Below are positions 1 to 64,000 of a stretch of DNA of 64,000 bases, piece by piece. How positions within the stretch are numbered: the first letter of the stretch is position 1; each line of letters starts with the position of its first letter. Position numbers and translations under genes: made by a program. The stretch comes from Shinella fusca (GTDB lineage Bacteria > Pseudomonadota > Alphaproteobacteria > Rhizobiales > Rhizobiaceae), in assembly GCF_014203155.1 (NCBI RefSeq), contig NZ_JACHIK010000012.1, positions 1 to 64,000 on the forward strand. Direction: 5' to 3'. The notes under the pieces were generated by a model, which had not been told where the DNA came from, ran no database searches, and worked only from the letters and a program-made list of their open reading frames with translations.

Positions 1-93
1 AAGCCCGCCAAACTCGTCCTCATCGCAATAGCAAGGCGCCTGCTCGTCACGCTCAATGCCGCTATCAGGGACAACAAACCAGTGCGTACTTGA
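1..93 (+). mobile_element. 3' end of an IS110-family transposase gene (partial)
   Basis: Reading frame 1 from the window edge gives 30 residues ending in ...LNAAIRDNKPVRT and a TGA stop at 91-93. A basic stretch followed by LL-x-LNA-x-IRDN is the usual C-terminus of IS110-family (DEDD) transposases, so this is read as the tail of such a gene whose body lies to the left of the window. IS110 elements usually lack long terminal inverted repeats, so the exact end of the element cannot be placed; it should lie between 94 and about 200. Family call is by recognition of a short tail and so only moderately certain. Confidence 0.6.
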
Positions 94-110
94 CACCACA
101 AACACAGTTG

Positions 111-127
111 CTCGGGCTTGACCCGAG
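111..127. repeat. Short palindromic repeat, CTCGGG-N5-CCCGAG
   Basis: CTCGGG (111-116) and CCCGAG (122-127) form a perfect 6-bp stem around CTTGA. From memory, this core with flanking GATGACG is common as a small intergenic palindrome in rhizobial and related genomes. It sits between the transposase tail and the thi leader. No gene is seen in 94-275. Confidence 0.4.
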
Positions 128-208
128 GATGACGAAGGAGAAGGTGTCAGGCAGGGCGAGATTCGGCTGTTGTTTCAGCTACATGTCATCGGCATGCGGC
201 GCAAAAAT

Positions 209-224
209 GTAAGTACATACTTAC
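209..224. promoter_or_regulatory. Inverted repeat GTAAGTA-CA-TACTTAC upstream of the thi leader
   Basis: Two perfect 7-bp arms (209-215 and 218-224) with a 2-bp spacer lie in an AT-rich patch about 50 bp before the riboswitch. This is where the thiC promoter should be, so it may be an operator or simply part of the promoter region. No regulator is assigned. Confidence 0.35.
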
Positions 225-275
225 TTATTTTTCTCCGTTGACAAATCCCCTCGCAGCGTTTTTGCTTACCGCATT

Positions 276-373
276 CACCAGGGGGGTCCCGACAAGGGGC
301 TGAGATACTGCTGGCATCCGCAGCGCAGTGACCCGTTGAACCTGATCCAGTTCATACTGGCGTAGGGACGGTG
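276..373 (+). ncRNA. TPP riboswitch (THI element) of the thiamine operon
   Basis: The leader holds the hallmark blocks of a thiamine pyrophosphate aptamer: GGGGCTGAGA near 296-305, ACCCGTTGAACCTGATC near 331-347 and CGTAGGGA at 361-368. The closing P1 stem can be drawn between CACC (276-279) and GGTG (370-373). The expression platform follows: a perfect 8-bp hairpin at 388-408 and a second hairpin at 449-468 that covers the thiC ribosome-binding site. In Gram-negative bacteria this class usually blocks translation initiation when TPP binds, and the layout here fits that. Confidence 0.95.
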
Positions 374-440
374 CAAGCGCTGTGAGGGCAATCCGTGAAC
401 CGGATTGCACATCGGCGTCCTTCCATCATTCCGGCTCTAG

Positions 441-3261
<2,821 letters not shown>

Positions 3262-3265
<4 letters not shown>

Positions 3266-3459
3266 CCCTGATCGTCAACGGCGAGGAACAGGAGATCGCC
3301 GCCGCTACGCTCGCCGACCTCCTCTCGGCCCTCGACTACGAGGGCGAATGGCTGGCAACGGCAGTGAACGGCGAACTCGTCCACCGCGAGGACCGCGCCG
3401 CCTTCACGCTCGGCGAAAGCGACCGCATCGAAATCCTCTCGCCCATGCAGGGAGGCTGA
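3262..3459 (+). CDS. thiS: Sulfur carrier protein ThiS
   Basis: This 65-residue ubiquitin-like protein ends in Gly-Gly (SPMQGG), the tail that is adenylated and thiocarboxylated so that it can hand sulfur to ThiG. Length and C-terminus are canonical. It overlaps thiO by four bases and lies one base before thiG, consistent with coupled translation. No ThiF-type activating enzyme is encoded in the window, so activation must come from elsewhere in the genome. Confidence 0.95.
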
Positions 3460-3460
3460 G

Positions 3461-4234
3461 ATGCTGAAGCTCTACGATACATGGGTGGAATCGCGCCTGC
3501 TGCTCGGCACCGCCCGCTATCCTTCCCCCGCCATCCTTGCCGAGGCGGTGCGGCGCGCAAAGGCGGAAATCGTTACCGTGTCGCTCCGCCGCGAGACGGC
3601 GGGCGGCAAGGCGGGCGGGGCGTTCTTCGACCTCGTCGGTGACCTCGGCGTGCGGGTCCTGCCCAACACCGCCGGCTGCCACAGCGTACGGGAGGCAGTG
3701 CTGACGGCGAAGATGGCGCGGGAGGTCTTCCGCACGGACTGGATCAAGCTGGAGGTGATCGGCCATCACGATACGCTCCAGCCGGATGTCTTCGGCCTCG
3801 TCGATGCGGCGCGCATCCTGACCGGCGAGGGGTTCCAGGTCTTCCCCTATACGACCGACGACCTCGTCGTCGCCGAAAAGCTGCTGGAGGCCGGCTGCAA
3901 GGTGCTGATGCCCTGGTGCGCGCCGATCGGCTCGGCCATGGGGCCGGTGAACCCGGCGGCGCTGAAAGCCTTCCGGGCGCATTTCCCGGATGTGCCGCTG
4001 ATCGTCGATGCCGGCGTCGGCCGCCCGTCCCATGCCAATACCGTCATGGAACTCGGCTACGATGCCGTGCTGCTCAACACCGCCGTCGCCGGGGCCGGCG
4101 ATCCCGCCACGATGGCCGAGGCCTTCGCGCTGGCCATCGAGGCCGGACGGCTGGCGCACAAGGCCGTGCCGCTCGAGCCGCGCGACATGGCCGTCCCCTC
4201 CACCCCCGTCATCGGAAAGGCCGTCTTCGCATGA
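3461..4234 (+). CDS. thiG: Thiazole synthase ThiG
   Basis: ThiG condenses deoxyxylulose 5-phosphate, dehydroglycine (from ThiO) and ThiS-thiocarboxylate into the thiazole phosphate. The 257-residue TIM-barrel protein has the Schiff-base lysine at Lys96 (DWIKLEVIG) and the block [13 protein letters not shown] followed by [11 protein letters not shown]. It follows thiS directly and overlaps thiE by four bases. Confidence 0.96.
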
Positions 4235-4836
4235 CGCTCGATCCCTTCTATCTCATCGTCGACAGCGCCGGCTGGATCGACCGCCTCGTGCCGCTCGGCG
4301 TGAAGCTCGTGCAGCTTCGCATGAAGGACCTGCCGGAGGCGCACCTGCGCGCCGAGATCCGCCGCGCGAAAGCCACCTGCGCCGCCCACGGCTGCCAGCT
4401 CGTCGTCAACGACTACTGGCGGATCGCCGTCGAAGAGGGCTGCGACTTCGTGCATCTGGGACAGGAGGACCTTGCGGCGGCCGACGTCGCCGCCATCCGC
4501 GCCGCCGGCATGAAGCTCGGCCTTTCCACCCACGACGAAGCGGAGCTCGCAACCGCGCTTGCCGCAAGCCCCGACTACGTCGCCCTCGGCCCCGTCTGGC
4601 CGACGATCCTCAAGAAGATGAAATGGGCGCCGCAGGGCGTGGAAAGGCTGAAGGTGTGGAAGGCGCGCATCGCGCCGCTTCCGCTTGTCGCCATCGGCGG
4701 GCTCAACCCGGAGCGCCTTTCCGCCGTCTTCGGGAACGGCGCCGACAGCGCCGCCGTGGTGACGGACATCACGCGGAGCGCCGAGCCGGAGGCGCGCACC
4801 CGCGAATGGATCGCCCGGACGGCCCGCTGGCGCTGA
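4231..4836 (+). CDS. thiE: Thiamine phosphate synthase ThiE
   Basis: ThiE joins hydroxymethylpyrimidine diphosphate to thiazole phosphate, giving thiamine phosphate. The 201-residue protein shows the family blocks [29 protein letters not shown] and VAIGGL. The ATG at 4231 overlaps the thiG stop. It is somewhat divergent (for instance [12 protein letters not shown] where many ThiE have GP.F.T.TK), as is common in rhizobial thi operons. No thiD is seen, so the HMP kinase must lie elsewhere. This is the last gene of the operon; the next gene is convergent and abuts it. Confidence 0.92.
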
Positions 4837-5670
4837 TCACACCTTCCAGAGCCGGCGGGCGTTTTCCGAAAGCACGCGGCGCTTTTCCTCCAGGCTGACG
4901 CCGGAGAGCAGCGCCTGCGTCGCGCCAACCCAGGTGGAAAGCCCGCCGCCGAGCGTGCAGACCGGCCAGTCGCTGCCCCAGACCATGCGGCCGAAGCCGA
5001 AGCTCTCCGCCACATGGGCGAAATAGGGCTTGAGGTCCTCCAGCGTCCAGTCCTCCGCGCCATAGGCCGGGATGCCGGAGAGCTTTACCGTCACGTTCGG
5101 CCGGCGGGCGATCTCGGCGAGCGGCCCCTTCCAGACATCGAAGCCGCCGCCCTTGATGTCCGGCACACCGCAATGGTCGAGCACGAAGGAGACGTCGGGG
5201 GAAAGATCGGCAAGCGCAATGGCCTTCTCGATCTGGTGCGGCAGCACGCAGAGATCGAAATTGAGGCCGGTGCCCGCAAGCCGCCGGATGTTCTCGCGGA
5301 AGAGCGCGCCTCCGGAAACGTCGTCCGGCACAACATGCAGCACGCGGCGGAAGCCGCGCACGAAGGGATCGGCAAGGGCCGTTTCGAGATAGGCGGGAAA
5401 ATCCGGCGATTCCGGCCGGCAGGAGGCGATGGCGCCGGCAAGGAGGCTCCCCGCCTCCTTCGAAAGCGCCTCCACCATCGCCGTCTCGCGCGCCATGTCC
5501 GCTTCCGCGACGTCCACCTCCATGTGCAGCGCCGCGACGATGCCGAGCCGGCGCGCCTCCCGCGCATAGGTCTCGTGGGTGAAATCGGCGTCGAGCGGCG
5601 GCGTGCCGGCCAGCCACGGATAGGACAGCCGGTCGCGATAGATGAGATGCAGGTGGGTGTCGACGATCAT
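4837..5670 (-). CDS. Amidohydrolase family lactonase (COG3618, probable L-fuconolactonase)
   Basis: The protein starts IVDTHLHL, the metal-binding HxH of the amidohydrolase superfamily, and later has VLDHCGVPDIK and MVWGSDWPVC, the His and Asp blocks of the COG3618 lactonase group (L-fuconolactonase, L-rhamnonolactonase, PDC hydrolase-like). At 277 residues it has normal length. The ATG at 5668-5670 is chosen because GAGGAGA lies just upstream; the open frame extends to 5739 without a better start. It follows the IclR gene on the same strand, and L-fuconate dehydratase is divergent from that regulator, which supports a role in opening fuconolactone. The exact sugar is inferred from context. 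Confidence 0.75.
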   Translation of the reverse strand: MIVDTHLHLIYRDRLSYPWLAGTPPLDADFTHETYAREARRLGIVAALHMEVDVAEADMARETAMVEALSKEAGSLLAGAIASCRPESPDFPAYLETALADPFVRGFRRVLHVVPDDVSGGALFRENIRRLAGTGLNFDLCVLPHQIEKAIALADLSPDVSFVLDHCGVPDIKGGGFDVWKGPLAEIARRPNVTVKLSGIPAYGAEDWTLEDLKPYFAHVAESFGFGRMVWGSDWPVCTLGGGLSTWVGATQALLSGVSLEEKRRVLSENARRLWKV

Positions 5671-5728
5671 GCGGCGGGTCTCCTCGGGCGGCAGACTGGC
5701 ACAGAAGAATGAGCCGTTCAAATACGAA

Positions 5729-6547
5729 TTACGCGTCACCTTCTACGGTGAAGCCCGCGCCGGTCATGTCCGAAAGGCGCGCGGTCGCCTGCGTCACGAG
5801 CTGGATGGCAGCGGAGATGTCGGGCGCGCCCGGCGTGTTGATCAGCGTGATATAGGGCACGGTCAGCGCCGCGATCGCCGTGCCGTCCGCCCCGCGCACG
5901 GGGGCGGAAAGGTTGATGACGCCGGCCGTCTGCGCGCTCGGCATCATCTCGTAGCCGCGGGTGCGGATGAGATCGAGCCGCGCGGAAAATTCCGCCGTCA
6001 TGCGCCCGTCCGCGCCGCCTTCGCCGGCATGCTCGGCGATCATGCGGGCGCGCTCCACCTCCGGGCGGAAGGCGAGCAGCACATGGCCGGAGCCCGTATC
6101 GAAAAGGCCGATGCGCGAGCCGACGCGGATGGAGATGCCCCAGTAGCCGGGTGCCTCTTGCTGGGCGATGACCACCGGATTGCCGCGGTCGAAGACCACG
6201 AGCTGGTTCGCCTGCCGGCAGGCTTCGGCAAGCTCGCGCATCACCGGCACGGCGAAGGAGACGAGCCTGCGCACCGGCGCATGGAGCTGAGCGAGGCCGA
6301 AGAGCTTCAGCGTCAGGGTGAAGCGGTCGCCGTCGATGCGGGTGACGTAGCCGCGCTTCACCAGCCGGTCGAGCATGCGGTAGAATTCGTTCGGGCTGCG
6401 GGCGAGGCGCTTGGCGATCTCCGCCTGCGTCAGGCCGCCGTCGACGCCCGCCAAGAGCTCGAGGATGTCGAGCCCCTTGTCCAGCGCCGGGGCGCGGTAG
6501 CGCTCGTTCTCTTCCTCCACGGTCCATCCTCTTTTGAACGGCGCCAT
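5729..6547 (-). CDS. IclR-family transcriptional regulator
   Basis: The 272-residue protein has an N-terminal winged helix-turn-helix (about residues 20-85, LDKGLDILELLAG...LTQAEIAKRLARSPNEFYRMLDRLVKRGYV) and a C-terminal IclR ligand domain with the blocks GSGHVLLAF and NLSAPVRGADG. It is transcribed away from fucD and is probably co-transcribed with the downstream lactonase (58-nt gap). It likely controls both through palindromes in the 6548-6675 gap. Effector unknown; a fuconate or fuconolactone-type sugar acid would suit the neighbours. Confidence 0.9.
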   Translation of the reverse strand: MAPFKRGWTVEEENERYRAPALDKGLDILELLAGVDGGLTQAEIAKRLARSPNEFYRMLDRLVKRGYVTRIDGDRFTLTLKLFGLAQLHAPVRRLVSFAVPVMRELAEACRQANQLVVFDRGNPVVIAQQEAPGYWGISIRVGSRIGLFDTGSGHVLLAFRPEVERARMIAEHAGEGGADGRMTAEFSARLDLIRTRGYEMMPSAQTAGVINLSAPVRGADGTAIAALTVPYITLINTPGAPDISAAIQLVTQATARLSDMTGAGFTVEGDA

Positions 6548-6602
6548 TCATAGGCGCAGAAGCCGCCGGGCGGCAAGCCGGAAGCGGCATTTGCCCTTGA
6601 CG

Positions 6603-6650
6603 AAAGCATGCTTTTCACTTGTATATAAATGAAATGCTCACTCATGAGCA
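6603..6650. promoter_or_regulatory. Divergent IclR/fucD control region with two palindromes
   Basis: AAAGCATGCTTT (6603-6614) is a perfect 12-bp palindrome. TGCTCA-CTCA-TGAGCA (6635-6650) is a perfect 6-bp inverted repeat. An AT-rich TATATAAAT lies between them and could be the fucD -10 region. Both repeats sit between the divergent IclR and fucD starts, the expected place for IclR binding. Confidence 0.5.
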
Positions 6651-6675
6651 AGAACCTTGCTTCAGGGGCCTTCCC

Positions 6676-7953
6676 ATGACCACGATCACCAGCCTGCGCT
6701 CGGTCGACCTGCGCTTTCCCACCTCGCAGAGCCTCGACGGCTCGGACGCCATGAACCCGGACCCGGACTATTCGGCCGCCTATGTCGTGCTCGGCACGGA
6801 CAGGCCGGGGCTGGAGGGCCACGGCCTCACCTTCACCATCGGCCGCGGCAACGAGATCTGCTGCGCCGCCATCGAGGCGATGAAGCACCTGGTGGTCGGC
6901 CTCGACCTTGCCGAGGTGAGGAAAAACCCCGGCGCCTTCTGGCGGCATGTGACGAGCGACAGCCAGTTGCGCTGGATCGGCCCGGACAAGGGCGCGATGC
7001 ACCTTGCGACGGGCGCCGTGGTCAACGCCGTCTGGGACCTCCTCGCCAAGGAGGCCGGCAAACCTATCTGGCGCCTCGTCGCCGAGATGAGCCCGGAAGA
7101 AATCCTCTCCATCGTCGACTTCCGCTACCTCACCGACGCGCTGACGCCGGAAGAGGCGCTCGCCATCCTCAAGAAGGCCGAGGCAGGCAAGGCGGAGCGC
7201 ATCGCGACGCTCGAGAAGGAGGGCTATCCCTGCTACACGACCTCGGCCGGCTGGCTCGGCTATGACGACGAGAAGCTGCGCCGGCTCTGCCGCGAGGCGG
7301 TCGAGGAAGGCTTCACCCATATCAAGATGAAGGTCGGCCGCGACCTCGAGGACGACAAGCGCCGCCTTGCCATCGCCCGCGAGGTGATCGGCGACGGGCG
7401 CACGCTGATGATCGACGCCAACCAGATCTGGGAGGTCGGGCAGGCGATCGACTGGGTGAGGGCCTTGCAGCCCTACAAGCCCTTCTTCATCGAGGAGCCG
7501 ACGAGCCCGGACGACATCGCCGGCCACAGGGCGATCCGCGAGGCCGTCCATCCCGTGAAGGTGGCGACCGGGGAGATGTGCCAGAACCGCATCGTCTTCA
7601 AGCAGATGATCGCCGGCGGGGCCATCGATATCGTGCAGATCGACGCCTGCCGCATGGGCGGGCTCAACGAGGTTCTGGCCGTGCTGCTGATGGCCGCGAA
7701 ATACGGCCTGCCCGTCTGGCCCCATGCCGGCGGCGTCGGCCTTTGCGAATATGTGCAGCACCTTTCGATGATCGACTATGTCGCCGTTTCCGGCACGAAG
7801 GACGGCCGGGTGATCGAATATGTCGACCACCTGCACGAGCACTTCCTCGATCCCTGCCGCATCGAGAACGCCGCCTATATGCCGCCCGTCCGGCCCGGCT
7901 TTTCCATCGAGATGAGGCCGGAATCGATCGCCGCCTACACGTTCCGGCCCTGA
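6676..7953 (+). CDS. fucD: L-fuconate dehydratase
   Basis: This enolase-superfamily enzyme removes water from L-fuconate to give 2-keto-3-deoxy-L-fuconate. The 425-residue protein begins ITSLRSVDLRFPTSQSLDGSD, the signature start of bacterial L-fuconate dehydratase and of human ENOSF1. Catalytic and metal residues can be placed: Lys217 and Lys219 (HIKMKVG), Asp247 (DANQ), Glu273 (IEEPT), Glu300 (GEMCQ) and His350 (WPHAGG). They match the Lys220/His351 pair of the Xanthomonas enzyme with an offset of one. The ATG at 6676 is used because homologues start MTTITSLR; the frame is open from 6619. No fucose dehydrogenase or aldolase is nearby. Confidence 0.92.
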   Translation: MTTITSLRSVDLRFPTSQSLDGSDAMNPDPDYSAAYVVLGTDRPGLEGHGLTFTIGRGNEICCAAIEAMKHLVVGLDLAEVRKNPGAFWRHVTSDSQLRWIGPDKGAMHLATGAVVNAVWDLLAKEAGKPIWRLVAEMSPEEILSIVDFRYLTDALTPEEALAILKKAEAGKAERIATLEKEGYPCYTTSAGWLGYDDEKLRRLCREAVEEGFTHIKMKVGRDLEDDKRRLAIAREVIGDGRTLMIDANQIWEVGQAIDWVRALQPYKPFFIEEPTSPDDIAGHRAIREAVHPVKVATGEMCQNRIVFKQMIAGGAIDIVQIDACRMGGLNEVLAVLLMAAKYGLPVWPHAGGVGLCEYVQHLSMIDYVAVSGTKDGRVIEYVDHLHEHFLDPCRIENAAYMPPVRPGFSIEMRPESIAAYTFRP

Positions 7954-7960
7954 GCGGAGC

Positions 7961-8455
7961 CTAAACGCCGGTCTGGAAATCACCGGGCTGGGGCGGGGCG
8001 ATGGGCTTGAAGAGCGTGCGGTCCGGCTTGAGGTCGAGGAGCGGCGTGCCGTCGAGGCAATCGAGGCCGCGCACGAAGAGGCGATTGCCCTCCACCCTCT
8101 CCAGAAGCACGATGGAGGTGCCGATCGGGTTCGGCCGCACGGGCGAGCGCAGCGCGAAGGTGCCATGCACCTTGCCGCTCGAGGCCGGGCTTTGCAGCAC
8201 GAGGTCGCGGCGCGACTGGTGCAGCCAGTAAAGCACCTCCAGCCGCTCGAAACGCTCGATGCCCGCGAGCGCCTGCACCCACGGCTCGAAAATCTCGATC
8301 TCACAGATAGGCCCGTCAGGACGCCCCTGCCGCGGCGTTTCCATGCGCGAGGTCCAGGGCGTCGAAATCCGCCCGATGAAGATTAGCTGCGCATCCGCCG
8401 GCTCCGGCGCGGTAACCGCCACCTCGTTCTCGCGGATTTCGTTCAGCCGGACCAT
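7961..8455 (-). CDS. trmO: TrmO/YaeB-type tRNA (t6A37) N6-methyltransferase
   Basis: The protein carries the VirR/Tsaa-like fold signature: FIGRISTPW near the start, then [44 protein letters not shown]. TrmO uses SAM to methylate N6-threonylcarbamoyladenosine at position 37 of tRNA-Thr. At 164 residues it is the short form lacking the C-terminal extension of E. coli TrmO. The ATG at 8453-8455 is preferred because GGAGA lies five bases upstream; in-frame ATGs at 8467 and 8479 have none. It is divergent from the padR gene and shares its upstream region. Confidence 0.8.
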
Positions 8456-8517
8456 GCGTGTCTCCATCGCTATATTCATGTGAATACGACGATAGCGGCC
8501 TCCGGACTCTTTTGAAA

Positions 8518-8566
8518 GATATAAATCTCGATATATCTTGAATTCCGTTATATCGAGATTTATATC
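8518..8566. promoter_or_regulatory. Perfect 18-bp inverted repeat operator before padR
   Basis: GATATAAATCTCGATATA (8518-8535) is repeated exactly in inverted orientation at 8549-8566, with a 13-bp spacer. The right arm ends 6 bp before the padR ATG at 8573, so a bound dimer or tetramer would cover the padR promoter. Length, perfection and position make autoregulation by the PadR protein very likely. A smaller repeat, TATTCA-TG-TGAATA (8473-8486), lies toward trmO. Confidence 0.85.
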
Positions 8567-8572
8567 GGAACC

Positions 8573-9133
8573 ATGAGACACAGAATGGGATGCGGCCCTC
8601 ACCGCCACTTTTCACCGCCCGACGACCGTTCGGGTCCCTTCCATCACGGCCACGGCCGAGGCGGACGCCACCGCGGGCGGCTGTTCGACTACGGCGAACT
8701 GCGCCTCCTGCTACTGGCCATCATCGCCGACGCGCCGAGCCACGGCTATGAACTGATCAAGACCGTCGAGGAACGCTTCGGCGGCAGCTACAGCCCCAGC
8801 CCCGGCGTCATCTACCCGACGCTCTCCTGGCTGGACGACATGGGCTATGCCGTGATCGAGCCGGCCGAAGGCGGGCGCAAGCGCTACCGCATCACGCAGG
8901 AAGGCAAGGCCTTCCTCGACGCCAACCGCGCCGCCATCGACGAGCTCATGGCGCGGGCGGGCGGGCGCGGCCCCGGCCGGCGCGAGGGCGTACCCGCCCC
9001 CGTCGTGCGCGCCATGGAGAACCTGAAGCTCGCCATGCGGCTGCGGCTGCGGCAGGGGGACGTCAGCGAGGAAGCGGCCGAAGCCATCGCCGCAGCGCTC
9101 GACCTTGCCGCCCGGACCGTGGCGAAAAGCTGA
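8573..9133 (+). CDS. PadR-family regulator with His-rich N-terminus (YqjI-like)
   Basis: Residues 1-36 are rich in His (3, 10, 12, 24, 25, 27, 33) with one Cys (7). Residues 37-115 form the PadR winged helix ([47 protein letters not shown]). The tail from about 140 is helical and probably dimerises. E. coli YqjI has the same plan: a metal-binding N-terminal extension on a PadR domain, sensing Ni/Fe and repressing itself and the ferric reductase gene yqjH. The 1-nt overlap with a DUF2218 gene agrees, because DUF2218 is often linked to siderophore-interacting reductases. Metal sensing here is inference. Confidence 0.85.
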
Positions 9134-9417
9134 TGGTGAGAAGCGAGACCGCCATCGGCACCGAACAGGCGAGCCGCTACCTGCAACAGCTCTGCAAGCA
9201 CTTCGCACACAAGATTCCCGCCACCTTCGACGAGCATGCAGGTCATGTTTCCTTCAAGGTCGGCGAATGCCGGCTCAAGGCGGAGGACGCCACGCTCCAT
9301 ATTCTGCTGGAAGCACCGGGCGCGGAAGACATGGAACAGTTGAAGGACGTCGTCATCCGCCATCTCGTCCGCTTCGCCTTCCGCGAGGAACTGACCGCTA
9401 ACTGGCAGGATGCCTGA
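9133..9417 (+). CDS. DUF2218 domain protein
   Basis: This 94-residue protein matches the pattern of DUF2218: YLQQLCKHFAHKIPATFDEHAGHVSFKVGECRL, then LHILLEAPGAEDMEQLKDVVIRHLVRFAFRE. The domain occurs alone or fused to siderophore-interacting FAD reductases; its biochemical role is unknown. The ATG overlaps the padR stop by one base, so the two are one transcript under the 18-bp operator. A role in iron or nickel handling is suggested only by this link. Confidence 0.82.
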   Translation: MVRSETAIGTEQASRYLQQLCKHFAHKIPATFDEHAGHVSFKVGECRLKAEDATLHILLEAPGAEDMEQLKDVVIRHLVRFAFREELTANWQDA

Positions 9418-10299
9418 TCAGAGGGCGCCGGCGGCTTCCGAATGCTGCCGGCGCCAATCCGTCGGGGAGGAGCCCGTCCGCCTGCGGAAGAAGCGGGAGA
9501 AATAGGCGGGGTCCTCGAAACCGGTCTCCCGGCCGATATCCTCGACCGGGCGGATGGTGAAGCGCAAGAGGCGCTTGGCCTCCAGCAGGCGCCGCTCCAG
9601 AACCATGTCCTTCACCGTCTGGCCGAACACCGTGCGCGCCGCCTTGTCGAGCAGATGCGGCGTCGTCGCCAGGATCTCGACATAGCGGCCGACCGGCCAG
9701 TCCTCGCGATAGTGCCGGTCGATGGCCCGGCGCAGCTCCAGCCCGAGCGCGACGGCGGGAGACGCCGCCTCGAAGCCGGCCGTTCCGCCGAGCCGCGCCA
9801 TCAGCGACAGCACCACGCCGACGAGCCCGGCAAGCAGCCGCTCGCTCGCCGCCGCCCCGCCGCGGTATTCCTCCATCACCATGTCGAGCAGGCTGCCGAG
9901 CCGCGCCCAGCCCGGCGCATCCGCGGCGCCGCAGAGCATCGCCGGCACGTCGAGCGCAAGGTCCACCTGCGGCGCCATGGCCCGCAGGAGATCGTCGGAG
10001 ACCGAGACGACGATGGCGTCCGATTGCTCGCCGACATCGAAGCCATGCACGACGTTGCTCGGCACGAAGCTGACGGCGGGAGCGGAAAAATTCCAAGTGC
10101 GGTCTTCGACCTGATAGCGCCCCTCGCCCTTGAACCAGTAGGTGATCTGGCCCATCAGCGGATGCTTGTGCGGCGCGACACGGCCGAAATGCACGCTCCT
10201 GCGCTCCATCACCGTCTCGACATGCAGGAAGCCGACGTCGAGCGCGCGGCTCGGCTCGCCGTAGACGAAGAAGGCGGGAACGTCGGCGCGGGCAATCAT
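9418..10299 (-). CDS. hpaA: AraC-family activator of the 4-hydroxyphenylacetate genes (HpaA-like)
   Basis: The protein has an N-terminal cupin-like sensing domain (HFGRVAPHKHPLMGQITYWFKGEGRYQVEDRTW) and a C-terminal AraC double helix-turn-helix ending GRETGFEDPAYFSRFFRRRTGSSPTDWRR. In E. coli the AraC-type HpaA activates hpaBC in response to 4-hydroxyphenylacetate; here the gene is directly divergent from hpaB. The start at 10299 (MIARADVPAFFVYGE) gives 293 residues; the open frame continues to 10365 but adds no recognisable domain. Its stop abuts the convergent DUF2218 gene. Confidence 0.82.
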   Translation of the reverse strand: MIARADVPAFFVYGEPSRALDVGFLHVETVMERRSVHFGRVAPHKHPLMGQITYWFKGEGRYQVEDRTWNFSAPAVSFVPSNVVHGFDVGEQSDAIVVSVSDDLLRAMAPQVDLALDVPAMLCGAADAPGWARLGSLLDMVMEEYRGGAAASERLLAGLVGVVLSLMARLGGTAGFEAASPAVALGLELRRAIDRHYREDWPVGRYVEILATTPHLLDKAARTVFGQTVKDMVLERRLLEAKRLLRFTIRPVEDIGRETGFEDPAYFSRFFRRRTGSSPTDWRRQHSEAAGAL

Positions 10300-10368
10300 G
10301 CCGGAAAAAGTACCAGCGAATTGCCCCGTTTGTCCATGGCGGCCGCAGCATCGCCGACTTAGCATTCG

Positions 10369-10380
10369 TCAGAATTCTGA
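10369..10380. promoter_or_regulatory. Palindrome TCAGAATTCTGA just before hpaB
   Basis: A perfect 12-bp palindrome lies immediately upstream of the hpaB ribosome-binding site (GAGGAGGA). It differs from the HpaR-type palindrome at 12512. It may be a regulator site or a chance repeat; its closeness to the RBS argues for repression or an mRNA role rather than activation. Confidence 0.3.
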
Positions 10381-10392
10381 GGAGGATGCAGC

Positions 10393-11952
10393 ATGCGTGC
10401 GGAAGACCATCGCAGCGACAAGACCCGGCCGTTCACCGGCGCCGAATATCTCGCGAGCCTTCGCGACGGGCGGGAAGTCTATATCAACGGCGAGCGCATC
10501 GCCGACGTCACCAGCCACCCCTCCATGCGCAATTCGGCCCGCTCCATCGCCCGCATGTACGATGCGCTGCACGATCCGAAGCGTAAGGAAATGCTTACAT
10601 CGCCGACCGACACCGGCTCCGGCGGCTACACGCACAAATATTTCCGCGTCGCCCATTCCGCCGCCGATCTTGTCGGCCAGCAGGGCGCCATCGCCGACTG
10701 GGCGCGCATGTCCTATGGCTGGATGGGCCGCACGGCGGATTACAAGGCCGCCCTCATGAACACGCTCGGGGCGAATGCCGACTGGTATGGCCCCTTTAAG
10801 GACAATGCGCTTTCCTGGCACAGGCGCGCGCAGGAAAGCGTGCTCTTCATGAACCACGCCATCGTCAACCCGCCGATCGACCGCCACAAGCCGGCCGATG
10901 CGGTAAAGGACGTCTTCGTCCACATCACGAAGGAAACCGACGCCGGCATTTTTGTCTCCGGCGCCAAGGTCGTCGCCACCTCCTCGGCGCTGACGCATTA
11001 CAACTTCCTCGCCCAGAGCTCGGCGACCGTCACCGAGGACCCGTCGCTCTCCGTCATGTTCATCCTGCCGATGAATGCGCCGGGCGTAAAAATGTTCTGC
11101 CGCGTCTCCTACGAGCAGACGGCCAATGCCGCGGGCCATCCCTTCGACTACCCGCTCTCCTCGCGCTTCGACGAGAACGACGCGATCCTCGTGCTCGACA
11201 ATGTCTTCATCCCCTGGGAGGACGTGCTGGTGCTGCGCGATGCGGCGAAGATCCTCTCCTTCCACCCGGCCTCCGGCTTCATGCACGGCTATTGCTTCCA
11301 GGGCTGCACGCGCCTTGCGGTGAAGATGGACTTCCTCGCCGGCCTCCTCGCGAAAGCCCTGCGCGCCACCGGGGGCGACGCCTTCCGCGGCAACCAGGCG
11401 ATGCTCGGCGAGGTGATCGCCATCCGCCACCAGTTCTGGGCCTTCTCCAACGCCATGGCCTACAACCCGATCCCCTGGGCGAACGGCGCGGTGCTGCCGA
11501 ACCTCGAAGCCGCGCTCTGCTACCGCACCTTCATGTCGGAGGCCTATCCGAAGGTCATCGACATCGTGCGCCGCACGGTGGCCTCGGGCCTCATCTATCT
11601 GCCTTCCTCGGCGAAGGACTTCGCCAATCCCGAGATCGACCGCTACCTCGCGCAATATGTCCGCGGCTCGAACGACATGGGCCATATCGAGCGCATCAAG
11701 ATCATGAAGCTGCTGTGGGATGCGACCGGCACGGAATTCGGCGGCCGTCACGCGCTTTACGAGCTCAACTATGCCGGCGCGCCGGAGGAGGTGCGCCTTC
11801 AGGTGCTGAAGGGCGCCGAGCGCGGCGGGCGGCTGAAGGAGATGGAAGCCCTCGTCGACCAGTGCATGGCCGATTACGACGAGACCGGCTGGACGGGCGA
11901 CACCTGGCTGCCGCCGCTCGGCGACGATGCCCTGCGCGATGCGGCCGAATGA
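10393..11952 (+). CDS. hpaB: 4-hydroxyphenylacetate 3-monooxygenase, oxygenase component
   Basis: HpaB uses FADH2 from HpaC and O2 to hydroxylate 4-hydroxyphenylacetate to 3,4-dihydroxyphenylacetate (homoprotocatechuate). The 519-residue protein is full length and shows the family start RPFTGAEYLASLRDGREVYINGERI. Further conserved blocks are HKYFRVAHSAADLVGQQGAIA and GSNDMGHIERIKIMKLLWDATGTEFGGRHALYELNY. The ATG at 10393 follows GAGGAGGATGCAGC. It is divergent from hpaA and 10 bp before hpaC. Confidence 0.96.
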   Translation: MRAEDHRSDKTRPFTGAEYLASLRDGREVYINGERIADVTSHPSMRNSARSIARMYDALHDPKRKEMLTSPTDTGSGGYTHKYFRVAHSAADLVGQQGAIADWARMSYGWMGRTADYKAALMNTLGANADWYGPFKDNALSWHRRAQESVLFMNHAIVNPPIDRHKPADAVKDVFVHITKETDAGIFVSGAKVVATSSALTHYNFLAQSSATVTEDPSLSVMFILPMNAPGVKMFCRVSYEQTANAAGHPFDYPLSSRFDENDAILVLDNVFIPWEDVLVLRDAAKILSFHPASGFMHGYCFQGCTRLAVKMDFLAGLLAKALRATGGDAFRGNQAMLGEVIAIRHQFWAFSNAMAYNPIPWANGAVLPNLEAALCYRTFMSEAYPKVIDIVRRTVASGLIYLPSSAKDFANPEIDRYLAQYVRGSNDMGHIERIKIMKLLWDATGTEFGGRHALYELNYAGAPEEVRLQVLKGAERGGRLKEMEALVDQCMADYDETGWTGDTWLPPLGDDALRDAAE

Positions 11953-11962
11953 AGGCCGCACG

Positions 11963-12475
11963 ATGGACAGCAACGTCTCCCGGACCGAATTCCGCAACGC
12001 GATGGCGCGGGTCTGCGCACCGGTCAACGTGATCACCACCAAGGGCGCGGCCGGGCGCGGCGGCTTCACCGCGACCGCCATGTGCTCGGTGACCGACGAG
12101 CCGCCGACGCTGCTCGTCTGCATGAACAGCCGCTCGGCCCAGACGGGCCTCTTCATCGAGAACGGCCGCTTCTGCGTCAACGTGCTGACGCAGGAGCACA
12201 AGGGCCTCGCCGCCTCCTTCGCGGGCCGCGAGGCCGACATGGAGGCGCGCTACGGCGAAGCCGAATGGCTGGACCTTGCCTCCGGCAACCAGGCGCTTGC
12301 CGATGCCATCGTCTCCTTCGACTGCCGGCTGACGGAAGCCCGGCTGGTGGGTACCCACAATATCCTCATCGGCGAGGTGATGGACATCCGCTGCCGGCGT
12401 GATGGCCACGCGCTCCTCTATTTCGACCGCAACTACGTGCATGTGCCGACGCAGGCAGGCAGTTTCGGCGGATAG
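11963..12475 (+). CDS. hpaC: Flavin reductase component HpaC
   Basis: HpaC reduces FAD with NADH and supplies FADH2 to HpaB. The 170-residue flavin-reductase-like protein shows VNVITTKGAAGRGGFTATAMCSVTDEPPTLLVCMN and ends with GHALLYFDRNYV, as in the HpaC/RutF family. The ATG at 11963 gives MDSNVSRTEFRNAMARV; an in-frame ATG at 11927 would overlap hpaB and is not needed. hpaBC form a separate short operon from hpaF onward. Confidence 0.93.
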   Translation: MDSNVSRTEFRNAMARVCAPVNVITTKGAAGRGGFTATAMCSVTDEPPTLLVCMNSRSAQTGLFIENGRFCVNVLTQEHKGLAASFAGREADMEARYGEAEWLDLASGNQALADAIVSFDCRLTEARLVGTHNILIGEVMDIRCRRDGHALLYFDRNYVHVPTQAGSFGG

Positions 12476-12495
12476 GACAAGGCCGCAGGAGCCTC

Positions 12496-12529
12496 TTGAC
12501 AAGCGCCTTTCTATTTAACATGTTAAATA
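12496..12529 (+). promoter_or_regulatory. Promoter and HpaR-type operator of the hpaFEDGHI operon
   Basis: TTGACA (12496-12501) is a consensus -35 box. At -10 spacing lies TATTTAACATGTTAAATA (12512-12529), a perfect 18-bp palindrome covering the core promoter. MarR-family sites are palindromes of this size, and the MarR-type hpaR gene ends this cluster, so repression by HpaR with release by pathway aromatics is likely. The RBS GGGAGGA follows at about 12544. Confidence 0.82.
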
Positions 12530-12553
12530 AAGAATTGCGTGCCGGGAGGAACC

Positions 12554-12940
12554 ATGCCGCATCTCACCGTCGAATATTCGGCCAATCTGGAAGGCCGCAC
12601 CGATCTTGACGCGCTCTGTGCCGCGCTGCTGGAAACGGTGCTGGAAACCGGCCTCTTCGAGGTCGGCGCCGTGCGGGTGCGGGCACTTCGTGCCGACCAC
12701 TACGCGATTGCCGACCGCCTGCCGGAAAACGCCTTCATCGACCTCAACCTGCGCATCGGCAAGGGCCGGAGCGCGGAGGAGAAAAAGCGCGCCGGCGAGG
12801 CGCTCTTTGCCACGGCCGGAAGGCTGCTCGCCCCTCTCTTCGAAACGCCGCACTTCGCGCTCTCGCTCGAAATCCGCGAGATCGACGCGGAACTGAGCTG
12901 GAAGAAGAACGCCATCCATCCGCGCCTGCGCGGCAAGTAA
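12554..12940 (+). CDS. hpaF: 5-carboxymethyl-2-hydroxymuconate delta-isomerase
   Basis: HpaF isomerises 5-carboxymethyl-2-hydroxymuconate to the oxo form. The 128-residue protein belongs to the tautomerase (MIF) superfamily and begins Met-Pro-His, so that Pro becomes the N-terminal catalytic base after Met removal. This decides the start: ATG at 12554, preceded by GGGAGGAACC, rather than the upstream in-frame ATG at 12539. Family blocks PHLTVEYSANL and FIDLNLRIGKGRS are visible. First gene of the seven-gene operon. Confidence 0.92.
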   Translation: MPHLTVEYSANLEGRTDLDALCAALLETVLETGLFEVGAVRVRALRADHYAIADRLPENAFIDLNLRIGKGRSAEEKKRAGEALFATAGRLLAPLFETPHFALSLEIREIDAELSWKKNAIHPRLRGK

Positions 12941-12949
12941 GGAAACACC

Positions 12950-14467
12950 ATGTCGAAACTTCAGGAAAACATCGCCAGGGCGGAGGCCTATCTTGCCCGC
13001 TTCAAGGAGAAGGGCGTCTTGAACCGCATCGCCGGCGAGGACGCCGCGGCGGCGGACGGCGCGACCTTCGAGACCATCTCTCCCGTCGACCTGAAGCCGC
13101 TCGCGACCGTCGCGAAAGGCACCGCCGCCGATATCGACCGCGCGGCGAAGGCCGCGAAGGCCGCCTTCGCCGACTGGGCCGCCATGCCCGGCGCCGCCCG
13201 CAAGAAGCTGCTGCACAAGATCGCCGATGCCATCGTGGCGCGGGCGGAGGAGATCGCCTTCGTCGAATGCATGGATACGGGGCAGTCGCTGCGCTTCATG
13301 GCGAAGGCCGCGCTGCGCGGGGCGGAGAACTTCCGCTTCTTCGCCGACCGTGCGCCGGAGGCCCGCGACGGCAGGACGCTGCGCACCGAAACCCAGGTCA
13401 ACATGACGACCCGCGTGCCGATCGGCCCGGTCGGCATCATCACGCCCTGGAACACGCCCTTCATGCTCTCGACGTGGAAGATCGCCCCGGCGCTCGCCGC
13501 CGGCTGCACCATCGTCCACAAGCCGGCCGAATTCTCGCCGCTGACGGCGCGCCTGCTCATCGAGATCGCCGAGGAGGCGGGCCTGCCGAAGGGCGTGTGG
13601 AACCTCGTCAACGGTTTCGGCGAGGACGCCGGCAAGGCGCTCACCGAGCATCCGCTGATCAAGGCCATCGGCTTCGTCGGCGAAAGCCGCACCGGCTCGA
13701 TGATCATGAAGCAGGGCGCCGACACGCTGAAGCGCGTGCATTTCGAGCTCGGCGGCAAGAACCCCGTCGTCGTCTTCGCCGATGCGGACCTCGAGCGGGC
13801 GGCGGACGCCGCCGTCTTCATGATCTATTCGCTGAACGGCGAGCGCTGCACGTCCTCATCGCGCCTCCTGGTGGAAGAGAGCATCTACGGGAAATTCACC
13901 GCCCTCGTCGCTGAAAAGGCAAGCCGCATCAAGGTCGGCCATCCGCTCGATCCGGAAACCGTCGTCGGCCCGCTGATCCATCCGGTGCATGAGAAGAAGG
14001 TGCTCGACTATATCGAGATCGGCCGCAAGGAGGGCGCGACGGTCGCGGCGGGCGGCGGGAAATTCGCAGGTCCCGGCGGCGGCTGCTATGTTCACCCGAC
14101 CCTCTTCACCGGCGCGACCAACACCATGCGCATCGCGCAGGAAGAGATCTTCGGCCCCGTCTTGACGGCCATTCCCTTCAGGGACGAGGCGGAGGCGCTG
14201 GCGCTTGCCAACGACGTCCAGTACGGCCTCACCGGCTATCTGTGGACCGCCGACGTCACGCGCGCCTTCCGCTTCACCGATCATCTCGACGCGGGCATGA
14301 TCTGGGTGAACTCGGAGAACGTGCGCCACCTGCCGACGCCCTTCGGCGGCGTCAAGAATTCCGGCATCGGCCGCGACGGCGGTGACTGGTCCTTCGACTT
14401 CTACATGGAGACGAAGAACATCGCCTTCGCCACGAGCGCCCACGCGATTCCAAAGCTTGGCGGCTGA
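12950..14467 (+). CDS. hpaE: 5-carboxymethyl-2-hydroxymuconate semialdehyde dehydrogenase
   Basis: HpaE oxidises the ring-cleavage semialdehyde to 5-carboxymethyl-2-hydroxymuconate with NAD+. The 505-residue aldehyde dehydrogenase has GPVGIITPWNTPFML, the catalytic Glu in FELGGKNP and the nucleophilic Cys in LNGERCTSSSR. The RBS AAGGAAACACC precedes ATG 12950. It lies 9 bp after hpaF. Confidence 0.94.
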   Translation: MSKLQENIARAEAYLARFKEKGVLNRIAGEDAAAADGATFETISPVDLKPLATVAKGTAADIDRAAKAAKAAFADWAAMPGAARKKLLHKIADAIVARAEEIAFVECMDTGQSLRFMAKAALRGAENFRFFADRAPEARDGRTLRTETQVNMTTRVPIGPVGIITPWNTPFMLSTWKIAPALAAGCTIVHKPAEFSPLTARLLIEIAEEAGLPKGVWNLVNGFGEDAGKALTEHPLIKAIGFVGESRTGSMIMKQGADTLKRVHFELGGKNPVVVFADADLERAADAAVFMIYSLNGERCTSSSRLLVEESIYGKFTALVAEKASRIKVGHPLDPETVVGPLIHPVHEKKVLDYIEIGRKEGATVAAGGGKFAGPGGGCYVHPTLFTGATNTMRIAQEEIFGPVLTAIPFRDEAEALALANDVQYGLTGYLWTADVTRAFRFTDHLDAGMIWVNSENVRHLPTPFGGVKNSGIGRDGGDWSFDFYMETKNIAFATSAHAIPKLGG

Positions 14468-14556
14468 AGCCGCCGGCCCGAAACTCGGCGGCCGATCGCC
14501 GCCGCCCACAGACTGCGCCCGCACTCGCCCGCCGAGGCGGGCTTGAGGAGGACCCC

Positions 14557-15537
14557 ATGCCCGTACCCCAGCCCAATCTCTACCCGCCGTTCAACATCGT
14601 GCGGCTCAGCCATGTCGAATTCGGCGTCACCGACCTTGCGAAATCCCGCGCCTTCTATGTCGACACGCTCGGTCTGCAGGTGACGGACGAGACGGCCGAC
14701 ACGATCTATCTGCGCGCCATGGAAGAGCGCGGCCACCATTGCATCGTGCTCCGGAAATGCGACAGGCCGGAAGCGCGCGACCTCGGCTTCAAGGTCTTCG
14801 ACGACGGCGACCTCGACAAGGCCGCGCATTTCTTCAAGGGCAAGGACCTGCCGGTGGAATGGGTCGAGCGCCCCTATCAGGGCCGCACCTTCCGCACGCG
14901 CGACCCGATGGGCATTCCGCTTGAATTCTACACGAAGATGGACCGCCTACCGCCGATCCACCAGAAATATGCGCTCTATCGCGGCGTCAAGCCGCTGCGC
15001 ATCGATCATTTCAACTGCTTCTCGCCGGATGTCGACGCCTCCGTCGCCTTCTACAACGAGCTCGGCTTCCGCGTGACGGAGTACACGCAGGACGAGGAGA
15101 GCGGCAGGCTCTGGGCCGCCTGGACGCACCGCAAGGGCGGCGTGCACGACATCGCCTTCACCAACGGCCGCGGCCCGCGCCTCCACCACACCGCCTTCTG
15201 GGTGCCGACGCCGCTCAACATCATCGACCTGCTCGACCTGATGGCGACGACCGGCTGGGTCTCCAACATCGAGCGCGGCCCCGGCCGCCACGGCATCTCC
15301 AACGCCTTCTTCCTCTATATCCTCGATCCGGACGGCCACCGCATCGAGATCTACTGCTCGGACTACCAGACGGTGGACCCGGACCTCGAACCCATCAAGT
15401 GGGACCTCAAGGACCCACAGCGCCAGACGCTCTGGGGCGCGCCGGCGCCGAAATCCTGGTTCGAGCACGGCAGCCTATTCGCCGGCACGGCGGTCTCGGA
15501 TTCGCAGCTCAAGGCCCAGCCGATCATCGCGCCCTGA
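14557..15537 (+). CDS. hpaD: 3,4-dihydroxyphenylacetate (homoprotocatechuate) 2,3-dioxygenase, VOC type
   Basis: This extradiol dioxygenase opens the homoprotocatechuate ring next to the hydroxyls. The 326-residue protein has the two-domain VOC architecture of the type I (Brevibacterium fuscum-like) enzyme, not the LigB-type fold of E. coli HpaD. The 2-His-1-carboxylate ligands map to His151 (RIDHFN), His211 (RLHHTAF) and Glu264 (HRIEIYCSDY). The RBS GAGGAGGA precedes ATG 14557. An 89-bp gap after hpaE holds no clear promoter or terminator. Confidence 0.94.
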   Translation: MPVPQPNLYPPFNIVRLSHVEFGVTDLAKSRAFYVDTLGLQVTDETADTIYLRAMEERGHHCIVLRKCDRPEARDLGFKVFDDGDLDKAAHFFKGKDLPVEWVERPYQGRTFRTRDPMGIPLEFYTKMDRLPPIHQKYALYRGVKPLRIDHFNCFSPDVDASVAFYNELGFRVTEYTQDEESGRLWAAWTHRKGGVHDIAFTNGRGPRLHHTAFWVPTPLNIIDLLDLMATTGWVSNIERGPGRHGISNAFFLYILDPDGHRIEIYCSDYQTVDPDLEPIKWDLKDPQRQTLWGAPAPKSWFEHGSLFAGTAVSDSQLKAQPIIAP

Positions 15538-15598
15538 AACGCATTGCAAATCCCCGGCCGAGCGCCGAGAACAGGGCAATGCCTGAAGGGAGCAAGAC

Positions 15599-17005
15599 AT
15601 GGACAGCGAAGAATTCCGCAAGTGGTCGCAAACCGCCGCCGACTGGGGCGCCGACTACCGGGCGGGCCTGCGCGAGCGGCCGGTGCGCGCCCGGACGAAG
15701 CCGGGCGACATCGCCCGGCAGATCGCCGACGCCGCCCCGGAAGCGGGCGAGGCCATGGAGGCGATCTTCGCCGATTTCGAGCGCATCGTTCCCGATGGGC
15801 TCACCCATTGGCAGCATCCGCGCTTCTTCGCCTATTTCCCGGCCAATGCCGCGCCGGTCTCGGTGATCGCGGACTACCTCGTCACCGCCGTCGCCGCCCA
15901 GTGCATGCTCTGGCAGACCTCGCCGGCGGCGACGGAACTGGAAACCCGCACCGTCGACTGGCTGCGCCGGGCGCTCGACCTGCCGGAGGGCTTTGCCGGC
16001 GTCATCCAGGATTCGGCCTCCACCGCGACGCTCGCCGCCGTACTGGTGATGCGCGAAAAGGCGCTTTCCTGGAAGGGCAACAGCGAGGGGCTGGCGGCGC
16101 ACAAGGTCGTGCGCGTCTATGCCTCGAAACAGGTCCACACCTCCATCGACCGGGCGATCTGGATCGCCGGCATCGGCGAGGCGAACCTCGTGCGCATCCC
16201 GACGAAGGGCCCCCTCAACGGCATGGACCCGGAGGCGCTCGACGCCGCGATCAAGGCGGACCTTGCGGCCGGCTACATCCCGGCCGGGGTCATCGCCTGC
16301 ACCGGCGGCACTTCGATCGGCGCCTGCGACCCGATCCGCGCGGTCGCCGAAGTCGCGAAGGCGCATGGGCTTTACCTGCATGTGGACGCGGCATGGGCCG
16401 GTTCGGCGATGATCTGCCCGGAATTCCGCACGCTCTGGGACGGCATCGAGGCGGCCGATTCCATCGTCTTCAACCCGCACAAATGGCTGGGGGCGAATTT
16501 CGACTGCTCGGTGCAGTTCATCAGGAACCCCGAGGACCAGGTACGTACGCTGGCCATCCAGCCGGAATACCTGAAGACCCACGGCCATGACGGCATCGTC
16601 AACTATTCCGAATGGTCCGTGCCGCTCGGCCGGCGCTTCCGCGCACTGAAGCTCTGGTTCCTGATGCGCTACCACGGCCTCGAGGGCTTGCGCGCGATGA
16701 TCCGCAACCATGTGAAATGGTCGGAGGAACTCGCCGGGCGGCTTGCCGCCGAACCGGACTTCGAGATCGTCAGCGCGCCGGTGCTCTCGCTCTTCTCCTT
16801 CCGCCACAAGAGCGGCGAGGATGCCGACGCGCACAACATCGCCCTCGTCAACGCCATCAACGACGACGGCCGCATCTATCTCACGCAAACCCGCGTCGAC
16901 GGGCGCATCGCCATCCGCTTCCAGGCCGGCCAGTTCGAGATGACGCGCGACGACGCCGACACCGCCTTCACGGCGATCACCGAGATCGCCCGCAGACCGA
17001 CTTAA
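15599..17005 (+). CDS. PLP-dependent aromatic L-amino-acid decarboxylase (group II)
   Basis: The 468-residue protein is a full-length group II decarboxylase. The PLP lysine is Lys295 (NPHKWLG) and the pyridine-ring Asp is Asp263 (HVDAAWAG). His180 (KQVHTSIDRA) and Tyr324 (EYLKTHGH) match the two residues that favour true decarboxylation in aromatic amino acid decarboxylases; aldehyde-synthase versions replace one of them. Likely substrates are tyrosine, DOPA, phenylalanine or tryptophan. It sits inside the hpa operon between hpaD and hpaG, so it may feed tyramine or dopamine toward the pathway, but no amine oxidase is encoded here. Substrate is inference. Confidence 0.85.
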   Translation: MDSEEFRKWSQTAADWGADYRAGLRERPVRARTKPGDIARQIADAAPEAGEAMEAIFADFERIVPDGLTHWQHPRFFAYFPANAAPVSVIADYLVTAVAAQCMLWQTSPAATELETRTVDWLRRALDLPEGFAGVIQDSASTATLAAVLVMREKALSWKGNSEGLAAHKVVRVYASKQVHTSIDRAIWIAGIGEANLVRIPTKGPLNGMDPEALDAAIKADLAAGYIPAGVIACTGGTSIGACDPIRAVAEVAKAHGLYLHVDAAWAGSAMICPEFRTLWDGIEAADSIVFNPHKWLGANFDCSVQFIRNPEDQVRTLAIQPEYLKTHGHDGIVNYSEWSVPLGRRFRALKLWFLMRYHGLEGLRAMIRNHVKWSEELAGRLAAEPDFEIVSAPVLSLFSFRHKSGEDADAHNIALVNAINDDGRIYLTQTRVDGRIAIRFQAGQFEMTRDDADTAFTAITEIARRPT

Positions 17006-17015
17006 GGAGACCGCC

Positions 17016-17894
17016 ATGGCCGAACGGCCCCGCCTCGCCGGCTTTTCCCATCAGGGTATCCTGAAATACGGCCTCGTCCGGGACGGCATCGTCGACCTTT
17101 CCGCCCGCTACGGCGCGCGCTGGCCGAGCCTGCGCGAGGTGATCGAGGCGGGGGCGCTCGTGACGCTGGCGGAAGAGGCCGCAGCGCTTCCGGCAGACCA
17201 TGCGCTCGAGGATATCACCTACGAGATCCCGGTCCCCGCGCCGGAGAAGATCATCTGCGTCGGCGTCAACTTCCCGGACCGCAACGAGGAGTACAAGGAC
17301 GGGCAGGCCGCGCCCGCCAATCCGTCGCTCTTCATCCGCTTCCCGCGCTCCTTCACCGGCCACGGCCGGCCGCTGGTCCGCCCGCCGGAAAGCCCGCAGC
17401 TCGACTACGAGGGCGAGATCGCCATCGTCATCGGCAAGGGCGGCCGCCGCATAGCGGAGGCCGATGCGCTCGATCACATCGCAGCGCTCACCCTTTGCAA
17501 CGAAGGCACCATCCGCGACTGGGTGCGCCATGCCAAGTTCAACGTCACGCAGGGCAAGAACTTCGACGCGACGGGCTCCATCGGCCCCTGGCTGGTGCCC
17601 TTCACCGATGAAGGCCAGATCGCCGACATCGCGCTCGAAACCCGCGTCAACGGCGAGGTGCGCCAGAGCGACCGCACGGGCCGCATGATCTTCTCCTTCC
17701 GCAGGATCGTCAATTACATCTCCACCTTCACGACGCTGGTGCCGGGCGACGTCATCGTCTGCGGCACGCCGACGGGGGCGGGCGCGCGCTTCGACCCGCC
17801 GGTCTGGCTAAAGCCGGGCGACGTGGTGGAGATCGAGGCCGAGGGCATCGGCCTTCTCCGCAACACCATCGCCGACGAGGTTTTCCGACCATGA
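17016..17894 (+). CDS. hpaG: Fumarylacetoacetate-hydrolase-fold HpaG (HHDD isomerase / OPET decarboxylase)
   Basis: HpaG decarboxylates 5-oxopent-3-ene-1,2,5-tricarboxylate and isomerises the product in the homoprotocatechuate path. This 292-residue protein has one FAH domain with KIICVGVNFPDRNEEY, the metal acids in LDYEGEIAIVIGKGG, and GDVIVCGTPTGAGARFDPP. E. coli HpaG is a fused two-domain protein of about 430 residues, so this is a single-domain version and may act as a dimer of identical domains. ATG 17016 follows AAGGAGACCGCC; the 3' end overlaps hpaH (ATGA). Confidence 0.82.
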   Translation: MAERPRLAGFSHQGILKYGLVRDGIVDLSARYGARWPSLREVIEAGALVTLAEEAAALPADHALEDITYEIPVPAPEKIICVGVNFPDRNEEYKDGQAAPANPSLFIRFPRSFTGHGRPLVRPPESPQLDYEGEIAIVIGKGGRRIAEADALDHIAALTLCNEGTIRDWVRHAKFNVTQGKNFDATGSIGPWLVPFTDEGQIADIALETRVNGEVRQSDRTGRMIFSFRRIVNYISTFTTLVPGDVIVCGTPTGAGARFDPPVWLKPGDVVEIEAEGIGLLRNTIADEVFRP

Positions 17895-18694
17895 TGACGC
17901 CAGACGACATCCGCGCCGCCGCCCAGAGCCTCGACGAGGCCGAGCGCACCCGCATCCAGACCGGCCTCCTCTCGCTCAAGCACCCGGCCATTACCATGGA
18001 CGACGCCTATGCGATCCAGGGCGCCTGGGTGAAAAAGAAGATCGCCGACGGCCGCCGCGTGATCGGCTGGAAGATCGGCCTCACCTCCAAGGCCATGCAA
18101 TATGCGCTGAACATCGACATTCCCGATTCCGGCGTGCTCTTCGACGACATGGTCTTCGAGGACGGCGCGACGGTTCCGGCCGGCCGCTTCATCCAGCCGC
18201 GCGTCGAGGCGGAGATCGCCTTCGTCATGAAGGCCCCGCTCAAGGGGCCCGGCGTCACCGTCTTCGACGTCCTGAACGCCACGGACTACGTCACCCCGGC
18301 GCTGGAAATCCTCGACACGCGCATCCTGCGCGTCGACCCGGAGACGAAGAAGGCGCGCACCATCTTCGACACGATCTCCGACAATGCCGCCAATGCCGGC
18401 ATCGTCACGGGAGGGCGCGCCGTCAGGCCCGACGAGATCGACATGCGCTGGATGGGCGCCATCGTCAGCCGCAACGCCGAGGTGGAGGAAACCGGCCTCG
18501 GCGCCGGCGTGCTCAACCAGCCGGCCCGCGGCGTCGCTTGGCTCGCCAACCGTCTCGCACAATATGGCGACGGCATCGAGGCGGGGCAGATCGTGCTCGC
18601 CGGCTCGTTCATCCGCCCCGTCGAGGCTCGCCACGGCGATACCATCGTCGCCGACTTCGGGCCTTACGGCTCCGTCAGCCTGTTCTTCGCATAG
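17891..18694 (+). CDS. hpaH: 2-oxo-hept-4-ene-1,7-dioate hydratase
   Basis: HpaH adds water to 2-oxohept-4-enedioate, giving 4-hydroxy-2-oxoheptanedioate. The 267-residue protein is typical of the MhpD/HpaH hydratase family: [61 protein letters not shown]. Its start overlaps hpaG and it lies 8 bp before hpaI. Confidence 0.94.
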
Positions 18695-18702
18695 GAGGTC
18701 CC

Positions 18703-19509
18703 ATGCCCGCCCCGAAAAACCGCTTCAAGCAGGCGCTGAAGGACGGCCGTGCGCAGATCGGCCTCTGGCAGGCGCTCGCCAGTCCCTACACGGTCGAGAT
18801 CTGCGCCGAGGCGGGCTACGACTGGCTGCTGCTCGACGCCGAGCACGCGCCGAACGACGTGCCGCTGCTCGTCTCCCAGCTCCAGGCGATGAAGGGCTCG
18901 GCCAGCCACGCCGTCATCCGCCCGCCCATCGGCGAGACGTGGATCGTCAAGCAGCTCCTCGACATCGGCGCGCAGACGCTGCTGGTCCCCATGGTCGACA
19001 GCAAGGCGATGGCGGACGCGATGGTGAAGGCCGTGCGCTATCCGCCGCATGGCGTGCGCGGCGTCGGCGCGGCGCTCGCAAGGGCCTCGGCCTTCAACCG
19101 CACGGCGGACTATCTCCAGACGGCCAATGACGAAATCTGCCTGCTCCTGCAGGTGGAAAGCCGCGCCGGGCTTGCCGCGCTCGACGACATCGCCGGCACG
19201 GAAGGCGTCGACGGCGTCTTCATCGGCCCGGCCGACCTTGCCGCCGACATGGGTTTCCTCGGCAAGCCCGGCGCGCCGGAGGTGCAGGCGGAAGTCGAGA
19301 AGGCGCTTCGGAAAATCCAGGCGCACGGCAAGGCGGCGGGCATCCTCACCGGCGATCTCGGCCTTGCGAAACGCTATCTGGAGCTCGGCGCCACCTTCGT
19401 CGCCATCGGCAACGACGTGACGTTGCTCGCCAACGCGACGACGAAGCTGCTCTCGGATTTCAAGGCGGCCGAGCCGGCGACGGCGCCGGGCACCGCCAGG
19501 GTCTACTGA
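18703..19509 (+). CDS. hpaI: 4-hydroxy-2-oxoheptanedioate aldolase
   Basis: HpaI is the class II (metal-dependent) aldolase that splits 4-hydroxy-2-oxoheptanedioate into pyruvate and succinate semialdehyde, ending the pathway. The 268-residue protein shows IGLWQALASPYTVEICAEAGYDWLLLDAEHAPND, the arginine block VRGVG, and GPADLAADMG. ATG 18703 follows AGGAGGTCCC; the open frame begins earlier at 18538 inside hpaH but the RBS fixes the start. Last gene of the operon, convergent with hpaR one base later. Confidence 0.94.
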   Translation: MPAPKNRFKQALKDGRAQIGLWQALASPYTVEICAEAGYDWLLLDAEHAPNDVPLLVSQLQAMKGSASHAVIRPPIGETWIVKQLLDIGAQTLLVPMVDSKAMADAMVKAVRYPPHGVRGVGAALARASAFNRTADYLQTANDEICLLLQVESRAGLAALDDIAGTEGVDGVFIGPADLAADMGFLGKPGAPEVQAEVEKALRKIQAHGKAAGILTGDLGLAKRYLELGATFVAIGNDVTLLANATTKLLSDFKAAEPATAPGTARVY

Positions 19510-19510
19510 C

Positions 19511-20014
19511 CTATTCCTCGCCGCCGCCCTTGCCTTCCAGCTTGAGGGCGGCGAGCTCCTCCAGCATGTCGAGCAGGTCTTCGACACGGCCCGCGCCGAA
19601 GCGCGCATCGATATCCGCATAGACCCGGCGGGAATCGGGCATGACCTCCTGGATCACCCTCTGGCCGGCCGGCGCAAGCGCCAGCAGCACCCGCCGCCCG
19701 TCGTCCTTGTCCTTGTGCCGCGTGATGAGGCCGCGTTCCTCCAGCGAGCGCAGCATGCGCGTCAGGCTCGGCGCGAGGATGAACGCCTTTTCCGCCACTT
19801 CCGAGGCGTCGAGCATGCCCGCCTCCGACAGCACGCGCAGCACGCGCCATTGCTGCTCGGTCACGTCGTGGTCGGCAAGGATCGGCCGGAAATGGCTCAT
19901 CACCGCCTCGCGCGCCTTCAAAAGGCCGATCGCCAGCGAGCGCCGGCGTTCGCGCGGCGGGCTGTCCTTCGTCTTTTCGGGAGAGGTCGTGTCCTGCGGG
20001 GCGTCGTTCGTCAT
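19511..20014 (-). CDS. hpaR: MarR-family repressor HpaR
   Basis: The 167-residue protein has the HpaR plan: a charged N-terminus, SLAIGLLKAREAVMSHFRPILADHDVTEQQWRVLRVL, then the winged helix SEVAEKAFILAPSLTRMLRSLEERGLITRHKDKDDGRRVLLAL. HpaR represses the meta-cleavage operon until 4-hydroxyphenylacetate or homoprotocatechuate binds. It is convergent with hpaI and divergent from the FAH gene at 20143. The palindrome at 12512-12529 is the likely target; no copy was seen upstream of hpaR itself, so autoregulation is not evident. Confidence 0.92.
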   Translation of the reverse strand: MTNDAPQDTTSPEKTKDSPPRERRRSLAIGLLKAREAVMSHFRPILADHDVTEQQWRVLRVLSEAGMLDASEVAEKAFILAPSLTRMLRSLEERGLITRHKDKDDGRRVLLALAPAGQRVIQEVMPDSRRVYADIDARFGAGRVEDLLDMLEELAALKLEGKGGGEE

Positions 20015-20142
20015 CCTGTTTCTATCCGCGATTTTCGCCGCCCGCGCAATCGAAAGGCGGCAGGGAGCGGAAGAACGGATCGCCTGCCGCCCGCCGGCAT
20101 GCTAGCCTCCCGCCGAAATCCAGCCAACGGAAGTGCAGCCCC

Positions 20143-20850
20143 ATGACGCATGACAATACCGACCGCCGCTACGTCCTCGCCCCCGCGCCCGTTCCCACCC
20201 TTGCCGTCGAGGGGAGCGACGCGCTCTTCCCGGTGCACCGTATCTACTGCGTCGGCCGCAACTTCGCCGACCATGCCATCGAGATGGGGCACGATCCGGA
20301 CAAGGAGCCGCCCTTCTTCTTCCATAAGAACCCGGACACACTGGTGCGGCCGGAGGAGGGCTTCCCCTATCCGCCGGCAAGCAGGGACGTGCATTACGAG
20401 GTCGAGCTCGTCGTGGCGCTCCGCGAAGGCGGCAGCGACATTCCCGTCGAGCGCGCGCTGGACTGCGTCTACGGCTATGCCGTCGGCCTCGACATGACGC
20501 GCCGCGACCTGCAGGCCGAGGCCAAGAAGCTCGGCCGGCCGTGGGAGATCGCCAAGGCCTTCGAGCGGTCGGCACCCTGCGGCCCCATCCATCCCGTCGC
20601 CGGCATCGGCCATCCGAACAACGGCGCGATCCGCCTCGACGTCAACGGCCAGCGCCGGCAGGACGGCAATCTCGACCAGATGATCTGGAAGGTGCCGGAG
20701 ATGATCGCCTATCTCTCCCGCCTCTTCACGCTGGCACCCGGCGACCTCATCTTCTCCGGCACGCCGGCGGGCGTCGGCGCGGTCGAGCGGGGCGACGTGA
20801 TGCACGCGCATATCGACGGGCTCGGCGGCATCACCGTCGCCGTCGTGTGA
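20143..20850 (+). CDS. FAH-family hydrolase, fumarylpyruvate-hydrolase-like
   Basis: The 235-residue single-domain protein resembles NagK-type fumarylpyruvate hydrolases of the gentisate pathway: FPVHRIYCVGRNFADHAIEMG, PPFFFHKNPDTLV, HYEVELVVAL, GYAVGLDMTRRDLQ and GRPWEIAKAFERSAPCGPIHP. Such enzymes split fumarylpyruvate into fumarate and pyruvate. No gentisate dioxygenase or isomerase is in the window, so the substrate is open; a side role in hpa catabolism is possible because it sits next to hpaR. ATG 20143 has GGAAG about nine bases upstream. Confidence 0.82.
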   Translation: MTHDNTDRRYVLAPAPVPTLAVEGSDALFPVHRIYCVGRNFADHAIEMGHDPDKEPPFFFHKNPDTLVRPEEGFPYPPASRDVHYEVELVVALREGGSDIPVERALDCVYGYAVGLDMTRRDLQAEAKKLGRPWEIAKAFERSAPCGPIHPVAGIGHPNNGAIRLDVNGQRRQDGNLDQMIWKVPEMIAYLSRLFTLAPGDLIFSGTPAGVGAVERGDVMHAHIDGLGGITVAVV

Positions 20851-20894
20851 AGCGATGCCTGCGACAGGACGCCACGCACGGGTACCCTCCTTAT

Positions 20895-20908
20895 TTGATT
20901 AAAGTCAA
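20895..20908 (+). promoter_or_regulatory. FNR/NnrR-type box upstream of pseudoazurin
   Basis: TTGATTAAAGTCAA fits the TTGAT-N4-(A/G)TCAA consensus of FNR, FixK and NnrR sites. Its centre is about 80 bp before the pseudoazurin ATG, so it would place the copper protein under oxygen or NO control like nirK. Confidence 0.8.
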
Positions 20909-20980
20909 AGAACGGGAAGGGCTGCGGGTCTACCTCCTTGGTCATGAACGAGTGGCGTTCGTGAGCAAGGAGAATACCCC

Positions 20981-21424
20981 ATGCGTAGCATAGTAAAGAG
21001 CATCGTCGGCGCGGCAGCCTTCCTGGCACTGGCCCTTCCGGCAGCGGCAGCCGATTTCGAAGTGCACATGCTGAACAAGGGCGCCGAGGGCGCCATGGTG
21101 TTCGAGCCGCCCTTCGTGAAGGTGGCCCCCGGCGACACGGTGACCTTCATTCCCACCGACAAGGGTCATAATGTCGAGACGATCAAGGACATGATCCCCG
21201 ACGGCGCGGAAGCCTTCAAGAGCAAGATGAACGAGACCTACAAGGTCACCTTCGACAAGGCCGGCGCCTATGGCGTCAAGTGCACACCGCATGCCGGCAT
21301 GGGCATGGTCGGCCTCGTGATCGTCGGCGATGCGCCGGCCAACCTCGACGCCGTCAAGACCGCCAAGCTGCCGAAGAAGGCACGCGAGCGCATGGATGCG
21401 GCAATCGCCGCGGCCGGCCTCTGA
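20981..21424 (+). CDS. Pseudoazurin (blue copper electron donor)
   Basis: Pseudoazurin is a periplasmic type 1 copper protein that passes electrons to NirK. The 147-residue precursor has a signal peptide of about 23 residues cleaved after AAA-A ([15 protein letters not shown]). The copper ligands are His63 (KGHNVET), Cys101, His104 and Met109 (CTPHAGMGM). An FNR/NnrR box lies upstream and a strong terminator follows at 21452. It is 38 kb from nirK but probably serves it. The RBS is AAGGAG. Confidence 0.95.
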
Positions 21425-21451
21425 AATTCCCCCTTTCGGGGCAGGGTGGAA

Positions 21452-21482
21452 AACCCGGGGCGGCTTGCCGCTCCGGGTTTTT
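21452..21482 (+). terminator. Rho-independent terminator after pseudoazurin
   Basis: A GC-rich stem, AACCCGGGGCGG pairing with CCGCTCCGGGTT around CTTG, is followed by a T run (21478-21482). It begins 28 bp after the pseudoazurin stop. Confidence 0.85.
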
Positions 21483-21589
21483 CCGTTCTGTGGCTTCGAT
21501 CCATTTCCTGCATGGTATGGATTTGCACATTTAATTTTCTAATGCCGCAGGCGGCTGATAACGTGCCACCACAATCAACGGGACGGCGC

Positions 21590-22258
21590 ATGCTAAAACT
21601 CGCTTCGTTTTCAGCCTGGCTCCTCCTTACGGCCTTCTGCCCGCCCCTTCTTGCCGCCGAAAACACCATGCCCCTCGCCCTGCACAAGGCTGCCGCAGCC
21701 GACGACGTCGCCGCCATAAAGACCCTCATCGCCGAAGGCGCCGAGATCGACGCGCGGGACGGAACCGGCGCGACCGCGCTTCTCGTCGCAACGCACGGCA
21801 ACAGGCTGGAGGCCGCCCGCGCGCTGATCGCGGCGGGCGCCGACGTCAACGCCAGGGACGGCATCAGCGACAGCCCGTATCTATACGCCGGCGCGCGCGG
21901 CCATCTGGACATCCTCAAGCTGACGCTCGCGCACGGCGCAGACCTTGCGAGCACCAACCGCTACGGCGGCACCGCCCTCATCCCCGCCGCCGAGCGCGGC
22001 CATGTCGAGACGGTCGAAACGCTGATCGCCGCCGGCGTCGACGTCGACCACGTCAACCGGCTCGGCTGGACGGCGCTGCTGGAGGCGGTCCTCCTCGGCG
22101 ACGGCGGGCCACGGCATGTGCGGATCGTCGAGCGGCTGATTTCGGCCGGCGCCGATGTCGACCTTGCCGACCATGACGGCGTGGCGCCGCTCCGGCACGC
22201 CCGCAGCCGCGGCTACCGCGATATCGCCGCCCTGCTCGAAAAAGCGGGCGCGAAGTAG
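21590..22258 (+). CDS. Exported ankyrin-repeat protein
   Basis: The 222-residue protein starts with a signal peptide (MLKLASFSAWLLLTAFCPPLLAAE) and then carries about five ankyrin repeats of 33 residues, each with the pattern A...LI.AGADV...(D)..G.TAL. The start at 21590 is chosen because the signal peptide begins there; the frame is open from 21446 but that stretch overlaps the pseudoazurin terminator. Ankyrin repeats bind proteins; the partner is unknown. It stands alone between pseudoazurin and allE. Confidence 0.85.
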   Translation: MLKLASFSAWLLLTAFCPPLLAAENTMPLALHKAAAADDVAAIKTLIAEGAEIDARDGTGATALLVATHGNRLEAARALIAAGADVNARDGISDSPYLYAGARGHLDILKLTLAHGADLASTNRYGGTALIPAAERGHVETVETLIAAGVDVDHVNRLGWTALLEAVLLGDGGPRHVRIVERLISAGADVDLADHDGVAPLRHARSRGYRDIAALLEKAGAK

Positions 22259-22329
22259 CGGGAAAAGACGAGGCGGAGGACAATCCGCCGGGAAGACGGA
22301 AACACTCAAAGACAAAGGGCCTGAGAACG

Positions 22330-23166
22330 ATGCAAAGAAGCTACTATTCCTCCCTCGGCGGCCATCCCCCGCAGAGCGACCTCCTGACCGGCCGCGCCGT
22401 CTTCACGGAGGCCTATGCGGTCATTCCCAAGGGCGTGATGCAGGACATCGTCACCTCCTTCCTGCCCTTCTGGAACGACACGCGCTGCTGGGTCATCGCC
22501 CGCCCGCTCTCCGGCTTCGCCGAGACCTTCTCGCAATACGTCATGGAAGTGGCGCCGGGTGGCGGCAGCGACCGGCCGGAACAGGACCCGGAGGCCGAAG
22601 GCGTGCTCTTCGTCGTCGACGGCGAGGTTGAACTGACGCTGCCGGCCGGCAAGCACACGCTCCAGCCGGGCGGCTACGCCTTCCTGCCGCCGGGCCTGAA
22701 ATGGTCGCTGCACAACCGCTCCGGCGCCCATGCCCGCTTCCACTGGATCCGCAAGGCCTACGAGGCCGTCGACGGCCTGCCGCATCCCGAGCCGCTGATC
22801 CTCAACGAGAAGGACATCACTCCTTCGGTCATGCCCGGCACGGAAGGCCGATGGGCGACGACGCGCTTCGTCGACCCCAACGACCTGCGCCACGACATGC
22901 ATGTGACCATCGTCACGCTCCTGCCCGGCGCGGTCATCCCCTTCGCGGAAACCCACGTCATGGAGCACGGCCTCTATGTGCTGCAGGGCAAGGCCGTCTA
23001 CCGCCTCAACCAGGACTGGGTGGAAGTGGAGGCCGGCGACTTCATGTGGCTGCGCGCCTTCTGCCCGCAGGCCTGCTATGCCGGCGGCCCGGAGCCGTTC
23101 CGCTACCTGCTCTACAAGGACGTCAACCGCCACATGACGCTGAAGCCTTTCGGCGGCCGCCGCTAG
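22330..23166 (+). CDS. allE: (S)-ureidoglycine aminohydrolase (bicupin)
   Basis: This enzyme releases ammonia from (S)-ureidoglycine in the allantoin branch of purine breakdown. The 278-residue protein has two cupin domains: one around residues 60-130 (EGVLFVVDGEVELTLPAGKHTLQPGGYAFLPPG), the other around 190-265 (PFAETHVMEHGLYVLQGKAVYRLN...DFMWLRAFCPQACYAGG). The second carries the Mn ligands. The start YYSSLGGHPPQSDLLTGRAVFTEAYAVIPKG is typical. No allantoinase, allantoate amidohydrolase or ureidoglycolate genes are nearby, so it is an isolated pathway member. Confidence 0.9.
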   Translation: MQRSYYSSLGGHPPQSDLLTGRAVFTEAYAVIPKGVMQDIVTSFLPFWNDTRCWVIARPLSGFAETFSQYVMEVAPGGGSDRPEQDPEAEGVLFVVDGEVELTLPAGKHTLQPGGYAFLPPGLKWSLHNRSGAHARFHWIRKAYEAVDGLPHPEPLILNEKDITPSVMPGTEGRWATTRFVDPNDLRHDMHVTIVTLLPGAVIPFAETHVMEHGLYVLQGKAVYRLNQDWVEVEAGDFMWLRAFCPQACYAGGPEPFRYLLYKDVNRHMTLKPFGGRR

Positions 23167-23198
23167 GGCCTGCCCTGCCAGCTTCTCGGCAATCCGGA

Positions 23199-23224
23199 CC
23201 CGCGCCCTCTTGGCGCGGGTTTTT
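23199..23224. terminator. Rho-independent terminator after allE
   Basis: CCCGCGCC (23199-23206) pairs with GGCGCGGG (23212-23219) around CTCTT and is followed by TTTTT on the + strand. It ends allE transcription; the convergent MFS gene stops at 23229. Confidence 0.9.
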
Positions 23225-23228
23225 CCAT

Positions 23229-24416
23229 TCAGCCCGCAATCGGCATGGCGGCGGGATAGCGCCGCGGGTCGAAGCGCAGGTAGATGAGCGCCGTCACCAG
23301 CACGCAGCCGAGATGCAGTATCCAGCCCGCGGCAAAGCCGCCCGTCCAGTCGTGCAGCAGCGCCAGCGCATAGGGGCCGAGCGCGGCGATCAGGAAGCCG
23401 CCGCCCTGCATGAGCGCGGCGAGCGCCCCGGCCTGTTCGGGCCGCGGCAGGTGGTCGAGCGCGGTGACGATGGCGAGCGCGAAACTGCCGCCGAGCCCGG
23501 CACCGCACAGCCCCGCCCAGAGGACCGGCGCAAGCCCCGGAAAGCCGGCGAGCCCGAGGAAGCCGGCGACCTGCAGGGCGATGGTCAGGAGAAGCCAGGG
23601 GCGGCGGTCGGCATTGCCGCGCGCAAGGGCCGGCAGGCCGAGCGCGGCTGCTGCCTGGCCCGCGGCCATCACGGCGACGAGGCTGCTGCTGTCGCCGCTC
23701 GTCCAGCCCTGGCTCTGGTAATAGGGCGAGAGCCAGGCGATCATCGAGCTGTAGCCGGAATTGATGAGGCCGAAGGACAGCATCAGCCCCCAGGTCCGCG
23801 GCCGGCGCAGGAGCTGGCGGGTCAGCGTGCCGTCGGGCCGGCCAGTCCGCACGTCCGAGAGGATGCGCCAGGCGGCGGCGAGCGCAAGCGCCACCGGCAG
23901 CGCCAGGAAGGCGAGCGCCGCCTGCCAGCGGTAGCCGGCGCCGGTGAGCATCGGCATCAGCCGGGCGCCGAAGGCGCCGCCCGCCATGATCGTCGCCGAA
24001 TAGAGCCCCGTCACCACCGGCACGCTTGCCGGGAAGCGCGCCTTGATGATGCCCGGGAAGATCGCCTGGATGAAGGCGACACCGATGCCGCAGACGGCGG
24101 CCGTCGCGATCAGCGACAGCCCGTCCTGCACGAAGAGGCGGAGCGCCGAGCCGGCAAGGAGCACGACGAGCGCGATCAGGAGCCCCCGCCGCGCCCCGAG
24201 CCGGACCTGGAGGCCGGGTGCAACGAAGGCCCCGACGCCCATCAGGAACATCGGCAGGAGCGTGAGCATGGAAACCCCGCCGTAGCCGAGCCCCGTATCC
24301 GCGACGATCTCGCTGAGGAGCGGCCCCGGCGCGGCGAGGAAGGGGCGCAGGTTGAGGCCGACGAGGACGACCAGTGCAAGCATTGTCCAGTCGCGGCCGG
24401 AGCGCGTATCCGTCAT
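23229..24416 (-). CDS. MFS transporter, CynX/NimT (cyanate permease-like) family
   Basis: The 395-residue protein is almost all membrane helix (about 12 segments) and carries the CynX-type start LVVLVGLNLRPFLAAPGPLLSEI followed by LPMFLMGVGAFVAPGLQVRLGARRGL. This family moves small anions or exports drugs such as nitroimidazole; substrate here is unknown. Start 24416 (MTDTRSGRDW) is chosen over the open frame to 24497. It is divergent from a LysR gene, which probably controls it. No cyanase gene is near. Confidence 0.85.
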   Translation of the reverse strand: MTDTRSGRDWTMLALVVLVGLNLRPFLAAPGPLLSEIVADTGLGYGGVSMLTLLPMFLMGVGAFVAPGLQVRLGARRGLLIALVVLLAGSALRLFVQDGLSLIATAAVCGIGVAFIQAIFPGIIKARFPASVPVVTGLYSATIMAGGAFGARLMPMLTGAGYRWQAALAFLALPVALALAAAWRILSDVRTGRPDGTLTRQLLRRPRTWGLMLSFGLINSGYSSMIAWLSPYYQSQGWTSGDSSSLVAVMAAGQAAAALGLPALARGNADRRPWLLLTIALQVAGFLGLAGFPGLAPVLWAGLCGAGLGGSFALAIVTALDHLPRPEQAGALAALMQGGGFLIAALGPYALALLHDWTGGFAAGWILHLGCVLVTALIYLRFDPRRYPAAMPIAG

Positions 24417-24544
24417 CGTTCGATCTTTCTGTTGGGGAGGCGGAAGGGAGCGCCGCCGAACATGCCTATCGCTACCACCGGCTTGAATCATGCGCAAATT
24501 AGATGTTTAGATAGCTAGTATTTATAAATTCGATGGAGGACGCC

Positions 24545-25402
24545 ATGCTCGACCCGCGCCTGCTCCGAGCCTTCGTGGCGATTGCCGATGCGGGCAGTTT
24601 CACGGCGGCGGCCGAGCGCCTGCACATGACGCAGTCGACCATGAGCCAGCAGATCGGCCGGCTGGAAGAAGCGATCGGCCGGGAGCTTGTCGACCGCGCC
24701 GCCCGGCCGGTGCGCCTGACGGTGACGGGCGAACGGCTGCTCGGCCATGCGCGCCGCATCCTCGCCCTGCAGAGCGAGGCGCTGACGCTGGTGGCCGAGA
24801 CCTCCGGCACGACCTCGGTGCGCATCGGCATGCCGGACGACATCGCCACGCCCGAGATGGCCCGCGCCTTCGCCGCCTTCACGCGGCGCCACAAGGAAGC
24901 ACGGCTCGACGTCATGACGGGCCTGCGCTCGGACCTGACGCGCCGCTACCGCTCCGGCGAGCTCGACATCGTGGTGCTGAAGGAGGACATGCCGAGCGCC
25001 GACAGCTGGGCGAGCTTCGAGGAGCCGATCACCTGGTTCGCCGCCGCCGATGCGGCGGGCGACCTGCCCGATCCGGTGCCGCTCGTCACCTTCCCACCCG
25101 GCGGGCTCTACCGCGATTCCATGTTCGAGCGGCTGGAGCGCGAGCGGCGGCGCTGGTACATCGCCTTCACCTCGGCGAGCCTGCGCAACGTGCTGATGGC
25201 CGTCGAAGCCGGCCTCGGCCTCTCGCTGCTGCCCATCGACGCGGCCCGCGGCTGGCGGGTGAAACCCGTCGCCGAGTTCAGCCCCGAGCCGCCGATCGTC
25301 GCCTCGCTCTATGCCTGGGAGCGCGGCGGCATCGTCGGGGAACTCGCCGGCGAGGTGCTCGACATCCTGAAACGGCATTTTGCCCGCGATCAGGAGCGGT
25401 AG
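24545..25402 (+). CDS. LysR-family transcriptional regulator
   Basis: Residues 1-60 form the LysR helix-turn-helix (LDPRLLRAFVAIADAGSFTAAAERLHMTQSTMSQQIGRLEEAIGRELVDR); the rest is a periplasmic-binding-like effector domain. ATG 24545 has GGAGGA just upstream, so the in-frame ATG at 24533 is rejected; length 285 residues. It is divergent from the MFS gene; the AT-rich gap holds ATTTATAAAT (24520-24529) and other short palindromes as candidate sites. Its 3' end overlaps the convergent matB by 13 bases. Confidence 0.9.
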   Translation: MLDPRLLRAFVAIADAGSFTAAAERLHMTQSTMSQQIGRLEEAIGRELVDRAARPVRLTVTGERLLGHARRILALQSEALTLVAETSGTTSVRIGMPDDIATPEMARAFAAFTRRHKEARLDVMTGLRSDLTRRYRSGELDIVVLKEDMPSADSWASFEEPITWFAAADAAGDLPDPVPLVTFPPGGLYRDSMFERLERERRRWYIAFTSASLRNVLMAVEAGLGLSLLPIDAARGWRVKPVAEFSPEPPIVASLYAWERGGIVGELAGEVLDILKRHFARDQER

Positions 25403-26901
25403 AGGTCCTTGTAGGCCTCGCGCAGCACGTTCTTCTGCACCTTGCCCATGGTGTTGCGCGGCAGGTCGTCGATGAAGAGCACGCGCTTGGGCTGCTTGTA
25501 GCGCGCGAGCCGCTCCCTGAGCCCGTCGAGCACCGCCGCCTCGTCGAGGGCCGAGCCCTTCTCGCGCACCACGACGGCCGTGACGCCCTCGCCGAAATCA
25601 GGATGCGGCACGCCGATGACCGCGCTCTCGACGACGCCCGCCATCGCGTCGATCTCGCTTTCCACTTCCTTGGGATAGATGTTGTAGCCGCCGGAGATCA
25701 CGAGGTCCTTGCCGCGCCCGACGATGTGCACATAGCCGCGCGCATCGATCTTGCCGAGGTCGCCGGTGATGAAGAAACCGTCCGCGCGGAATTCCGCGGC
25801 GGTCTTCTCCGGCATGCGCCAGTAACCCGCAAAGACGTTCGGCCCCTTCACCTCGATCATGCCCGTCTCGCCATCCGGCACCGACCTGCCGATCTCCGGC
25901 TCGCTCACGCGCAGCGACACGCCCGGCAGCGGAAAGCCCACCGTGCCGGCGATCCGCTCGCCGTCATAGGGGTTGGAGGTGTTCATGTTGGTCTCGGTCA
26001 TGCCGTAGCGCTCGAGGATGGCGTGGCCGGTCCGCTCGGCAAAACTGCGGTGGGTTTCGGCAAGCAGCGGGGCAGAACCGGAGACGAAGAGCCGCATTCC
26101 CTCGGCCGCCGTCCGCGTCAGCCCCGGATGCTGGAGAAGGCGGACATAGAAGGTCGGAACGCCCATCATCACGCTGGCGTTTTCCATCAGCCGCAGCACC
26201 TCGCCGGCGTCGAACTTCGGCAGGAGATACATCGAGGCGCCGGCCAGCAGCGTAACGTTGGTGGCGACGAAAAGGCCGTGCGTGTGGAAGATCGGCAGCG
26301 CGTGGATCAGCCGGTCGGCGCCGGTGAAGCGCCAGTAGTCGCGCAGCGTCAGGGCGTTCGAGAGGAGGTTGTCGTGCGTCAGCATCGCTCCCTTGGAGCG
26401 GCCCGTCGTGCCGGAGGTATAGAGGATGGCGGCGAGGTCTTCGGCCCCGCGCGCGGCATCGGGGAAATCGGCGCCTGCATCCGCCGCCAGGACGAGGAGC
26501 GATCCGCCGCCGGCCTCGTCGAGCGTCTCGACCTGGGCGCCGTGCCTGCCGGCGACCGTGCGCACACCCTCCGCCGCCTTCGGCGCGACGACGACGAGCC
26601 GCGGCTCGGCATCGCCGATGAAATAATCGAGCTCGGCAAGCGTATAGGCCGTGTTGAGCGGCAGATAGACGGCCCCGGCGCGAAGGCAGGCCAGATAGAG
26701 CATCAGGGCTTCCGGGCTCTTTTCCACCTGCACGGCCACCCGGTCGCCGGGCGTAACGCCGAGCCCCTGCAGCGCGCCCGCCAGGCGGCCGGAAAATTCC
26801 AGCATGTCGCCATAGGTCCAGCGCCGCCCCTCCGCCGTCTCGATGAAGACGGCCTCGCGCGCCGCCGCAGCCCGGATCGCATCGAAAAGGTGGTTCGCCA
26901 T
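25390..26901 (-). CDS. matB: Malonyl-CoA synthetase MatB
   Basis: MatB activates malonate with ATP and CoA. The 503-residue protein strongly resembles Rhizobium MatB as remembered, from ANHLFDAIRAAAAREAVFI through AVYLPLNTAYTLAELDYFIGDAEPRLVVV to the P-loop-like YTSGTTGRSKGAM and the C-terminal lysine in LPRNTMGKVQKNVLRE. Malonyl-CoA decarboxylase (matA) and the malonate carrier (matC) are missing from the neighbourhood. It follows an SDR gene by 68 bp on the same strand and probably shares its transcript. Confidence 0.95.
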   Translation of the reverse strand: MANHLFDAIRAAAAREAVFIETAEGRRWTYGDMLEFSGRLAGALQGLGVTPGDRVAVQVEKSPEALMLYLACLRAGAVYLPLNTAYTLAELDYFIGDAEPRLVVVAPKAAEGVRTVAGRHGAQVETLDEAGGGSLLVLAADAGADFPDAARGAEDLAAILYTSGTTGRSKGAMLTHDNLLSNALTLRDYWRFTGADRLIHALPIFHTHGLFVATNVTLLAGASMYLLPKFDAGEVLRLMENASVMMGVPTFYVRLLQHPGLTRTAAEGMRLFVSGSAPLLAETHRSFAERTGHAILERYGMTETNMNTSNPYDGERIAGTVGFPLPGVSLRVSEPEIGRSVPDGETGMIEVKGPNVFAGYWRMPEKTAAEFRADGFFITGDLGKIDARGYVHIVGRGKDLVISGGYNIYPKEVESEIDAMAGVVESAVIGVPHPDFGEGVTAVVVREKGSALDEAAVLDGLRERLARYKQPKRVLFIDDLPRNTMGKVQKNVLREAYKDLYRS

Positions 26902-26969
26902 GGTCGTCTCCTCTGCCGTTGCCCCCGCACCTTGTCACAGCAGGCGGGGACGACGCCAGAGGCAAGCCC

Positions 26970-27752
26970 TTACCGAAGCAGGCCCTGCCCGCCGTCGATC
27001 CACAGCGGCACGCCGGTGATGTGCCGCGCCTTGGAGGAGGAGAGGAAGAGGATCGCATCGGCCACCTCGTCGGCCGTTCCCGGCTTGCCGTTGGTGACGG
27101 GGATGTCGCCCTCCGGCCAGACGACGGGAATGCCCGCCTCCTTCGCGCCGCGCCGCTCCGTGTTCTCCTCGATATCGGTCTCAATGGCGCCCGGGCACAC
27201 CGCGTTGACGCGGATGCCGGCCTTGCCGAGCTCGAGCGCGAGCTGCTGCATCATGGCGACCTGCCCTGCCTTGGCCGCCGCATAGGCCGTCGCACCCGGC
27301 GTGGTGAAGGTGCGCGTGCCGTTGATGGAGGAGACGATGACGATGGCCCCCTCGCTCGCCTTGCGCAGGTACGGCACCGCCAGATGCAACGTGAGATAGG
27401 TGCCGCGCAGGTTGACGGCGATGGTCTCGTCCCATTCGGCGGGCGTAAGGTCGTCGATCGGCGCCCAGGCGCCGTTGATGCCGGCATTGGCGACAACGAT
27501 ATCGAGGCCGCCGAAGGTATCGGCAAGCCGTTCCACCGCGGCCCGCATGGAAGCCTCCTCCGCCACATCCGCGACGAGCGGGACGGCCGCGCCGCCCTGC
27601 GTGCGGATTTCGCGCGCCACCGCCTCCACCTCCTCGCCGGTGCGGCTGAGAACCCCGACGCTTGCGCCATAGCGGGCGAAGGCGAGCGCCGTGGCCTTGC
27701 CGATCCCCGATCCAGCGCCCGTCACGAGGGCGACCTTTCCTGCAAAGAGCAT
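26970..27752 (-). CDS. SDR-family NAD(P)-dependent oxidoreductase
   Basis: The 260-residue protein is a classical short-chain dehydrogenase: cofactor motif TGAGSGIG near residue 11-18, NAG in VVANAGING, the active-site Ser in IVSSINGTRTF, and Tyr-x3-Lys in AYAAAKAG. The last motif reads ATAYAAAKAGQV, so the Tyr and Lys are kept. ATG 27752 is preferred because GGAG lies six bases upstream; ATGs at 27758 and 27764 overlap that RBS. The C-terminus GGQGLLR is normal. Substrate unknown; coupling with matB may hint at a malonate- or 3-oxoacyl-related step. Confidence 0.88.
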   Translation of the reverse strand: MLFAGKVALVTGAGSGIGKATALAFARYGASVGVLSRTGEEVEAVAREIRTQGGAAVPLVADVAEEASMRAAVERLADTFGGLDIVVANAGINGAWAPIDDLTPAEWDETIAVNLRGTYLTLHLAVPYLRKASEGAIVIVSSINGTRTFTTPGATAYAAAKAGQVAMMQQLALELGKAGIRVNAVCPGAIETDIEENTERRGAKEAGIPVVWPEGDIPVTNGKPGTADEVADAILFLSSSKARHITGVPLWIDGGQGLLR

Positions 27753-27828
27753 GGACATCTCCATTCGTTGGGCGTCGATCCGGCTGAATGGAGAATGTGC
27801 GGCGCGCCTTCCGGTTCCCGCCTTTCGC

Positions 27829-27867
27829 GTTCCCGATTGTCGGGAACCATGGCCCCCGACCGGCGTT
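27829..27867 (+). promoter_or_regulatory. EcfG-type stress promoter overlapping an 8-bp inverted repeat
   Basis: GGAAC (27843-27847), 16 bp, then CGTT (27864-27867) fits the general-stress EcfG/RpoE2 promoter of alphaproteobacteria. It is about 36 bp before the GTG at 27904. The -35 element is also the right arm of GTTCCCGA-TTG-TCGGGAAC (27829-27847), a perfect inverted repeat that could be an operator or the end of an upstream structure. Confidence 0.75.
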
Positions 27868-27903
27868 TGGCTGAAAGAGGACGCCAATCCGCAGGAGGTC
27901 AAC

Positions 27904-28113
27904 GTGCGCCAGAACCAGAAGAAGAAGCCGCTCGCCCGCAAACCCGCAGCTCCGGAAACCGACCCGCACGGCGCGCGCAAGCGCCGCAATTCCTGGGAGC
28001 CGCAGGTGGTGGTGCCTCATCAGGTGGACCTGCCGCTGCACCGGCCGGAGCACGAGGACGTCGCCGTGCCGGCCGCTCCGAACGGCCGCAGCCTGATCAA
28101 CGGGCGTCTTTGA
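27904..28113 (+). CDS. Small basic hypothetical protein
   Basis: A 69-residue protein starting at GTG 27904 right after AGGAGGTCAAC. It is very basic at the N-terminus (RQNQKKKPLARKPA), Pro-rich, and ends GRSLINGRL. No family is recognised. An ATG-based reading of the same frame back to 27691 would run into the SDR start region and is not supported. It is the first gene after the EcfG-type promoter at 27843 and lies 13 bp before a CBS gene, so a stress role is possible. Confidence 0.65.
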   Translation: MRQNQKKKPLARKPAAPETDPHGARKRRNSWEPQVVVPHQVDLPLHRPEHEDVAVPAAPNGRSLINGRL

Positions 28114-28126
28114 CGAGGGCGGACCG

Positions 28127-28519
28127 ATGCGCGTCAAGGACGTGATGTCCGCCCAGATCGTGACGATCTCGCCGAGCGACACCGCCCAGTCGGCCGCCCG
28201 GCTGATGCTGGAGACGGAAGTGGGCGCGCTGCCCGTCGAGGTGCCCGGGGTGGGCGCCATCGTCGGCATCGTCACCGACCGCGACATCGTTGTGTCGGTG
28301 CTTGCCCGCGGGCTTTCCACCTCCACCGCCGTCGCCGAGTTCATGACCGTGTCACCGGAACTGTGCAACGAGGGCGACGACACGACCGCCGTCGCCGCGC
28401 GCATGCGCGAGCTCAGCGTGCGCCGCCTGGTGGTCGCCAATGCCGACCGGCGCGTGGTCGGCATCGTCAGCCTCGTCGACCTTCCAACCGAAAAGCAGGA
28501 CAGGGAGGACGCACGATGA
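28127..28519 (+). CDS. Two-CBS-domain protein
   Basis: The 130-residue protein is a single CBS pair: VKDVMSAQIVTISPSDTAQSAARLMLETEVGALPV...GIVTDRDIVVSVLA, then VAEFMTVSPELCNEGDDTTAVAARMRELSVRRLVV...GIVSLVDL. CBS pairs bind adenosine nucleotides and act as energy or stress sensors. It overlaps the DUF982 gene by four bases and probably sits on the EcfG-driven transcript from 27843. A second CBS protein at 34217 lies in the same stress island. Confidence 0.9.
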   Translation: MRVKDVMSAQIVTISPSDTAQSAARLMLETEVGALPVEVPGVGAIVGIVTDRDIVVSVLARGLSTSTAVAEFMTVSPELCNEGDDTTAVAARMRELSVRRLVVANADRRVVGIVSLVDLPTEKQDREDAR

Positions 28520-28779
28520 CGCTCTTTGCGACAGACAGGCTGTGGGCCGATGCCGTCGTGCTGGAGGGCGACGGGCGGGTCCTGCGCGTGCAGAGCACGC
28601 GGGACGCGCTCCTCTGCCTCAAGAACCATTGGCTGGAGACCGACGGACCGGCCCTTGCAGCAGCAAAAACGCTCTGTGAACGGGGCCTTGCGAGCGACGA
28701 CGACCCGGGCCTTGCGCTGCGGGCCTTCATCGAAGCGGCGAAGGAAGCGGGTTTCCGCGTGAATTCCTGGACTGGTTAG
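28516..28779 (+). CDS. DUF982 domain protein
   Basis: The 87-residue protein fits DUF982, a small family found largely in rhizobia: a start such as VVLEGDGRVLRVQSTRDALLCLKNHW, then ALRAFIEAAKEAGF. Function is unknown. The ATG overlaps the CBS stop (ATGA), so translation is coupled. Base use is like the neighbours. Confidence 0.8.
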   Translation: MTLFATDRLWADAVVLEGDGRVLRVQSTRDALLCLKNHWLETDGPALAAAKTLCERGLASDDDPGLALRAFIEAAKEAGFRVNSWTG

Positions 28780-28847
28780 CCTCCGGGCGACAAGCCGCAA
28801 AAGGCAGCCCGTTTCTTTAAGACCATGTCTTTCGAAGGGACATCATC

Positions 28848-29111
28848 GTGAACGACGAACGCGACGAATGGATCAGCAAGCGCGCCTACGGCCTCTGGGA
28901 GGCGGAAGGCCGCCCGCACGGCAGGGACCATATCCATTGGGAGCAGGCGGCCCGCGAGCGCGCCGAGCTCGAAAGGGTGGCGCTGCCGGACCATCTCGAA
29001 AAGCGCCGCAACAGCGCAGAAAGCGACGATGCGACCCGCGCGGCCGTCGACCTCACCCGCAAGACGACACGTCCCGCCCGCAAGCCCCCTCCGCGCCGCG
29101 GCGCCGCCTGA
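28848..29111 (+). CDS. DUF2934 domain protein
   Basis: The 87-residue protein has the short DUF2934 motif near its start (EWISKRAYGLWEAEGRPHGRDHIHWEQA) and a basic tail (TRKTTRPARKPPPRRGAA) that may bind nucleic acid. The start is GTG 28848 after GAAGGGACATCATC. It is convergent with topoisomerase IB, three bases apart. Function unknown; such proteins are frequent in stress loci of rhizobia. Confidence 0.8.
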   Translation: MNDERDEWISKRAYGLWEAEGRPHGRDHIHWEQAARERAELERVALPDHLEKRRNSAESDDATRAAVDLTRKTTRPARKPPPRRGAA

Positions 29112-29114
29112 CCC

Positions 29115-30158
29115 TCACGAGGCCTTGCGGCGGGCGCGGCGGCGGGCGTTCCTGCGGTTTTCGAGGAAGCGCAGCAGCCGCTCCTCTTCCGCGCGCAGCC
29201 CGGAAACGCCGGCAAGAGGCCGGCGGAGGGCAGCGGCAAGCGTTTCCGGCGTCTCCGCAAGCGCCACGATATCCGGATGGATATAGCTCGACCGGGCGAT
29301 GGCCGGCGTGTTGTTGAGCAGGGAAGACGCCGCCTCGGCCATGGCCTTGACAGTCGGCCGCCCGCCCTCCTCGATCGCATGGCGCGCCGCCGAAAAGGCC
29401 GCAAGGCTGCCCGCCCAGGTGCGGAAGGTCTTGGCGGAAACGGGAATGCCCGAAATCTCCGCGAGATAGGCGTTGAGCCGCCCGGAATCGATGGGCCGCA
29501 CGAGATCCGTGTCGTCCTTCCACACGAAGAGCGCGCGGCCCGGCAGGTCGGCGCACTCCTCCAGCAGGCGTTGCAGGCGGCGGTGCTTCAGCGTCCGCTG
29601 CACACGCTTGCCGCCCTTGGCGCTGAAGCGCAGCACGATGCGCCCGTCCGCAAGCGAGACATGCCGCTTGAGGAGCGTCGTCGCCCCGTAGGTCCGGTTC
29701 TCCTCGGCATAGGCGCGGTTGCCGACGCGCAGTTGCGCCTCGTCGAGCAGGACGGTGATCGCCGCCAGCATCGTATCGACCGCGCCGGGCGCGCCGTCGA
29801 GGTCGCGCCGCACCGCGCGGCGCAGCTTCGGCAGAGCGCGCCCGAAGGCAATGAGCTGGTCGAACTTGTCGCCGCTTTTCAACGCCTGCCAATCGGCATG
29901 GTAGCGGTATTGCTTGCGCCCGCGCGCGTCATAGCCCGTCGCCTGCAGGTGGCCGTTCTCCTGAAGGCAGATCCAGACATCCTCGTAGGCCGGCGGCAGG
30001 CCGAGCGAGGCGATGCGCGCCTTGATGTCCGGATCGTCGAGCAGGGAGCCGTCCGGCAGGCGGTAACAGAAGCTGCGGCCGGTCCGCTGGCGCCGGATGC
30101 CCGGCTCGCTGTCCGAGACATAGACGAGCCCCGTTTCCTCCAGGATGTCGGGCGCCAT
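29115..30158 (-). CDS. Type IB DNA topoisomerase (poxvirus-like)
   Basis: The 347-residue enzyme relaxes supercoils by a transient 3'-phosphotyrosyl bond. Blocks seen: VSDSEPGIRRQRTGRSFCYRLPDG, IWICLQ-like VWICLQENGHLQATGYDARGRKQYRYH, the Arg/Lys catalytic set (RVGNRAYAEENRTYGATTLLKRH), and the nucleophile Tyr292 in ARSSYIHPDIV. It starts 11 bp after the glgX stop on the same strand, so it is read through from the glgX transcript and its EcfG-type promoter. The last 25 residues are strongly basic. Confidence 0.92.
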   Translation of the reverse strand: MAPDILEETGLVYVSDSEPGIRRQRTGRSFCYRLPDGSLLDDPDIKARIASLGLPPAYEDVWICLQENGHLQATGYDARGRKQYRYHADWQALKSGDKFDQLIAFGRALPKLRRAVRRDLDGAPGAVDTMLAAITVLLDEAQLRVGNRAYAEENRTYGATTLLKRHVSLADGRIVLRFSAKGGKRVQRTLKHRRLQRLLEECADLPGRALFVWKDDTDLVRPIDSGRLNAYLAEISGIPVSAKTFRTWAGSLAAFSAARHAIEEGGRPTVKAMAEAASSLLNNTPAIARSSYIHPDIVALAETPETLAAALRRPLAGVSGLRAEEERLLRFLENRRNARRRARRKAS

Positions 30159-30169
30159 GTCCGGCTCCG

Positions 30170-32251
30170 TCAGGCCGGCTCGAAGACGGCAAGGCTGGCG
30201 GCGTAGACCGTGGCCGGGCTCCCGGCGTCATGCGCCGTGAAGGCGCCTTCCTCGGCGCCCGTATCGAGCACCCGCTTCCAGCCCGCAATGCCGTTCACCT
30301 CCGGCATCGTCACCGCGCAATCCTCGCCGGCATTGCAGACGATGAGGAGCTGGTCCGCCCCCTCGCCGTTCGCCGGCCGGGCAAGGAAGAGGCAGAGCGT
30401 GCGCAGGTTCTCGTCCTGCCACGCCGCATCGTCCATGGGCGCGCCGTCCGCCCTGTACCAGGCGATCTCGGTGGAACCGTCCTCCGCCGGCTCGCCCGTC
30501 AGGAACCGTTCCTGCCGCAGCGCCGGATGCGCCTTGCGGAAGGCGATGGCACCCTTGCAGAAGTTGAGGAACGGATCGGCAAGGCCGCTCCAGTCCGTCC
30601 AGCCGATCTCGTTGTCCTGGCAATAGGCGTTGTTGTTGCCCTGCTGGCCGTTGCCGAGCTCGTCGCCGCCGAGCAGCATCGGCACGCCCTGGCTCGTCAT
30701 CAGCGTGGCGATCATGGCGCGGCGGCGGCGGTCGCGCGCGGCGCGGATACCGTCGTCCTCCGTCGGTCCTTCCGCGCCGAGATTGGCCGAATGGTTGTCC
30801 GAATGGCCGTCGCGGTTCTCCTCGCCGTTCGCCTCGTTGTGCTTGCCGTCGTAGGAGACGGTGTCCATCAGCGTGAAGCCGTCATGGGCGCTGATGAGGT
30901 TGATCGAGGAGGTCGCGCCGCGATCCGAATGGTTGAACTGCGGCGCCGAGCCCGTAAGGCGCGTCGCAAGCCCCGGGGCAAGGCCACCGTCGCCCTTCCA
31001 GAAGCGCCGGACGTCGTCGCGATACTTGTCGTTCCACTCGCGGAACGGATAGGGAAAGCCGCCGACCTGGTAGCCGCCGTCGCCGACATCCCACGGCTCG
31101 GCGATGAGCTTCACGCCGGAAAGGATCGGATCCTGCCGGATCGCGTCGAAGAAGGTGCCTTCGCGGTCGAACTCGATGTGGCGCGTGCGGCCGAGCGTGC
31201 TGGCAAGGTCGAAGCGGAAGCCGTCGACATGCATGACGCCGACCCAGTAGCGCAGGCTGTCGAGCACCATGCGCAGCACCATGGGATGAGCGACGTTCAG
31301 CGTGTTGCCGGTGCCCGTCGTGTCGTAGGTATGGCGCGGGTCGTCCGGCGAGAGACGGTAGTAGCTCGCATTGTCGAGCCCGCGGAAGCTCAGCGTCGGG
31401 CCGAGCTCCGAGCCTTCGGCGGTGTGGTTGTAGACGACGTCCATGATCACCTCGATGCCGGCGGCATGGAAGCGCTTCACCATGGTCTTGAATTCGGTGA
31501 TCGCCCGGCCGGAAAGGAAGCGTGGCTGCGGGGCGAAGAAGCCGAGCGTCTGGTAGCCCCAGTAGTTGCGCAGGCCCTTTTCGAGAAGGTAGCGGTCGTC
31601 CGGGAAATACTGGATCGGCAGGAGCTCGACAGCGGAGATGCCGAGGTCGACGAGATGCTCGACGATCGGATCGCTCGCCATGCCCATGAAGGTGCCGCGC
31701 AACTCCTCCGGCACGCCCGGATGGGTCATGGACATGCCGCGCACATGCGCCTCGTAGATGATCGTCTCCGTCCACGGCCGGCGGATCGCCGCATCGCCCG
31801 CCCAGTCGAAATCGGGATCCTGCACCACGCCCTTGACCATGAAGGGCGCGCTGTCGCGCTCGTCGAAGGAAAGGTCCTCCGCCGGATCGCCAATACGGTA
31901 GCCGTAAAGCGCATCGTTCCACTCGATCTCGCCGAGCACCTGCTTGGCATAGGGGTCGAGCAGCAGCTTGTTCGGGTTGAAGCGGTGGCCGGCGGCGGGC
32001 TCGTAGGGGCCGTGCGCACGGTAGCCGTAGACCGTGCCGGGCCTGAGGCCGGCGATATAGCCGGACCAGACGTCGCCCTCGCGCTTGGGCAGCGGCAGGC
32101 GGTCGGTCTCCTCCCTGCCGTCCTCGCTGAAGAGGCAGAGTTCCACCTGTTCCGCATGGGCGGAGAAGACGGCGAAATGCGTTCCTTCTCCGGTGAACTC
32201 GGCGCCGAGTTCCGGTTTCATGAAATCGAGTTCGGAAAAGGAATAGCTCAT
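30170..32251 (-). CDS. glgX: Glycogen/maltooligosaccharide debranching enzyme GlgX (TreX)
   Basis: GlgX cleaves alpha-1,6 branches of glycogen to give linear chains for TreY. The 693-residue protein has an N-terminal CBM48 domain (GAEFTGEGTHFAVFSAHAEQVELCLF) and the GH13 barrel: MDVVYNHTAEGSE, DGFRFDLASTLGR (nucleophile Asp), LIAEPWDVG (acid Glu) and SAHDGFTLMD. ATG 32251 has AAGGGG upstream; the frame is open to 32398 but homologues start near here. It is divergent from treZ, and an EcfG-type promoter lies at 32315-32339. Confidence 0.94.
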   Translation of the reverse strand: MSYSFSELDFMKPELGAEFTGEGTHFAVFSAHAEQVELCLFSEDGREETDRLPLPKREGDVWSGYIAGLRPGTVYGYRAHGPYEPAAGHRFNPNKLLLDPYAKQVLGEIEWNDALYGYRIGDPAEDLSFDERDSAPFMVKGVVQDPDFDWAGDAAIRRPWTETIIYEAHVRGMSMTHPGVPEELRGTFMGMASDPIVEHLVDLGISAVELLPIQYFPDDRYLLEKGLRNYWGYQTLGFFAPQPRFLSGRAITEFKTMVKRFHAAGIEVIMDVVYNHTAEGSELGPTLSFRGLDNASYYRLSPDDPRHTYDTTGTGNTLNVAHPMVLRMVLDSLRYWVGVMHVDGFRFDLASTLGRTRHIEFDREGTFFDAIRQDPILSGVKLIAEPWDVGDGGYQVGGFPYPFREWNDKYRDDVRRFWKGDGGLAPGLATRLTGSAPQFNHSDRGATSSINLISAHDGFTLMDTVSYDGKHNEANGEENRDGHSDNHSANLGAEGPTEDDGIRAARDRRRRAMIATLMTSQGVPMLLGGDELGNGQQGNNNAYCQDNEIGWTDWSGLADPFLNFCKGAIAFRKAHPALRQERFLTGEPAEDGSTEIAWYRADGAPMDDAAWQDENLRTLCLFLARPANGEGADQLLIVCNAGEDCAVTMPEVNGIAGWKRVLDTGAEEGAFTAHDAGSPATVYAASLAVFEPA

Positions 32252-32314
32252 GTGGTCTGGCCCCTTCGGTCGAGCAGGCGGCGTTCCGCACCGTGCCGGA
32301 AAAGCCGCGACAGC

Positions 32315-32339
32315 AACGCGAACAGGGGCCGATTGTTCC
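32315..32339 (-). promoter_or_regulatory. EcfG-type promoter of glgX
   Basis: On the minus strand, GGAAC (32339-32335), 16 bp and CGTT (32318-32315) match the alphaproteobacterial general-stress promoter exactly. The expected start is about 55 bp before the glgX ATG. Confidence 0.8.
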
Positions 32340-32340
32340 C

Positions 32341-32365
32341 GGAACTTTTGCCCCGCCGCCCGGTT
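32341..32365 (+). promoter_or_regulatory. Possible EcfG-type promoter of treZ
   Basis: GGAAC (32341-32345) is followed 18 bp later by TT (GGTT instead of CGTT at the -10 position). It is back-to-back with the glgX promoter and about 30 bp before the treZ ATG. The -10 has one mismatch, so this is less certain than its neighbour. Confidence 0.5.
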
Positions 32366-32396
32366 CGTTGCTGGGCGTATCATGCAAGGAGAGACC

Positions 32397-34190
32397 ATGA
32401 CCGGAACGTGGGGACCGAGCCTGCTTCAAGACGGACGGGTACGCTTTCGCCTGTGGGCGCCTGCCGAAAACGCGGTGGACGTGCTGGTCGGCGGCAATGC
32501 CGTCGCGATGACCGCCGCAGGCGACGGCTGGCACGAGGCCGTCACGAGCCTTGCCCGGCCGGGCGACAGCTACGCCTTCCGGCTTGAAGACGGCACGGAG
32601 ATAGCGGATCCCGCCTCGAGGACGCAGGTCAGGGACCTCGAAGGCCGTTCCGTCCTCGTCGATCCCGCCGCCTATGCCTGGCAGGAGACGGGCTGGAAAG
32701 GCCGGCCGTGGGAAGAGGCGATCCTCTACGAACTGCATGTCGGCACCTTCACGCGGGAGGGAACGTTCCGCGCGGCGATCGACCGCCTGCCGCACCTCCA
32801 CCATGTCGGCGTCACCGCCATCGAGCTGATGCCCGTCACCCATTTCGCCGGCCGGCGCGGCTGGGGTTACGACGGCGTGCTGCCCTATGCACCGCACACG
32901 GCCTACGGCACGCCGGAGGACCTGAAGGCCCTCGTCGACGCCGCCCATGCCCATGGCATCATGGTGTTGCTCGACGTCGTCTACAACCACTTCGGCCCGG
33001 TCGGGAACGTCCTGCCGCGCATCGCGCCGGCCTTCTTCCACCGCGAGCGCCACACGCCCTGGGGCGCGGCCATCGCCTTCGAGGAAAGGGCCGTGCGGGA
33101 TTACTTCATCGGGAACGCCCTTCACTGGATTAAGGACTACCGTTTCGACGGCCTGCGGCTCGACGCCGTCGACGAGATCGACGACCCCAGCGAGCGGCAT
33201 ATCCTCATCGAGTTGGCCGAGACGGTGCGCAGCGCCGCTCCCGGCCGCGACGTCCACCTCGTCGTGGAGGACCAGATGAGCCGCAAGGGCCTTCTCAACC
33301 GTGACGGCGGCATCGTGCATCACTATACCGCCGGCTGGAACGACGAATTCCACCACGCCCTCCACGTCATCGCGACGGGCGAGACCGAGGGCCACTACGC
33401 CCCCTTCATGACCGAGACCGACCGCCTGCTGCGGGAGGCGACCGCGCGCGGCTTCGTTTATGCGGACCGCTCGAAGGACCGGATCGGCCCGCCGCCGCAG
33501 GATCCGCTTCCCCCGCAGGTCAACGTCAACTTCCTGCACAACCACGACCAGGTCGGCAACCGCGCCTTCGGCGAGCGTCTCCCGCTGCTCGTCGAGCCGA
33601 CGCTGCTCAACGTCATGACCGCGCTGCTGCTGTTTGCTCCCGGCATTCCCCTCCTCTTCATGGGCGAGGAATACGGCGAGCGGCAGCCGTTCCTGTTCTT
33701 TGCCGATTTCGGCGGCGACCTTGCCCATGCGACACGTGAGGGCCGCAGGGCCGAGGCGGAGAATTTCGGCGGGCTGCCGGAAGGCACGACGGCGCACCAC
33801 CTGCCCGACCCCGGCGACGAGGAGACCTTCCGCCGCTCGCAGCTCGACTGGTCGCGCGCCGGCTCCCCCGAGGGCCGCGACTGCATCCGGTTCGTGCGCG
33901 AGCTCATCGCCCTGCGCCAGGCCCATGTCGTGCCGCTGCTCGCCGGCGGCGGCGCCGTCGAGCCGCACATCCTGCCCGCCGAGGCGGACGTTCTTGCCAT
34001 CGACTGGCGCTTCGCCAAGGCGACGCTCGCCATCCGCGCCAACCTCGCAAAGAAGGCCCGCGCTCTGCCGCAAGCCCCGGGCGAGACGGTCTTCCGGCTT
34101 TCCGCCGCCGGCGCAGGCGGCCCTTCCATCCTCGTTGCCGTCGACCGGGGGCCCGAGAGCGGGAACCAACACGCCGCTCGTCTGTTATAA
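32397..34190 (+). CDS. treZ: Malto-oligosyltrehalose trehalohydrolase TreZ
   Basis: TreZ releases trehalose from the end of maltooligosyl trehalose made by TreY. The 597-residue protein has an N-terminal CBM48-like domain (VRFRLWAPAENAVDVLVGG) and a GH13 barrel: LLDVVYNHFGPVGN, DGLRLDAVDEI, LVVEDQMSR and LHNHDQVGNRAFGERL. The TreZ signature block ILYELHVGTFTREGTFRAAIDRL is present. ATG 32397 follows AAGGAGAGACC. It is divergent from glgX. Confidence 0.95.
   Translation: MTGTWGPSLLQDGRVRFRLWAPAENAVDVLVGGNAVAMTAAGDGWHEAVTSLARPGDSYAFRLEDGTEIADPASRTQVRDLEGRSVLVDPAAYAWQETGWKGRPWEEAILYELHVGTFTREGTFRAAIDRLPHLHHVGVTAIELMPVTHFAGRRGWGYDGVLPYAPHTAYGTPEDLKALVDAAHAHGIMVLLDVVYNHFGPVGNVLPRIAPAFFHRERHTPWGAAIAFEERAVRDYFIGNALHWIKDYRFDGLRLDAVDEIDDPSERHILIELAETVRSAAPGRDVHLVVEDQMSRKGLLNRDGGIVHHYTAGWNDEFHHALHVIATGETEGHYAPFMTETDRLLREATARGFVYADRSKDRIGPPPQDPLPPQVNVNFLHNHDQVGNRAFGERLPLLVEPTLLNVMTALLLFAPGIPLLFMGEEYGERQPFLFFADFGGDLAHATREGRRAEAENFGGLPEGTTAHHLPDPGDEETFRRSQLDWSRAGSPEGRDCIRFVRELIALRQAHVVPLLAGGGAVEPHILPAEADVLAIDWRFAKATLAIRANLAKKARALPQAPGETVFRLSAAGAGGPSILVAVDRGPESGNQHAARLL
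34162..34186 (+). promoter_or_regulatory. Near-consensus EcfG promoter inside the treZ 3' end
   Basis: GGAAC (34162-34166), 16 bp, then TGTT (34183-34186) differs from the EcfG consensus by one base in -10. It overlaps the treZ stop and lies 30 bp before the CBS gene at 34217. Confidence 0.6.
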
Positions 34191-34216
34191 GGCAAAAGGC
34201 TGCGCGAGAGGTCCGC

Positions 34217-34588
34217 ATGCGCATCGCAGAGATCATGACCAGCAATGTCCATCTCGTCCGCCCGGAGGAGACGCTGCAATATGCGGCGAGCCTCATGGCC
34301 GAATGGGACATCGCCTTCCTGCCGGTGGCCGATGCGACCGGCCTTGTCGGCACGCTCACCGACCGCGACATCATCCTGCGCGCGGTCGCACCCGGCTTCG
34401 ATGCGGAAACCACCCGCGTCAGCGACATCATGACGACCAACATCACCTATTGCTACGACGACGAGGAGGCAGATGGCGTCAAGGCCAACATGAATTCGCT
34501 CCACCTGCGGCGCCTCGCCGTGCTCGACCGGCAGGATCGCTTGGCCGGCGTGGTCTCGCAATCGGATTTCCTGCGCCACGGAATCTGA
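34217..34588 (+). CDS. Two-CBS-domain protein between treZ and treY
   Basis: The 123-residue protein is a CBS pair: IAEIMTSNVHLVRPEETLQYAASLMAEWDIAFLPVAD...GTLTDRDIILRAVA, then VSDIMTTNITYCYDDEEADGVKANMNSLHLRRLAVLD...GVVSQSDFLRHGI. It resembles the CBS protein at 28127 in plan. Placed inside the trehalose cluster and with its own stress-type promoter, it may report adenylate state to the pathway or simply belong to the same regulon. ATG 34217 follows AGAGGTCCGC. Confidence 0.9.
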   Translation: MRIAEIMTSNVHLVRPEETLQYAASLMAEWDIAFLPVADATGLVGTLTDRDIILRAVAPGFDAETTRVSDIMTTNITYCYDDEEADGVKANMNSLHLRRLAVLDRQDRLAGVVSQSDFLRHGI

Positions 34589-34598
34589 TGCGCGAAGC

Positions 34599-34623
34599 GG
34601 AACAAATCGGGTGGAAATGCGTT
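34599..34623 (+). promoter_or_regulatory. EcfG-type promoter of treY
   Basis: GGAAC (34599-34603), 16 bp and CGTT (34620-34623) match the general-stress promoter exactly. It lies just after the CBS stop and 35 bp before the treY ATG. Confidence 0.78.
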
Positions 34624-34657
34624 GCTGAGCGGCTGAAACCGCACGATCCAGGGCCGC

Positions 34658-37273
34658 ATGACACCTCCCCGCTCGACCTATCGCCTCCAGTTCCGCAATG
34701 GCATGGACTTCGGGAGGGCACGACAGCTCGTGCCCTATCTCGCGGCCCTCGGCGTCACCCATCTCTACGCCTCGCCGCTCATGACGGCGGTGGCGGGATC
34801 GACGCACGGCTACGACGCCACGCGCACGGACGAGATCGATCCCGCGCTCGGCGGGCTAGACGGCCTTCGCAGCCTTGCGGGCGACCTGTACCGGCACGGC
34901 ATCGGCCTCATCCTCGACATCGTGCCCAACCACATGGCGGCGAGCCTCGAAAACCCCTGGTGGCGCAGCGTGGTCGTCTGGGGTGAGGAAAGCCCGTTTT
35001 CCCGCCATTTCGATATCGACTGGTCCGAGCCGCTGACCCTGCCCTTCCTCGGCAAGGATTTCGCCGGGGAGCTGGCGGACGGCACGCTCTGCCTTGCGCT
35101 CGACCCGCGGCACGACGCACTTGCGCTCCGTTACGGCGAAAGCTTCTACCCGCTCGCCCCGGAAAGCTACGCAATGGCGCTTGGCGGTTTCGCAGGCACC
35201 GTCCTGCCGGCGCGGCCCGAGGAGAACCCGCAAGGGGCGGGCCTCCTCGCAAGGACGCTGGCACCGCCCGGGGCACGCGAGGAGCTGGAACGCCACCTTG
35301 CGGCCCTTTCGCGCGAGCCGGGCCGGATCGAGGCCGTGCATGCGGCCCAGCCCTGGCGGCTGATGGACTGGAAGGCGGCGAGCCTCCATCTCAGCTATCG
35401 CCGCTTCTTCGAGATCGCCGGGCTTGCGGGCCTGCGCGTCGAGGATCCCCCGATCTTCGAGGAGAGCCACAGGCTCGTCCTCGCCCTCGTGCGGGAGGGC
35501 ACGGTGGACGGCCTTCGGATAGACCATGTCGACGGCCTCGCCGATCCGCGCGGCTACCTGGAGCGCCTGCGCGCCGCCGTGGGACCGGACGTCCCCATCC
35601 TCGTCGAGAAGATCCTGGAGAAAGACGAGCCCTTCGCCACCGACTGGCCTGTCGACGGCACGACAGGCTACGAGTTCATCGCCTCCCTTGCCGACGCGCT
35701 CGTCGACGAGACGGAGGGCGGGCGGCTCGCAGGCGCCTTCCAGCCACTGAAAAGCGAGGAGCATCGCGGCACCTTCCATGACGAAATGCAAGCGAGCAAG
35801 CGGCAGATGCTGGCGGATAATTTCCAGGGCGAGGTCCGGCGCGTGGCGCTGCTCGCCAAGGCCATGGCCGACACCGCCCATGCCGACTATTCGCGCAGCA
35901 CGCTGACGGAAGCGATCTGCGCCATGATCGTCGCCCTGCCCGTCTACCGCACCTACATGGCGACGGCGGCGGAGATTTCCGGGCGCGACCGGGAGGTCCT
36001 CGCCGCGGTGCGCCGCGAGGCGCAGGAGGGCGTGCGCCCGGAGGTGCGCGAGGCGATCGACTTCATCTGGGAACTGCTGACCGACGACAGGACGTGCAAC
36101 GCCATGCCCGAATGCGTGGAATTCCGCACGCGCTTCCAGCAATTGAGCGGCCCCGTCATGGCGAAGGCGCTCGAGGATACGCTTTTCTACCGGGAAAACG
36201 CCTTCATCGCGCTCAACGAGGTGGGCGGCGATCCGGGCCGGCCGACGGGCGGCCCCGGCGCCTTCCACGCCGCCATGCAGGCAAGGCAGGAGGCGATGCC
36301 GCACGGCCTTTCCGCCACCGCGACGCACGACACGAAGCGCGGCGAGGATGCGCGTGCCCGCCTCTATACGCTCGGCGAAGCGCCGGACGTGTGGATCGCC
36401 GCGGAACGGCGCTGGGCCGCCCGCAACGCCCGCCACCGCCGCCGGCATCAGGGCCGGCCGGTGCCGGAGCCCGATGTGGAATGGCTGGTCTACCAGTCGC
36501 TTGCCGGTGCCTGGCCGCCCGAAGGGCTGGAGGACCGCGCCGCCTTCGCGGAGCGGATGCGCCACTATGTCGAGAAGGCGTTGCGCGAGGCAAAGACGGC
36601 CTCGAACTGGGTCCTGCCGGATACCGGCTATGAGCAAAAGGTCATCGATTTCGTCGAAGACCTGCTCGGCGACACGGATTTCTGCGCGGATTTCACCGAA
36701 ACGCTCCGCCCCTTCATCGATGCCGGCCTGATAAATTCGCTGGTGCAGACCCTGATCAAGCTGACCGCGCCCGGCATCCCCGACATCCATCAGGGCAGCG
36801 AGCGCGGCGATTTCTCCCTCGTCGACCCGGACAACCGCCGGCCGCTCGACCCCGCCGTCCTGGCCGTCCCGCAAAAGCCCCGGCCGTCCCGCGCGACCTT
36901 CGCCGACTACAAGCAATGGCTGGTCGCGGCCGTGCTCGCCGAACGGAACCGGGCGGGCGGCAATCCGTTCGCCGGCGCTTACATTCCGCTGGAGATTTCG
37001 GATGGAAACCGCGGGGCGCTCGCCTTCCTGCGCGCCGCACCGGAGGCTTTCGCGATCACCGTCGTCCCGCGCCTCACCTTCGATCGCATCGCGCCGGAGG
37101 GCCTCCATCTTTCCGCAGGCGCGCTGGAGGATGTCGTTCTCCACCTCCCGGCGGGCTTCGCAGGCCGCGATGTCCGGTCCGTCCTCGACGGCCGCACTTA
37201 CCTGCTCCGCCCGGAAATGCCGCTTGCGGACATCCTCGGAACGGAACCCGTGGCGCTGCTTGTCGGCGCCTAG
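34658..37273 (+). CDS. treY: Malto-oligosyltrehalose synthase TreY
   Basis: TreY turns the reducing-end alpha-1,4 bond of a maltooligosaccharide into an alpha,alpha-1,1 bond, making the TreZ substrate. The 871-residue GH13 protein starts PRSTYRLQFRNGMDFGRARQLVPYLAALGVTHLYASPL and has LDIVPNHMA, LRIDHVDGLADP (nucleophile), VEKILEKDE and TATHDTKRGEDARARL. ATG 34658 gives the family start MTPPRSTYR. Its last four bases overlap the convergent ribulokinase gene. With glgX and treZ it forms the whole glycogen-to-trehalose route. Confidence 0.95.
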   Translation: MTPPRSTYRLQFRNGMDFGRARQLVPYLAALGVTHLYASPLMTAVAGSTHGYDATRTDEIDPALGGLDGLRSLAGDLYRHGIGLILDIVPNHMAASLENPWWRSVVVWGEESPFSRHFDIDWSEPLTLPFLGKDFAGELADGTLCLALDPRHDALALRYGESFYPLAPESYAMALGGFAGTVLPARPEENPQGAGLLARTLAPPGAREELERHLAALSREPGRIEAVHAAQPWRLMDWKAASLHLSYRRFFEIAGLAGLRVEDPPIFEESHRLVLALVREGTVDGLRIDHVDGLADPRGYLERLRAAVGPDVPILVEKILEKDEPFATDWPVDGTTGYEFIASLADALVDETEGGRLAGAFQPLKSEEHRGTFHDEMQASKRQMLADNFQGEVRRVALLAKAMADTAHADYSRSTLTEAICAMIVALPVYRTYMATAAEISGRDREVLAAVRREAQEGVRPEVREAIDFIWELLTDDRTCNAMPECVEFRTRFQQLSGPVMAKALEDTLFYRENAFIALNEVGGDPGRPTGGPGAFHAAMQARQEAMPHGLSATATHDTKRGEDARARLYTLGEAPDVWIAAERRWAARNARHRRRHQGRPVPEPDVEWLVYQSLAGAWPPEGLEDRAAFAERMRHYVEKALREAKTASNWVLPDTGYEQKVIDFVEDLLGDTDFCADFTETLRPFIDAGLINSLVQTLIKLTAPGIPDIHQGSERGDFSLVDPDNRRPLDPAVLAVPQKPRPSRATFADYKQWLVAAVLAERNRAGGNPFAGAYIPLEISDGNRGALAFLRAAPEAFAITVVPRLTFDRIAPEGLHLSAGALEDVVLHLPAGFAGRDVRSVLDGRTYLLRPEMPLADILGTEPVALLVGA

Positions 37274-38901
37274 CGAATGTCGCGCGCCAATTGCTGCAGC
37301 CGCTGGAAGGCGTCGTAGCGCCGGGCATGCAGGGCCGCGGCCTCGCTGCCGGCCGGCCGGTAGATGCGGTCGGTCGCCGAGAGCGCGGCCATGGCGGAGC
37401 GTACATCCTCGAAGGCGCCGCCCGCGACGCTGCCGAGGATCGCCGCGCCGAGCAGCACCGGCTCCTCCGAGCGGGTCGAAAGCAGCGGCTTGCCGGTGGC
37501 GTCGGCGAGGAGCTGGCGGACGAGATCGAGCTGGCCGGCACCGCCGCTGATGACGATCTTCTCCACCGGCGCGCCGGCCGCCGCCTGCGCGTCGATGATC
37601 TGCCTGAGGCCGTAGCCGATGCCGCAGAGGCCGGCGATGTAGAGCGAGACGAGATTGTCGATGTCGCGCTCCATGCCGAGGCCGACGATGGCCGCGCGCG
37701 CATGGGGATCGGCAAAGGGCGCCCGGTTGCCGAGGAACTCCGGCACGACATGCAGCCCGTCCGCAAGCCTCGCCACGTCCGAGAGCGTTCCCGCCCGCCC
37801 GGCCGCCAGTTCCGCGAGGAAGACCGGCAGGGAAAGGCCGCGCGCCTTCGCCTGCGCCGCCGCTTCCGCGGCTGCCGGGTGGAAGGAAAGAAGCTGCTCG
37901 ATCGCCGCCCCGGCCGCCGACTGGCCGCCCTCGTTGAGCCAGAGGCCCGGCACCATGGCCGAGAAATAGGGCCCCCAGACGCCCGGCACGAAGACCGGCG
38001 CGTGGGTCGAGGTCATGGTGCAGGAGGAGGTGCCGAAGACATAGCCGAGATTGCTTTCCGCCGGCCCGTCGACGCCGACAGTGCCGATGCCGCCGGCATG
38101 GGCGTCGATCATGCCCGCGCCGACGGGCGTGCCGGCCACAAGGCCGAGCTCGCCCGCCGCCTGCGCCGTCAGGCCGGCGCCGAGCGGCGTGCCCGGCTCG
38201 ACGACGCGCTGGCCGATGCGCGCGAAATCCTCCTCCGCCAGCACGCCGAGGCCGATGGCATGGAAGTAGCTCGGGTCCCAGCGCTTCTCGTGGGCGAGAT
38301 AGGTCCATTTGCAGGTGACGGTGCAGGTGGAGCGCGCAAGGTCGCCCGTCGCCCGCCAGGTGAGGAAATCCGCAAGGTCGAAGAACTGCCAGGCGGCATC
38401 GAACACCTGGGGCCGGTTCTCCCTGAGCCAGAGCAGCTTCGGCGTTTCCATTTCCGGCGAGATGCGCCCGCCGACATAGCGCAGCACGTCATGGTTCGTC
38501 GCGTTGATGCGCTCGACCTCGTTCACCGCGCGGTGGTCCATCCACACGATGATGTCGCGCGCGGGGTCCTCCGACGGGCCGACCGGCAACGGCGCCCCGC
38601 CCTCACCGAGAACGACCAGTGAGCATGTGGCATCGAAGCCGATGCCGGCGACGGCTTCCGGCGCAACGCCCGCTTTCGCGACGGCCTCGCGCACCGAAGC
38701 GCAGACGGCGGCCCAGATTTCCGTGCTCGACTGTTCGACCATCGCGCCCGGCTCGCGGAACAGCGAGATGTCGCGCTTTCCCGAGGCCAGCATGCGGCCG
38801 GAAAGATCGAAGAGGCCGGCCCGTGCGCTGCCCGTGCCGACGTCGACGCCGACGAGGTAGCGTTCGCCGCCCGCCGGGCGTGCGGAGGAGGTGTTGCTCA
38901 T
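37270..38901 (-). CDS. rbtK: FGGY-family D-ribulokinase
   Basis: The 543-residue FGGY kinase phosphorylates a keto-pentose. The N-terminal lobe begins YLVGVDVGTGSARAGLFDLSGRML; VWMDHRAVNEVERIN and GMIDAHAGGIGTVG follow; the C-terminal lobe has KIVISGGAGQLDLVRQLLAD. This is the FGGY subgroup that includes D-ribulokinases of ribitol operons. It comes 60 bp after ribitol dehydrogenase on the same strand, so D-ribulose is the expected substrate. Confidence 0.88.
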   Translation of the reverse strand: MSNTSSARPAGGERYLVGVDVGTGSARAGLFDLSGRMLASGKRDISLFREPGAMVEQSSTEIWAAVCASVREAVAKAGVAPEAVAGIGFDATCSLVVLGEGGAPLPVGPSEDPARDIIVWMDHRAVNEVERINATNHDVLRYVGGRISPEMETPKLLWLRENRPQVFDAAWQFFDLADFLTWRATGDLARSTCTVTCKWTYLAHEKRWDPSYFHAIGLGVLAEEDFARIGQRVVEPGTPLGAGLTAQAAGELGLVAGTPVGAGMIDAHAGGIGTVGVDGPAESNLGYVFGTSSCTMTSTHAPVFVPGVWGPYFSAMVPGLWLNEGGQSAAGAAIEQLLSFHPAAAEAAAQAKARGLSLPVFLAELAAGRAGTLSDVARLADGLHVVPEFLGNRAPFADPHARAAIVGLGMERDIDNLVSLYIAGLCGIGYGLRQIIDAQAAAGAPVEKIVISGGAGQLDLVRQLLADATGKPLLSTRSEEPVLLGAAILGSVAGGAFEDVRSAMAALSATDRIYRPAGSEAAALHARRYDAFQRLQQLARDIR

Positions 38902-38961
38902 GGTTCTACCGCCTGCAAGTCAGGAATATTGCGGAAGGGCGGAGGAGCCGCCCTCCCGGTT

Positions 38962-39690
38962 TCAGAGATCGACGCTGTTGGGCAGTATCACGAGGTCGCG
39001 GATCGTCACGTTGCGCGGCCGCGTCAGCATGAAGAGCACGGCATCGGCCACTTCCTTCGGCTGCATCAGGCTGCCGTTGGCGAGCGCCTCGTCCATCTTC
39101 TCCTTCGGCCAGTCGTCGAGGAGCGCCGTCACCACCGGGCCCGGCAGCACCGCACCGACGCGCACGCCATACTGTGCCACCTGCCGCCGCGTCGAATGGA
39201 CGAACGCCTGCACGGCGAATTTCGAGGCCGTGTAGATCGGCTCCCAGACGACGGGCACCACGCCGGCGATGGACGAGGTGAAGAGGATGTCGCCCGTCTT
39301 CTTCCCGATCATGTAGGGCAGCACCGCATGGACCGAGCGGAAGGCCGCGTTGATGTTGAGGTTCAGCATGCGGTCCCAGGCGTCCGGGTCGCCCTCGGCC
39401 ACCGGCCCGCCGATATAGGCGCCGGCATTGGCGTGGAAGACGTCGAGCCCGCCGGCGATATCGAGGATGCGCGGCAGCATGCCCGAGACGTCGGACGGGT
39501 TCAGAAGATCGACGACGAGCGGCAGGGCATTCGGGCCGAGCTCCTTGCAGAGCTGCTCCAGCCTGTCCTTCGCCCGGTCGACGAGCACCACCTTCGCGCC
39601 CTCGGCGAGAAGCGTCTTGGCGCATTCGAGGCCGATGCCGGAGGCGGCCCCCGTGATGGCGGCGATCTTGCCCTTCATGAGATCGGTCAT
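38962..39690 (-). CDS. rbtD: Ribitol 2-dehydrogenase
   Basis: This SDR oxidises ribitol to D-ribulose with NAD+. The 242-residue protein is strikingly close to Klebsiella ribitol dehydrogenase as remembered: [66 protein letters not shown] (Tyr-x3-Lys) and the terminal block [12 protein letters not shown]. The start at 39690 has GGAG eight bases upstream. It lies between the ABC permease and the ribulokinase. Confidence 0.95.
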
Positions 39691-39713
39691 GATTGAAACT
39701 CCATTCGATATTC

Positions 39714-40958
39714 TTAGGCGCGGCCGTGGCTGACGCGCGAGCGGCGGGCGAGCGAGTCGACGATGACCGCGATGGCGAGAACGCCGCCGGTGATCATGTA
39801 GCGCAGCGAGGACGAGAGGTTCAGCAGCGTCAGGCCGTTCGAGATCGCCTGGATGACGATGATGCCGAGGAGGGCCGAATAGGCGCTGCCGCGGCCGCCG
39901 AAGAGGCTGGTGCCGCCGATGACCGCCGCCGCGATGGCGTTGAGGTTGACGTCGCCCGTGCCGGCCTGCTGGCTGGAGGAGGCAAGGCGCGCGGCCGAGA
40001 GCACGCCGCCGAGCGCGGCCAGCGTCGAGCAGAGCACGAAGGCGCTGGTATAGATGCGGCGCACGTTGATGCCCGAGCGGCGCGCGGCCTCCTTGTTGCC
40101 GCCGACGGCGAACATGGAGCGGCCCCATTGCGTGCGCGTCAGCGCATAGTTGAGGAGAACGGCGAGCGCGACGAAGAGGGCGAACATCCACGGAAGGCCG
40201 CGGCCGAGATTGAGATAGAACATCGCTGCTTCCAGCACGGCCGTCAGCACCACGGCCTTGAGGATCAGCGCCCGCATCGGCTGGGCCGAGAGGTTGGCGG
40301 CGAGCCGCTGGCTGCGCGTCCTGAGCCCGCGGCCGACCATGGCAAGGCCGGGCAGCAGCGCCAGCACGTAGGACAGCCAGTCCGGCATGATGAGGATCTG
40401 GCCGAAGCGCACCAGCACGGAGGCATAGGGCAGGTTGATCGAGCCGGTCGGGCCGAGGATGTAGAGCTGGAGGCCGAGCAGCGCGAGGAGGCCCGCGAGC
40501 GTGGCGACGAAGCTCGGCATGCCGAGCCGGTTGTAGAGCGCAGCATAGAGCAGGCCGACGGCGGCGCCGGCGACGAGAGCCGCAAGAATGCCGACGGCGA
40601 CCGGCAGGCCCATATTGACCCAGAGCACGCCGACCATGGCGGAGGAAAGGCCGCTCATCGAGCCGACCGACAGGTCGATCTCGCCGAGCACGAGCACGCA
40701 GACGATGCCGAGCGAGATGACGCCGACCGTGGCGCAGTCGAAGAGCAGGTTGACGAGGTTGTTCGGCGCGAGGAACACAGGGTTCAGCGCGGAGAAGACG
40801 ATGGAGATGACGACGAGGCCGACGGCGACCGGCAGCATGCCGAGGTCGCCGGAGCGCACGCGGTCGATGAAACCTTTCGCCATGGCGGCGAGGCTGTCGT
40901 CGTGGCGCACGCGCTCGTCGCTGCGGTCGAGCATCGGCTGGGAAGGATTCTGGCTCAT
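39714..40958 (-). CDS. Ribitol ABC transporter permease (CUT2 family)
   Basis: The 414-residue protein has about 10 membrane helices and the RbsC/BPD_transp_2 motifs [54 protein letters not shown] and [17 protein letters not shown]. The start codon overlaps the ATPase stop (ATGA, 40955-40958). One permease gene suggests a homodimer in the inner membrane. Ribitol is inferred from rbtD and rbtK downstream. Confidence 0.9.
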
Positions 40959-41776
40959 GCTGCGCCCCCGTGGCTTTCCTGTGCGTGGCCGGACTTGCGC
41001 TCGGCCCGGCGCGAGACGGAGTTGTCCGTTGCGCCCGTGATGGCGGAAACGAGTTCCTGGTTGGACGAATCCGGCGTGAAGACGCCGTTGTTCTTGCCGA
41101 GGCGGAGCACGACGATACGGTCCGCGACGGCGCGCACGTCCTCCATGTTGTGGCTGATGATGATGACGCCGAGGCCCCGGTCGCGCACGCGCTCGATGAG
41201 GTTCAGCACCTCGGCCGTCTGGGCGACGCCGAGCGCGGCGGTCGGCTCGTCGAGCATGATGAGCCTCGGGTCGAGCAGCAGCGAGCGGGCGATGGCGACG
41301 GTCTGCCGCTGGCCGCCGGAGAGCGAGGCGATGGGTTCGCGCACGGAGGGGATGCGCGCGGCAAGCTCGCGCAGCAGGGTCCAGGCGCGCACCTCCATCG
41401 CCACCTCGTCGAGCGCCCAGGGCGAAAGCTCGTGGCCGAGGAAGAGATTGGCGACGACGTCGAGGTTCTCGCAGAGAGCAAGGTCCTGGAAGACGGTGGC
41501 GATGCCGAGGTCGAGCGCCTTGGCGGGGCTGTCGAGTGTCACCTGCCGGCCGCAGAACTCGATCGTGCCGGCCGACGGCTGGTGCACGCCGGCGAGCACC
41601 TTGACGAGCGTCGACTTGCCGGCACCGTTGTCGCCGACCAGCGCGACGACCTCGCCGGCCTTCACCTCGAGCTCGATGTCCGTGAGCGCGGACACGGCCC
41701 CGAAATTCTTGGATACGCCGCGAAGGCGCAGCACCGTTTCCCCCTTGGCGGGAGCATTCTCTAGCGTGGCTGTCAT
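40955..41776 (-). CDS. Ribitol ABC transporter ATP-binding protein
   Basis: The 273-residue protein has one nucleotide-binding domain: Walker [10 protein letters not shown], signature LSGGQRQTV, Walker [13 protein letters not shown] and switch His in ISHNM. Most CUT2 ATPases (RbsA type) are fused doubles of about 500 residues; this is the short single-domain form, like FrcA. ATG 41776 is the family-like start [26 protein letters not shown]. It follows the binding-protein gene by 68 bp containing a strong hairpin. Confidence 0.9.
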
Positions 41777-41806
41777 GGCCTGTGGACCTTTTCGACGGAT
41801 CGGAGC

Positions 41807-41831
41807 GTCCGGCCGCCGGAAGCGGCCGGAC
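41807..41831 (-). promoter_or_regulatory. Intercistronic hairpin after the ribitol binding-protein gene
   Basis: GTCCGGCCGC (41807-41816) and GCGGCCGGAC (41822-41831) form a perfect 10-bp stem with a 5-nt loop. No U run follows on the minus strand, so it more likely slows 3' decay or gives partial termination, keeping the binding protein in excess over the membrane parts. Confidence 0.65.
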
Positions 41832-41844
41832 ACGGGAAGCGATC

Positions 41845-42891
41845 TTACTGCATGATGCCGAGCTTGCGGCAACCGTCGGCATATTCGCCGGTGCAGACTT
41901 CTTCCGGCTTGTTGATGCCCTTGTCGAAGATCTCGGCCTTGATGTTCTCCGCCGTCACGACGGCGGGGACGAAGAGCTGCGAGGGCGTGTCGTAGAGCGT
42001 GTGGGTCGCTTCCGGCTTCTCGCCCTTGAGGAGCTTGACCGCGGCGTTCGCGGCGGCTGCGGCAACGATTTCCGAGGGCTTGGAGATCGTGTTGTACTGG
42101 TCGCCCGAGATGATGAGCTGGAGCGCGGCGATGGTCGCGTCGTTGCCCGTCACCGGCGGCATCTCCTTGACACCGGCGGCCTTCAGCGCGGCGATGGCGC
42201 CGCCGCCCGTGCCGTCGTTCGCCGCCACGATGCCCTTGATCTCGTCGCCGAAGCGGGTGATCTGGCCGGCCGTCCATTCCTGCGCCTTCGGCGGCGCCCA
42301 GTCCGGCGTGTCGAACTCGGCGAGCGTCTTGTAGGGCGAGGCGGACAGCGCCTCATGGATGCCGTCGCGGATGAGGCCGGCGGCCGCATCGGTCGGCGAG
42401 CCGTTGATTTCCAGCACGCCCGCGCCGTCCGCAACGCCCTTGGCCTTCAGGTGGTCGACCAGCGACTGGGCGATGGCCTTGCCGATGCCCTGGTTGTCGA
42501 AGGAGACGTAGTAGTCGGCCGGCTTGTCGGGGATCGGGCGGTCATAGGCGATGACCTTGACGTCCTGCGACTGGGCGATCTCGACGAGGGCGGCGGCCGC
42601 CGCGGAATCGACCGGGTCGAGAACGATGACCTTGGCGCCCTGCGCGATCACCGAGTTGAACTGCTGCTGCTGGAGCGCGACGTCGGCATTGGCGTTCTGG
42701 TAGATGACCGTGCAGCCCGAGCAGAGCTTTTCCATCTCGGCCTTGAAGCCGGGATAGTCGTGCTGCTCGTAGCGGGTCGAGGCCTGGTCGGGCATCAGGA
42801 AGGCGACGGTCGCGTTTTCCTGGGCAAAAGCGGCGCTGCCGAGCGACAGGACGAGGCCGGTCGATGCGAGCAGATAGGTAAGCGTCTTCAT
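41845..42891 (-). CDS. Ribitol ABC transporter periplasmic binding protein
   Basis: The 348-residue precursor has a signal peptide (MKTLTYLLASTGLVLSLGSAAFA-QE) and an RbsB-like periplasmic fold: ATVAFLMPDQASTRYEQHDYPGFKAEME, VIVLDPVDSAAAAALVEIAQ, VIAYDRPI and VAANDGTGGGAIAALKAAG. It opens the ribitol operon and is divergent from the LacI gene. The C-terminus has two Cys (EVCTGEYADGCRKL) and another pair near residues 57-60 (KLCSGC), suggesting disulfides. Confidence 0.9.
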   Translation of the reverse strand: MKTLTYLLASTGLVLSLGSAAFAQENATVAFLMPDQASTRYEQHDYPGFKAEMEKLCSGCTVIYQNANADVALQQQQFNSVIAQGAKVIVLDPVDSAAAAALVEIAQSQDVKVIAYDRPIPDKPADYYVSFDNQGIGKAIAQSLVDHLKAKGVADGAGVLEINGSPTDAAAGLIRDGIHEALSASPYKTLAEFDTPDWAPPKAQEWTAGQITRFGDEIKGIVAANDGTGGGAIAALKAAGVKEMPPVTGNDATIAALQLIISGDQYNTISKPSEIVAAAAANAAVKLLKGEKPEATHTLYDTPSQLFVPAVVTAENIKAEIFDKGINKPEEVCTGEYADGCRKLGIMQ

Positions 42892-43070
42892 TGGGTTCCT
42901 CCACGGTTGATGTTCGCCAGCGACCTCAGGCCTCCAGGGGTGATACGGGGCCGACGCTTCCGCTACGCAAAAACGCGCGGATCATCGTTCGCTGCGGGGG
43001 TGCCGCAACGTCCGGTTCGTCGGTTCTCCGTCTGACTCCTCCCTTGGGTCAGCCTTGCTGTTCAGGCAAC

Positions 43071-43133
43071 TTCATCGATGAAGCATCTTTGCTCAATCGA
43101 TGAAGCAAGAATTGCCACCAATCTTCATTGATG
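43071..43133. promoter_or_regulatory. Three LacI-type operators upstream of the ribitol operon and lacI gene
   Basis: TTCATCGATGAA (43071-43082) is a perfect 12-bp palindrome. TCAATCGATGAA (43093-43104) and CATTGATG within TTCATTGATG (43124-43133) are near copies. Their centres are 22 and 31 bp apart, close to two and three helical turns, so bound repressors would face the same side of the DNA. The last copy is about 30 bp before the LacI GTG. Confidence 0.75.
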
Positions 43134-43163
43134 TCAAGGTGGCGCGCATAACGGAGAGAAAAT

Positions 43164-44183
43164 GTGAAGCGGACGAGCCCACAGAAACGGACGACCATCT
43201 ACGACCTCGCAGAGCTCGCGGGCACTTCCGCCAGCGCCGTCAGCGCCGTGCTCAACGGCAACTGGAAGAAGCGCCGCATCAGCGCCAAGCTCGCCGAGAG
43301 GATCACGAAGCTCGCCGAGGAACAGGGCTATGCGCTCAACATGCAGGCGAGCGTGCTGCGCCGCGAGCGCTCGAAGATCATCGGCATGATCGTGCCGAAA
43401 TACGACAACCGCTATTTCGGCTCCATCGTCGAGCAGTTCGAGGCGCTGGCGCGCGAACGCGGCCTCTTTCCCATCGTCACCTGCACGCGGCGCGACCCGG
43501 CGCTGGAGGTGGAGGCGGCGCGCGCCATGCTCTCCTACCAGGTCGACTGCCTGATCGCGACGGGCGCCACCGATCCCGACCGCATCGTCGACCTGTGCGC
43601 GGCCTCCGGCGTGCGCACCGTCAATCTCGACCTTCCCGGCTCGCGCGCCCCCTCCGTCATCTCCGACAACTACGGCGGCGCACTGGAACTGACGCGCCGG
43701 GTGCTCGCCAACTGCGAGCGGGAATACGGCGTGAAGGCGCCGCTCCTCTTCGTCGGCGGCCGCGGCACCGACCACAATACGATGGAGCGCATGCGCGGCT
43801 TCCGCGATGCGCATGCGGAGGCCGGCATTCCCGTCGACGAGACGCTGGTGCTGCCCTGCGGCTACGCGCCGGAAAAGGCCGAGCAGGCCATGCGACAGCT
43901 TGCCGGGCGCACGCACGACCTGCCGCGCGGCATGTTCGTCAACTCAACCATTTCGCTGGAAGGCGTGATGCGCTGGATCCGCCATTCGGGCCACTATGCC
44001 GAGCGCATGCCCCATCTCGGCTGCTTCGACTGGGACCCCTTCGTCGCCATGCTGGGCGACCATATCGAGATGGTGCGCCAGGACGTGCCGAACATGCTGC
44101 AAGCCGTCTTCGCCATCATCGATTCCGGCGCGACCGAGCCCACCGTGGTCCAGGTGCCGCCCATCATGGAGAAGGTCGGGTGA
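43164..44183 (+). CDS. LacI-family regulator of the ribitol operon
   Basis: The 339-residue protein has the LacI helix-turn-helix at residues 10-35 (TTIYDLAELAGTSASAVSAVLNG), the hinge helix near 60-66, and a periplasmic-binding-like core. The start is GTG 43164 with ACGGAGAG upstream; an overlapping ATG at 43162 is out of frame. It is divergent from the ribitol binding protein. The three TTCATYGATG sites in between are the likely targets; ribitol or ribulose would be the inducer. Confidence 0.9.
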   Translation: MKRTSPQKRTTIYDLAELAGTSASAVSAVLNGNWKKRRISAKLAERITKLAEEQGYALNMQASVLRRERSKIIGMIVPKYDNRYFGSIVEQFEALARERGLFPIVTCTRRDPALEVEAARAMLSYQVDCLIATGATDPDRIVDLCAASGVRTVNLDLPGSRAPSVISDNYGGALELTRRVLANCEREYGVKAPLLFVGGRGTDHNTMERMRGFRDAHAEAGIPVDETLVLPCGYAPEKAEQAMRQLAGRTHDLPRGMFVNSTISLEGVMRWIRHSGHYAERMPHLGCFDWDPFVAMLGDHIEMVRQDVPNMLQAVFAIIDSGATEPTVVQVPPIMEKVG

Positions 44184-44186
44184 GAC

Positions 44187-45500
44187 CTATCCGCCGAAGG
44201 CCCGCGTCGGCCGCCGGGACGGCAGGGCGAGGACGCCGCGATAGGCCTGCCGCACCGTCTCGGCGAAGGTGAAAGGCCCCGGCCGCAGGCCCGAGGCGAC
44301 CGCGCCGATGGCCGAGAGGCCGGGAAGCGGCGCACCGTCCGAGAGGAGATGGCCGCATTCGTCGGCGAAGAGGGCGGCCGGGTCGCAGCCGAGCATGCCG
44401 GCAAGCGCGCGGGCGGCCGGGATCTCGCGGCAATCGACCGTGTTCTCGTCCTTCACCGGCCCTTGCCGGAGCGGCACGAGGACCGTGCGGTCCGTTTCGA
44501 TCTCGGCGGCAAGGCGGCGATGGACATCACGGGCGATGCGGATGGAGAAGTGCCGGTGCAACGGCAGGAGATGGCGGCGATAGCGGTTGCGGGCGGCGGG
44601 CGGCAGGTTGCGCCAGACGACGCCGAGACGGGCGGAGGCCGCATCGACGACGGCCTGCCACTGGCCGCCTTCCCGCGCCGCCGCATCGCTGCACTCCTGC
44701 CGGATATAGCGAAAAGCATCCTTCAGCGAGCGCGTGGCCGGCGGCTGGCCGAAGACGGCGCCGTCAGGGCCGCGGCCATGGGGATGCGGCAGCCCACCGG
44801 GCGCGACCGCGACACGGATTTCCCCGGCAAAACCCCGCGCGCGGAGATCGAGCAGGACGGCCGCAAGGCGCGGCCCGTTGCCGACGAGGGTAAGCGGCGG
44901 CGGGCTTTCCATCGCCGAGATCCGGGCGGCGACCTCCCGCGCCTCCTGCCACGACGTTGTCTCGCGATGGGCAAGCCCGAAGCCCGTCGCGACGAAGACG
45001 TGGTCGAAGACCGCGCTTTCGCCCTCTTGGAAGCCGATATGCACGCCGCACGCCGCCGGCCCGATGTGTCGCACGGCATCGCGCACGGTGCGGATACGCA
45101 CGTCGCGGCGAAGCGCAAGCGCCTCGGAAAAGCGGCGGAGGAGATAGGCGCGGAAGAGCGCGCGCGGCACATGCAGGTCCTGCGGGCCGTGCAGCGGGGC
45201 AATGCCCCGCGCAACGAGATCGTCCCCCAGCCAGCGGGCGAAATCGTCCGGCCGGTCCGGCAGGACGGAGAGGTCGCGCGCGGGCTCGGCCGTCAGCGCC
45301 GCCCCGCCCGCCCCTTCGGCGAAGGCGCCCGGCGCATCCCCGGCATCGATCATCCAGGCCTCGAAGGATTGCGGCAGGCGCCGCATCAGGGCGATTGCCA
45401 CGGCAAGGCCCGATGGCCCTGCCCCGACGATGGCGATCCGCATGACCGGCTGCGCGCCGGCTGGCGTGGCATCTTGCCTTGCGACCCTTTCGAAGAACAT
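44187..45500 (-). CDS. FAD/NAD(P)-binding protein (NAD_binding_9, YdhS-like)
   Basis: The 437-residue protein has an N-terminal Rossmann motif (MRIAIVGAGPSGLAVAIALMRRLP, from about residue 20) and a second dinucleotide site (PPPLTLVGNGPRLAAVLLDLRARG) near residue 205. This is the plan of the NAD_binding_9 family including E. coli YdhS; its reaction is not known. Start 45500 has AGGAAAGGA upstream. It is divergent from the SfnB-like flavoprotein gene, and AT-rich palindromes lie before its start. The neighbourhood suggests sulfur acquisition, by inference only. Confidence 0.75.
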   Translation of the reverse strand: MFFERVARQDATPAGAQPVMRIAIVGAGPSGLAVAIALMRRLPQSFEAWMIDAGDAPGAFAEGAGGAALTAEPARDLSVLPDRPDDFARWLGDDLVARGIAPLHGPQDLHVPRALFRAYLLRRFSEALALRRDVRIRTVRDAVRHIGPAACGVHIGFQEGESAVFDHVFVATGFGLAHRETTSWQEAREVAARISAMESPPPLTLVGNGPRLAAVLLDLRARGFAGEIRVAVAPGGLPHPHGRGPDGAVFGQPPATRSLKDAFRYIRQECSDAAAREGGQWQAVVDAASARLGVVWRNLPPAARNRYRRHLLPLHRHFSIRIARDVHRRLAAEIETDRTVLVPLRQGPVKDENTVDCREIPAARALAGMLGCDPAALFADECGHLLSDGAPLPGLSAIGAVASGLRPGPFTFAETVRQAYRGVLALPSRRPTRAFGG

Positions 45501-45546
45501 GCGCTGTCCTTTCCTCTCAGGTGGGAGGAGAATAGCGCAGCCGCGG

Positions 45547-45579
45547 ATAATATTCTACCTTTTTACTAGAATAATATTC
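45547..45579. promoter_or_regulatory. Repeated ATAATATTC elements between the divergent flavoprotein genes
   Basis: ATAATATTC occurs at 45547-45555 and 45571-45579, and ATTCTA / TAGAAT (45552-45557, 45567-45572) form an inverted pair between them. The second copy contains GAATA-A-TATTC. The site is just upstream of the minus-strand gene. Nearer the + gene, CTATA...TATAG (45681-45697) is another small repeat. Rrf2 at 46848 is a candidate binder. Confidence 0.4.
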
Positions 45580-45764
45580 GCGACTGGAAAACGGCGGTTT
45601 GCAACCCTTTCGAGGCTTGTCCGTTACCCCTCGCGGCGATCCGCATGAAGCGGCCTTGCCGACAGAAGGTCAAAATCAATCTATACAATCTCTATAGACT
45701 ATGATCTTTCTATTCCGAAAATGCCTGTGCGCCCTGGAAACGAATTCCGCAAGGAGGAGACGAC

Positions 45765-46841
45765 ATGGGTACTCTCTCATACGCACCGGACCGAGCGGCA
45801 CGGACCGCCGCGATCATCGCCACGGAGGATGAGGCCGTCACGGTCGCCGGCACCCTCGGCGGCATCTTCGCCCTTCCCGGGGAGGGCGAGGTCCCGGCGG
45901 AAACGGCCGAAGCGCGCCTCGATCTTCTCTCCCGCTCCGGCCTCTTCGGCATTTCCGTGCCGACCGAGCATGGTGGGATCGATGTCTCCAACACCGTGCT
46001 GGCAGAGGTCTGCGCGCTTGCCGCCGCCCGCTCGCCGGCACTCGGCGAGATTCTTGCCGCCCATTTCGTCGCCGCGGAGGAAATCCGCGGCCACGGCAGC
46101 GAGAGCCAGAGCAACACCGTCTTTTCCGCAATCCTCGCCGGCGCCCGGCTGGCAAAGGCTTCCGTTCGCCGCGGCCAGACGGCGGACAGCTTCTCGCTCG
46201 CCTCCGGCGGGCTTGCCTGGCGGCTCGGCGGAGAGGCCTTCTGTACGCCCTGCGCCCGCCATGCCGACTGGCTGCTGGTGCCGGTTCGCCACGAGGGCAC
46301 GAAGGTGACGCATCTCCTGCTTCCCGCCCGCGGCGAGGGCCTGCACTATGTCGCCAACAGTTGCACGCCGGCGGCCGGCGGCGCCCCGCCGGCCGAGCAT
46401 GTGCTGTTCAAGGATGTGTTTGCGGAGGGCGATGCGCTGATCCAGACGGCGGGCGAGCCTTCCCCGCACGACGTCGGCCGCTCGCTGGAACTGCTGCTGG
46501 AGGCCGCCCGCACCCTCGGCGCCGGCCGGCACGCCTTGCAGCGGCTGCTGGACGATGCGGCAGGCGATGCGCTCACCGCCGGGCTCCTCTCGGCAAGGCT
46601 TGCCGCCGCAGAGGCGATGGTGGCCGAGGCCGGCCGGGCGATCGACGCCGCACAGATCGGCCTTGCCGGGCAGCACAGGACGAATGCCTTCCTCGCCGCC
46701 GCCGCGGCGCTCACCGTCACGGAGGAAGCCGCAAGCGCCATCGCCGGCACGCCCGCAACGCCCCCGGCGCACCTTGCGGCGATCCTGAGCGAAAGCGGCG
46801 AATTGCGCCAGCAGGCCCGCCGGCCGGAGGAGGAAGTCTAG
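45765..46841 (+). CDS. Acyl-CoA dehydrogenase-like flavoprotein (SfnB family-like)
   Basis: The 358-residue protein has the acyl-CoA dehydrogenase fold N-terminus (LFGISVPTEHGGIDVSNTVLAEVCALAAARSPALGEILAAHFVAAEEIRGHG) seen in SfnB/DszC-type sulfur-acquisition flavoproteins. It is shorter than typical SfnB (about 400), mainly in the C-terminal part. ATG 45765 follows AAGGAGGAGACGAC. It stands between the divergent FAD/NAD protein and the convergent Rrf2 gene. A role with reduced flavin on organosulfur compounds is inference from family resemblance. Confidence 0.65.
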   Translation: MGTLSYAPDRAARTAAIIATEDEAVTVAGTLGGIFALPGEGEVPAETAEARLDLLSRSGLFGISVPTEHGGIDVSNTVLAEVCALAAARSPALGEILAAHFVAAEEIRGHGSESQSNTVFSAILAGARLAKASVRRGQTADSFSLASGGLAWRLGGEAFCTPCARHADWLLVPVRHEGTKVTHLLLPARGEGLHYVANSCTPAAGGAPPAEHVLFKDVFAEGDALIQTAGEPSPHDVGRSLELLLEAARTLGAGRHALQRLLDDAAGDALTAGLLSARLAAAEAMVAEAGRAIDAAQIGLAGQHRTNAFLAAAAALTVTEEAASAIAGTPATPPAHLAAILSESGELRQQARRPEEEV

Positions 46842-46847
46842 GGCGAC

Positions 46848-47312
46848 TCAGCCGACGCGCTTTTCCAGCTCTTCGTCGTCGATCATGGCGGAAGCGCCGG
46901 GAACGGCAACGAACTGCTCCAGCGTCATCGTATCGAGGATGGAGGCGATGGCGTCGCGCACCTCGGTCATCGCCCGGCGCACCTGGCAGCCTTCCGGGTC
47001 GGCACAGTCCTCGCAGGCCTCGTAGGCCGTGCGGCTGGCACAGCGGATCGGCGCCAGCGGGCCGTCGAGCACGCGGATGGCATGGCCGATGCGGATTTCC
47101 GCGGCCGGATGGGACAGCGAATAGCCGCCGCCCGGCCCCTTCTTCGAGCGCAGCATGCCGGCATTGCGCAATTCGAGCAGGATCGTATCGAGGAATTTCT
47201 TCGGGATATTGTTGCGCAGCGCGATCTCGCTGACGAAAGCCGTTTCGCCGGGCGCCAGCCGCGCCAGGTCGACCAGGGCCTTCAAACCGTATTTTCCCTT
47301 TTTCGTCAGCAT
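46848..47312 (-). CDS. Rrf2-family regulator with four cysteines
   Basis: The 154-residue protein has the Rrf2 winged helix (KGKYGLKALVDLARL...ALRNNIPKKFLDTILLELRNAGMLRSKKGPGGGYSL). Its Cys are at 91, 100, 103 and 109, a spacing able to bind an Fe-S cluster though not identical to IscR (C92/C98/C104). Many such proteins sense iron, sulfur or cysteine status. It is convergent with the SfnB-like gene, six bases apart, and divergent from the ECF sigma gene with a 290-bp AT-rich gap. Confidence 0.88.
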   Translation of the reverse strand: MLTKKGKYGLKALVDLARLAPGETAFVSEIALRNNIPKKFLDTILLELRNAGMLRSKKGPGGGYSLSHPAAEIRIGHAIRVLDGPLAPIRCASRTAYEACEDCADPEGCQVRRAMTEVRDAIASILDTMTLEQFVAVPGASAMIDDEELEKRVG

Positions 47313-47554
47313 TTCAGCCTGCTTTCCACCTGCATGAGCGTCATCCGGACCTCATGCAGTCACCCATGCCGGGCGATTCCGGCTCATTCTAGGCATTGAA
47401 GTACGAAAAACATATAAAAACGGTATAATTTATTTGTGCAGTGCATCGCAAGGACATTGCCCTTCCCGGTCAACCCCTTGCGGCGTTTTCCTGCCATCCG
47501 TGCCCCGGCCGCATCATTTTGCCGTCTTTTCGCGCGGCATCGGCTATTCTTGCG

Positions 47555-47582
47555 GGAACCTTCCGGCAGGTCCGGCATCCAA
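47555..47582 (+). promoter_or_regulatory. Putative autoregulated ECF sigma promoter
   Basis: GGGAACCT (from 47554) and GGCATCCAA (from 47574) sit 12 bp apart, giving GGAAC-N16-CATCC. The same blocks at the same spacing occur before the DUF4142 gene (48297). The expected transcript start is only about 18 bp before the sigma ATG. The rest of 47313-47554 is AT-rich near 47400-47440 (TATAAT at 47424) and holds no gene. Confidence 0.72.
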
Positions 47583-47604
47583 CAGGTCCCGAAAGGAGCA
47601 TCCG

Positions 47605-48294
47605 ATGCCGATTCTGCAAGACATTGCCGACAGCCTTCCCGACGACGGGGAAGCATCGCTCATCCGCCGCGCGGCCGCGGGCGACGCGGACGCCGTCCGC
47701 CATATCGTCAAGGCCCACAACCAGCGGCTCTACCGGCTCGTCCGGGCGGTGCTGCGCAGCAATGCCGATGCCGAGGAAGTGCTTCAGGAGGCCTATCTCC
47801 ATGCCTTCTCCCGGCTTGCCGGCTTCAAGGGCGAGGCCTCGCTTTCGACCTGGCTCTCGCGCATCGCTCTCAACGCGGCGCTGATGCGGCTGCGTGCGCA
47901 GAAGCGCCAGAAGCGCGCGGCGGCGGAAACCCGGCCCTTCGAGGCCGACATCATCCCCTTCCCGCTCTCCTCCTCCACAGCCGATCCGGAGCGTGTCATG
48001 GCGCAGCGGCAGCTTCTCCGCCTCATAGAGGAGGCGACCGACGCGCTTCCCGAAGCCTTTCGCCTCGTTTTCGTCGCCCGCGTCATCGAGGGCCTGAGCG
48101 TGGAGGAGACGGCCGCGCTCCTCGGCCTGCCGCCGGCGACCGTGAAGACGCGGCTCCATCGCGCCCGCAAGCTCATCCGCACGCGGCTGGAAGAACAGGT
48201 CGGCCCCGTCCTCACCGACGCCTTCCCCTTCGCCGGCACGCGCTGCGACCGGCTGACGGATGCCGTTCTCGCCAAGCTCGGCCTCGACACATGA
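47605..48294 (+). CDS. ECF RNA polymerase sigma factor
   Basis: The 229-residue protein has sigma2 (residues about 30-100: HNQRLYRLVRAVLRSNADAEEVLQEAYLHAFSRLAGFKGEASLSTWLSRIALNAALMRLR) and sigma4 (about 140-195: LPEAFRLVFVARVIEGLSVEETAALLGLPPATVKTRLHRARKLIRTRL). A conserved-looking tail FPFAGTRCDRLTDAVLAKLG follows. ATG 47605 has AAAGGAG upstream. No anti-sigma gene is adjacent. The promoters at 47555 and 48297 suggest it controls itself and the DUF4142-cupredoxin pair. Confidence 0.93.
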   Translation: MPILQDIADSLPDDGEASLIRRAAAGDADAVRHIVKAHNQRLYRLVRAVLRSNADAEEVLQEAYLHAFSRLAGFKGEASLSTWLSRIALNAALMRLRAQKRQKRAAAETRPFEADIIPFPLSSSTADPERVMAQRQLLRLIEEATDALPEAFRLVFVARVIEGLSVEETAALLGLPPATVKTRLHRARKLIRTRLEEQVGPVLTDAFPFAGTRCDRLTDAVLAKLGLDT

Positions 48295-48296
48295 CG

Positions 48297-48324
48297 GGAA
48301 CCTCCCGGGCACGCCGGCATCCAA
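48297..48324 (+). promoter_or_regulatory. ECF sigma promoter of the DUF4142-cupredoxin pair
   Basis: GGGAACCT (from 48296) and GGCATCCAA (from 48316) repeat the blocks and 12-bp spacing found before the sigma gene. The start would be about 50 bp before the DUF4142 ATG. Confidence 0.72.
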
Positions 48325-48377
48325 TGGGGCGTTAACCGAAACGGGCGCCACCCATCCGCGGCGCCGAGGAGATCCCG

Positions 48378-48899
48378 ATGAAAACCCTGATCTGCGCGCT
48401 CAGCGCCGCCTGCCTTGCCCTTGCCGCCACACTGGCCGTCGCCGCCGACAAGCCGACCGATCCCCAGATCGCCCACATCGCCTACAGCGCCGGCGTCATC
48501 GACGTGGAAGCGGCCAAGCTTGCCCTGTCGAAGACGAAGAACCCGGACGTCACCGCCTTCGCCCAGTCGATGCAGAAGGACCATGAGGCCGTCAACGACA
48601 TGGCGCTGGCGCTCGTCAAGAAGCTCGGCGTGACGCCCGAGGACAACCCGACCAGCCGGGCGCTCGCCAAGGCCAGCGAGGAAAAGCGCGCCGAACTCGG
48701 CAAGCTCGACGGCGCAGCCTTCGACAAGGCCTATATCGACAACGAGGTCGCCTATCACAGAGAAGTCAACGGCGCGCTCGAGACGTTGCTGATCCCCTCG
48801 GCGCAGAACCCCGAGCTGAAGAGCCTGCTGGAAACCGGCCTGAAACTGTTCCAGGGCCATGAGCAGCACGCCGAGCACGTTGCGGCAGGCCTGAAATGA
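48378..48899 (+). CDS. Exported DUF4142 protein
   Basis: The 173-residue precursor has a signal peptide (MKTLICALSAACLALAATLAVAA-D) and a helical DUF4142 domain: HIAYSAGVIDVEAAKLALSKTKNPDVTAFAQSMQKDHEAVNDMALALVKKLGV, and YIDNEVAYHREVNGALE. The DUF4142 fold is a ferritin-like four-helix bundle with His-rich helices; function is unknown. GAGGAG precedes the ATG. It overlaps the cupredoxin start by four bases (ATGA). Confidence 0.88.
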   Translation: MKTLICALSAACLALAATLAVAADKPTDPQIAHIAYSAGVIDVEAAKLALSKTKNPDVTAFAQSMQKDHEAVNDMALALVKKLGVTPEDNPTSRALAKASEEKRAELGKLDGAAFDKAYIDNEVAYHREVNGALETLLIPSAQNPELKSLLETGLKLFQGHEQHAEHVAAGLK

Positions 48900-49225
48900 C
48901 CGCCCTTCTCAACCGGCGCCAGTTGCTGGCGGCGGGCGCGGCCGTGCTTGCCGGCGGCACGCTCGCCCGCGCCCACAACGGCACGGTCCATGTGACGATC
49001 GACAAGCTCGCCTTCCAGCCTGCGGAAATCGAGGTGAAGGCCGGCGAGACGATCGAATGGACCAACAGGGATCCCTTCGCCCACACCGCCACCGTCAAGG
49101 GCGGCTGGGAGGTGTCCATCCCGCCCGGCAAGTCGGCAACCCATGTCGTGACCGCCGACGACAGTGTGGACTATTACTGCCGCTTCCATCCCAACATGAC
49201 GGGCAGGATCAAGGTCATCGCCTGA
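48896..49225 (+). CDS. Exported cupredoxin (amicyanin/plastocyanin-like)
   Basis: The 109-residue protein starts with a twin-arginine-like leader (NRRQLLAAGAAVLAGGTLARA) and then a plastocyanin-like domain. Type 1 copper ligands are His63 (FAHTATV), Cys95, His98 and Met101 (YYCRFHPNMTG). Co-translation with DUF4142 under an ECF promoter suggests a periplasmic redox or copper-stress role. It is distinct in sequence from the pseudoazurin at 20981. Confidence 0.88.
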   Translation: MTALLNRRQLLAAGAAVLAGGTLARAHNGTVHVTIDKLAFQPAEIEVKAGETIEWTNRDPFAHTATVKGGWEVSIPPGKSATHVVTADDSVDYYCRFHPNMTGRIKVIA

Positions 49226-49365
49226 CAGCGCTTGCCCGCCGCGTGCACTCCGCGCGGCGGTCTCCCATGGCCGCTTTCCCGCCCCCTCCTTGGCCGAAGG
49301 GAGGGCGTGATGAAAGCAAAAGGCCGTGATAGGGTCGCGCGGAACGATCCTGGAGTGTGAGCGGA

Positions 49366-51492
49366 ATGAGCGAGAAGACGTTGAAGGACTGGGAAGCGCT
49401 GGCCGAGAAGGAGCTGCGCGCCGCGCCCGGAACGCTCGACTGGCAGACGCCGGAAGGCATAACCGTCAAGCCCGTCTATACCGCGGAGGACCTTGAAGGC
49501 GTCGACCACCTCGGCTCGCTCCCGGGCTTCTCTCCCTTCGTGCGCGGGCCGCGCGCCACCATGTATGCCGGCCGGCCCTGGACGATCCGCCAATATGCCG
49601 GCTTCTCGACGGCCGAGGCCTCCAACGCCTTCTACCGCAAGGCGCTCGCCGCCGGCCAGCAGGGCGTTTCTGTCGCCTTCGACCTTGCCACCCACCGCGG
49701 CTATGACAGCGACCATCCCCGCGTCGTCGGCGATGTCGGCAAGGCGGGCGTCGCCATCGACAGCGTGGAGGACATGAAGATCCTCTTCTCCGGCATCCCG
49801 CTGGAAAAGGTCTCCGTCTCCATGACGATGAACGGCGCGGTGATCCCGATCCTCGCGAGCTTCATCGTCGCCGGAGAGGAGCAGGGCGTGCCGCGGGAGG
49901 CGCTCTCCGGGACCATCCAGAACGACATCCTCAAGGAGTTCATGGTCCGCAACACCTATATCTACCCGCCCGCGCCCTCGATGCGGATCGTCGCCGACAT
50001 CATCGACTACACGGCGCGCGAGATGCCCAAGTTCAACTCCATCTCGATCTCCGGCTACCACATGCAGGAGGCCGGCGCGACGCTCACGCAGGAGCTCGCC
50101 TTCACCATCGCCGACGGACGCGAATATGTCCGCGCCGCCATCGCCAAGGGCCTCGATGTCGACGATTTCGCCGGCCGCCTCTCCTTCTTCTTCGCCATCG
50201 GCATGAACTTCTTCATGGAGGCGGCCAAGCTGCGCGCCGCGCGCCTGCTCTGGGACCGCGTCATGGACGAGTTCCAGCCGAAGAAGGCCTCCTCGCGCAT
50301 GCTGCGCACCCACTGTCAGACCTCCGGCGTCTCGCTGCAGGAGCAGGACCCCTACAACAACATCGTGCGCACCGCCTTCGAGGCGATGTCCGCCGCGCTC
50401 GGCGGCACGCAGTCGCTGCACACCAATTCCTTCGACGAGGCCATCGCGCTTCCGACGGAGTTTTCCGCCCGCATCGCCCGCAACACCCAGCTCATCCTCC
50501 AGCACGAGACGGGCGTGACGAAGGTGGTCGACCCGCTCGCCGGCTCCTACTATGTCGAAAGCCTCACGCATGAGCTTGCCGAGAAGGCCTGGGCTCTCAT
50601 GGGAGAGGTGGAGGCGATGGGCGGCATGACGAAAGCCGTCATCGAGGGCCTGCCGAAGCGGCTGATCGAGGAGGCCGCCACGCGCCGTCAGGCCGCCGTC
50701 GACCGCGGCGACGAGGTCATCGTCGGCGTCAACAAATACCGCCTCGAGGACGAGCAGCCGATCGACATCCTGGAGATCGACAATTCCGCCGTGCGCGCCG
50801 CGCAGATCAAGCGGCTGGACGAGATCCGCCGCCGCCGCGACGGTGCAGCGGTGGCCGGGGCGCTCGCCGGGCTGGAAGCCGTCGCGAAGACCGGCCAGGG
50901 CAACCTCCTCGAAGCCGCCGTCGCGGCCGCGCGGGCGCGCGCGACGGTGGGCGAGATTTCCGACGCCATGCGCCGCGCCTTCGGCGACCATGCGGCGGTG
51001 CCCGACGTCGTCGGCGACATCTACGGCCCGGCCTATGGCGACGACCCGGAATACAGGACGCTCGCCGGCCGCATCGCCGCGCGCGCGGCGAAACCGAAGA
51101 TCATGGTGGCCAAGCTCGGCCAGGACGGCCATGACCGCGGCGCCAAGGTCATCGCCTCGGCCTTCGGCGATCTCGGCTTCGACGTCACCGTCGGCCCGCT
51201 GTTCCAGACGCCGGAGGAGGCGGCCGACCTTGCCGTTTCCGGGAAGGTGCAGGTCGTCGGCATGTCCTCGCTCGCCGCCGGGCACAAGACGCTGGCCCCG
51301 GCGCTGGTCGAAGCGCTCCGCAAGCGCGGGGCGGAGAATATCGTGGTTGTCGTCGGCGGCGTCATTCCGCGGCAGGACTACGATTTCCTGCTGGAGAACG
51401 GCGTATCGGCCGTCTTCGGCCCCGGCACGAACGTGCTCGATGCGGCCAATGCCGTGCTCGACCTCGTGGACGGCCGGATTCGCAACCAGTAA
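49366..51492 (+). CDS. Methylmalonyl-CoA mutase, single-chain (BhbA/ScpA)
   Basis: This B12 enzyme interconverts (R)-methylmalonyl-CoA and succinyl-CoA for propionate and polyhydroxybutyrate-linked carbon flow. The 708-residue chain has the TIM-barrel domain ([63 protein letters not shown]) and a C-terminal cobalamin domain with [10 protein letters not shown], where His589 binds cobalt. ATG 49366 is used; a GTG nine bases earlier is possible because GGAG precedes both. Known in Sinorhizobium meliloti as bhbA. No MeaB-type chaperone is nearby. Confidence 0.95.
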
Positions 51493-51498
51493 AGACGG

Positions 51499-52563
51499 TC
51501 AGTTCAGCCGCGCTTCCGTCTCGGCGTCGAAGACGTGGAAGGAGGCGGGATCGACATGAAGGGTGACGTCATCGCCCGCCTCGACGCGCGCGGCTGCCGG
51601 CAGGGCGGCCACGATGCGCTGCCCGCCGACCGAGGCCGTGACGATGCGCTCCGGCCCGGTAAGCTCGGCGACCTCGCAGCGCGCCGAAAAGCCGATCCCC
51701 TCGCCCGCCTGCCCCACCGCCTCGGGGCGGACGCCGAGCACGAGCCGGCGTCCCGCGGGAACGGCCTCCAGCCCCGGCAAGGCAAGTGCGATCCCGGTCC
51801 CGTCGACCGTCACCCGGCCGGCCTGCGCGGTCGCGGCAAGAAGGTTCATCGGCGGCGCGCCGACGAAGGTGGCGACATAGAGCGTCGCCGGGCGGTTGTA
51901 GATCTCTTCCGGCGTGCCGAGCTGCTCGATGCGCCCGTTGCGCATGACGGCGATGCGGGTCGCCAGCGTCATTGCCTCGATCTGGTCGTGCGTGACATAG
52001 ACCACGGTGGTCTTCGTCAACTGGTGCAGGCGCTTCAGCTCCGTGCGCATCTCCATGCGCAGCTTGGCGTCGAGGTTCGACAGGGGCTCGTCGAACAGGA
52101 AGATCTTCGGATTGCGCACGAGCGCGCGGCCGATCGCCACGCGCTGGCGCTGGCCGCCGGAAAGCTGGGCCGGCTTGCGCTCCAGCAGGGTCTCGATCTG
52201 CAGCAGCCTTGCCGTCTCGTGCACGGCCCTGTCGCGCTCGGCCGCGCCGACCTTGCGCATTTCCAGCCCGAAGCCGATGTTCCGATGCACGGTCAGATTG
52301 GGATAGAGCGCATAGGACTGGAACACCATGGCGATGTCGCGGTCCTTCGGATGCATCCCGACGATGGAGCGCCCGTCGATGCGGATATCGCCGCTCGTCG
52401 GCTCGGCAAGGCCGGCGATGATGTTGAGCAGCGTGGACTTGCCGCAACCCGACGCGCCGAGCAGCACGAGGAATTCCCCGCTCGCAAGGTCGATGTTGAT
52501 GCCCTTCAACGTCTCGATGGCGCCGTAGCTCTTGCGGATGGCGTCTATGGTCAGCGTGCTCAT
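51499..52563 (-). CDS. Sugar ABC transporter ATP-binding protein (UgpC/MalK type)
   Basis: The 354-residue protein has Walker A GASGCGKST, signature LSGGQRQRV, Walker B IFLFDEPLSNLDAKLR and the regulatory TOBE region at the C-terminus (LVLGVRPEAVGQAGEGIGF). It is the last gene of the CUT1 operon, overlapping the PfkB gene by four bases. Substrate is a sugar or sugar-like compound, not identified. Confidence 0.92.
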   Translation of the reverse strand: MSTLTIDAIRKSYGAIETLKGINIDLASGEFLVLLGASGCGKSTLLNIIAGLAEPTSGDIRIDGRSIVGMHPKDRDIAMVFQSYALYPNLTVHRNIGFGLEMRKVGAAERDRAVHETARLLQIETLLERKPAQLSGGQRQRVAIGRALVRNPKIFLFDEPLSNLDAKLRMEMRTELKRLHQLTKTTVVYVTHDQIEAMTLATRIAVMRNGRIEQLGTPEEIYNRPATLYVATFVGAPPMNLLAATAQAGRVTVDGTGIALALPGLEAVPAGRRLVLGVRPEAVGQAGEGIGFSARCEVAELTGPERIVTASVGGQRIVAALPAAARVEAGDDVTLHVDPASFHVFDAETEARLN

Positions 52564-53483
52564 GCCGGGATTTCCTGCGTGTCCGGCGCATAGCGCCGCG
52601 GATGGGTGGAAATGGCGCGCGAAGCGATGCGGGTGCCCACGGCAAGGCTCGCCGCCAGCCCCTCGCCGGCCGCATAGGCAGCAAGGAAGCCGGCATTGAA
52701 CACGTCGCCCGCGCCGATCGTATCGACCACCGCAACCGGCGGCGCTTCGGCGTGCAAAAGCCGGCCTTGCGGATCGACGGCCAGCACACCCTTCGGCCCG
52801 CATTTCACGACGGCGATCGCACCGTCCGGCATGCCCTGCCGAAGGATGCGCCCCGCCTCGGCGGGGTCGGCCACCTCCGCAAGGCTGGTCGTCTCCACCT
52901 CGTTGAGAAGCGCGATGCGGCAGCGTGACAGCCAGCGTTTCGCCGCCGTTTTGTTGGCCGCCGTCCAGCCGGCGAGCGGCCAGCCCGTATCGAGCGCGAC
53001 GGCGATGCCGTGACGATCCGCCCAGTCGAAGAGCGCGTCGTATTCCTCCACCAGCCGGTCTGTGAGGAAGGAGCCGCACAGGAGCGCGATGCCGCCGGCA
53101 AGGCGCGGCCCGTCCAGCACGGCGAAGACATCCTCCAGGCTGAACAGCGGAAGGTGGCCGCGCGTGGTGAAGAAGGTGCGCTCGCCGTCCGGGTGGGTGA
53201 TGCCGACGGAGAGCGTCGTGCTCTCGCCGTGCACCGGCCATTTCCGGGCGTGATCGCCGAAGCTGCCGGCAAGCCACGTCCCGAAACTGTCGGCGCCGAT
53301 GCTCGCCGCCATCTCGAAGGGCGTGCCGAGCGCCATCAGGGCGAGCGCCGCGTTGCCGGCCGAGCCGCCGGGGCGCAATTCGTCATGGTCGACGATGATC
53401 TCGGTGCCCGGCTGCGGCCACGGCGCGGCAGGCCCCATGATCAGGTCGACATTGACGTTTCCGATGACGGCAAGCGGTCTCAC
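52560..53483 (-). CDS. PfkB-family carbohydrate kinase
   Basis: The 307-residue protein has PfkB signature 1 (GGSAGNAALALMALGTPFEMAASIGADSFG) and signature 2 with the catalytic Asp (VVDTIGAGDVFNAGFLAA). It lies between the permease and ATPase genes of the ABC operon and presumably phosphorylates the imported sugar. Which sugar (ribose, fructose, ketodeoxy acid, nucleoside) cannot be told from the sequence. Confidence 0.9.
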   Translation of the reverse strand: MRPLAVIGNVNVDLIMGPAAPWPQPGTEIIVDHDELRPGGSAGNAALALMALGTPFEMAASIGADSFGTWLAGSFGDHARKWPVHGESTTLSVGITHPDGERTFFTTRGHLPLFSLEDVFAVLDGPRLAGGIALLCGSFLTDRLVEEYDALFDWADRHGIAVALDTGWPLAGWTAANKTAAKRWLSRCRIALLNEVETTSLAEVADPAEAGRILRQGMPDGAIAVVKCGPKGVLAVDPQGRLLHAEAPPVAVVDTIGAGDVFNAGFLAAYAAGEGLAASLAVGTRIASRAISTHPRRYAPDTQEIPA

Positions 53484-53486
53484 ACG

Positions 53487-54332
53487 TTATCCTTTCACGC
53501 CGCCGCTGGTGAGGCCCGAGATGAGGGCCCGCTGCATGAGGAGGCCGACCAGCACCGGCGGCAGCGCGGCGAGCACGCCGGCGGTCGCGATCAGCCCGTA
53601 GTCGGAGACCCGCCCGCCGGCAAGGTCGGCGATGGCGACGGTCAGCGTGCGGGCGCGCTGGTCGGAGGTGAAGAGCAGCGCATAGAAGAACTCGTCCCAG
53701 CCGAGCAGGAAGGCGAAGAGCGCCGAAGTGGCGACAATGGGCATGGCGAGCGGCAGGGTAAGGATGCGCAATGTCGTAAAGAGCCCGGCTCCGTCGATCA
53801 TCGCCGCCTGCTCGATCTCGCGCGGAATGCCGTCGAAGCCGGATTTCATAAGCCAGGTCGTGAAGGGCGCGAGGATGCTGAGATAGACGAGCGCGAGGCC
53901 GAAGACGGAATTGAGAAGGCCGAGCCAGGCGAGCGCCATGTAGAGCGGCACGGCAAGCGCCACCGGCGGCAGCATGTAGGTGGCGATCACCAGCGACAGC
54001 GACCAGCCGACCGAAGGCGTGCGCGAGACCGCCCAGCCGGCCGGAATGGCAAGCGCGATGGCCGCGAGCGTCGCCATGCCGGCAACGAGGATGCTGTTGA
54101 TAAGCGAAGCGACGAAGGCCGCGCCCGCGCTGTTGGGAACGGTCGAGAGCAGGACCGCATAGCGCGAGAAATCGACATGGCTCGGCCACCAGCCGAGCGG
54201 CTTTGCGACGAGGTCGGCGGCCGGCGAAATACTCATGACGAAGAGCCAGAAGATCGGCGCGAGGATGACGGCGGCAAGCAGGAGCGCTGCGGCATGGATG
54301 AGGATCGAGGCGAGGCGGCTGCGGCGTTCCAT
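53487..54332 (-). CDS. Sugar ABC transporter permease (MalG type)
   Basis: The 281-residue protein has six predicted membrane helices and the EAA loop FDGIPREIEQAAMIDGAGLFTTLRILTLPLAMP, the contact with the ATPase. The start overlaps the stop of the upstream permease by one base (TGATG). It ends 3 bp before the kinase gene. Confidence 0.92.
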   Translation of the reverse strand: MERRSRLASILIHAAALLLAAVILAPIFWLFVMSISPAADLVAKPLGWWPSHVDFSRYAVLLSTVPNSAGAAFVASLINSILVAGMATLAAIALAIPAGWAVSRTPSVGWSLSLVIATYMLPPVALAVPLYMALAWLGLLNSVFGLALVYLSILAPFTTWLMKSGFDGIPREIEQAAMIDGAGLFTTLRILTLPLAMPIVATSALFAFLLGWDEFFYALLFTSDQRARTLTVAIADLAGGRVSDYGLIATAGVLAALPPVLVGLLMQRALISGLTSGGVKG

Positions 54333-55216
54333 CAGGCGGCGCTCCCCGCGGCGCGGCGCACCAGCAGGCCGTAGCCGACCGCCAGCACGGTAACGATGAG
54401 CGTGACGACGAGGGCGAGCGAGGCGCCCGAGCCCGCCCGCTGGAAGGAGAAGGCCTCCTGATAGACGAGGATCGAGAGCGTGCGCGTCGAATTGGCCGGC
54501 CCGCCGCGCGTCATGACCCAGATGATGTCGAACACCTTGAAAGCCTCGATGGTGCGCAGCACCAGCGCCACCATGAGGGGACCGGCAAGATAGGGCAGCA
54601 CGACGAAGCGGAAGCGGGCGAAGGGCCCTGCGCCATCGACGAGCGCGGCCGAGGTGATGTCGCGCGGCACGGCCTGCAGGGCGGCGAGCGCGATGAGGGC
54701 GACGAGCGGAAAGTTCTTCCAGCAGTCGGCGAGGATCAGCGCCGTCATGGCCGTGCCCGGCTCGCCGAGCCACGAACGATAGCTATCGAGAAGGCCGATC
54801 TGCGTCAGCGCGGCGTTCAGCGCGCCGTATTCCGGGTTGTAGATCAGCCGCCACAGGGTCGCATTGACGACGGTGGGCAGCGCCCAGGGCAGGATGAGCA
54901 GCGCGCGCAGCACGGCACGACCATAGAAGCGCTGGTTGAGCAGCAGGGCGGCGAGGACGCCGATCACCATTTCCGCCGTCACCGAGACGACCGCGAACCA
55001 GGTGGTCGCATAAAGGGCGCGCTGGAAATTGCCGCTCGTCAGCATCTTCACGTAATTGTCGAAGCCGACGAACCGGCCGCCGAGGCCGACGAGCTTGGCA
55101 TCGGTGAAGGAAAGACGCACCGTATCGGCCATCGGCCAGCCGATCACCGCGATCATGATCGCCAGGAGCGGCAGCATGAGAAGCCATGCCCGGGTCGTCA
55201 TCCAGGTGCTGGACAT
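54332..55216 (-). CDS. Sugar ABC transporter permease (MalF/UgpA type)
   Basis: The 294-residue protein has six membrane helices and the EAA loop LQAVPRDITSAALVDGAGPFARFRFVVLPYLAGP. It pairs with the MalG-type permease next to it. The binding-protein gene lies upstream, separated by 69 bp with a strong hairpin. Confidence 0.92.
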   Translation of the reverse strand: MSSTWMTTRAWLLMLPLLAIMIAVIGWPMADTVRLSFTDAKLVGLGGRFVGFDNYVKMLTSGNFQRALYATTWFAVVSVTAEMVIGVLAALLLNQRFYGRAVLRALLILPWALPTVVNATLWRLIYNPEYGALNAALTQIGLLDSYRSWLGEPGTAMTALILADCWKNFPLVALIALAALQAVPRDITSAALVDGAGPFARFRFVVLPYLAGPLMVALVLRTIEAFKVFDIIWVMTRGGPANSTRTLSILVYQEAFSFQRAGSGASLALVVTLIVTVLAVGYGLLVRRAAGSAA

Positions 55217-55250
55217 AGCGTCCTCTTGTCGGTCTTCGGGCTAGTGAGTG

Positions 55251-55274
55251 TGCGGGCGGCCGGGGCCGCCCGCA
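55251..55274 (-). promoter_or_regulatory. Intercistronic hairpin after the CUT1 binding-protein gene
   Basis: TGCGGGCGGCC (55251-55261) and GGCCGCCCGCA (55264-55274) form a perfect 11-bp stem around GG. There is no U run on the minus strand. Its place between binding protein and permease matches the hairpin at 41807 and suggests control of expression ratio. Confidence 0.65.
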
Positions 55275-55285
55275 AGACGCATTCG

Positions 55286-56524
55286 TCAGAGGCCGCTGTT
55301 TTCCGCGGCGGACTTCAGCGCATCTTCCGGCGAGGCCTGATCGAGAAGCGCTTCCTGGATGGCCTGCTGGAGAGCCGTGGAGAGCTCCTGGTACTTCGGC
55401 GTCGTGGGGCGCGGATACATGGCGGCAAGGCCGAGCTTGGCGGCGGCGATCATCTCTTCCTGCCCGGCGGTCACGGCCGGGTCGTCATAGGAGGAGGACC
55501 AGATCGGCAGGCTGAGCTTGGCATAGGCGTTCTGCGTTTCCTGCGAGGTCATGTGGACGATGTATTTCCACGCCTCGTCGGGATGCTTGCTCGTCGTGGT
55601 GATGCCGAGACCCATCGAGCCGTTGACGGCCGAGACCTCGCTCTTGCCGGAAACGCCCGGCGCCGGCACGACGCCGACCTTGCCGGCGACCTTGCTGTCC
55701 TTGCCGGCATTGGCCATGTTGTACATGTAGGTCCAGTTGAGCGCGAAGGCCGCCTCGCCGTTCTGGAAGACGTTGCGCACGTCCTCTTCGAGGAATTCCT
55801 TGGAATTCGGGTTGGTGAGGCCGGACTTGTAGCTGTCGACCATGTATTTCAGCGCGTCGAGACCGCCGCCCTCGGCGAAGGCCGGCTTGCCGTCCTTGAG
55901 GAACTCACCGCCATAGGCGCTGACGAGCGTGGTGTAGTCGCAGATCGCGGCCTCGGCCTGCGCCCAGCTCCAGGCGATGGGCGTTGCCAGCAGGCCCTTG
56001 TCCTTGATGATCTTCGCCTGTTCGGTCAGTTCGTCCCAGGTCTTCGGCGGCGCCTTGATGCCGGCCTTTTCCAGGATTTCCTTGTTGTAGAACAGGTACT
56101 TGGTGTCGAGGATCCACGGCATGCCGTAGGACTTGCCGTCATAGTTCACCGTCGTCCAGGCGCCCGGCAGGACACCCTTCTTCATGTCGTCGGTGATGCG
56201 CGAGGACACGTCGACCAGCACGTTGTTGGCCGCATATTCGGCCGGCCAGATCACGTCGAAGAGCACGACGTCATAGCCGCCGCCGGAGCCCTGCGCGAGC
56301 ACGGTCTTGTCGTGCAGGCCCTCGTAGGGCACGAATTCGAGATTGACCTTGATGTCCGGATTCGCCTTGGTGAAGGCGTCGGTCATCGCCCGCACGTCCG
56401 CTTCGCTATAGGCGGCCTGCGCCATGAAGAGGGCGTTGAGCGTGGTTTCCGCAAAGGCGTGCGGAGCGGACGCGGCGGCGATGAGCGCGGCGCCCAGCAG
56501 GGTTTTCGAGATCGATTTCAACAT
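55286..56524 (-). CDS. Sugar ABC transporter binding protein (CUT1)
   Basis: The 412-residue precursor has a signal peptide (MLKSISKTLLGAALIAAASAPHAFA-E) and an extracellular-solute-binding family 1 fold: ALFMAQAAYSEADVRAMTDAFTKANPDIKVNLEFVPYEGL, WTTVNYDGKSYGMPWILDTKYLFYNKEILEKAG, and FQNGEAAFALNWTYMYNMA. ATG 56524 has GGAGGCTGGC upstream; the open frame to 56584 is ignored. First gene of the operon; the ROK regulator is divergent. Confidence 0.92.
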   Translation of the reverse strand: MLKSISKTLLGAALIAAASAPHAFAETTLNALFMAQAAYSEADVRAMTDAFTKANPDIKVNLEFVPYEGLHDKTVLAQGSGGGYDVVLFDVIWPAEYAANNVLVDVSSRITDDMKKGVLPGAWTTVNYDGKSYGMPWILDTKYLFYNKEILEKAGIKAPPKTWDELTEQAKIIKDKGLLATPIAWSWAQAEAAICDYTTLVSAYGGEFLKDGKPAFAEGGGLDALKYMVDSYKSGLTNPNSKEFLEEDVRNVFQNGEAAFALNWTYMYNMANAGKDSKVAGKVGVVPAPGVSGKSEVSAVNGSMGLGITTTSKHPDEAWKYIVHMTSQETQNAYAKLSLPIWSSSYDDPAVTAGQEEMIAAAKLGLAAMYPRPTTPKYQELSTALQQAIQEALLDQASPEDALKSAAENSGL

Positions 56525-56623
56525 GCCAGCCTCCAGTTTGCTTTGATGCCGAAAGCGCCCGGCACGGGCGCTTGTCTTTGCCATGGGCCTTGCGGCCCGT
56601 TCCCGGAACTCTTCGGTTCCTTA

Positions 56624-56646
56624 TTAAGTCAAATGTCTTGACTTAA
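56624..56646. promoter_or_regulatory. 9-bp inverted repeat operator between the ABC operon and ROK gene
   Basis: TTAAGTCAA (56624-56632) and TTGACTTAA (56638-56646) are perfect inverted arms around ATGTC. A half-like TTAATCAAA follows at about 56658. The site lies between divergent starts and is the natural target for the ROK protein. Confidence 0.75.
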
Positions 56647-56687
56647 CTGTTCTGTATTAATCAAATGGTGTCAAGAGGGAAGTGGCG

Positions 56688-57893
56688 ATGAACGAACTGC
56701 GGACGATCCGCGCCAAGAGCGGAACCAATCAGGAAGGCACGAGCGCGCACAACCGGCGCGTCATCATCGAGGCTATCCGCCTGAACGGCCCGCTCTCGCG
56801 CGCCGATCTCGCGCGTGCGACCCGGCTCACCAAGCAGACCGTCTCCAACCTCATCGAGAACCTGGAGGCCGACGGGCTCGTCGCCTCCGAAGACGTGGTG
56901 CGGCGCGGCCGCGGCCAGCCATCCACGCCCTACCGGCTCGTGGCCGAGGGCGCCTTTGCGCTCGGCGTGCAGATCGACCGGGAGCTTACCCGCGTCGTCG
57001 CCGTCGATTTCCTGGGGCGGGAAGCCGCCCGGGCGGTCGCCAACCTGCCGCCGGGCGATCCCGTCGAGGGCAGCCGGGTGATCCTGCGGCTCGTCGAGAA
57101 GGTGCGCGCCGACCTCGTCGCACGCATTCCGGTCTCCGCCCACCGGCTCACCGGGCTCGGCATCGCCATGCCGGGGCCGTTCGGGCTGGAGCCCGCCGGA
57201 GACGATCCGTGGATGATGGGCAAGTGGCAGGCCTTCCCGCTGCTGGAGACGCTCGCCGCCGGCACCGGCCTCGACGTCAGCCTGCAGAACGACGCCACGG
57301 CCTGCGCGACGGCCGAGCGCATGAACGGTGCGGCCGACGGCCTCGACCATGTCGTCTGCCTCTATCTCGGATACGGCATCGGCGCCGGGCTCATCCTCGG
57401 CGGCGAACTCTACACCGGCAGCAACCGCAATGCGGGCGAGATCGGCATGGTGCTCTTTTCGCGCGGCGGCGCGGTCCTGCCGCTGGAACATCGCGCCTCG
57501 CTCGCCTCGCTGTTCCAGCGCCTCGGCCTCGACACGGCGACGACGGATGCCTACGAGACGGTGGAGCGGCTGACGCGGGAGGGCGACCCGCGCATTCTCG
57601 ACTGGCTGGAGGGGGCCGCGACAGATCTCCGGCAGGCCGTCCACATGGTCGAGACCATCTTCGATCCGCAGACCGTGCTTTTGACCGGCAGCGCGCCGCA
57701 GCCGCTCGCCGAGCGGCTGTTTGCCGCCGTCTTCCCGCTGCTGCCGTCGAATGCCGAGCGGCCGGGCCGCACGATCGCCCGCTTCCAGCTCGGCACGATG
57801 GATCCTTGGGCGGTCGCCCTCGGCGCGGCCGCCGATCCCATCCGCCGCGCCTTCGATCCGGTCTTCTCGGCCATCCTCAAGGAAGCCACCTGA
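56688..57893 (+). CDS. ROK-family transcriptional regulator lacking the zinc motif
   Basis: The 401-residue protein has an N-terminal winged helix (residues 20-80: HNRRVIIEAIRLNGPLSRADLARATRLTKQTVSNLIENLEADGLV) and a ROK sugar-kinase-like domain (LGIAMPGPFG, LQNDATACATAER, YLGYGIGAGLILGGELYTGSNRNAGEIGMV). The usual ROK zinc cluster after GEIGH (CxCGxxGCxE) is missing; the sequence reads GEIGMVLFSRGGAVLPLEHRAS, without the His and Cys. ATG 56688 follows GAGGGAAGTGGCG; the GTG at 56682 overlaps it. It probably controls the divergent ABC-PfkB operon. Confidence 0.88.
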   Translation: MNELRTIRAKSGTNQEGTSAHNRRVIIEAIRLNGPLSRADLARATRLTKQTVSNLIENLEADGLVASEDVVRRGRGQPSTPYRLVAEGAFALGVQIDRELTRVVAVDFLGREAARAVANLPPGDPVEGSRVILRLVEKVRADLVARIPVSAHRLTGLGIAMPGPFGLEPAGDDPWMMGKWQAFPLLETLAAGTGLDVSLQNDATACATAERMNGAADGLDHVVCLYLGYGIGAGLILGGELYTGSNRNAGEIGMVLFSRGGAVLPLEHRASLASLFQRLGLDTATTDAYETVERLTREGDPRILDWLEGAATDLRQAVHMVETIFDPQTVLLTGSAPQPLAERLFAAVFPLLPSNAERPGRTIARFQLGTMDPWAVALGAAADPIRRAFDPVFSAILKEAT

Positions 57894-57902
57894 GCGGAAA
57901 GC

Positions 57903-58598
57903 CTATTCCTTCGCGCCGTCGGCGAGCGCCGAAAGGCCGTTCATATCGCGCACGAGCAGCTTCTGCCGCCCGCCCTCGACGAGGCCGCGCGCTTCCCAGG
58001 CCGAGAGGATGCGCGAGACGGTGTGAAGCGTCGTGCCGGTCATCTCGGCGATGTCCTGGCGGGAGATGGGGAAGTCGATGCGGATGCCGTCCTCCTCCTT
58101 GCGCCCTGCCTGGCGCGAGAGACGCAGGACGGCATGGGCGACGCGCCGCTCCACCTCCTCGGTGGACATCTCGCGGATGCGGGTATGGGCCTCTTCCAGC
58201 CGCTGGCCGATCGTCTGCATGGCGCTGACGGCAAGGCGGGGGTTCTGCTCGACGAAGCTCGGCCAGAGATCCGTCGGCCAGCCGAGGATCACGCTCTCCG
58301 TCGCCGCGCGCGCGGTGCCGGGATAGTCTGACCGCTGCAGCGCTTTGGCGAAGCCGAAAAGGTCGCCCGGATGGACGACGCGCACGATGATCTGCTGGCC
58401 GTCCTGCGTCACCTGCGTCACCTTCAGGCGGCCGTGCAGCAGGAGGAAGAAGCTTGCCGCCTGCTGGCCCTGCTCGAAGACGGCGTCGCCCTGCGGCACG
58501 CGGCGCGCGGTCGCATGGGCCAGCAATCTGTCGAGGTCTTCGTCGCTCATCCGCTCGAACAAGGCGAGCGAGCGCACGACGGTCCTGTCGATCTTCAC
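57903..58598 (-). CDS. nnrR: Crp/Fnr-family regulator, NnrR-type
   Basis: The protein has an N-terminal cyclic-nucleotide-like domain (LFERMSDEDLDRLLAHATARRVPQGDAVFEQGQ...FFLLLHGRLKVTQVTQDGQQIIVRVVHPGDLFG) and a C-terminal HTH (ISRQDIAEMTGTTLHTVSRILSAWEARGLV). There is no Cys cluster for an Fe-S centre, so it is not FNR itself. Next to nirV-nirK it is best read as the NO-responsive NnrR/DnrD type. GTG 58598 with GAGAGG upstream gives 231 residues; another GTG at 58640 lacks an RBS. Its targets likely include 60917 and 20895. Confidence 0.82.
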   Translation of the reverse strand: MKIDRTVVRSLALFERMSDEDLDRLLAHATARRVPQGDAVFEQGQQAASFFLLLHGRLKVTQVTQDGQQIIVRVVHPGDLFGFAKALQRSDYPGTARAATESVILGWPTDLWPSFVEQNPRLAVSAMQTIGQRLEEAHTRIREMSTEEVERRVAHAVLRLSRQAGRKEEDGIRIDFPISRQDIAEMTGTTLHTVSRILSAWEARGLVEGGRQKLLVRDMNGLSALADGAKE

Positions 58599-58661
58599 AA
58601 TCCGTAGCCTCTCGGTATGAACGTTACCGGCTTCTATCACGCCGGGGCCGCGGCCGGAAGT

Positions 58662-59576
58662 TCAGAACGGCAATCCTTTCCTGCGAAGCGTGTCGAGGAG
58701 GCCGGCATACCAGCGGGTGTCCTTCACCAGGCGGAAGCCGACATTGTCCGGCGGCACGCCCACCGCGCAGCCGCCGCCCTTGGGGTTGCGCACGAACGAG
58801 CTCAGCGAGGCGCGGTGTTTGCCGCTCGCAACGTAGACGCCGCACGACTGGGTGTCCTTCACGACAGCCCCCGCCTCGTCGAGGTTGACGCGGCGGCTGC
58901 AGGTCGCCGTCCAGTCCCAGACATTGCCGGCGAAGTCGGCAAGGCCGAACTCGCTCTCGCCGAAGCGGCCGAGCGGCTGGGGAACCGGATCGCGCGAGGC
59001 CTTGCGCGCCGCCTCGCGGCGATAGTCGGCCAGCCAGCGGTCGGCGGGATTGGTGCTGTTAATGTCGACGCCCAGCGCATCGTCCGGGAAGCGCGAACCT
59101 GCAGCGAAGGCAAGGTCGCGGTCGGTCGGCAGCGTCCAGATCTCGCCGGTGCGCGCGCTCAGCCAGCCGGCATAGGCGACGGCGTCGTCATAGCTGACGC
59201 CCGTGGCGGGGGTGGTAGCGGGATCGGCCGGCACATAGCTCGGCTCGGCCGGCGGGCAGGCACCATCGGCCACGCAGCGCCCGTAGTCGGCGGCGGTGAC
59301 CTGGTATTTCATGATGGTGAGCGGACGGCGGATCGTCACGGTCTCGACCGGGCCGTCGACGGCAAAGCCGTTGCGGAAGAATTCGCCGCTGTCGCGATAC
59401 TGGAAGGTGCGCGGCGCGACCTCCACCGTCATCGGTTCATCGAGGACGGGCCCCGCCGGCGCGGGACGGAAGAGATCGGCCTGAACTGCCAGCGTGCCGG
59501 CAAGGCCGGCGAGCAGGACGGCGGGGAAAGCGAGCGAAGTCCACGAGATGCCGGGTTTCGAAACGAGCACAGCCAT
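58662..59576 (-). CDS. nirV: NirV, SUMF1/FGE-domain accessory protein of nitrite reductase
   Basis: The 304-residue protein has one N-terminal membrane segment (about residues 10-30, TSLAFPAVLLAGLAGTLAV) and a formylglycine-generating-enzyme-like domain: PLTIMKYQVTAADYGRCVADG, VSYDDAVAYAGWLSARTGEIWTLPTDRDLAFAAG, GLADFAGNVWDWTATC. NirV genes regularly follow nirK in rhizobia and Rhodobacter; the exact job is unknown, perhaps maturation. ATG 59576 follows AAGGAGGCCGTC. It is downstream of nirK, separated by two hairpins. Confidence 0.9.
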   Translation of the reverse strand: MAVLVSKPGISWTSLAFPAVLLAGLAGTLAVQADLFRPAPAGPVLDEPMTVEVAPRTFQYRDSGEFFRNGFAVDGPVETVTIRRPLTIMKYQVTAADYGRCVADGACPPAEPSYVPADPATTPATGVSYDDAVAYAGWLSARTGEIWTLPTDRDLAFAAGSRFPDDALGVDINSTNPADRWLADYRREAARKASRDPVPQPLGRFGESEFGLADFAGNVWDWTATCSRRVNLDEAGAVVKDTQSCGVYVASGKHRASLSSFVRNPKGGGCAVGVPPDNVGFRLVKDTRWYAGLLDTLRRKGLPF

Positions 59577-59640
59577 GACGGCCTCCTTGCACGCGCCCGG
59601 ACGGTGTTTCGGCATCCGGGGCGGGTGCCGGTGAAAGGCC

Positions 59641-59688
59641 GGGCCGCCGCCGGCGGCCCGGAGAGGGCCCGCCGCCAAGGCGGCGGGC
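59641..59688 (-). promoter_or_regulatory. Tandem GC hairpins between nirK and nirV
   Basis: GCCCGCCGCC / GGCGGCGGGC (59667-59688) is a perfect 10-bp stem with loop AA. GGGCCGCC / GGCGGCCC (59641-59659) is a second 8-bp stem. Neither is followed by a U run on the minus strand. They may protect the nirK message or lower nirV read-through. Confidence 0.6.
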
Positions 59689-59696
59689 ATCAGGGG

Positions 59697-60839
59697 TCAG
59701 ACGCCGTTCGGGGGCGTGACCGATGTCATCAGGTCGTCGTTCCACTTGCCCGTGACCGTGAAGTGCGCGGCCGCACCCAGCTCGAAGGCCTCGATCAGGT
59801 TGTGGTTGACATAGGCATAGATGCCGGGCTGCTCGAAGGTGTAGAAGGCCGCGCCCGCCGTGCCGCCCGGAATGAACCAGGTCTCCTGGTCGACATCCGG
59901 AACGTTGCGGAACTTGCCGGTCGCCCAGACATAGTCGCCGTGGCCGCCGATAAGGTGCGGACGGGTGTCGCGGTTGGCCTGCGAATGCACGATCAGCACC
60001 TTCTCGCCCACCTTCGCCTGCAGGGCGTTGTCGCCGGTGAGGGCCCCGACCGCGCCGTTGAAGACGATGTGGCTCGGGGTCAGCGTGCGCATCACCTCGA
60101 TCGTGTCGGCATAGGCGTCGCCCGCGCTGGCATATTTCTTGAAGTTGCCCTTCTCGTCGCGCGGCACGTAGAAATCCTGCTCGCCGACATAGTAGACCCG
60201 GTCATAGGTCAGTTCCTTGCCGTGCCCGTCGGTGAGCCCTTCGCGGGGCAGCACCATGATCGCGCCGTTCATGCCCGAGGTGACATGCCACGGCACCATT
60301 CCGGGAGGTGCGCAATGGTAGACAAAGACGCCGGCCTTGGTGGCCTTGAAGCGCAGGACCGTGCTTTCGCCCGGGTTGACCACGGTCAGCGCACCGCCGC
60401 CGAGGCCGCCGGTTGCCGAATGGAAGTCGATGTTGTGCTGCAGTTCGTTGGTCTCGGGGTTGATCAGCGTCAGTTCGACATAGTCGCCCTGGTGCACCAC
60501 CATCATCGGCCCGGGAACCGACCCGTTGAAGGTCATCGCGTGGACTTCCGTGCCCTGGTCGTCGAGGATCATCGTCTTTTCCTCGATCGTCAGGGTGAAT
60601 TCGTGGATCTTCGGGCCGCCGTCAGCCTTCTGGCTGTGGGCGTGGACGAAGGGAGGTTTCACCAGCTCGACCTTCACCCGCTCAAGGTTGGCGACGTTTG
60701 CGGCCGCGGCGGTCGGATCGGTCTGGATGTCGCCGCCTTCGGCCCGTGCCATCGTCGCCGCGATGAGCGGCGTCAGGACGCCGGCGAAAGCGGCACCGCC
60801 CAGGATCGTGCGGCGGGTCATCTGAAACTGCTCAGTCAT
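59697..60839 (-). CDS. nirK: Copper-containing nitrite reductase NirK
   Basis: NirK reduces nitrite to NO in the periplasm. The 380-residue precursor starts with a Tat leader ([17 protein letters not shown]). Two cupredoxin domains follow. Type 1 copper: His135, Cys176, His185, Met190. Type 2 copper: His140, His175, His346. The catalytic pair Asp138 and His295 is present, so the enzyme looks active. AAGGAGACATGCA precedes ATG 60839. An FNR/NnrR box lies at 60917. nor and nos genes are not in the window. Confidence 0.97.
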
Positions 60840-60916
60840 TGCATGTCTCCTTTTGAAAGAACGGAGCGGTGTATCGCCCTGTTGCTCTCGTTCTACGCGC
60901 ATTCGGCGCCGTCTCT

Positions 60917-60930
60917 TTGAGGCTGGTCAA
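60917..60930. promoter_or_regulatory. FNR/NnrR-type box between nirK and nnrS
   Basis: TTGAGGCTGGTCAA fits the TTGA-N6-TCAA frame of the Crp/Fnr superfamily. It is centred about 85 bp before the nirK ATG and about 127 bp before the nnrS ATG, and is the only such box seen in the 211-bp divergent gap, so it may serve both genes. Confidence 0.72.
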
Positions 60931-61050
60931 ACAGGTCCTTCCGGCCGCTGCGGCATTTTGGCAGGCGCCTGCTTGCTCTTTGTCATCTCGCAAAGAACCC
61001 GTCGGCCGCGGCCCCTAGAAGGAAACTCACACATGCAAAGGAGCACGATC

Positions 61051-62265
61051 ATGAGTGCAAGCCAAACCGCGGGGCGCGTCGGCGGCCCCGTTCCACGCGG
61101 CCTTTCCCGCACCGGCCCGGTGCTGTTTTCCTACGGCTTCCGGCCGTTCTTCCTCGGCGGCGGCGTGTGGGCGATCGTCGCCATGACGCTGTGGATCGCC
61201 GCGATCACCGGCCATATCGAGATCGCCGGCGATTACGGCGCGCCGAACTGGCACGCGCACGAGATGCTGTTCGGCTTCGCCTCGGCCGTGCTCGCCGGCT
61301 TCCTGCTGACGGCCGTGCCCAACTGGACGGGCCGGCTGCCCGTTTCCGGCAAGCCGCTCGGCGCGCTCTTCGGCCTCTGGTGCGCCGGGCGCATCGCCCT
61401 CCTCATGACCGACTGGATCGGCGTGACGGCAGCCGCCGTGATCGACGGCCTCTTCCTTCCGGTGCTCCTTCTCATCTGCACGCGCGAGATCGTCGCCGGG
61501 CGCAAGTGGAAGGACCTGAAGGTGCTCGGGGCGCTCCTCGCCCTTTCGCTGGCGAACGGGCTCTACCACGTCGCCATCATCGGCGGCGACCGCGACGAGG
61601 TGACGATCCGCCTCGCCCTCTCCGCCTATGTCATACTGGTGATGATCATCGGCGGGCGCATCGTGCCGAGCTTCACCCGCAACTGGCTCGCCAAGGCGGG
61701 GCGGACGAAATTCCCGGTCCCCTTCAATCGCTTCGACACCGTCGCCATCCTCGCCGGCACCGCGGCGCTCGCCGCCTGGACCGCCGATCCGATGCATCTC
61801 GCGACGACCGTGCTCGCACTTGCCGGCGCCATCCTCAACGCCGTCCGCCTCTACCGCTGGCGCGGCTGGACGACGGCGCAGGAAAAGCTGCTCGTCGTCC
61901 TCCACGTCGCCTATGCCTTCATCCCGCTCGGCCTTCTGGCCATCGCCCTTGCCGCCAACGGCTGGGTGGAGGAACGCTCGGTGCTGCATCTCCTCTCCGT
62001 CGGCGCCATTGCCGGCATGATGCTGGCGGTGATGACGCGCGCCAGCCTCGGCCATACCGGCCATGCCCTGACGGCCTCGCGCCTGACCGTCGCGGCCTAT
62101 GTGGCGGTCTTCGCCTGCGCGCTGGTCCGCCCGCTCGGCGAGGTCCTTCCCGACATGAGCCAGACGATTTATGCCGCCTCCGGCGTCCTCTGGATCACCG
62201 CCTTCGGCCTCTTCTGCCTGGAATATGCGCCGATCCTCACCCGCCGGCGCCGCACACCGCTGTAA
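61051..62265 (+). CDS. nnrS: NnrS, haem-copper membrane protein of NO metabolism
   Basis: The 404-residue protein has about 12 membrane helices and the NnrS blocks LFSYGFRPFFLGGGVWAI, NWHAHEMLFGFASAVLAGFLLTAVPNWTG, GGRIVPSFTRNWL and MLAVMTRASLGHTGH. NnrS lowers NO stress and usually belongs to the NnrR regulon. ATG 61051 is chosen because AAAGGAG lies upstream; an ATG at 61033 precedes that RBS. It is divergent from nirK. Confidence 0.93.
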   Translation: MSASQTAGRVGGPVPRGLSRTGPVLFSYGFRPFFLGGGVWAIVAMTLWIAAITGHIEIAGDYGAPNWHAHEMLFGFASAVLAGFLLTAVPNWTGRLPVSGKPLGALFGLWCAGRIALLMTDWIGVTAAAVIDGLFLPVLLLICTREIVAGRKWKDLKVLGALLALSLANGLYHVAIIGGDRDEVTIRLALSAYVILVMIIGGRIVPSFTRNWLAKAGRTKFPVPFNRFDTVAILAGTAALAAWTADPMHLATTVLALAGAILNAVRLYRWRGWTTAQEKLLVVLHVAYAFIPLGLLAIALAANGWVEERSVLHLLSVGAIAGMMLAVMTRASLGHTGHALTASRLTVAAYVAVFACALVRPLGEVLPDMSQTIYAASGVLWITAFGLFCLEYAPILTRRRRTPL

Positions 62266-62592
62266 GGGGAACGGGCATCGTCAGCCGGGCGAGACCGCAG
62301 GTGTGCCATCTCCTGCGGTTTCGCCCCTCCTGCTTTGCGAAGGCGGAATCTTCCGCATCCGCTTGCCTCTCTCCCCTCGCCTTGTATACTAGCATGCATT
62401 ATACGCCCCGGCAGGCGCGGGGCCTTGCCTTGGAGCCCGAAGTCATGCTCTTTGGCGAGCCGGCGTCAGCGCGGCCCGGCAGGACCGGGACGGGCGGGAC
62501 GCGATGGAACAGCGGGCCGGTGACAGGATGACCATGGTGGCTATACATGAAATGACCTTTGCCGCCCGCGGCAGCCGTTGCGGTTGCCGCGC
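62266..62592. other. Intergenic stretch between nnrS and the GntR gene
   Basis: No supported gene is seen here. It contains GTATAC (62384-62389), GCATGC (62392-62397) and TTATAC (62399-62404) as a compact AT-rich cluster, and CTATAC at about 62541. Such TATAC repeats could be a GntR (FCD) operator or promoter. No clear nnrS terminator was found. Confidence 0.4.
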
Positions 62593-63279
62593 ATGAGGGG
62601 CGCCCAGAACCCGGCCGGCGCGCCGTCGAGCGTCGACGACATCCACGACGTCATCCGCGACGAGATCATCACGCTGCGGCTGATGCCCGGCGCCAAGGTC
62701 TCCGAGAACGAGCTGGCGCGCCGGTTCAACACCAGCCGTACGCCGGTTCGCGAGGCGCTGCTGCGGCTCGTCGACGAGGGCCTCGTCGAGGTCTGGCCGC
62801 AGCGCGGCACGCTGATCACGCCGATCTCGCTGCAGGCGGTGCGGCGCGCCCGCTTCGTGCGCGAGGCCATCGAGGTCGCCGTGTTCCGCAAGGCCGCCAT
62901 CGAAGGCCTTTCCGCGGCGGTGCTCGCCCAGCTCGACGCCATCATGGCCGAGCAGGATGCGGCCCGCGAGGATCCCGTCCGCTTCACCGAGGCCGACGAC
63001 GCCTTCCACCGCGCCTTCGCCAACGGTATCGCGGTCGGGGACATCTGGACGGTGCTGGAGCGGGAGAAGGCGCAGTTCGACCGGCTGCGCTTCCTCAGCC
63101 TGCCGAACGTCACGCCCGTCTCCGTGCTGATCGAGCAGCACGAGAAGATGATCGCCGCCGTCCGCGCGCGCGATCCCGACGCCGCCGAGAAGGCCGTGCG
63201 CCATCATCTGTCGGAAGTGCTGAAGGTGACGGAGCAGCTTTCCGCCCGCTACCCCGACCTCATCGTCAACGATATCTGA
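62593..63279 (+). CDS. GntR-family regulator (FadR/FCD subfamily)
   Basis: The 228-residue protein has the GntR winged helix at about residues 13-70 (SVDDIHDVIRDEIITLRLMPGAKVSENELARRFNTSRTPVREALLRLVDEGLVEVWPQRGTLITPI) and a helical FCD domain with metal-binding-type His (DDAFHRAFANG, EQHEKMIAAV, VRHHL). ATG 62593 gives MRGAQNPAG; neither it nor the in-frame TTG at 62578 has a good RBS. It is convergent with the fructuronate-reductase-like gene, so control of a hexuronate pathway is plausible. Confidence 0.88.
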   Translation: MRGAQNPAGAPSSVDDIHDVIRDEIITLRLMPGAKVSENELARRFNTSRTPVREALLRLVDEGLVEVWPQRGTLITPISLQAVRRARFVREAIEVAVFRKAAIEGLSAAVLAQLDAIMAEQDAAREDPVRFTEADDAFHRAFANGIAVGDIWTVLEREKAQFDRLRFLSLPNVTPVSVLIEQHEKMIAAVRARDPDAAEKAVRHHLSEVLKVTEQLSARYPDLIVNDI

Positions 63280-63290
63280 CCGCGCAGGAC

Positions 63291-64000
63291 CTATCTGGCT
63301 TCCGCGCGGATCGCCTTCTCCATGCCGAGCGACAGCATCCGGCCGAGCCTCAAGATCGTCGCCTCAGCGAAGGCGCCGTGCGACAGCCCTTCGGGAAGGA
63401 AATCCGGCAGCGCGGCGAGGGCGGAGAAGATCGCCGCCGCATCCTCGCGCGGCGTGTCCGCCAGGGCGGCCGAGAGCTCCTTTTCGCGCGGATCGTTCAG
63501 TGGATGATCGCCCCGGTCCAGCACGTAGCGCATCCAGGCCGCCGTCGCGAAGGCGAAGGGCGCGACGTCGTTGCCGCGCGCCAGCGCTTCGAGGGCGGGC
63601 GCGAAGATACGCTGCGGCAGCTTCTGCGTGCCGTCCATGGCGATCTGCCGTGTCTCGTGGGCGATGGCCGGATTGGCGAAGCGCGTGCAGAGCCTGTCGG
63701 CATAGGCCGCAAGGTCCATGGCGATGTCCGGCAGGGTCGCCGCCGCGGCCGTCATATGCCGGCGCACGAGCGCGGCGAGCGCCCCGTCCGCCATGACGTC
63801 GCAGACATAGGTCTTCCCGCTGAGGAAGCCGGCATAGGCCAGCATGGAATGGCTGCCGTTCAGCATCCTGAGCTTCATCTTCTCGTAGGGCGCGACATCC
63901 GGGACGAAGAGCGCGCCGGCCTCTTCCCAGGCAGGGCGGCCGGCTGGGAAACGATCCTCGATCACCCATTGGCTGAACGGCTCCGTCTCGATGGCCGCCT
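63291..64000 (-). CDS. Fructuronate reductase / mannitol dehydrogenase family protein, 3' part (partial)
   Basis: The frame runs off the right edge of the window; 236 residues of the C-terminal part are visible. ETEPFSQWVIEDRFPAGRPAWEEAGALFV followed by PYEKMKLRMLNGSHSMLAYAGFLSG is the signature of the long-chain polyol dehydrogenase family, including UxuB (D-fructuronate reductase) and mannitol 2-dehydrogenase. The helix with K-x2-LNGSHS holds catalytic residues. UxuB-like function (D-mannonate from fructuronate) is preferred because of the GntR neighbour; mannitol or arabinitol dehydrogenase cannot be excluded without the N-terminus. Confidence 0.85.
   Translation of the reverse strand, partial: AAIETEPFSQWVIEDRFPAGRPAWEEAGALFVPDVAPYEKMKLRMLNGSHSMLAYAGFLSGKTYVCDVMADGALAALVRRHMTAAAATLPDIAMDLAAYADRLCTRFANPAIAHETRQIAMDGTQKLPQRIFAPALEALARGNDVAPFAFATAAWMRYVLDRGDHPLNDPREKELSAALADTPREDAAAIFSALAALPDFLPEGLSHGAFAEATILRLGRMLSLGMEKAIRAEAR

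Follow-up and report, generated by a model that had tools for sequence, protein, structure and literature searches.

Genes at the locus

The locus lies in the window, by which we mean the whole stretch of 64,000 bases of Shinella fusca DNA that was analyzed, and consists of an ECF sigma factor gene followed by a DUF4142-cupredoxin gene pair, each unit with a promoter site in front.

47554..47582, + strand: promoter site 1 before the sigma gene, GGGAACCTTCCGGCAGGTCCGGCATCCAA (-35 block GGGAACCT, N12, -10 block GGCATCCAA)
47605..48294, + strand: ECF sigma factor of RpoE8/ECF29 type, 229 aa (Pfam Sigma70_r2 and r4_2)
48223..48270, + strand: conserved C-terminal tail of the sigma factor, residues 207-222, FPFAGTRCDRLTDAVL (alignment of 68 sigmas)
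48244-48246, + strand: codon of Cys214, invariant among 68 tailed sigmas
48296..48324, + strand: promoter site 2 before the DUF4142-cupredoxin operon, GGGAACCTCCCGGGCACGCCGGCATCCAA (-35 block GGGAACCT, N12, -10 block GGCATCCAA)
48378..48899, + strand: DUF4142 protein with a signal peptide (by eye), a predicted four-helix bundle (Pfam and structure model)
48896..49225, + strand: exported cupredoxin with a full type-1 copper site (His63, Cys95, His98, Met101)

The sigma factor scores 295.9 bits against NF008888 (cut-off 204) and is about 58% identical to RpoE8 of Sinorhizobium meliloti across the aligned part. The product of the second gene belongs to the DUF4142 family (135.8 bits against Pfam PF13628, cut-off 27), and this gene overlaps the cupredoxin gene by four bases, ATGA. 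The cupredoxin reaches 37.0 bits against the amicyanin model TIGR02657, below the equivalog cut-off of 110.2, and every one of the 34 cupredoxins aligned has all four type-1 copper ligands (His, Cys, His, Met). Its signal peptide (48896-48985) carries a twin-arginine-like NRRQLL, as judged by eye, and cleavage could leave a His as the first mature residue; NRRQLL is found in many close relatives and is absent from the distant aligned ones.

A Pfam scan of the operon and six neighbouring genes, which make up part of the open reading frames between 43164 and 53483, found no anti-sigma gene, in agreement with the initial annotation, which had noted none adjacent. The six neighbours belong to the LacI, FAD/NAD-binding, acyl-CoA dehydrogenase, Rrf2, methylmalonyl-CoA mutase and PfkB families. 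The Rrf2-family regulator (46848-47312), upstream of the sigma gene on the other strand, passes the superfamily cut-off and stays below the cut-offs of its six matching named subfamilies. The DUF4142 protein itself was rejected as an anti-sigma factor, its signal peptide (by eye) being at odds with a cytoplasmic sigma factor.

The assignment to ECF29 (RpoE8 type) is based on a promoter with a GGGAAC -35 and a GCATCCAA -10 element ahead of the sigma gene, on the adjoining genes for a DUF4142 protein (a relative of SMb20593) and a blue copper protein, on the result of the anti-sigma scan, and on a C-terminal extension beyond region 4. Membership in ECF26 (RpoE4) was considered on account of the blue-copper link and rejected on promoter and anti-sigma. 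As described in the portions of the literature consulted, S. meliloti RpoE1/RpoE4 (ECF26) with sorT-azu2 likewise combine an ECF factor with a periplasmic redox operon under its control, a blue copper protein included; they differ in having an anti-sigma in the membrane and a promoter of the form GGAATA / GT. No downstream membrane anti-sigma gene was found among the operon and six neighbours, and the letters of sites 1 and 2 do not fit that promoter.

One promoter form in two copies

Site 1 is separated from the ATG of the sigma gene (47605) by 22 bases, and site 2 begins 1 base past the sigma stop codon, 53 bases ahead of the DUF4142 ATG (48378). Both read GGAAC-N16-CATCC and they are 742 bases apart, and the description in the initial annotation (both blocks twice, with an identical 12-bp gap, within 750 bp) is exact. 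In form and position, site 1 matches the S. meliloti rpoE8 promoter and site 2 matches the SMb20593 site. Promoters of the general stress sigma factor EcfG (ECF15) have a similar GGAAC -35 element and a -10 element of the CGTT type; CATCCAA stands in that place at both sites, which bears out the earlier distinction from EcfG.

The looser pattern GGAAC-N15-17-CATCC matches three times in the window versus a mean of 0.49 in shuffled sequence, three being reached by 2 of 100 shuffles, and the third match, at 9333, lacks the flanking bases. The full 17-base form GGGAACCT-N12-GGCATCCAA occurs exactly twice in the whole genome of 4,851,211 bases, where its reversed control has 0 matches. A search of the genome for more copies, as the initial annotation had proposed, returned only the two known sites even when one mismatch was allowed in GGGAAC-N-T-N14-CATCCAA, and a larger regulon in this genome was rejected on that ground.

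Conservation of the sites and co-occurrence with the sigma factor

Loci were fetched for the best 80 of 220 relatives (L003-L082) and divided into 44 tailed loci (L003-L048 minus L045 and L047) and 36 control ECF loci (L045, L047 and L049-L082). The window, the 44 tailed loci and 15 loci fetched for their sigma gene form a set of 60, several of which are close relatives of each other, so that the following counts are not independent events. A relaxed site is found at most 330 bases upstream of 43 of the 60 sigma genes and of 31 of the 38 DUF4142 genes; it precedes 7 of 12 genes for a short secreted protein called X (see below), 3 of 6 for GTP cyclohydrolase I, 1 of 4 for a Rieske-flavin protein and 2 of 7 for a Ferritin_2 protein, and none of 50 genes for a cupredoxin of either type, which is second in the operon. 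The reversed pattern was found before no gene tested in the 60 loci, and the relaxed site before none in the 36 control loci. Since the latter come mostly from other phyla, they control only weakly for the gene order and base composition of Alphaproteobacteria; better controls are the comparison within the genus, the reversed pattern and the test of spacing.

The initial annotation had named loss of the blocks from orthologous loci as the result that would speak against it, and they are kept in most loci but not in all. At least one tested gene is preceded by a site in 51 loci, and none is in the remaining 9; 17 sigma genes and 7 DUF4142 genes have no relaxed site directly upstream, and the siteless sigma gene in several loci (L189, L190, L191, L046, L048) sits behind module genes that begin with a site. 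The sites upstream of the sigma and DUF4142 genes recur with differing spacers, the shuffle control for this recurrence being built from the window's two regions only. The spacing is sharply defined in the 60 loci, where GGAAC-Nk-CATC gives 101 distinct sites at k = 16 and 0 to 12 at k = 12-15 and 17-21; the corresponding numbers in the control loci are 6 for k = 16 and 0 to 5 for the other spacings. Conservation extends to bases outside the selection: GGAAC is preceded by C and G and followed by CTT, and CATC is followed by (C/T)AAT.

Within the genus (21 genomes, the window's included), the sigma factor is found at E 1e-40 in 10 genomes, and the same 10 alone have at least two strict sites; only one (G013) of the 11 genomes without the sigma factor has a single strict site. 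The earlier proposal that the sigma gene and the DUF4142-cupredoxin pair share one promoter is thus upheld, strict sites tracking the sigma factor throughout the genus. The paired sites lie 734-745 bases apart in 9 of the 10 genomes; in the tenth (G012), the sigma gene is on one replicon and the DUF4142-cupredoxin pair on another, both having a site of their own, which indicates that a gene keeps this promoter even at another location.

Among 101 relatives (the window's own genome included), GGGAAC-N14-16-GCATCCAA has 31 matches versus 7 for the reversed pattern, and 3 genomes that lack the sigma factor (G013, G030, G047) have one strict site each. Outside the genus, strict sites occur in 4 of 7 sigma-bearing relatives. 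One of these sites, in G053, lies 25 kb from the sigma gene with no module gene behind it, and is therefore probably due to chance; the sigma and DUF4142 genes of that genome are each preceded by a non-strict site (L173, L194). In all, sites that are not followed by a module gene occur in some sigma-bearing genomes (L173, L193). A class-wide search with a sigma model retrieved 27 of 385 genomes at E 1e-30, 11 of which have a tailed sigma factor (a match through the tail, at least 245 bits) and 16 of which have matches stopping before residue 204 (at most 173 bits); strict sites are present in 5 of the 11 tailed-sigma genomes, the window's own among them, versus 1 of the 374 others. Lastly, 31 of 36 genomes with tailed-sigma loci have a strict site and 1 has the reversed pattern, a count that drew on 36 of the 46 loci L003-L048.

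Further genes at the same promoter in relatives

Near 61 tailed sigmas, a number that is too low because the tail pattern missed six and that includes loci fetched for their sites, the neighbour search found DUF4142 in 40 cases and one or the other type of cupredoxin in 53; X was near 13 of them, GTP cyclohydrolase I near 6, and a Rieske-flavin protein and Ferritin_2 near 4 each, while 3 had none of these module genes. The query proteins were taken from the same loci as were then counted. The 36 control ECF loci contain one Rieske-flavin protein, and no DUF4142 protein, cupredoxin, X, GTP cyclohydrolase I or Ferritin_2 protein.

A second layout, seen in Microvirga and others, consists of a site, X, a larger plastocyanin-like cupredoxin and then the sigma gene, which has its own site in some loci. 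X is a short secreted protein of about 140 aa with a signal peptide (by eye), and contains KLPDFLPGLGQLYVDP or a close form. Neither Pfam (searched with one copy, partly masked) nor NCBIfam (two copies) has a match to it. X adjoins the plastocyanin-like cupredoxin and a tailed sigma in the 13 X-bearing loci, and stands without the cupredoxin in L159. Three examples, each beside the plastocyanin-like cupredoxin and a tailed sigma, are:

L162, 2264-2677: X gene
L164, 2632-3051: X gene
L168, 2120-2539: X gene

A strict or near-strict site precedes a GTP cyclohydrolase I gene in five genomes (L158, L167, L048, L046, L191), the frame in L167 matching only part of the enzyme, and a Rieske-flavin gene in three (L158, L167, L191). 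In G012, the GTP cyclohydrolase I gene directly follows the cupredoxin gene (L165). Rieske plus pyridine-nucleotide-disulphide oxidoreductase proteins and Ferritin_2 proteins are likewise found under or beside the same promoter in relatives. The occurrence of this promoter before GTP cyclohydrolase I, before the Rieske-flavin oxidoreductase, and before X followed by another cupredoxin is new here. As additional targets of the sigma factor, these genes are predictions for distant relatives; the genome of the window has no site before such genes, and the single GTP cyclohydrolase I gene found there is on a different contig.

Two loci have close divergent promoter pairs between GTP cyclohydrolase I and Rieske-flavin genes (L158:3588-3672 in G127 and L167:2863-2942 in G051), with no sigma gene within the fetched stretch. 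Separately, a Ferritin_2/DUF4439-type protein takes the place of DUF4142 beside a tailed sigma in L043, L046 and L184-L188, which come from a Phenylobacterium, a Sphingomonas MAG and five other genomes.

The C-terminal tail of the sigma factor

In an alignment of 68 distinct tailed sigmas (out of 69; untailed ones are left out by definition, and loci fetched for their sites are included), Cys214 and Gly211 are present in all 68, and the tail cysteine is the sole cysteine of the aligned protein in 47. Tail residues 207-222 have a mean majority frequency of 0.73, as compared with 0.70 in region 2, 0.72 in region 4 and 0.43 in the linker. This conservation, as high as that of the DNA-binding regions of the sigma factor, is new here. 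The structure model (mean pLDDT 81, pTM 0.58) has a long helix at 177-206 and a tail helix at 212-224. The initial annotation had suggested that the tail (FPFAGTRCDRL) may be the sensing part, and its conservation supports it as a candidate sensor. Given that no anti-sigma gene was found nearby, the activity of the sigma factor is most likely set by this tail, and we judge it slightly better than an even bet that the tail acts as the switch. Since a sole cysteine is unable to form an internal disulphide, it would more likely engage in a mixed disulphide or an intermolecular bond, or bind a metal together with other ligands.

The idea of a tail as sensor is already in print in outline. In a 2022 review (PMC8999054, available text), Table 2 places ECF29 under "Others" as the first of 15 groups, without an anti-sigma, in line with the scan of the operon and six neighbours here. 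The text gives 15 as the number of groups with extensions that await study, and an extension in ECF29 is read from this table and text; the ECF29 row gives no mechanism or regulon. CorE and CorE2 (ECF238) of Myxococcus xanthus, according to the parts of the sources consulted, work in a comparable way, with no anti-sigma and with C-terminal cysteines that sense metal; they differ in having a cysteine-rich domain and a CXC linker motif, whereas the tail has one cysteine here.

Fold of the DUF4142 protein

DUF305/CopM ranked first in both fold comparisons of the DUF4142 model, with CopM structures among the top matches, at Foldseek E values above 0.001 and with symerythrin, Dps and bacterioferritin scoring almost equal to CopM. 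Against the DUF305 family (Pfam PF03713), the protein scores 26.2 bits, below the cut-off of 27, and a sequence search of solved structures returned nothing useful. CopM of Synechocystis is described in the available text of PMC4335983 as an exported copper-binding protein; the DUF4142 protein, judging by its signal peptide (by eye), is exported too, and CopM structures are among the leading matches of its model, but CopM has 23 Met residues and is under two-component control, and the DUF4142 protein stays under the DUF305 cut-off.

Relation to the Sinorhizobium meliloti locus

The closest counterpart is the rpoE8-SMb20593-amcY locus of S. meliloti, in which RpoE8 was assigned to ECF29 and for which the rpoE8 and SMb20593 promoters are printed in Table 1 (Lang et al. 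2018, PMC6180224, as far as its available text goes). On pSymB of S. meliloti 1021, we found the sigma, DUF4142 and cupredoxin genes in the order of the window, with sites GGGAACATTTCCGGAGATAGGGCATCCAA and GGGAACGTTTCGAGCCGCGAAGCATCCAA, which are the promoters printed in that paper. The two loci thus agree in the order of their genes and in having a promoter of this form at each of the two positions; according to that text, RpoE8 too has no known anti-sigma. The loci differ in the sequence of the sigma factor, in the base after GGGAAC (C in the window, A or G in S. meliloti), and in the upstream gene, a divergent acyP in Sinorhizobium and the Rrf2 gene in the window. Since the locus and both promoters were published in 2018, the window locus is not new in kind, and it is less new than the initial annotation had implied. 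The cluster is reported in the same text as common in plant-nodulating bacteria and uncommon elsewhere; we also found it, or a variant, in records of Shinella, Bosea, Paracoccus, Methylobacterium and Sphingomonas.

The available sections of PMC6180224 further report two start sites upstream of rpoE8, one of which fits the motif while the other lacks it, no detected start site for SMb20593, and no detectable target induced when rpoE8 was overexpressed 126-fold. The gene pair is therefore a putative target of the sigma factor, and the earlier claim that the sigma factor drives itself and the pair stands in part: the layout fits it, and the overexpression result goes against it. That result fits a sigma factor needing activation, and equally one that does not read the second site. 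In two deletion strains, amcY expression was 2.6- and 3.2-fold higher, contrary to what a simple activator would give. The literature searched names neither a signal nor a regulator nor a target for any ECF29 sigma factor, the sole experimental study having found none. Among the matches listed in a search for SMb20592, SMb20593, SMb20594 and amcY, only PMC6180224 has an SMb name, the others matching through words that start with "amcy", and a search of the same literature for cupredoxin, GTP cyclohydrolase, Rieske and sigma factor together gave no match.

A proposed sigma cassette for periplasmic copper or redox stress

From the shared and conserved promoter, its co-occurrence with the sigma factor, the gene content of the loci, the tail cysteine and the copper ligands, all observed by computation, we propose, with a probability of roughly 0.6, that the locus is an autoregulated, tail-controlled ECF29 (RpoE8-type) sigma cassette for periplasmic copper or redox stress. 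The shared promoter and the regulon form a part of this proposal that we hold with high confidence, and it is likely, judging from the sequences, that this sigma factor reads both sites. It would direct RNA polymerase to start at GGGAACCT-N12-GGCATCCAA, thereby amplifying its own gene in a positive feedback and turning on the next operon, from which an exported ferritin-like DUF4142 protein and a blue copper protein would be made. A signal would act on the C-terminal tail, where the cysteine could serve as a thiol or copper(I) switch, and the products of the operon would sequester or oxidize a metal, most likely copper, and carry electrons in the periplasm. The nature of the signal is a guess, copper or redox stress, weighted to copper or thiol redox stress, and copper as the specific signal is a tentative choice, against which it counts that no copper efflux gene was noticed in the module.

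The strongest competitor keeps the same promoter logic and replaces copper by a redox signal, such as thiol-oxidizing, reactive chlorine or reactive nitrogen species; the cupredoxin and the Rieske-flavin protein would be electron carriers, and the ferritin-like proteins would handle iron or peroxide. The invariant tail cysteine, mostly the only one in the protein, is consistent with such a signal, as are the Rieske plus pyridine-nucleotide-disulphide oxidoreductase and Ferritin_2 proteins at the same promoter and the proximity of the DUF4142 fold to symerythrin, Dps and bacterioferritin. However, the most constant cargo binds copper, a cupredoxin of either type being near 53 of 61 tailed sigmas, and DUF305/CopM came first in both fold comparisons, and we regard a redox signal as possible but rather unlikely. 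GTP cyclohydrolase I and the Rieske-flavin oxidoreductase under the same promoter in distant relatives fit a redox or metal stress response.

It is improbable, in our view, that another regulator governs the sigma factor chiefly at the level of its transcription, with the tail having a structural role only. The second rpoE8 start site of S. meliloti, which lacks the motif (PMC6180224, available text), and the predicted tail helix would suit such an arrangement, but a merely structural helix has no need of an invariant cysteine, and overexpression without a target suggests that the activity of the protein is gated. That another factor reads the sites, for instance EcfG, to whose promoters their -35 element is similar, is very unlikely in view of the CATCCAA -10 element in place of CGTT and of the two or more sites in 10 of 10 genus genomes with the sigma factor as opposed to 0 of 11 without it. 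Chance, or a recent duplication of promoter DNA without function, has two copies 742 bases apart and nothing else in its favor, and is dismissed on the differing spacers, on the recurrence of both sites with other spacers in other genera and families, and on their conservation in orthologous loci.

More broadly, and tentatively, the autoregulated cassette may be one instance of ECF29 factors as one-protein sensors, in which a tail with an invariant Cys would read copper(I) or thiol oxidation and control a modular envelope-redox regulon (DUF4142 or Ferritin_2, one of two cupredoxin types, secreted X, GTP cyclohydrolase I and the Rieske-flavin oxidoreductase) through one promoter across replicons and orders. 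The promoter can be traced over dozens of loci, which gives ECF29 a testable regulon, and the question of how RpoE8 is regulated comes down to assaying a single cysteine. The domain of unknown function DUF4142 gains a regulatory connection to periplasmic copper or redox chemistry and, tentatively, a structural one.

Two published observations touch on the same genes: the available text of a paper on methylolanthanin has a DUF4142 protein adjoining a different sigma/anti-sigma pair, and that of a paper on tolC reports lower rpoE8 expression in a tolC mutant. We also observed that four Microvirga genomes have two tailed sigmas each (L036/L159 in G127, L035/L160 in G126, L038/L161 in G129 and L037/L171 in G128), and that the paired sigmas have different cargo, L161 having a 600-aa protein with a GH1-like domain and its own site.
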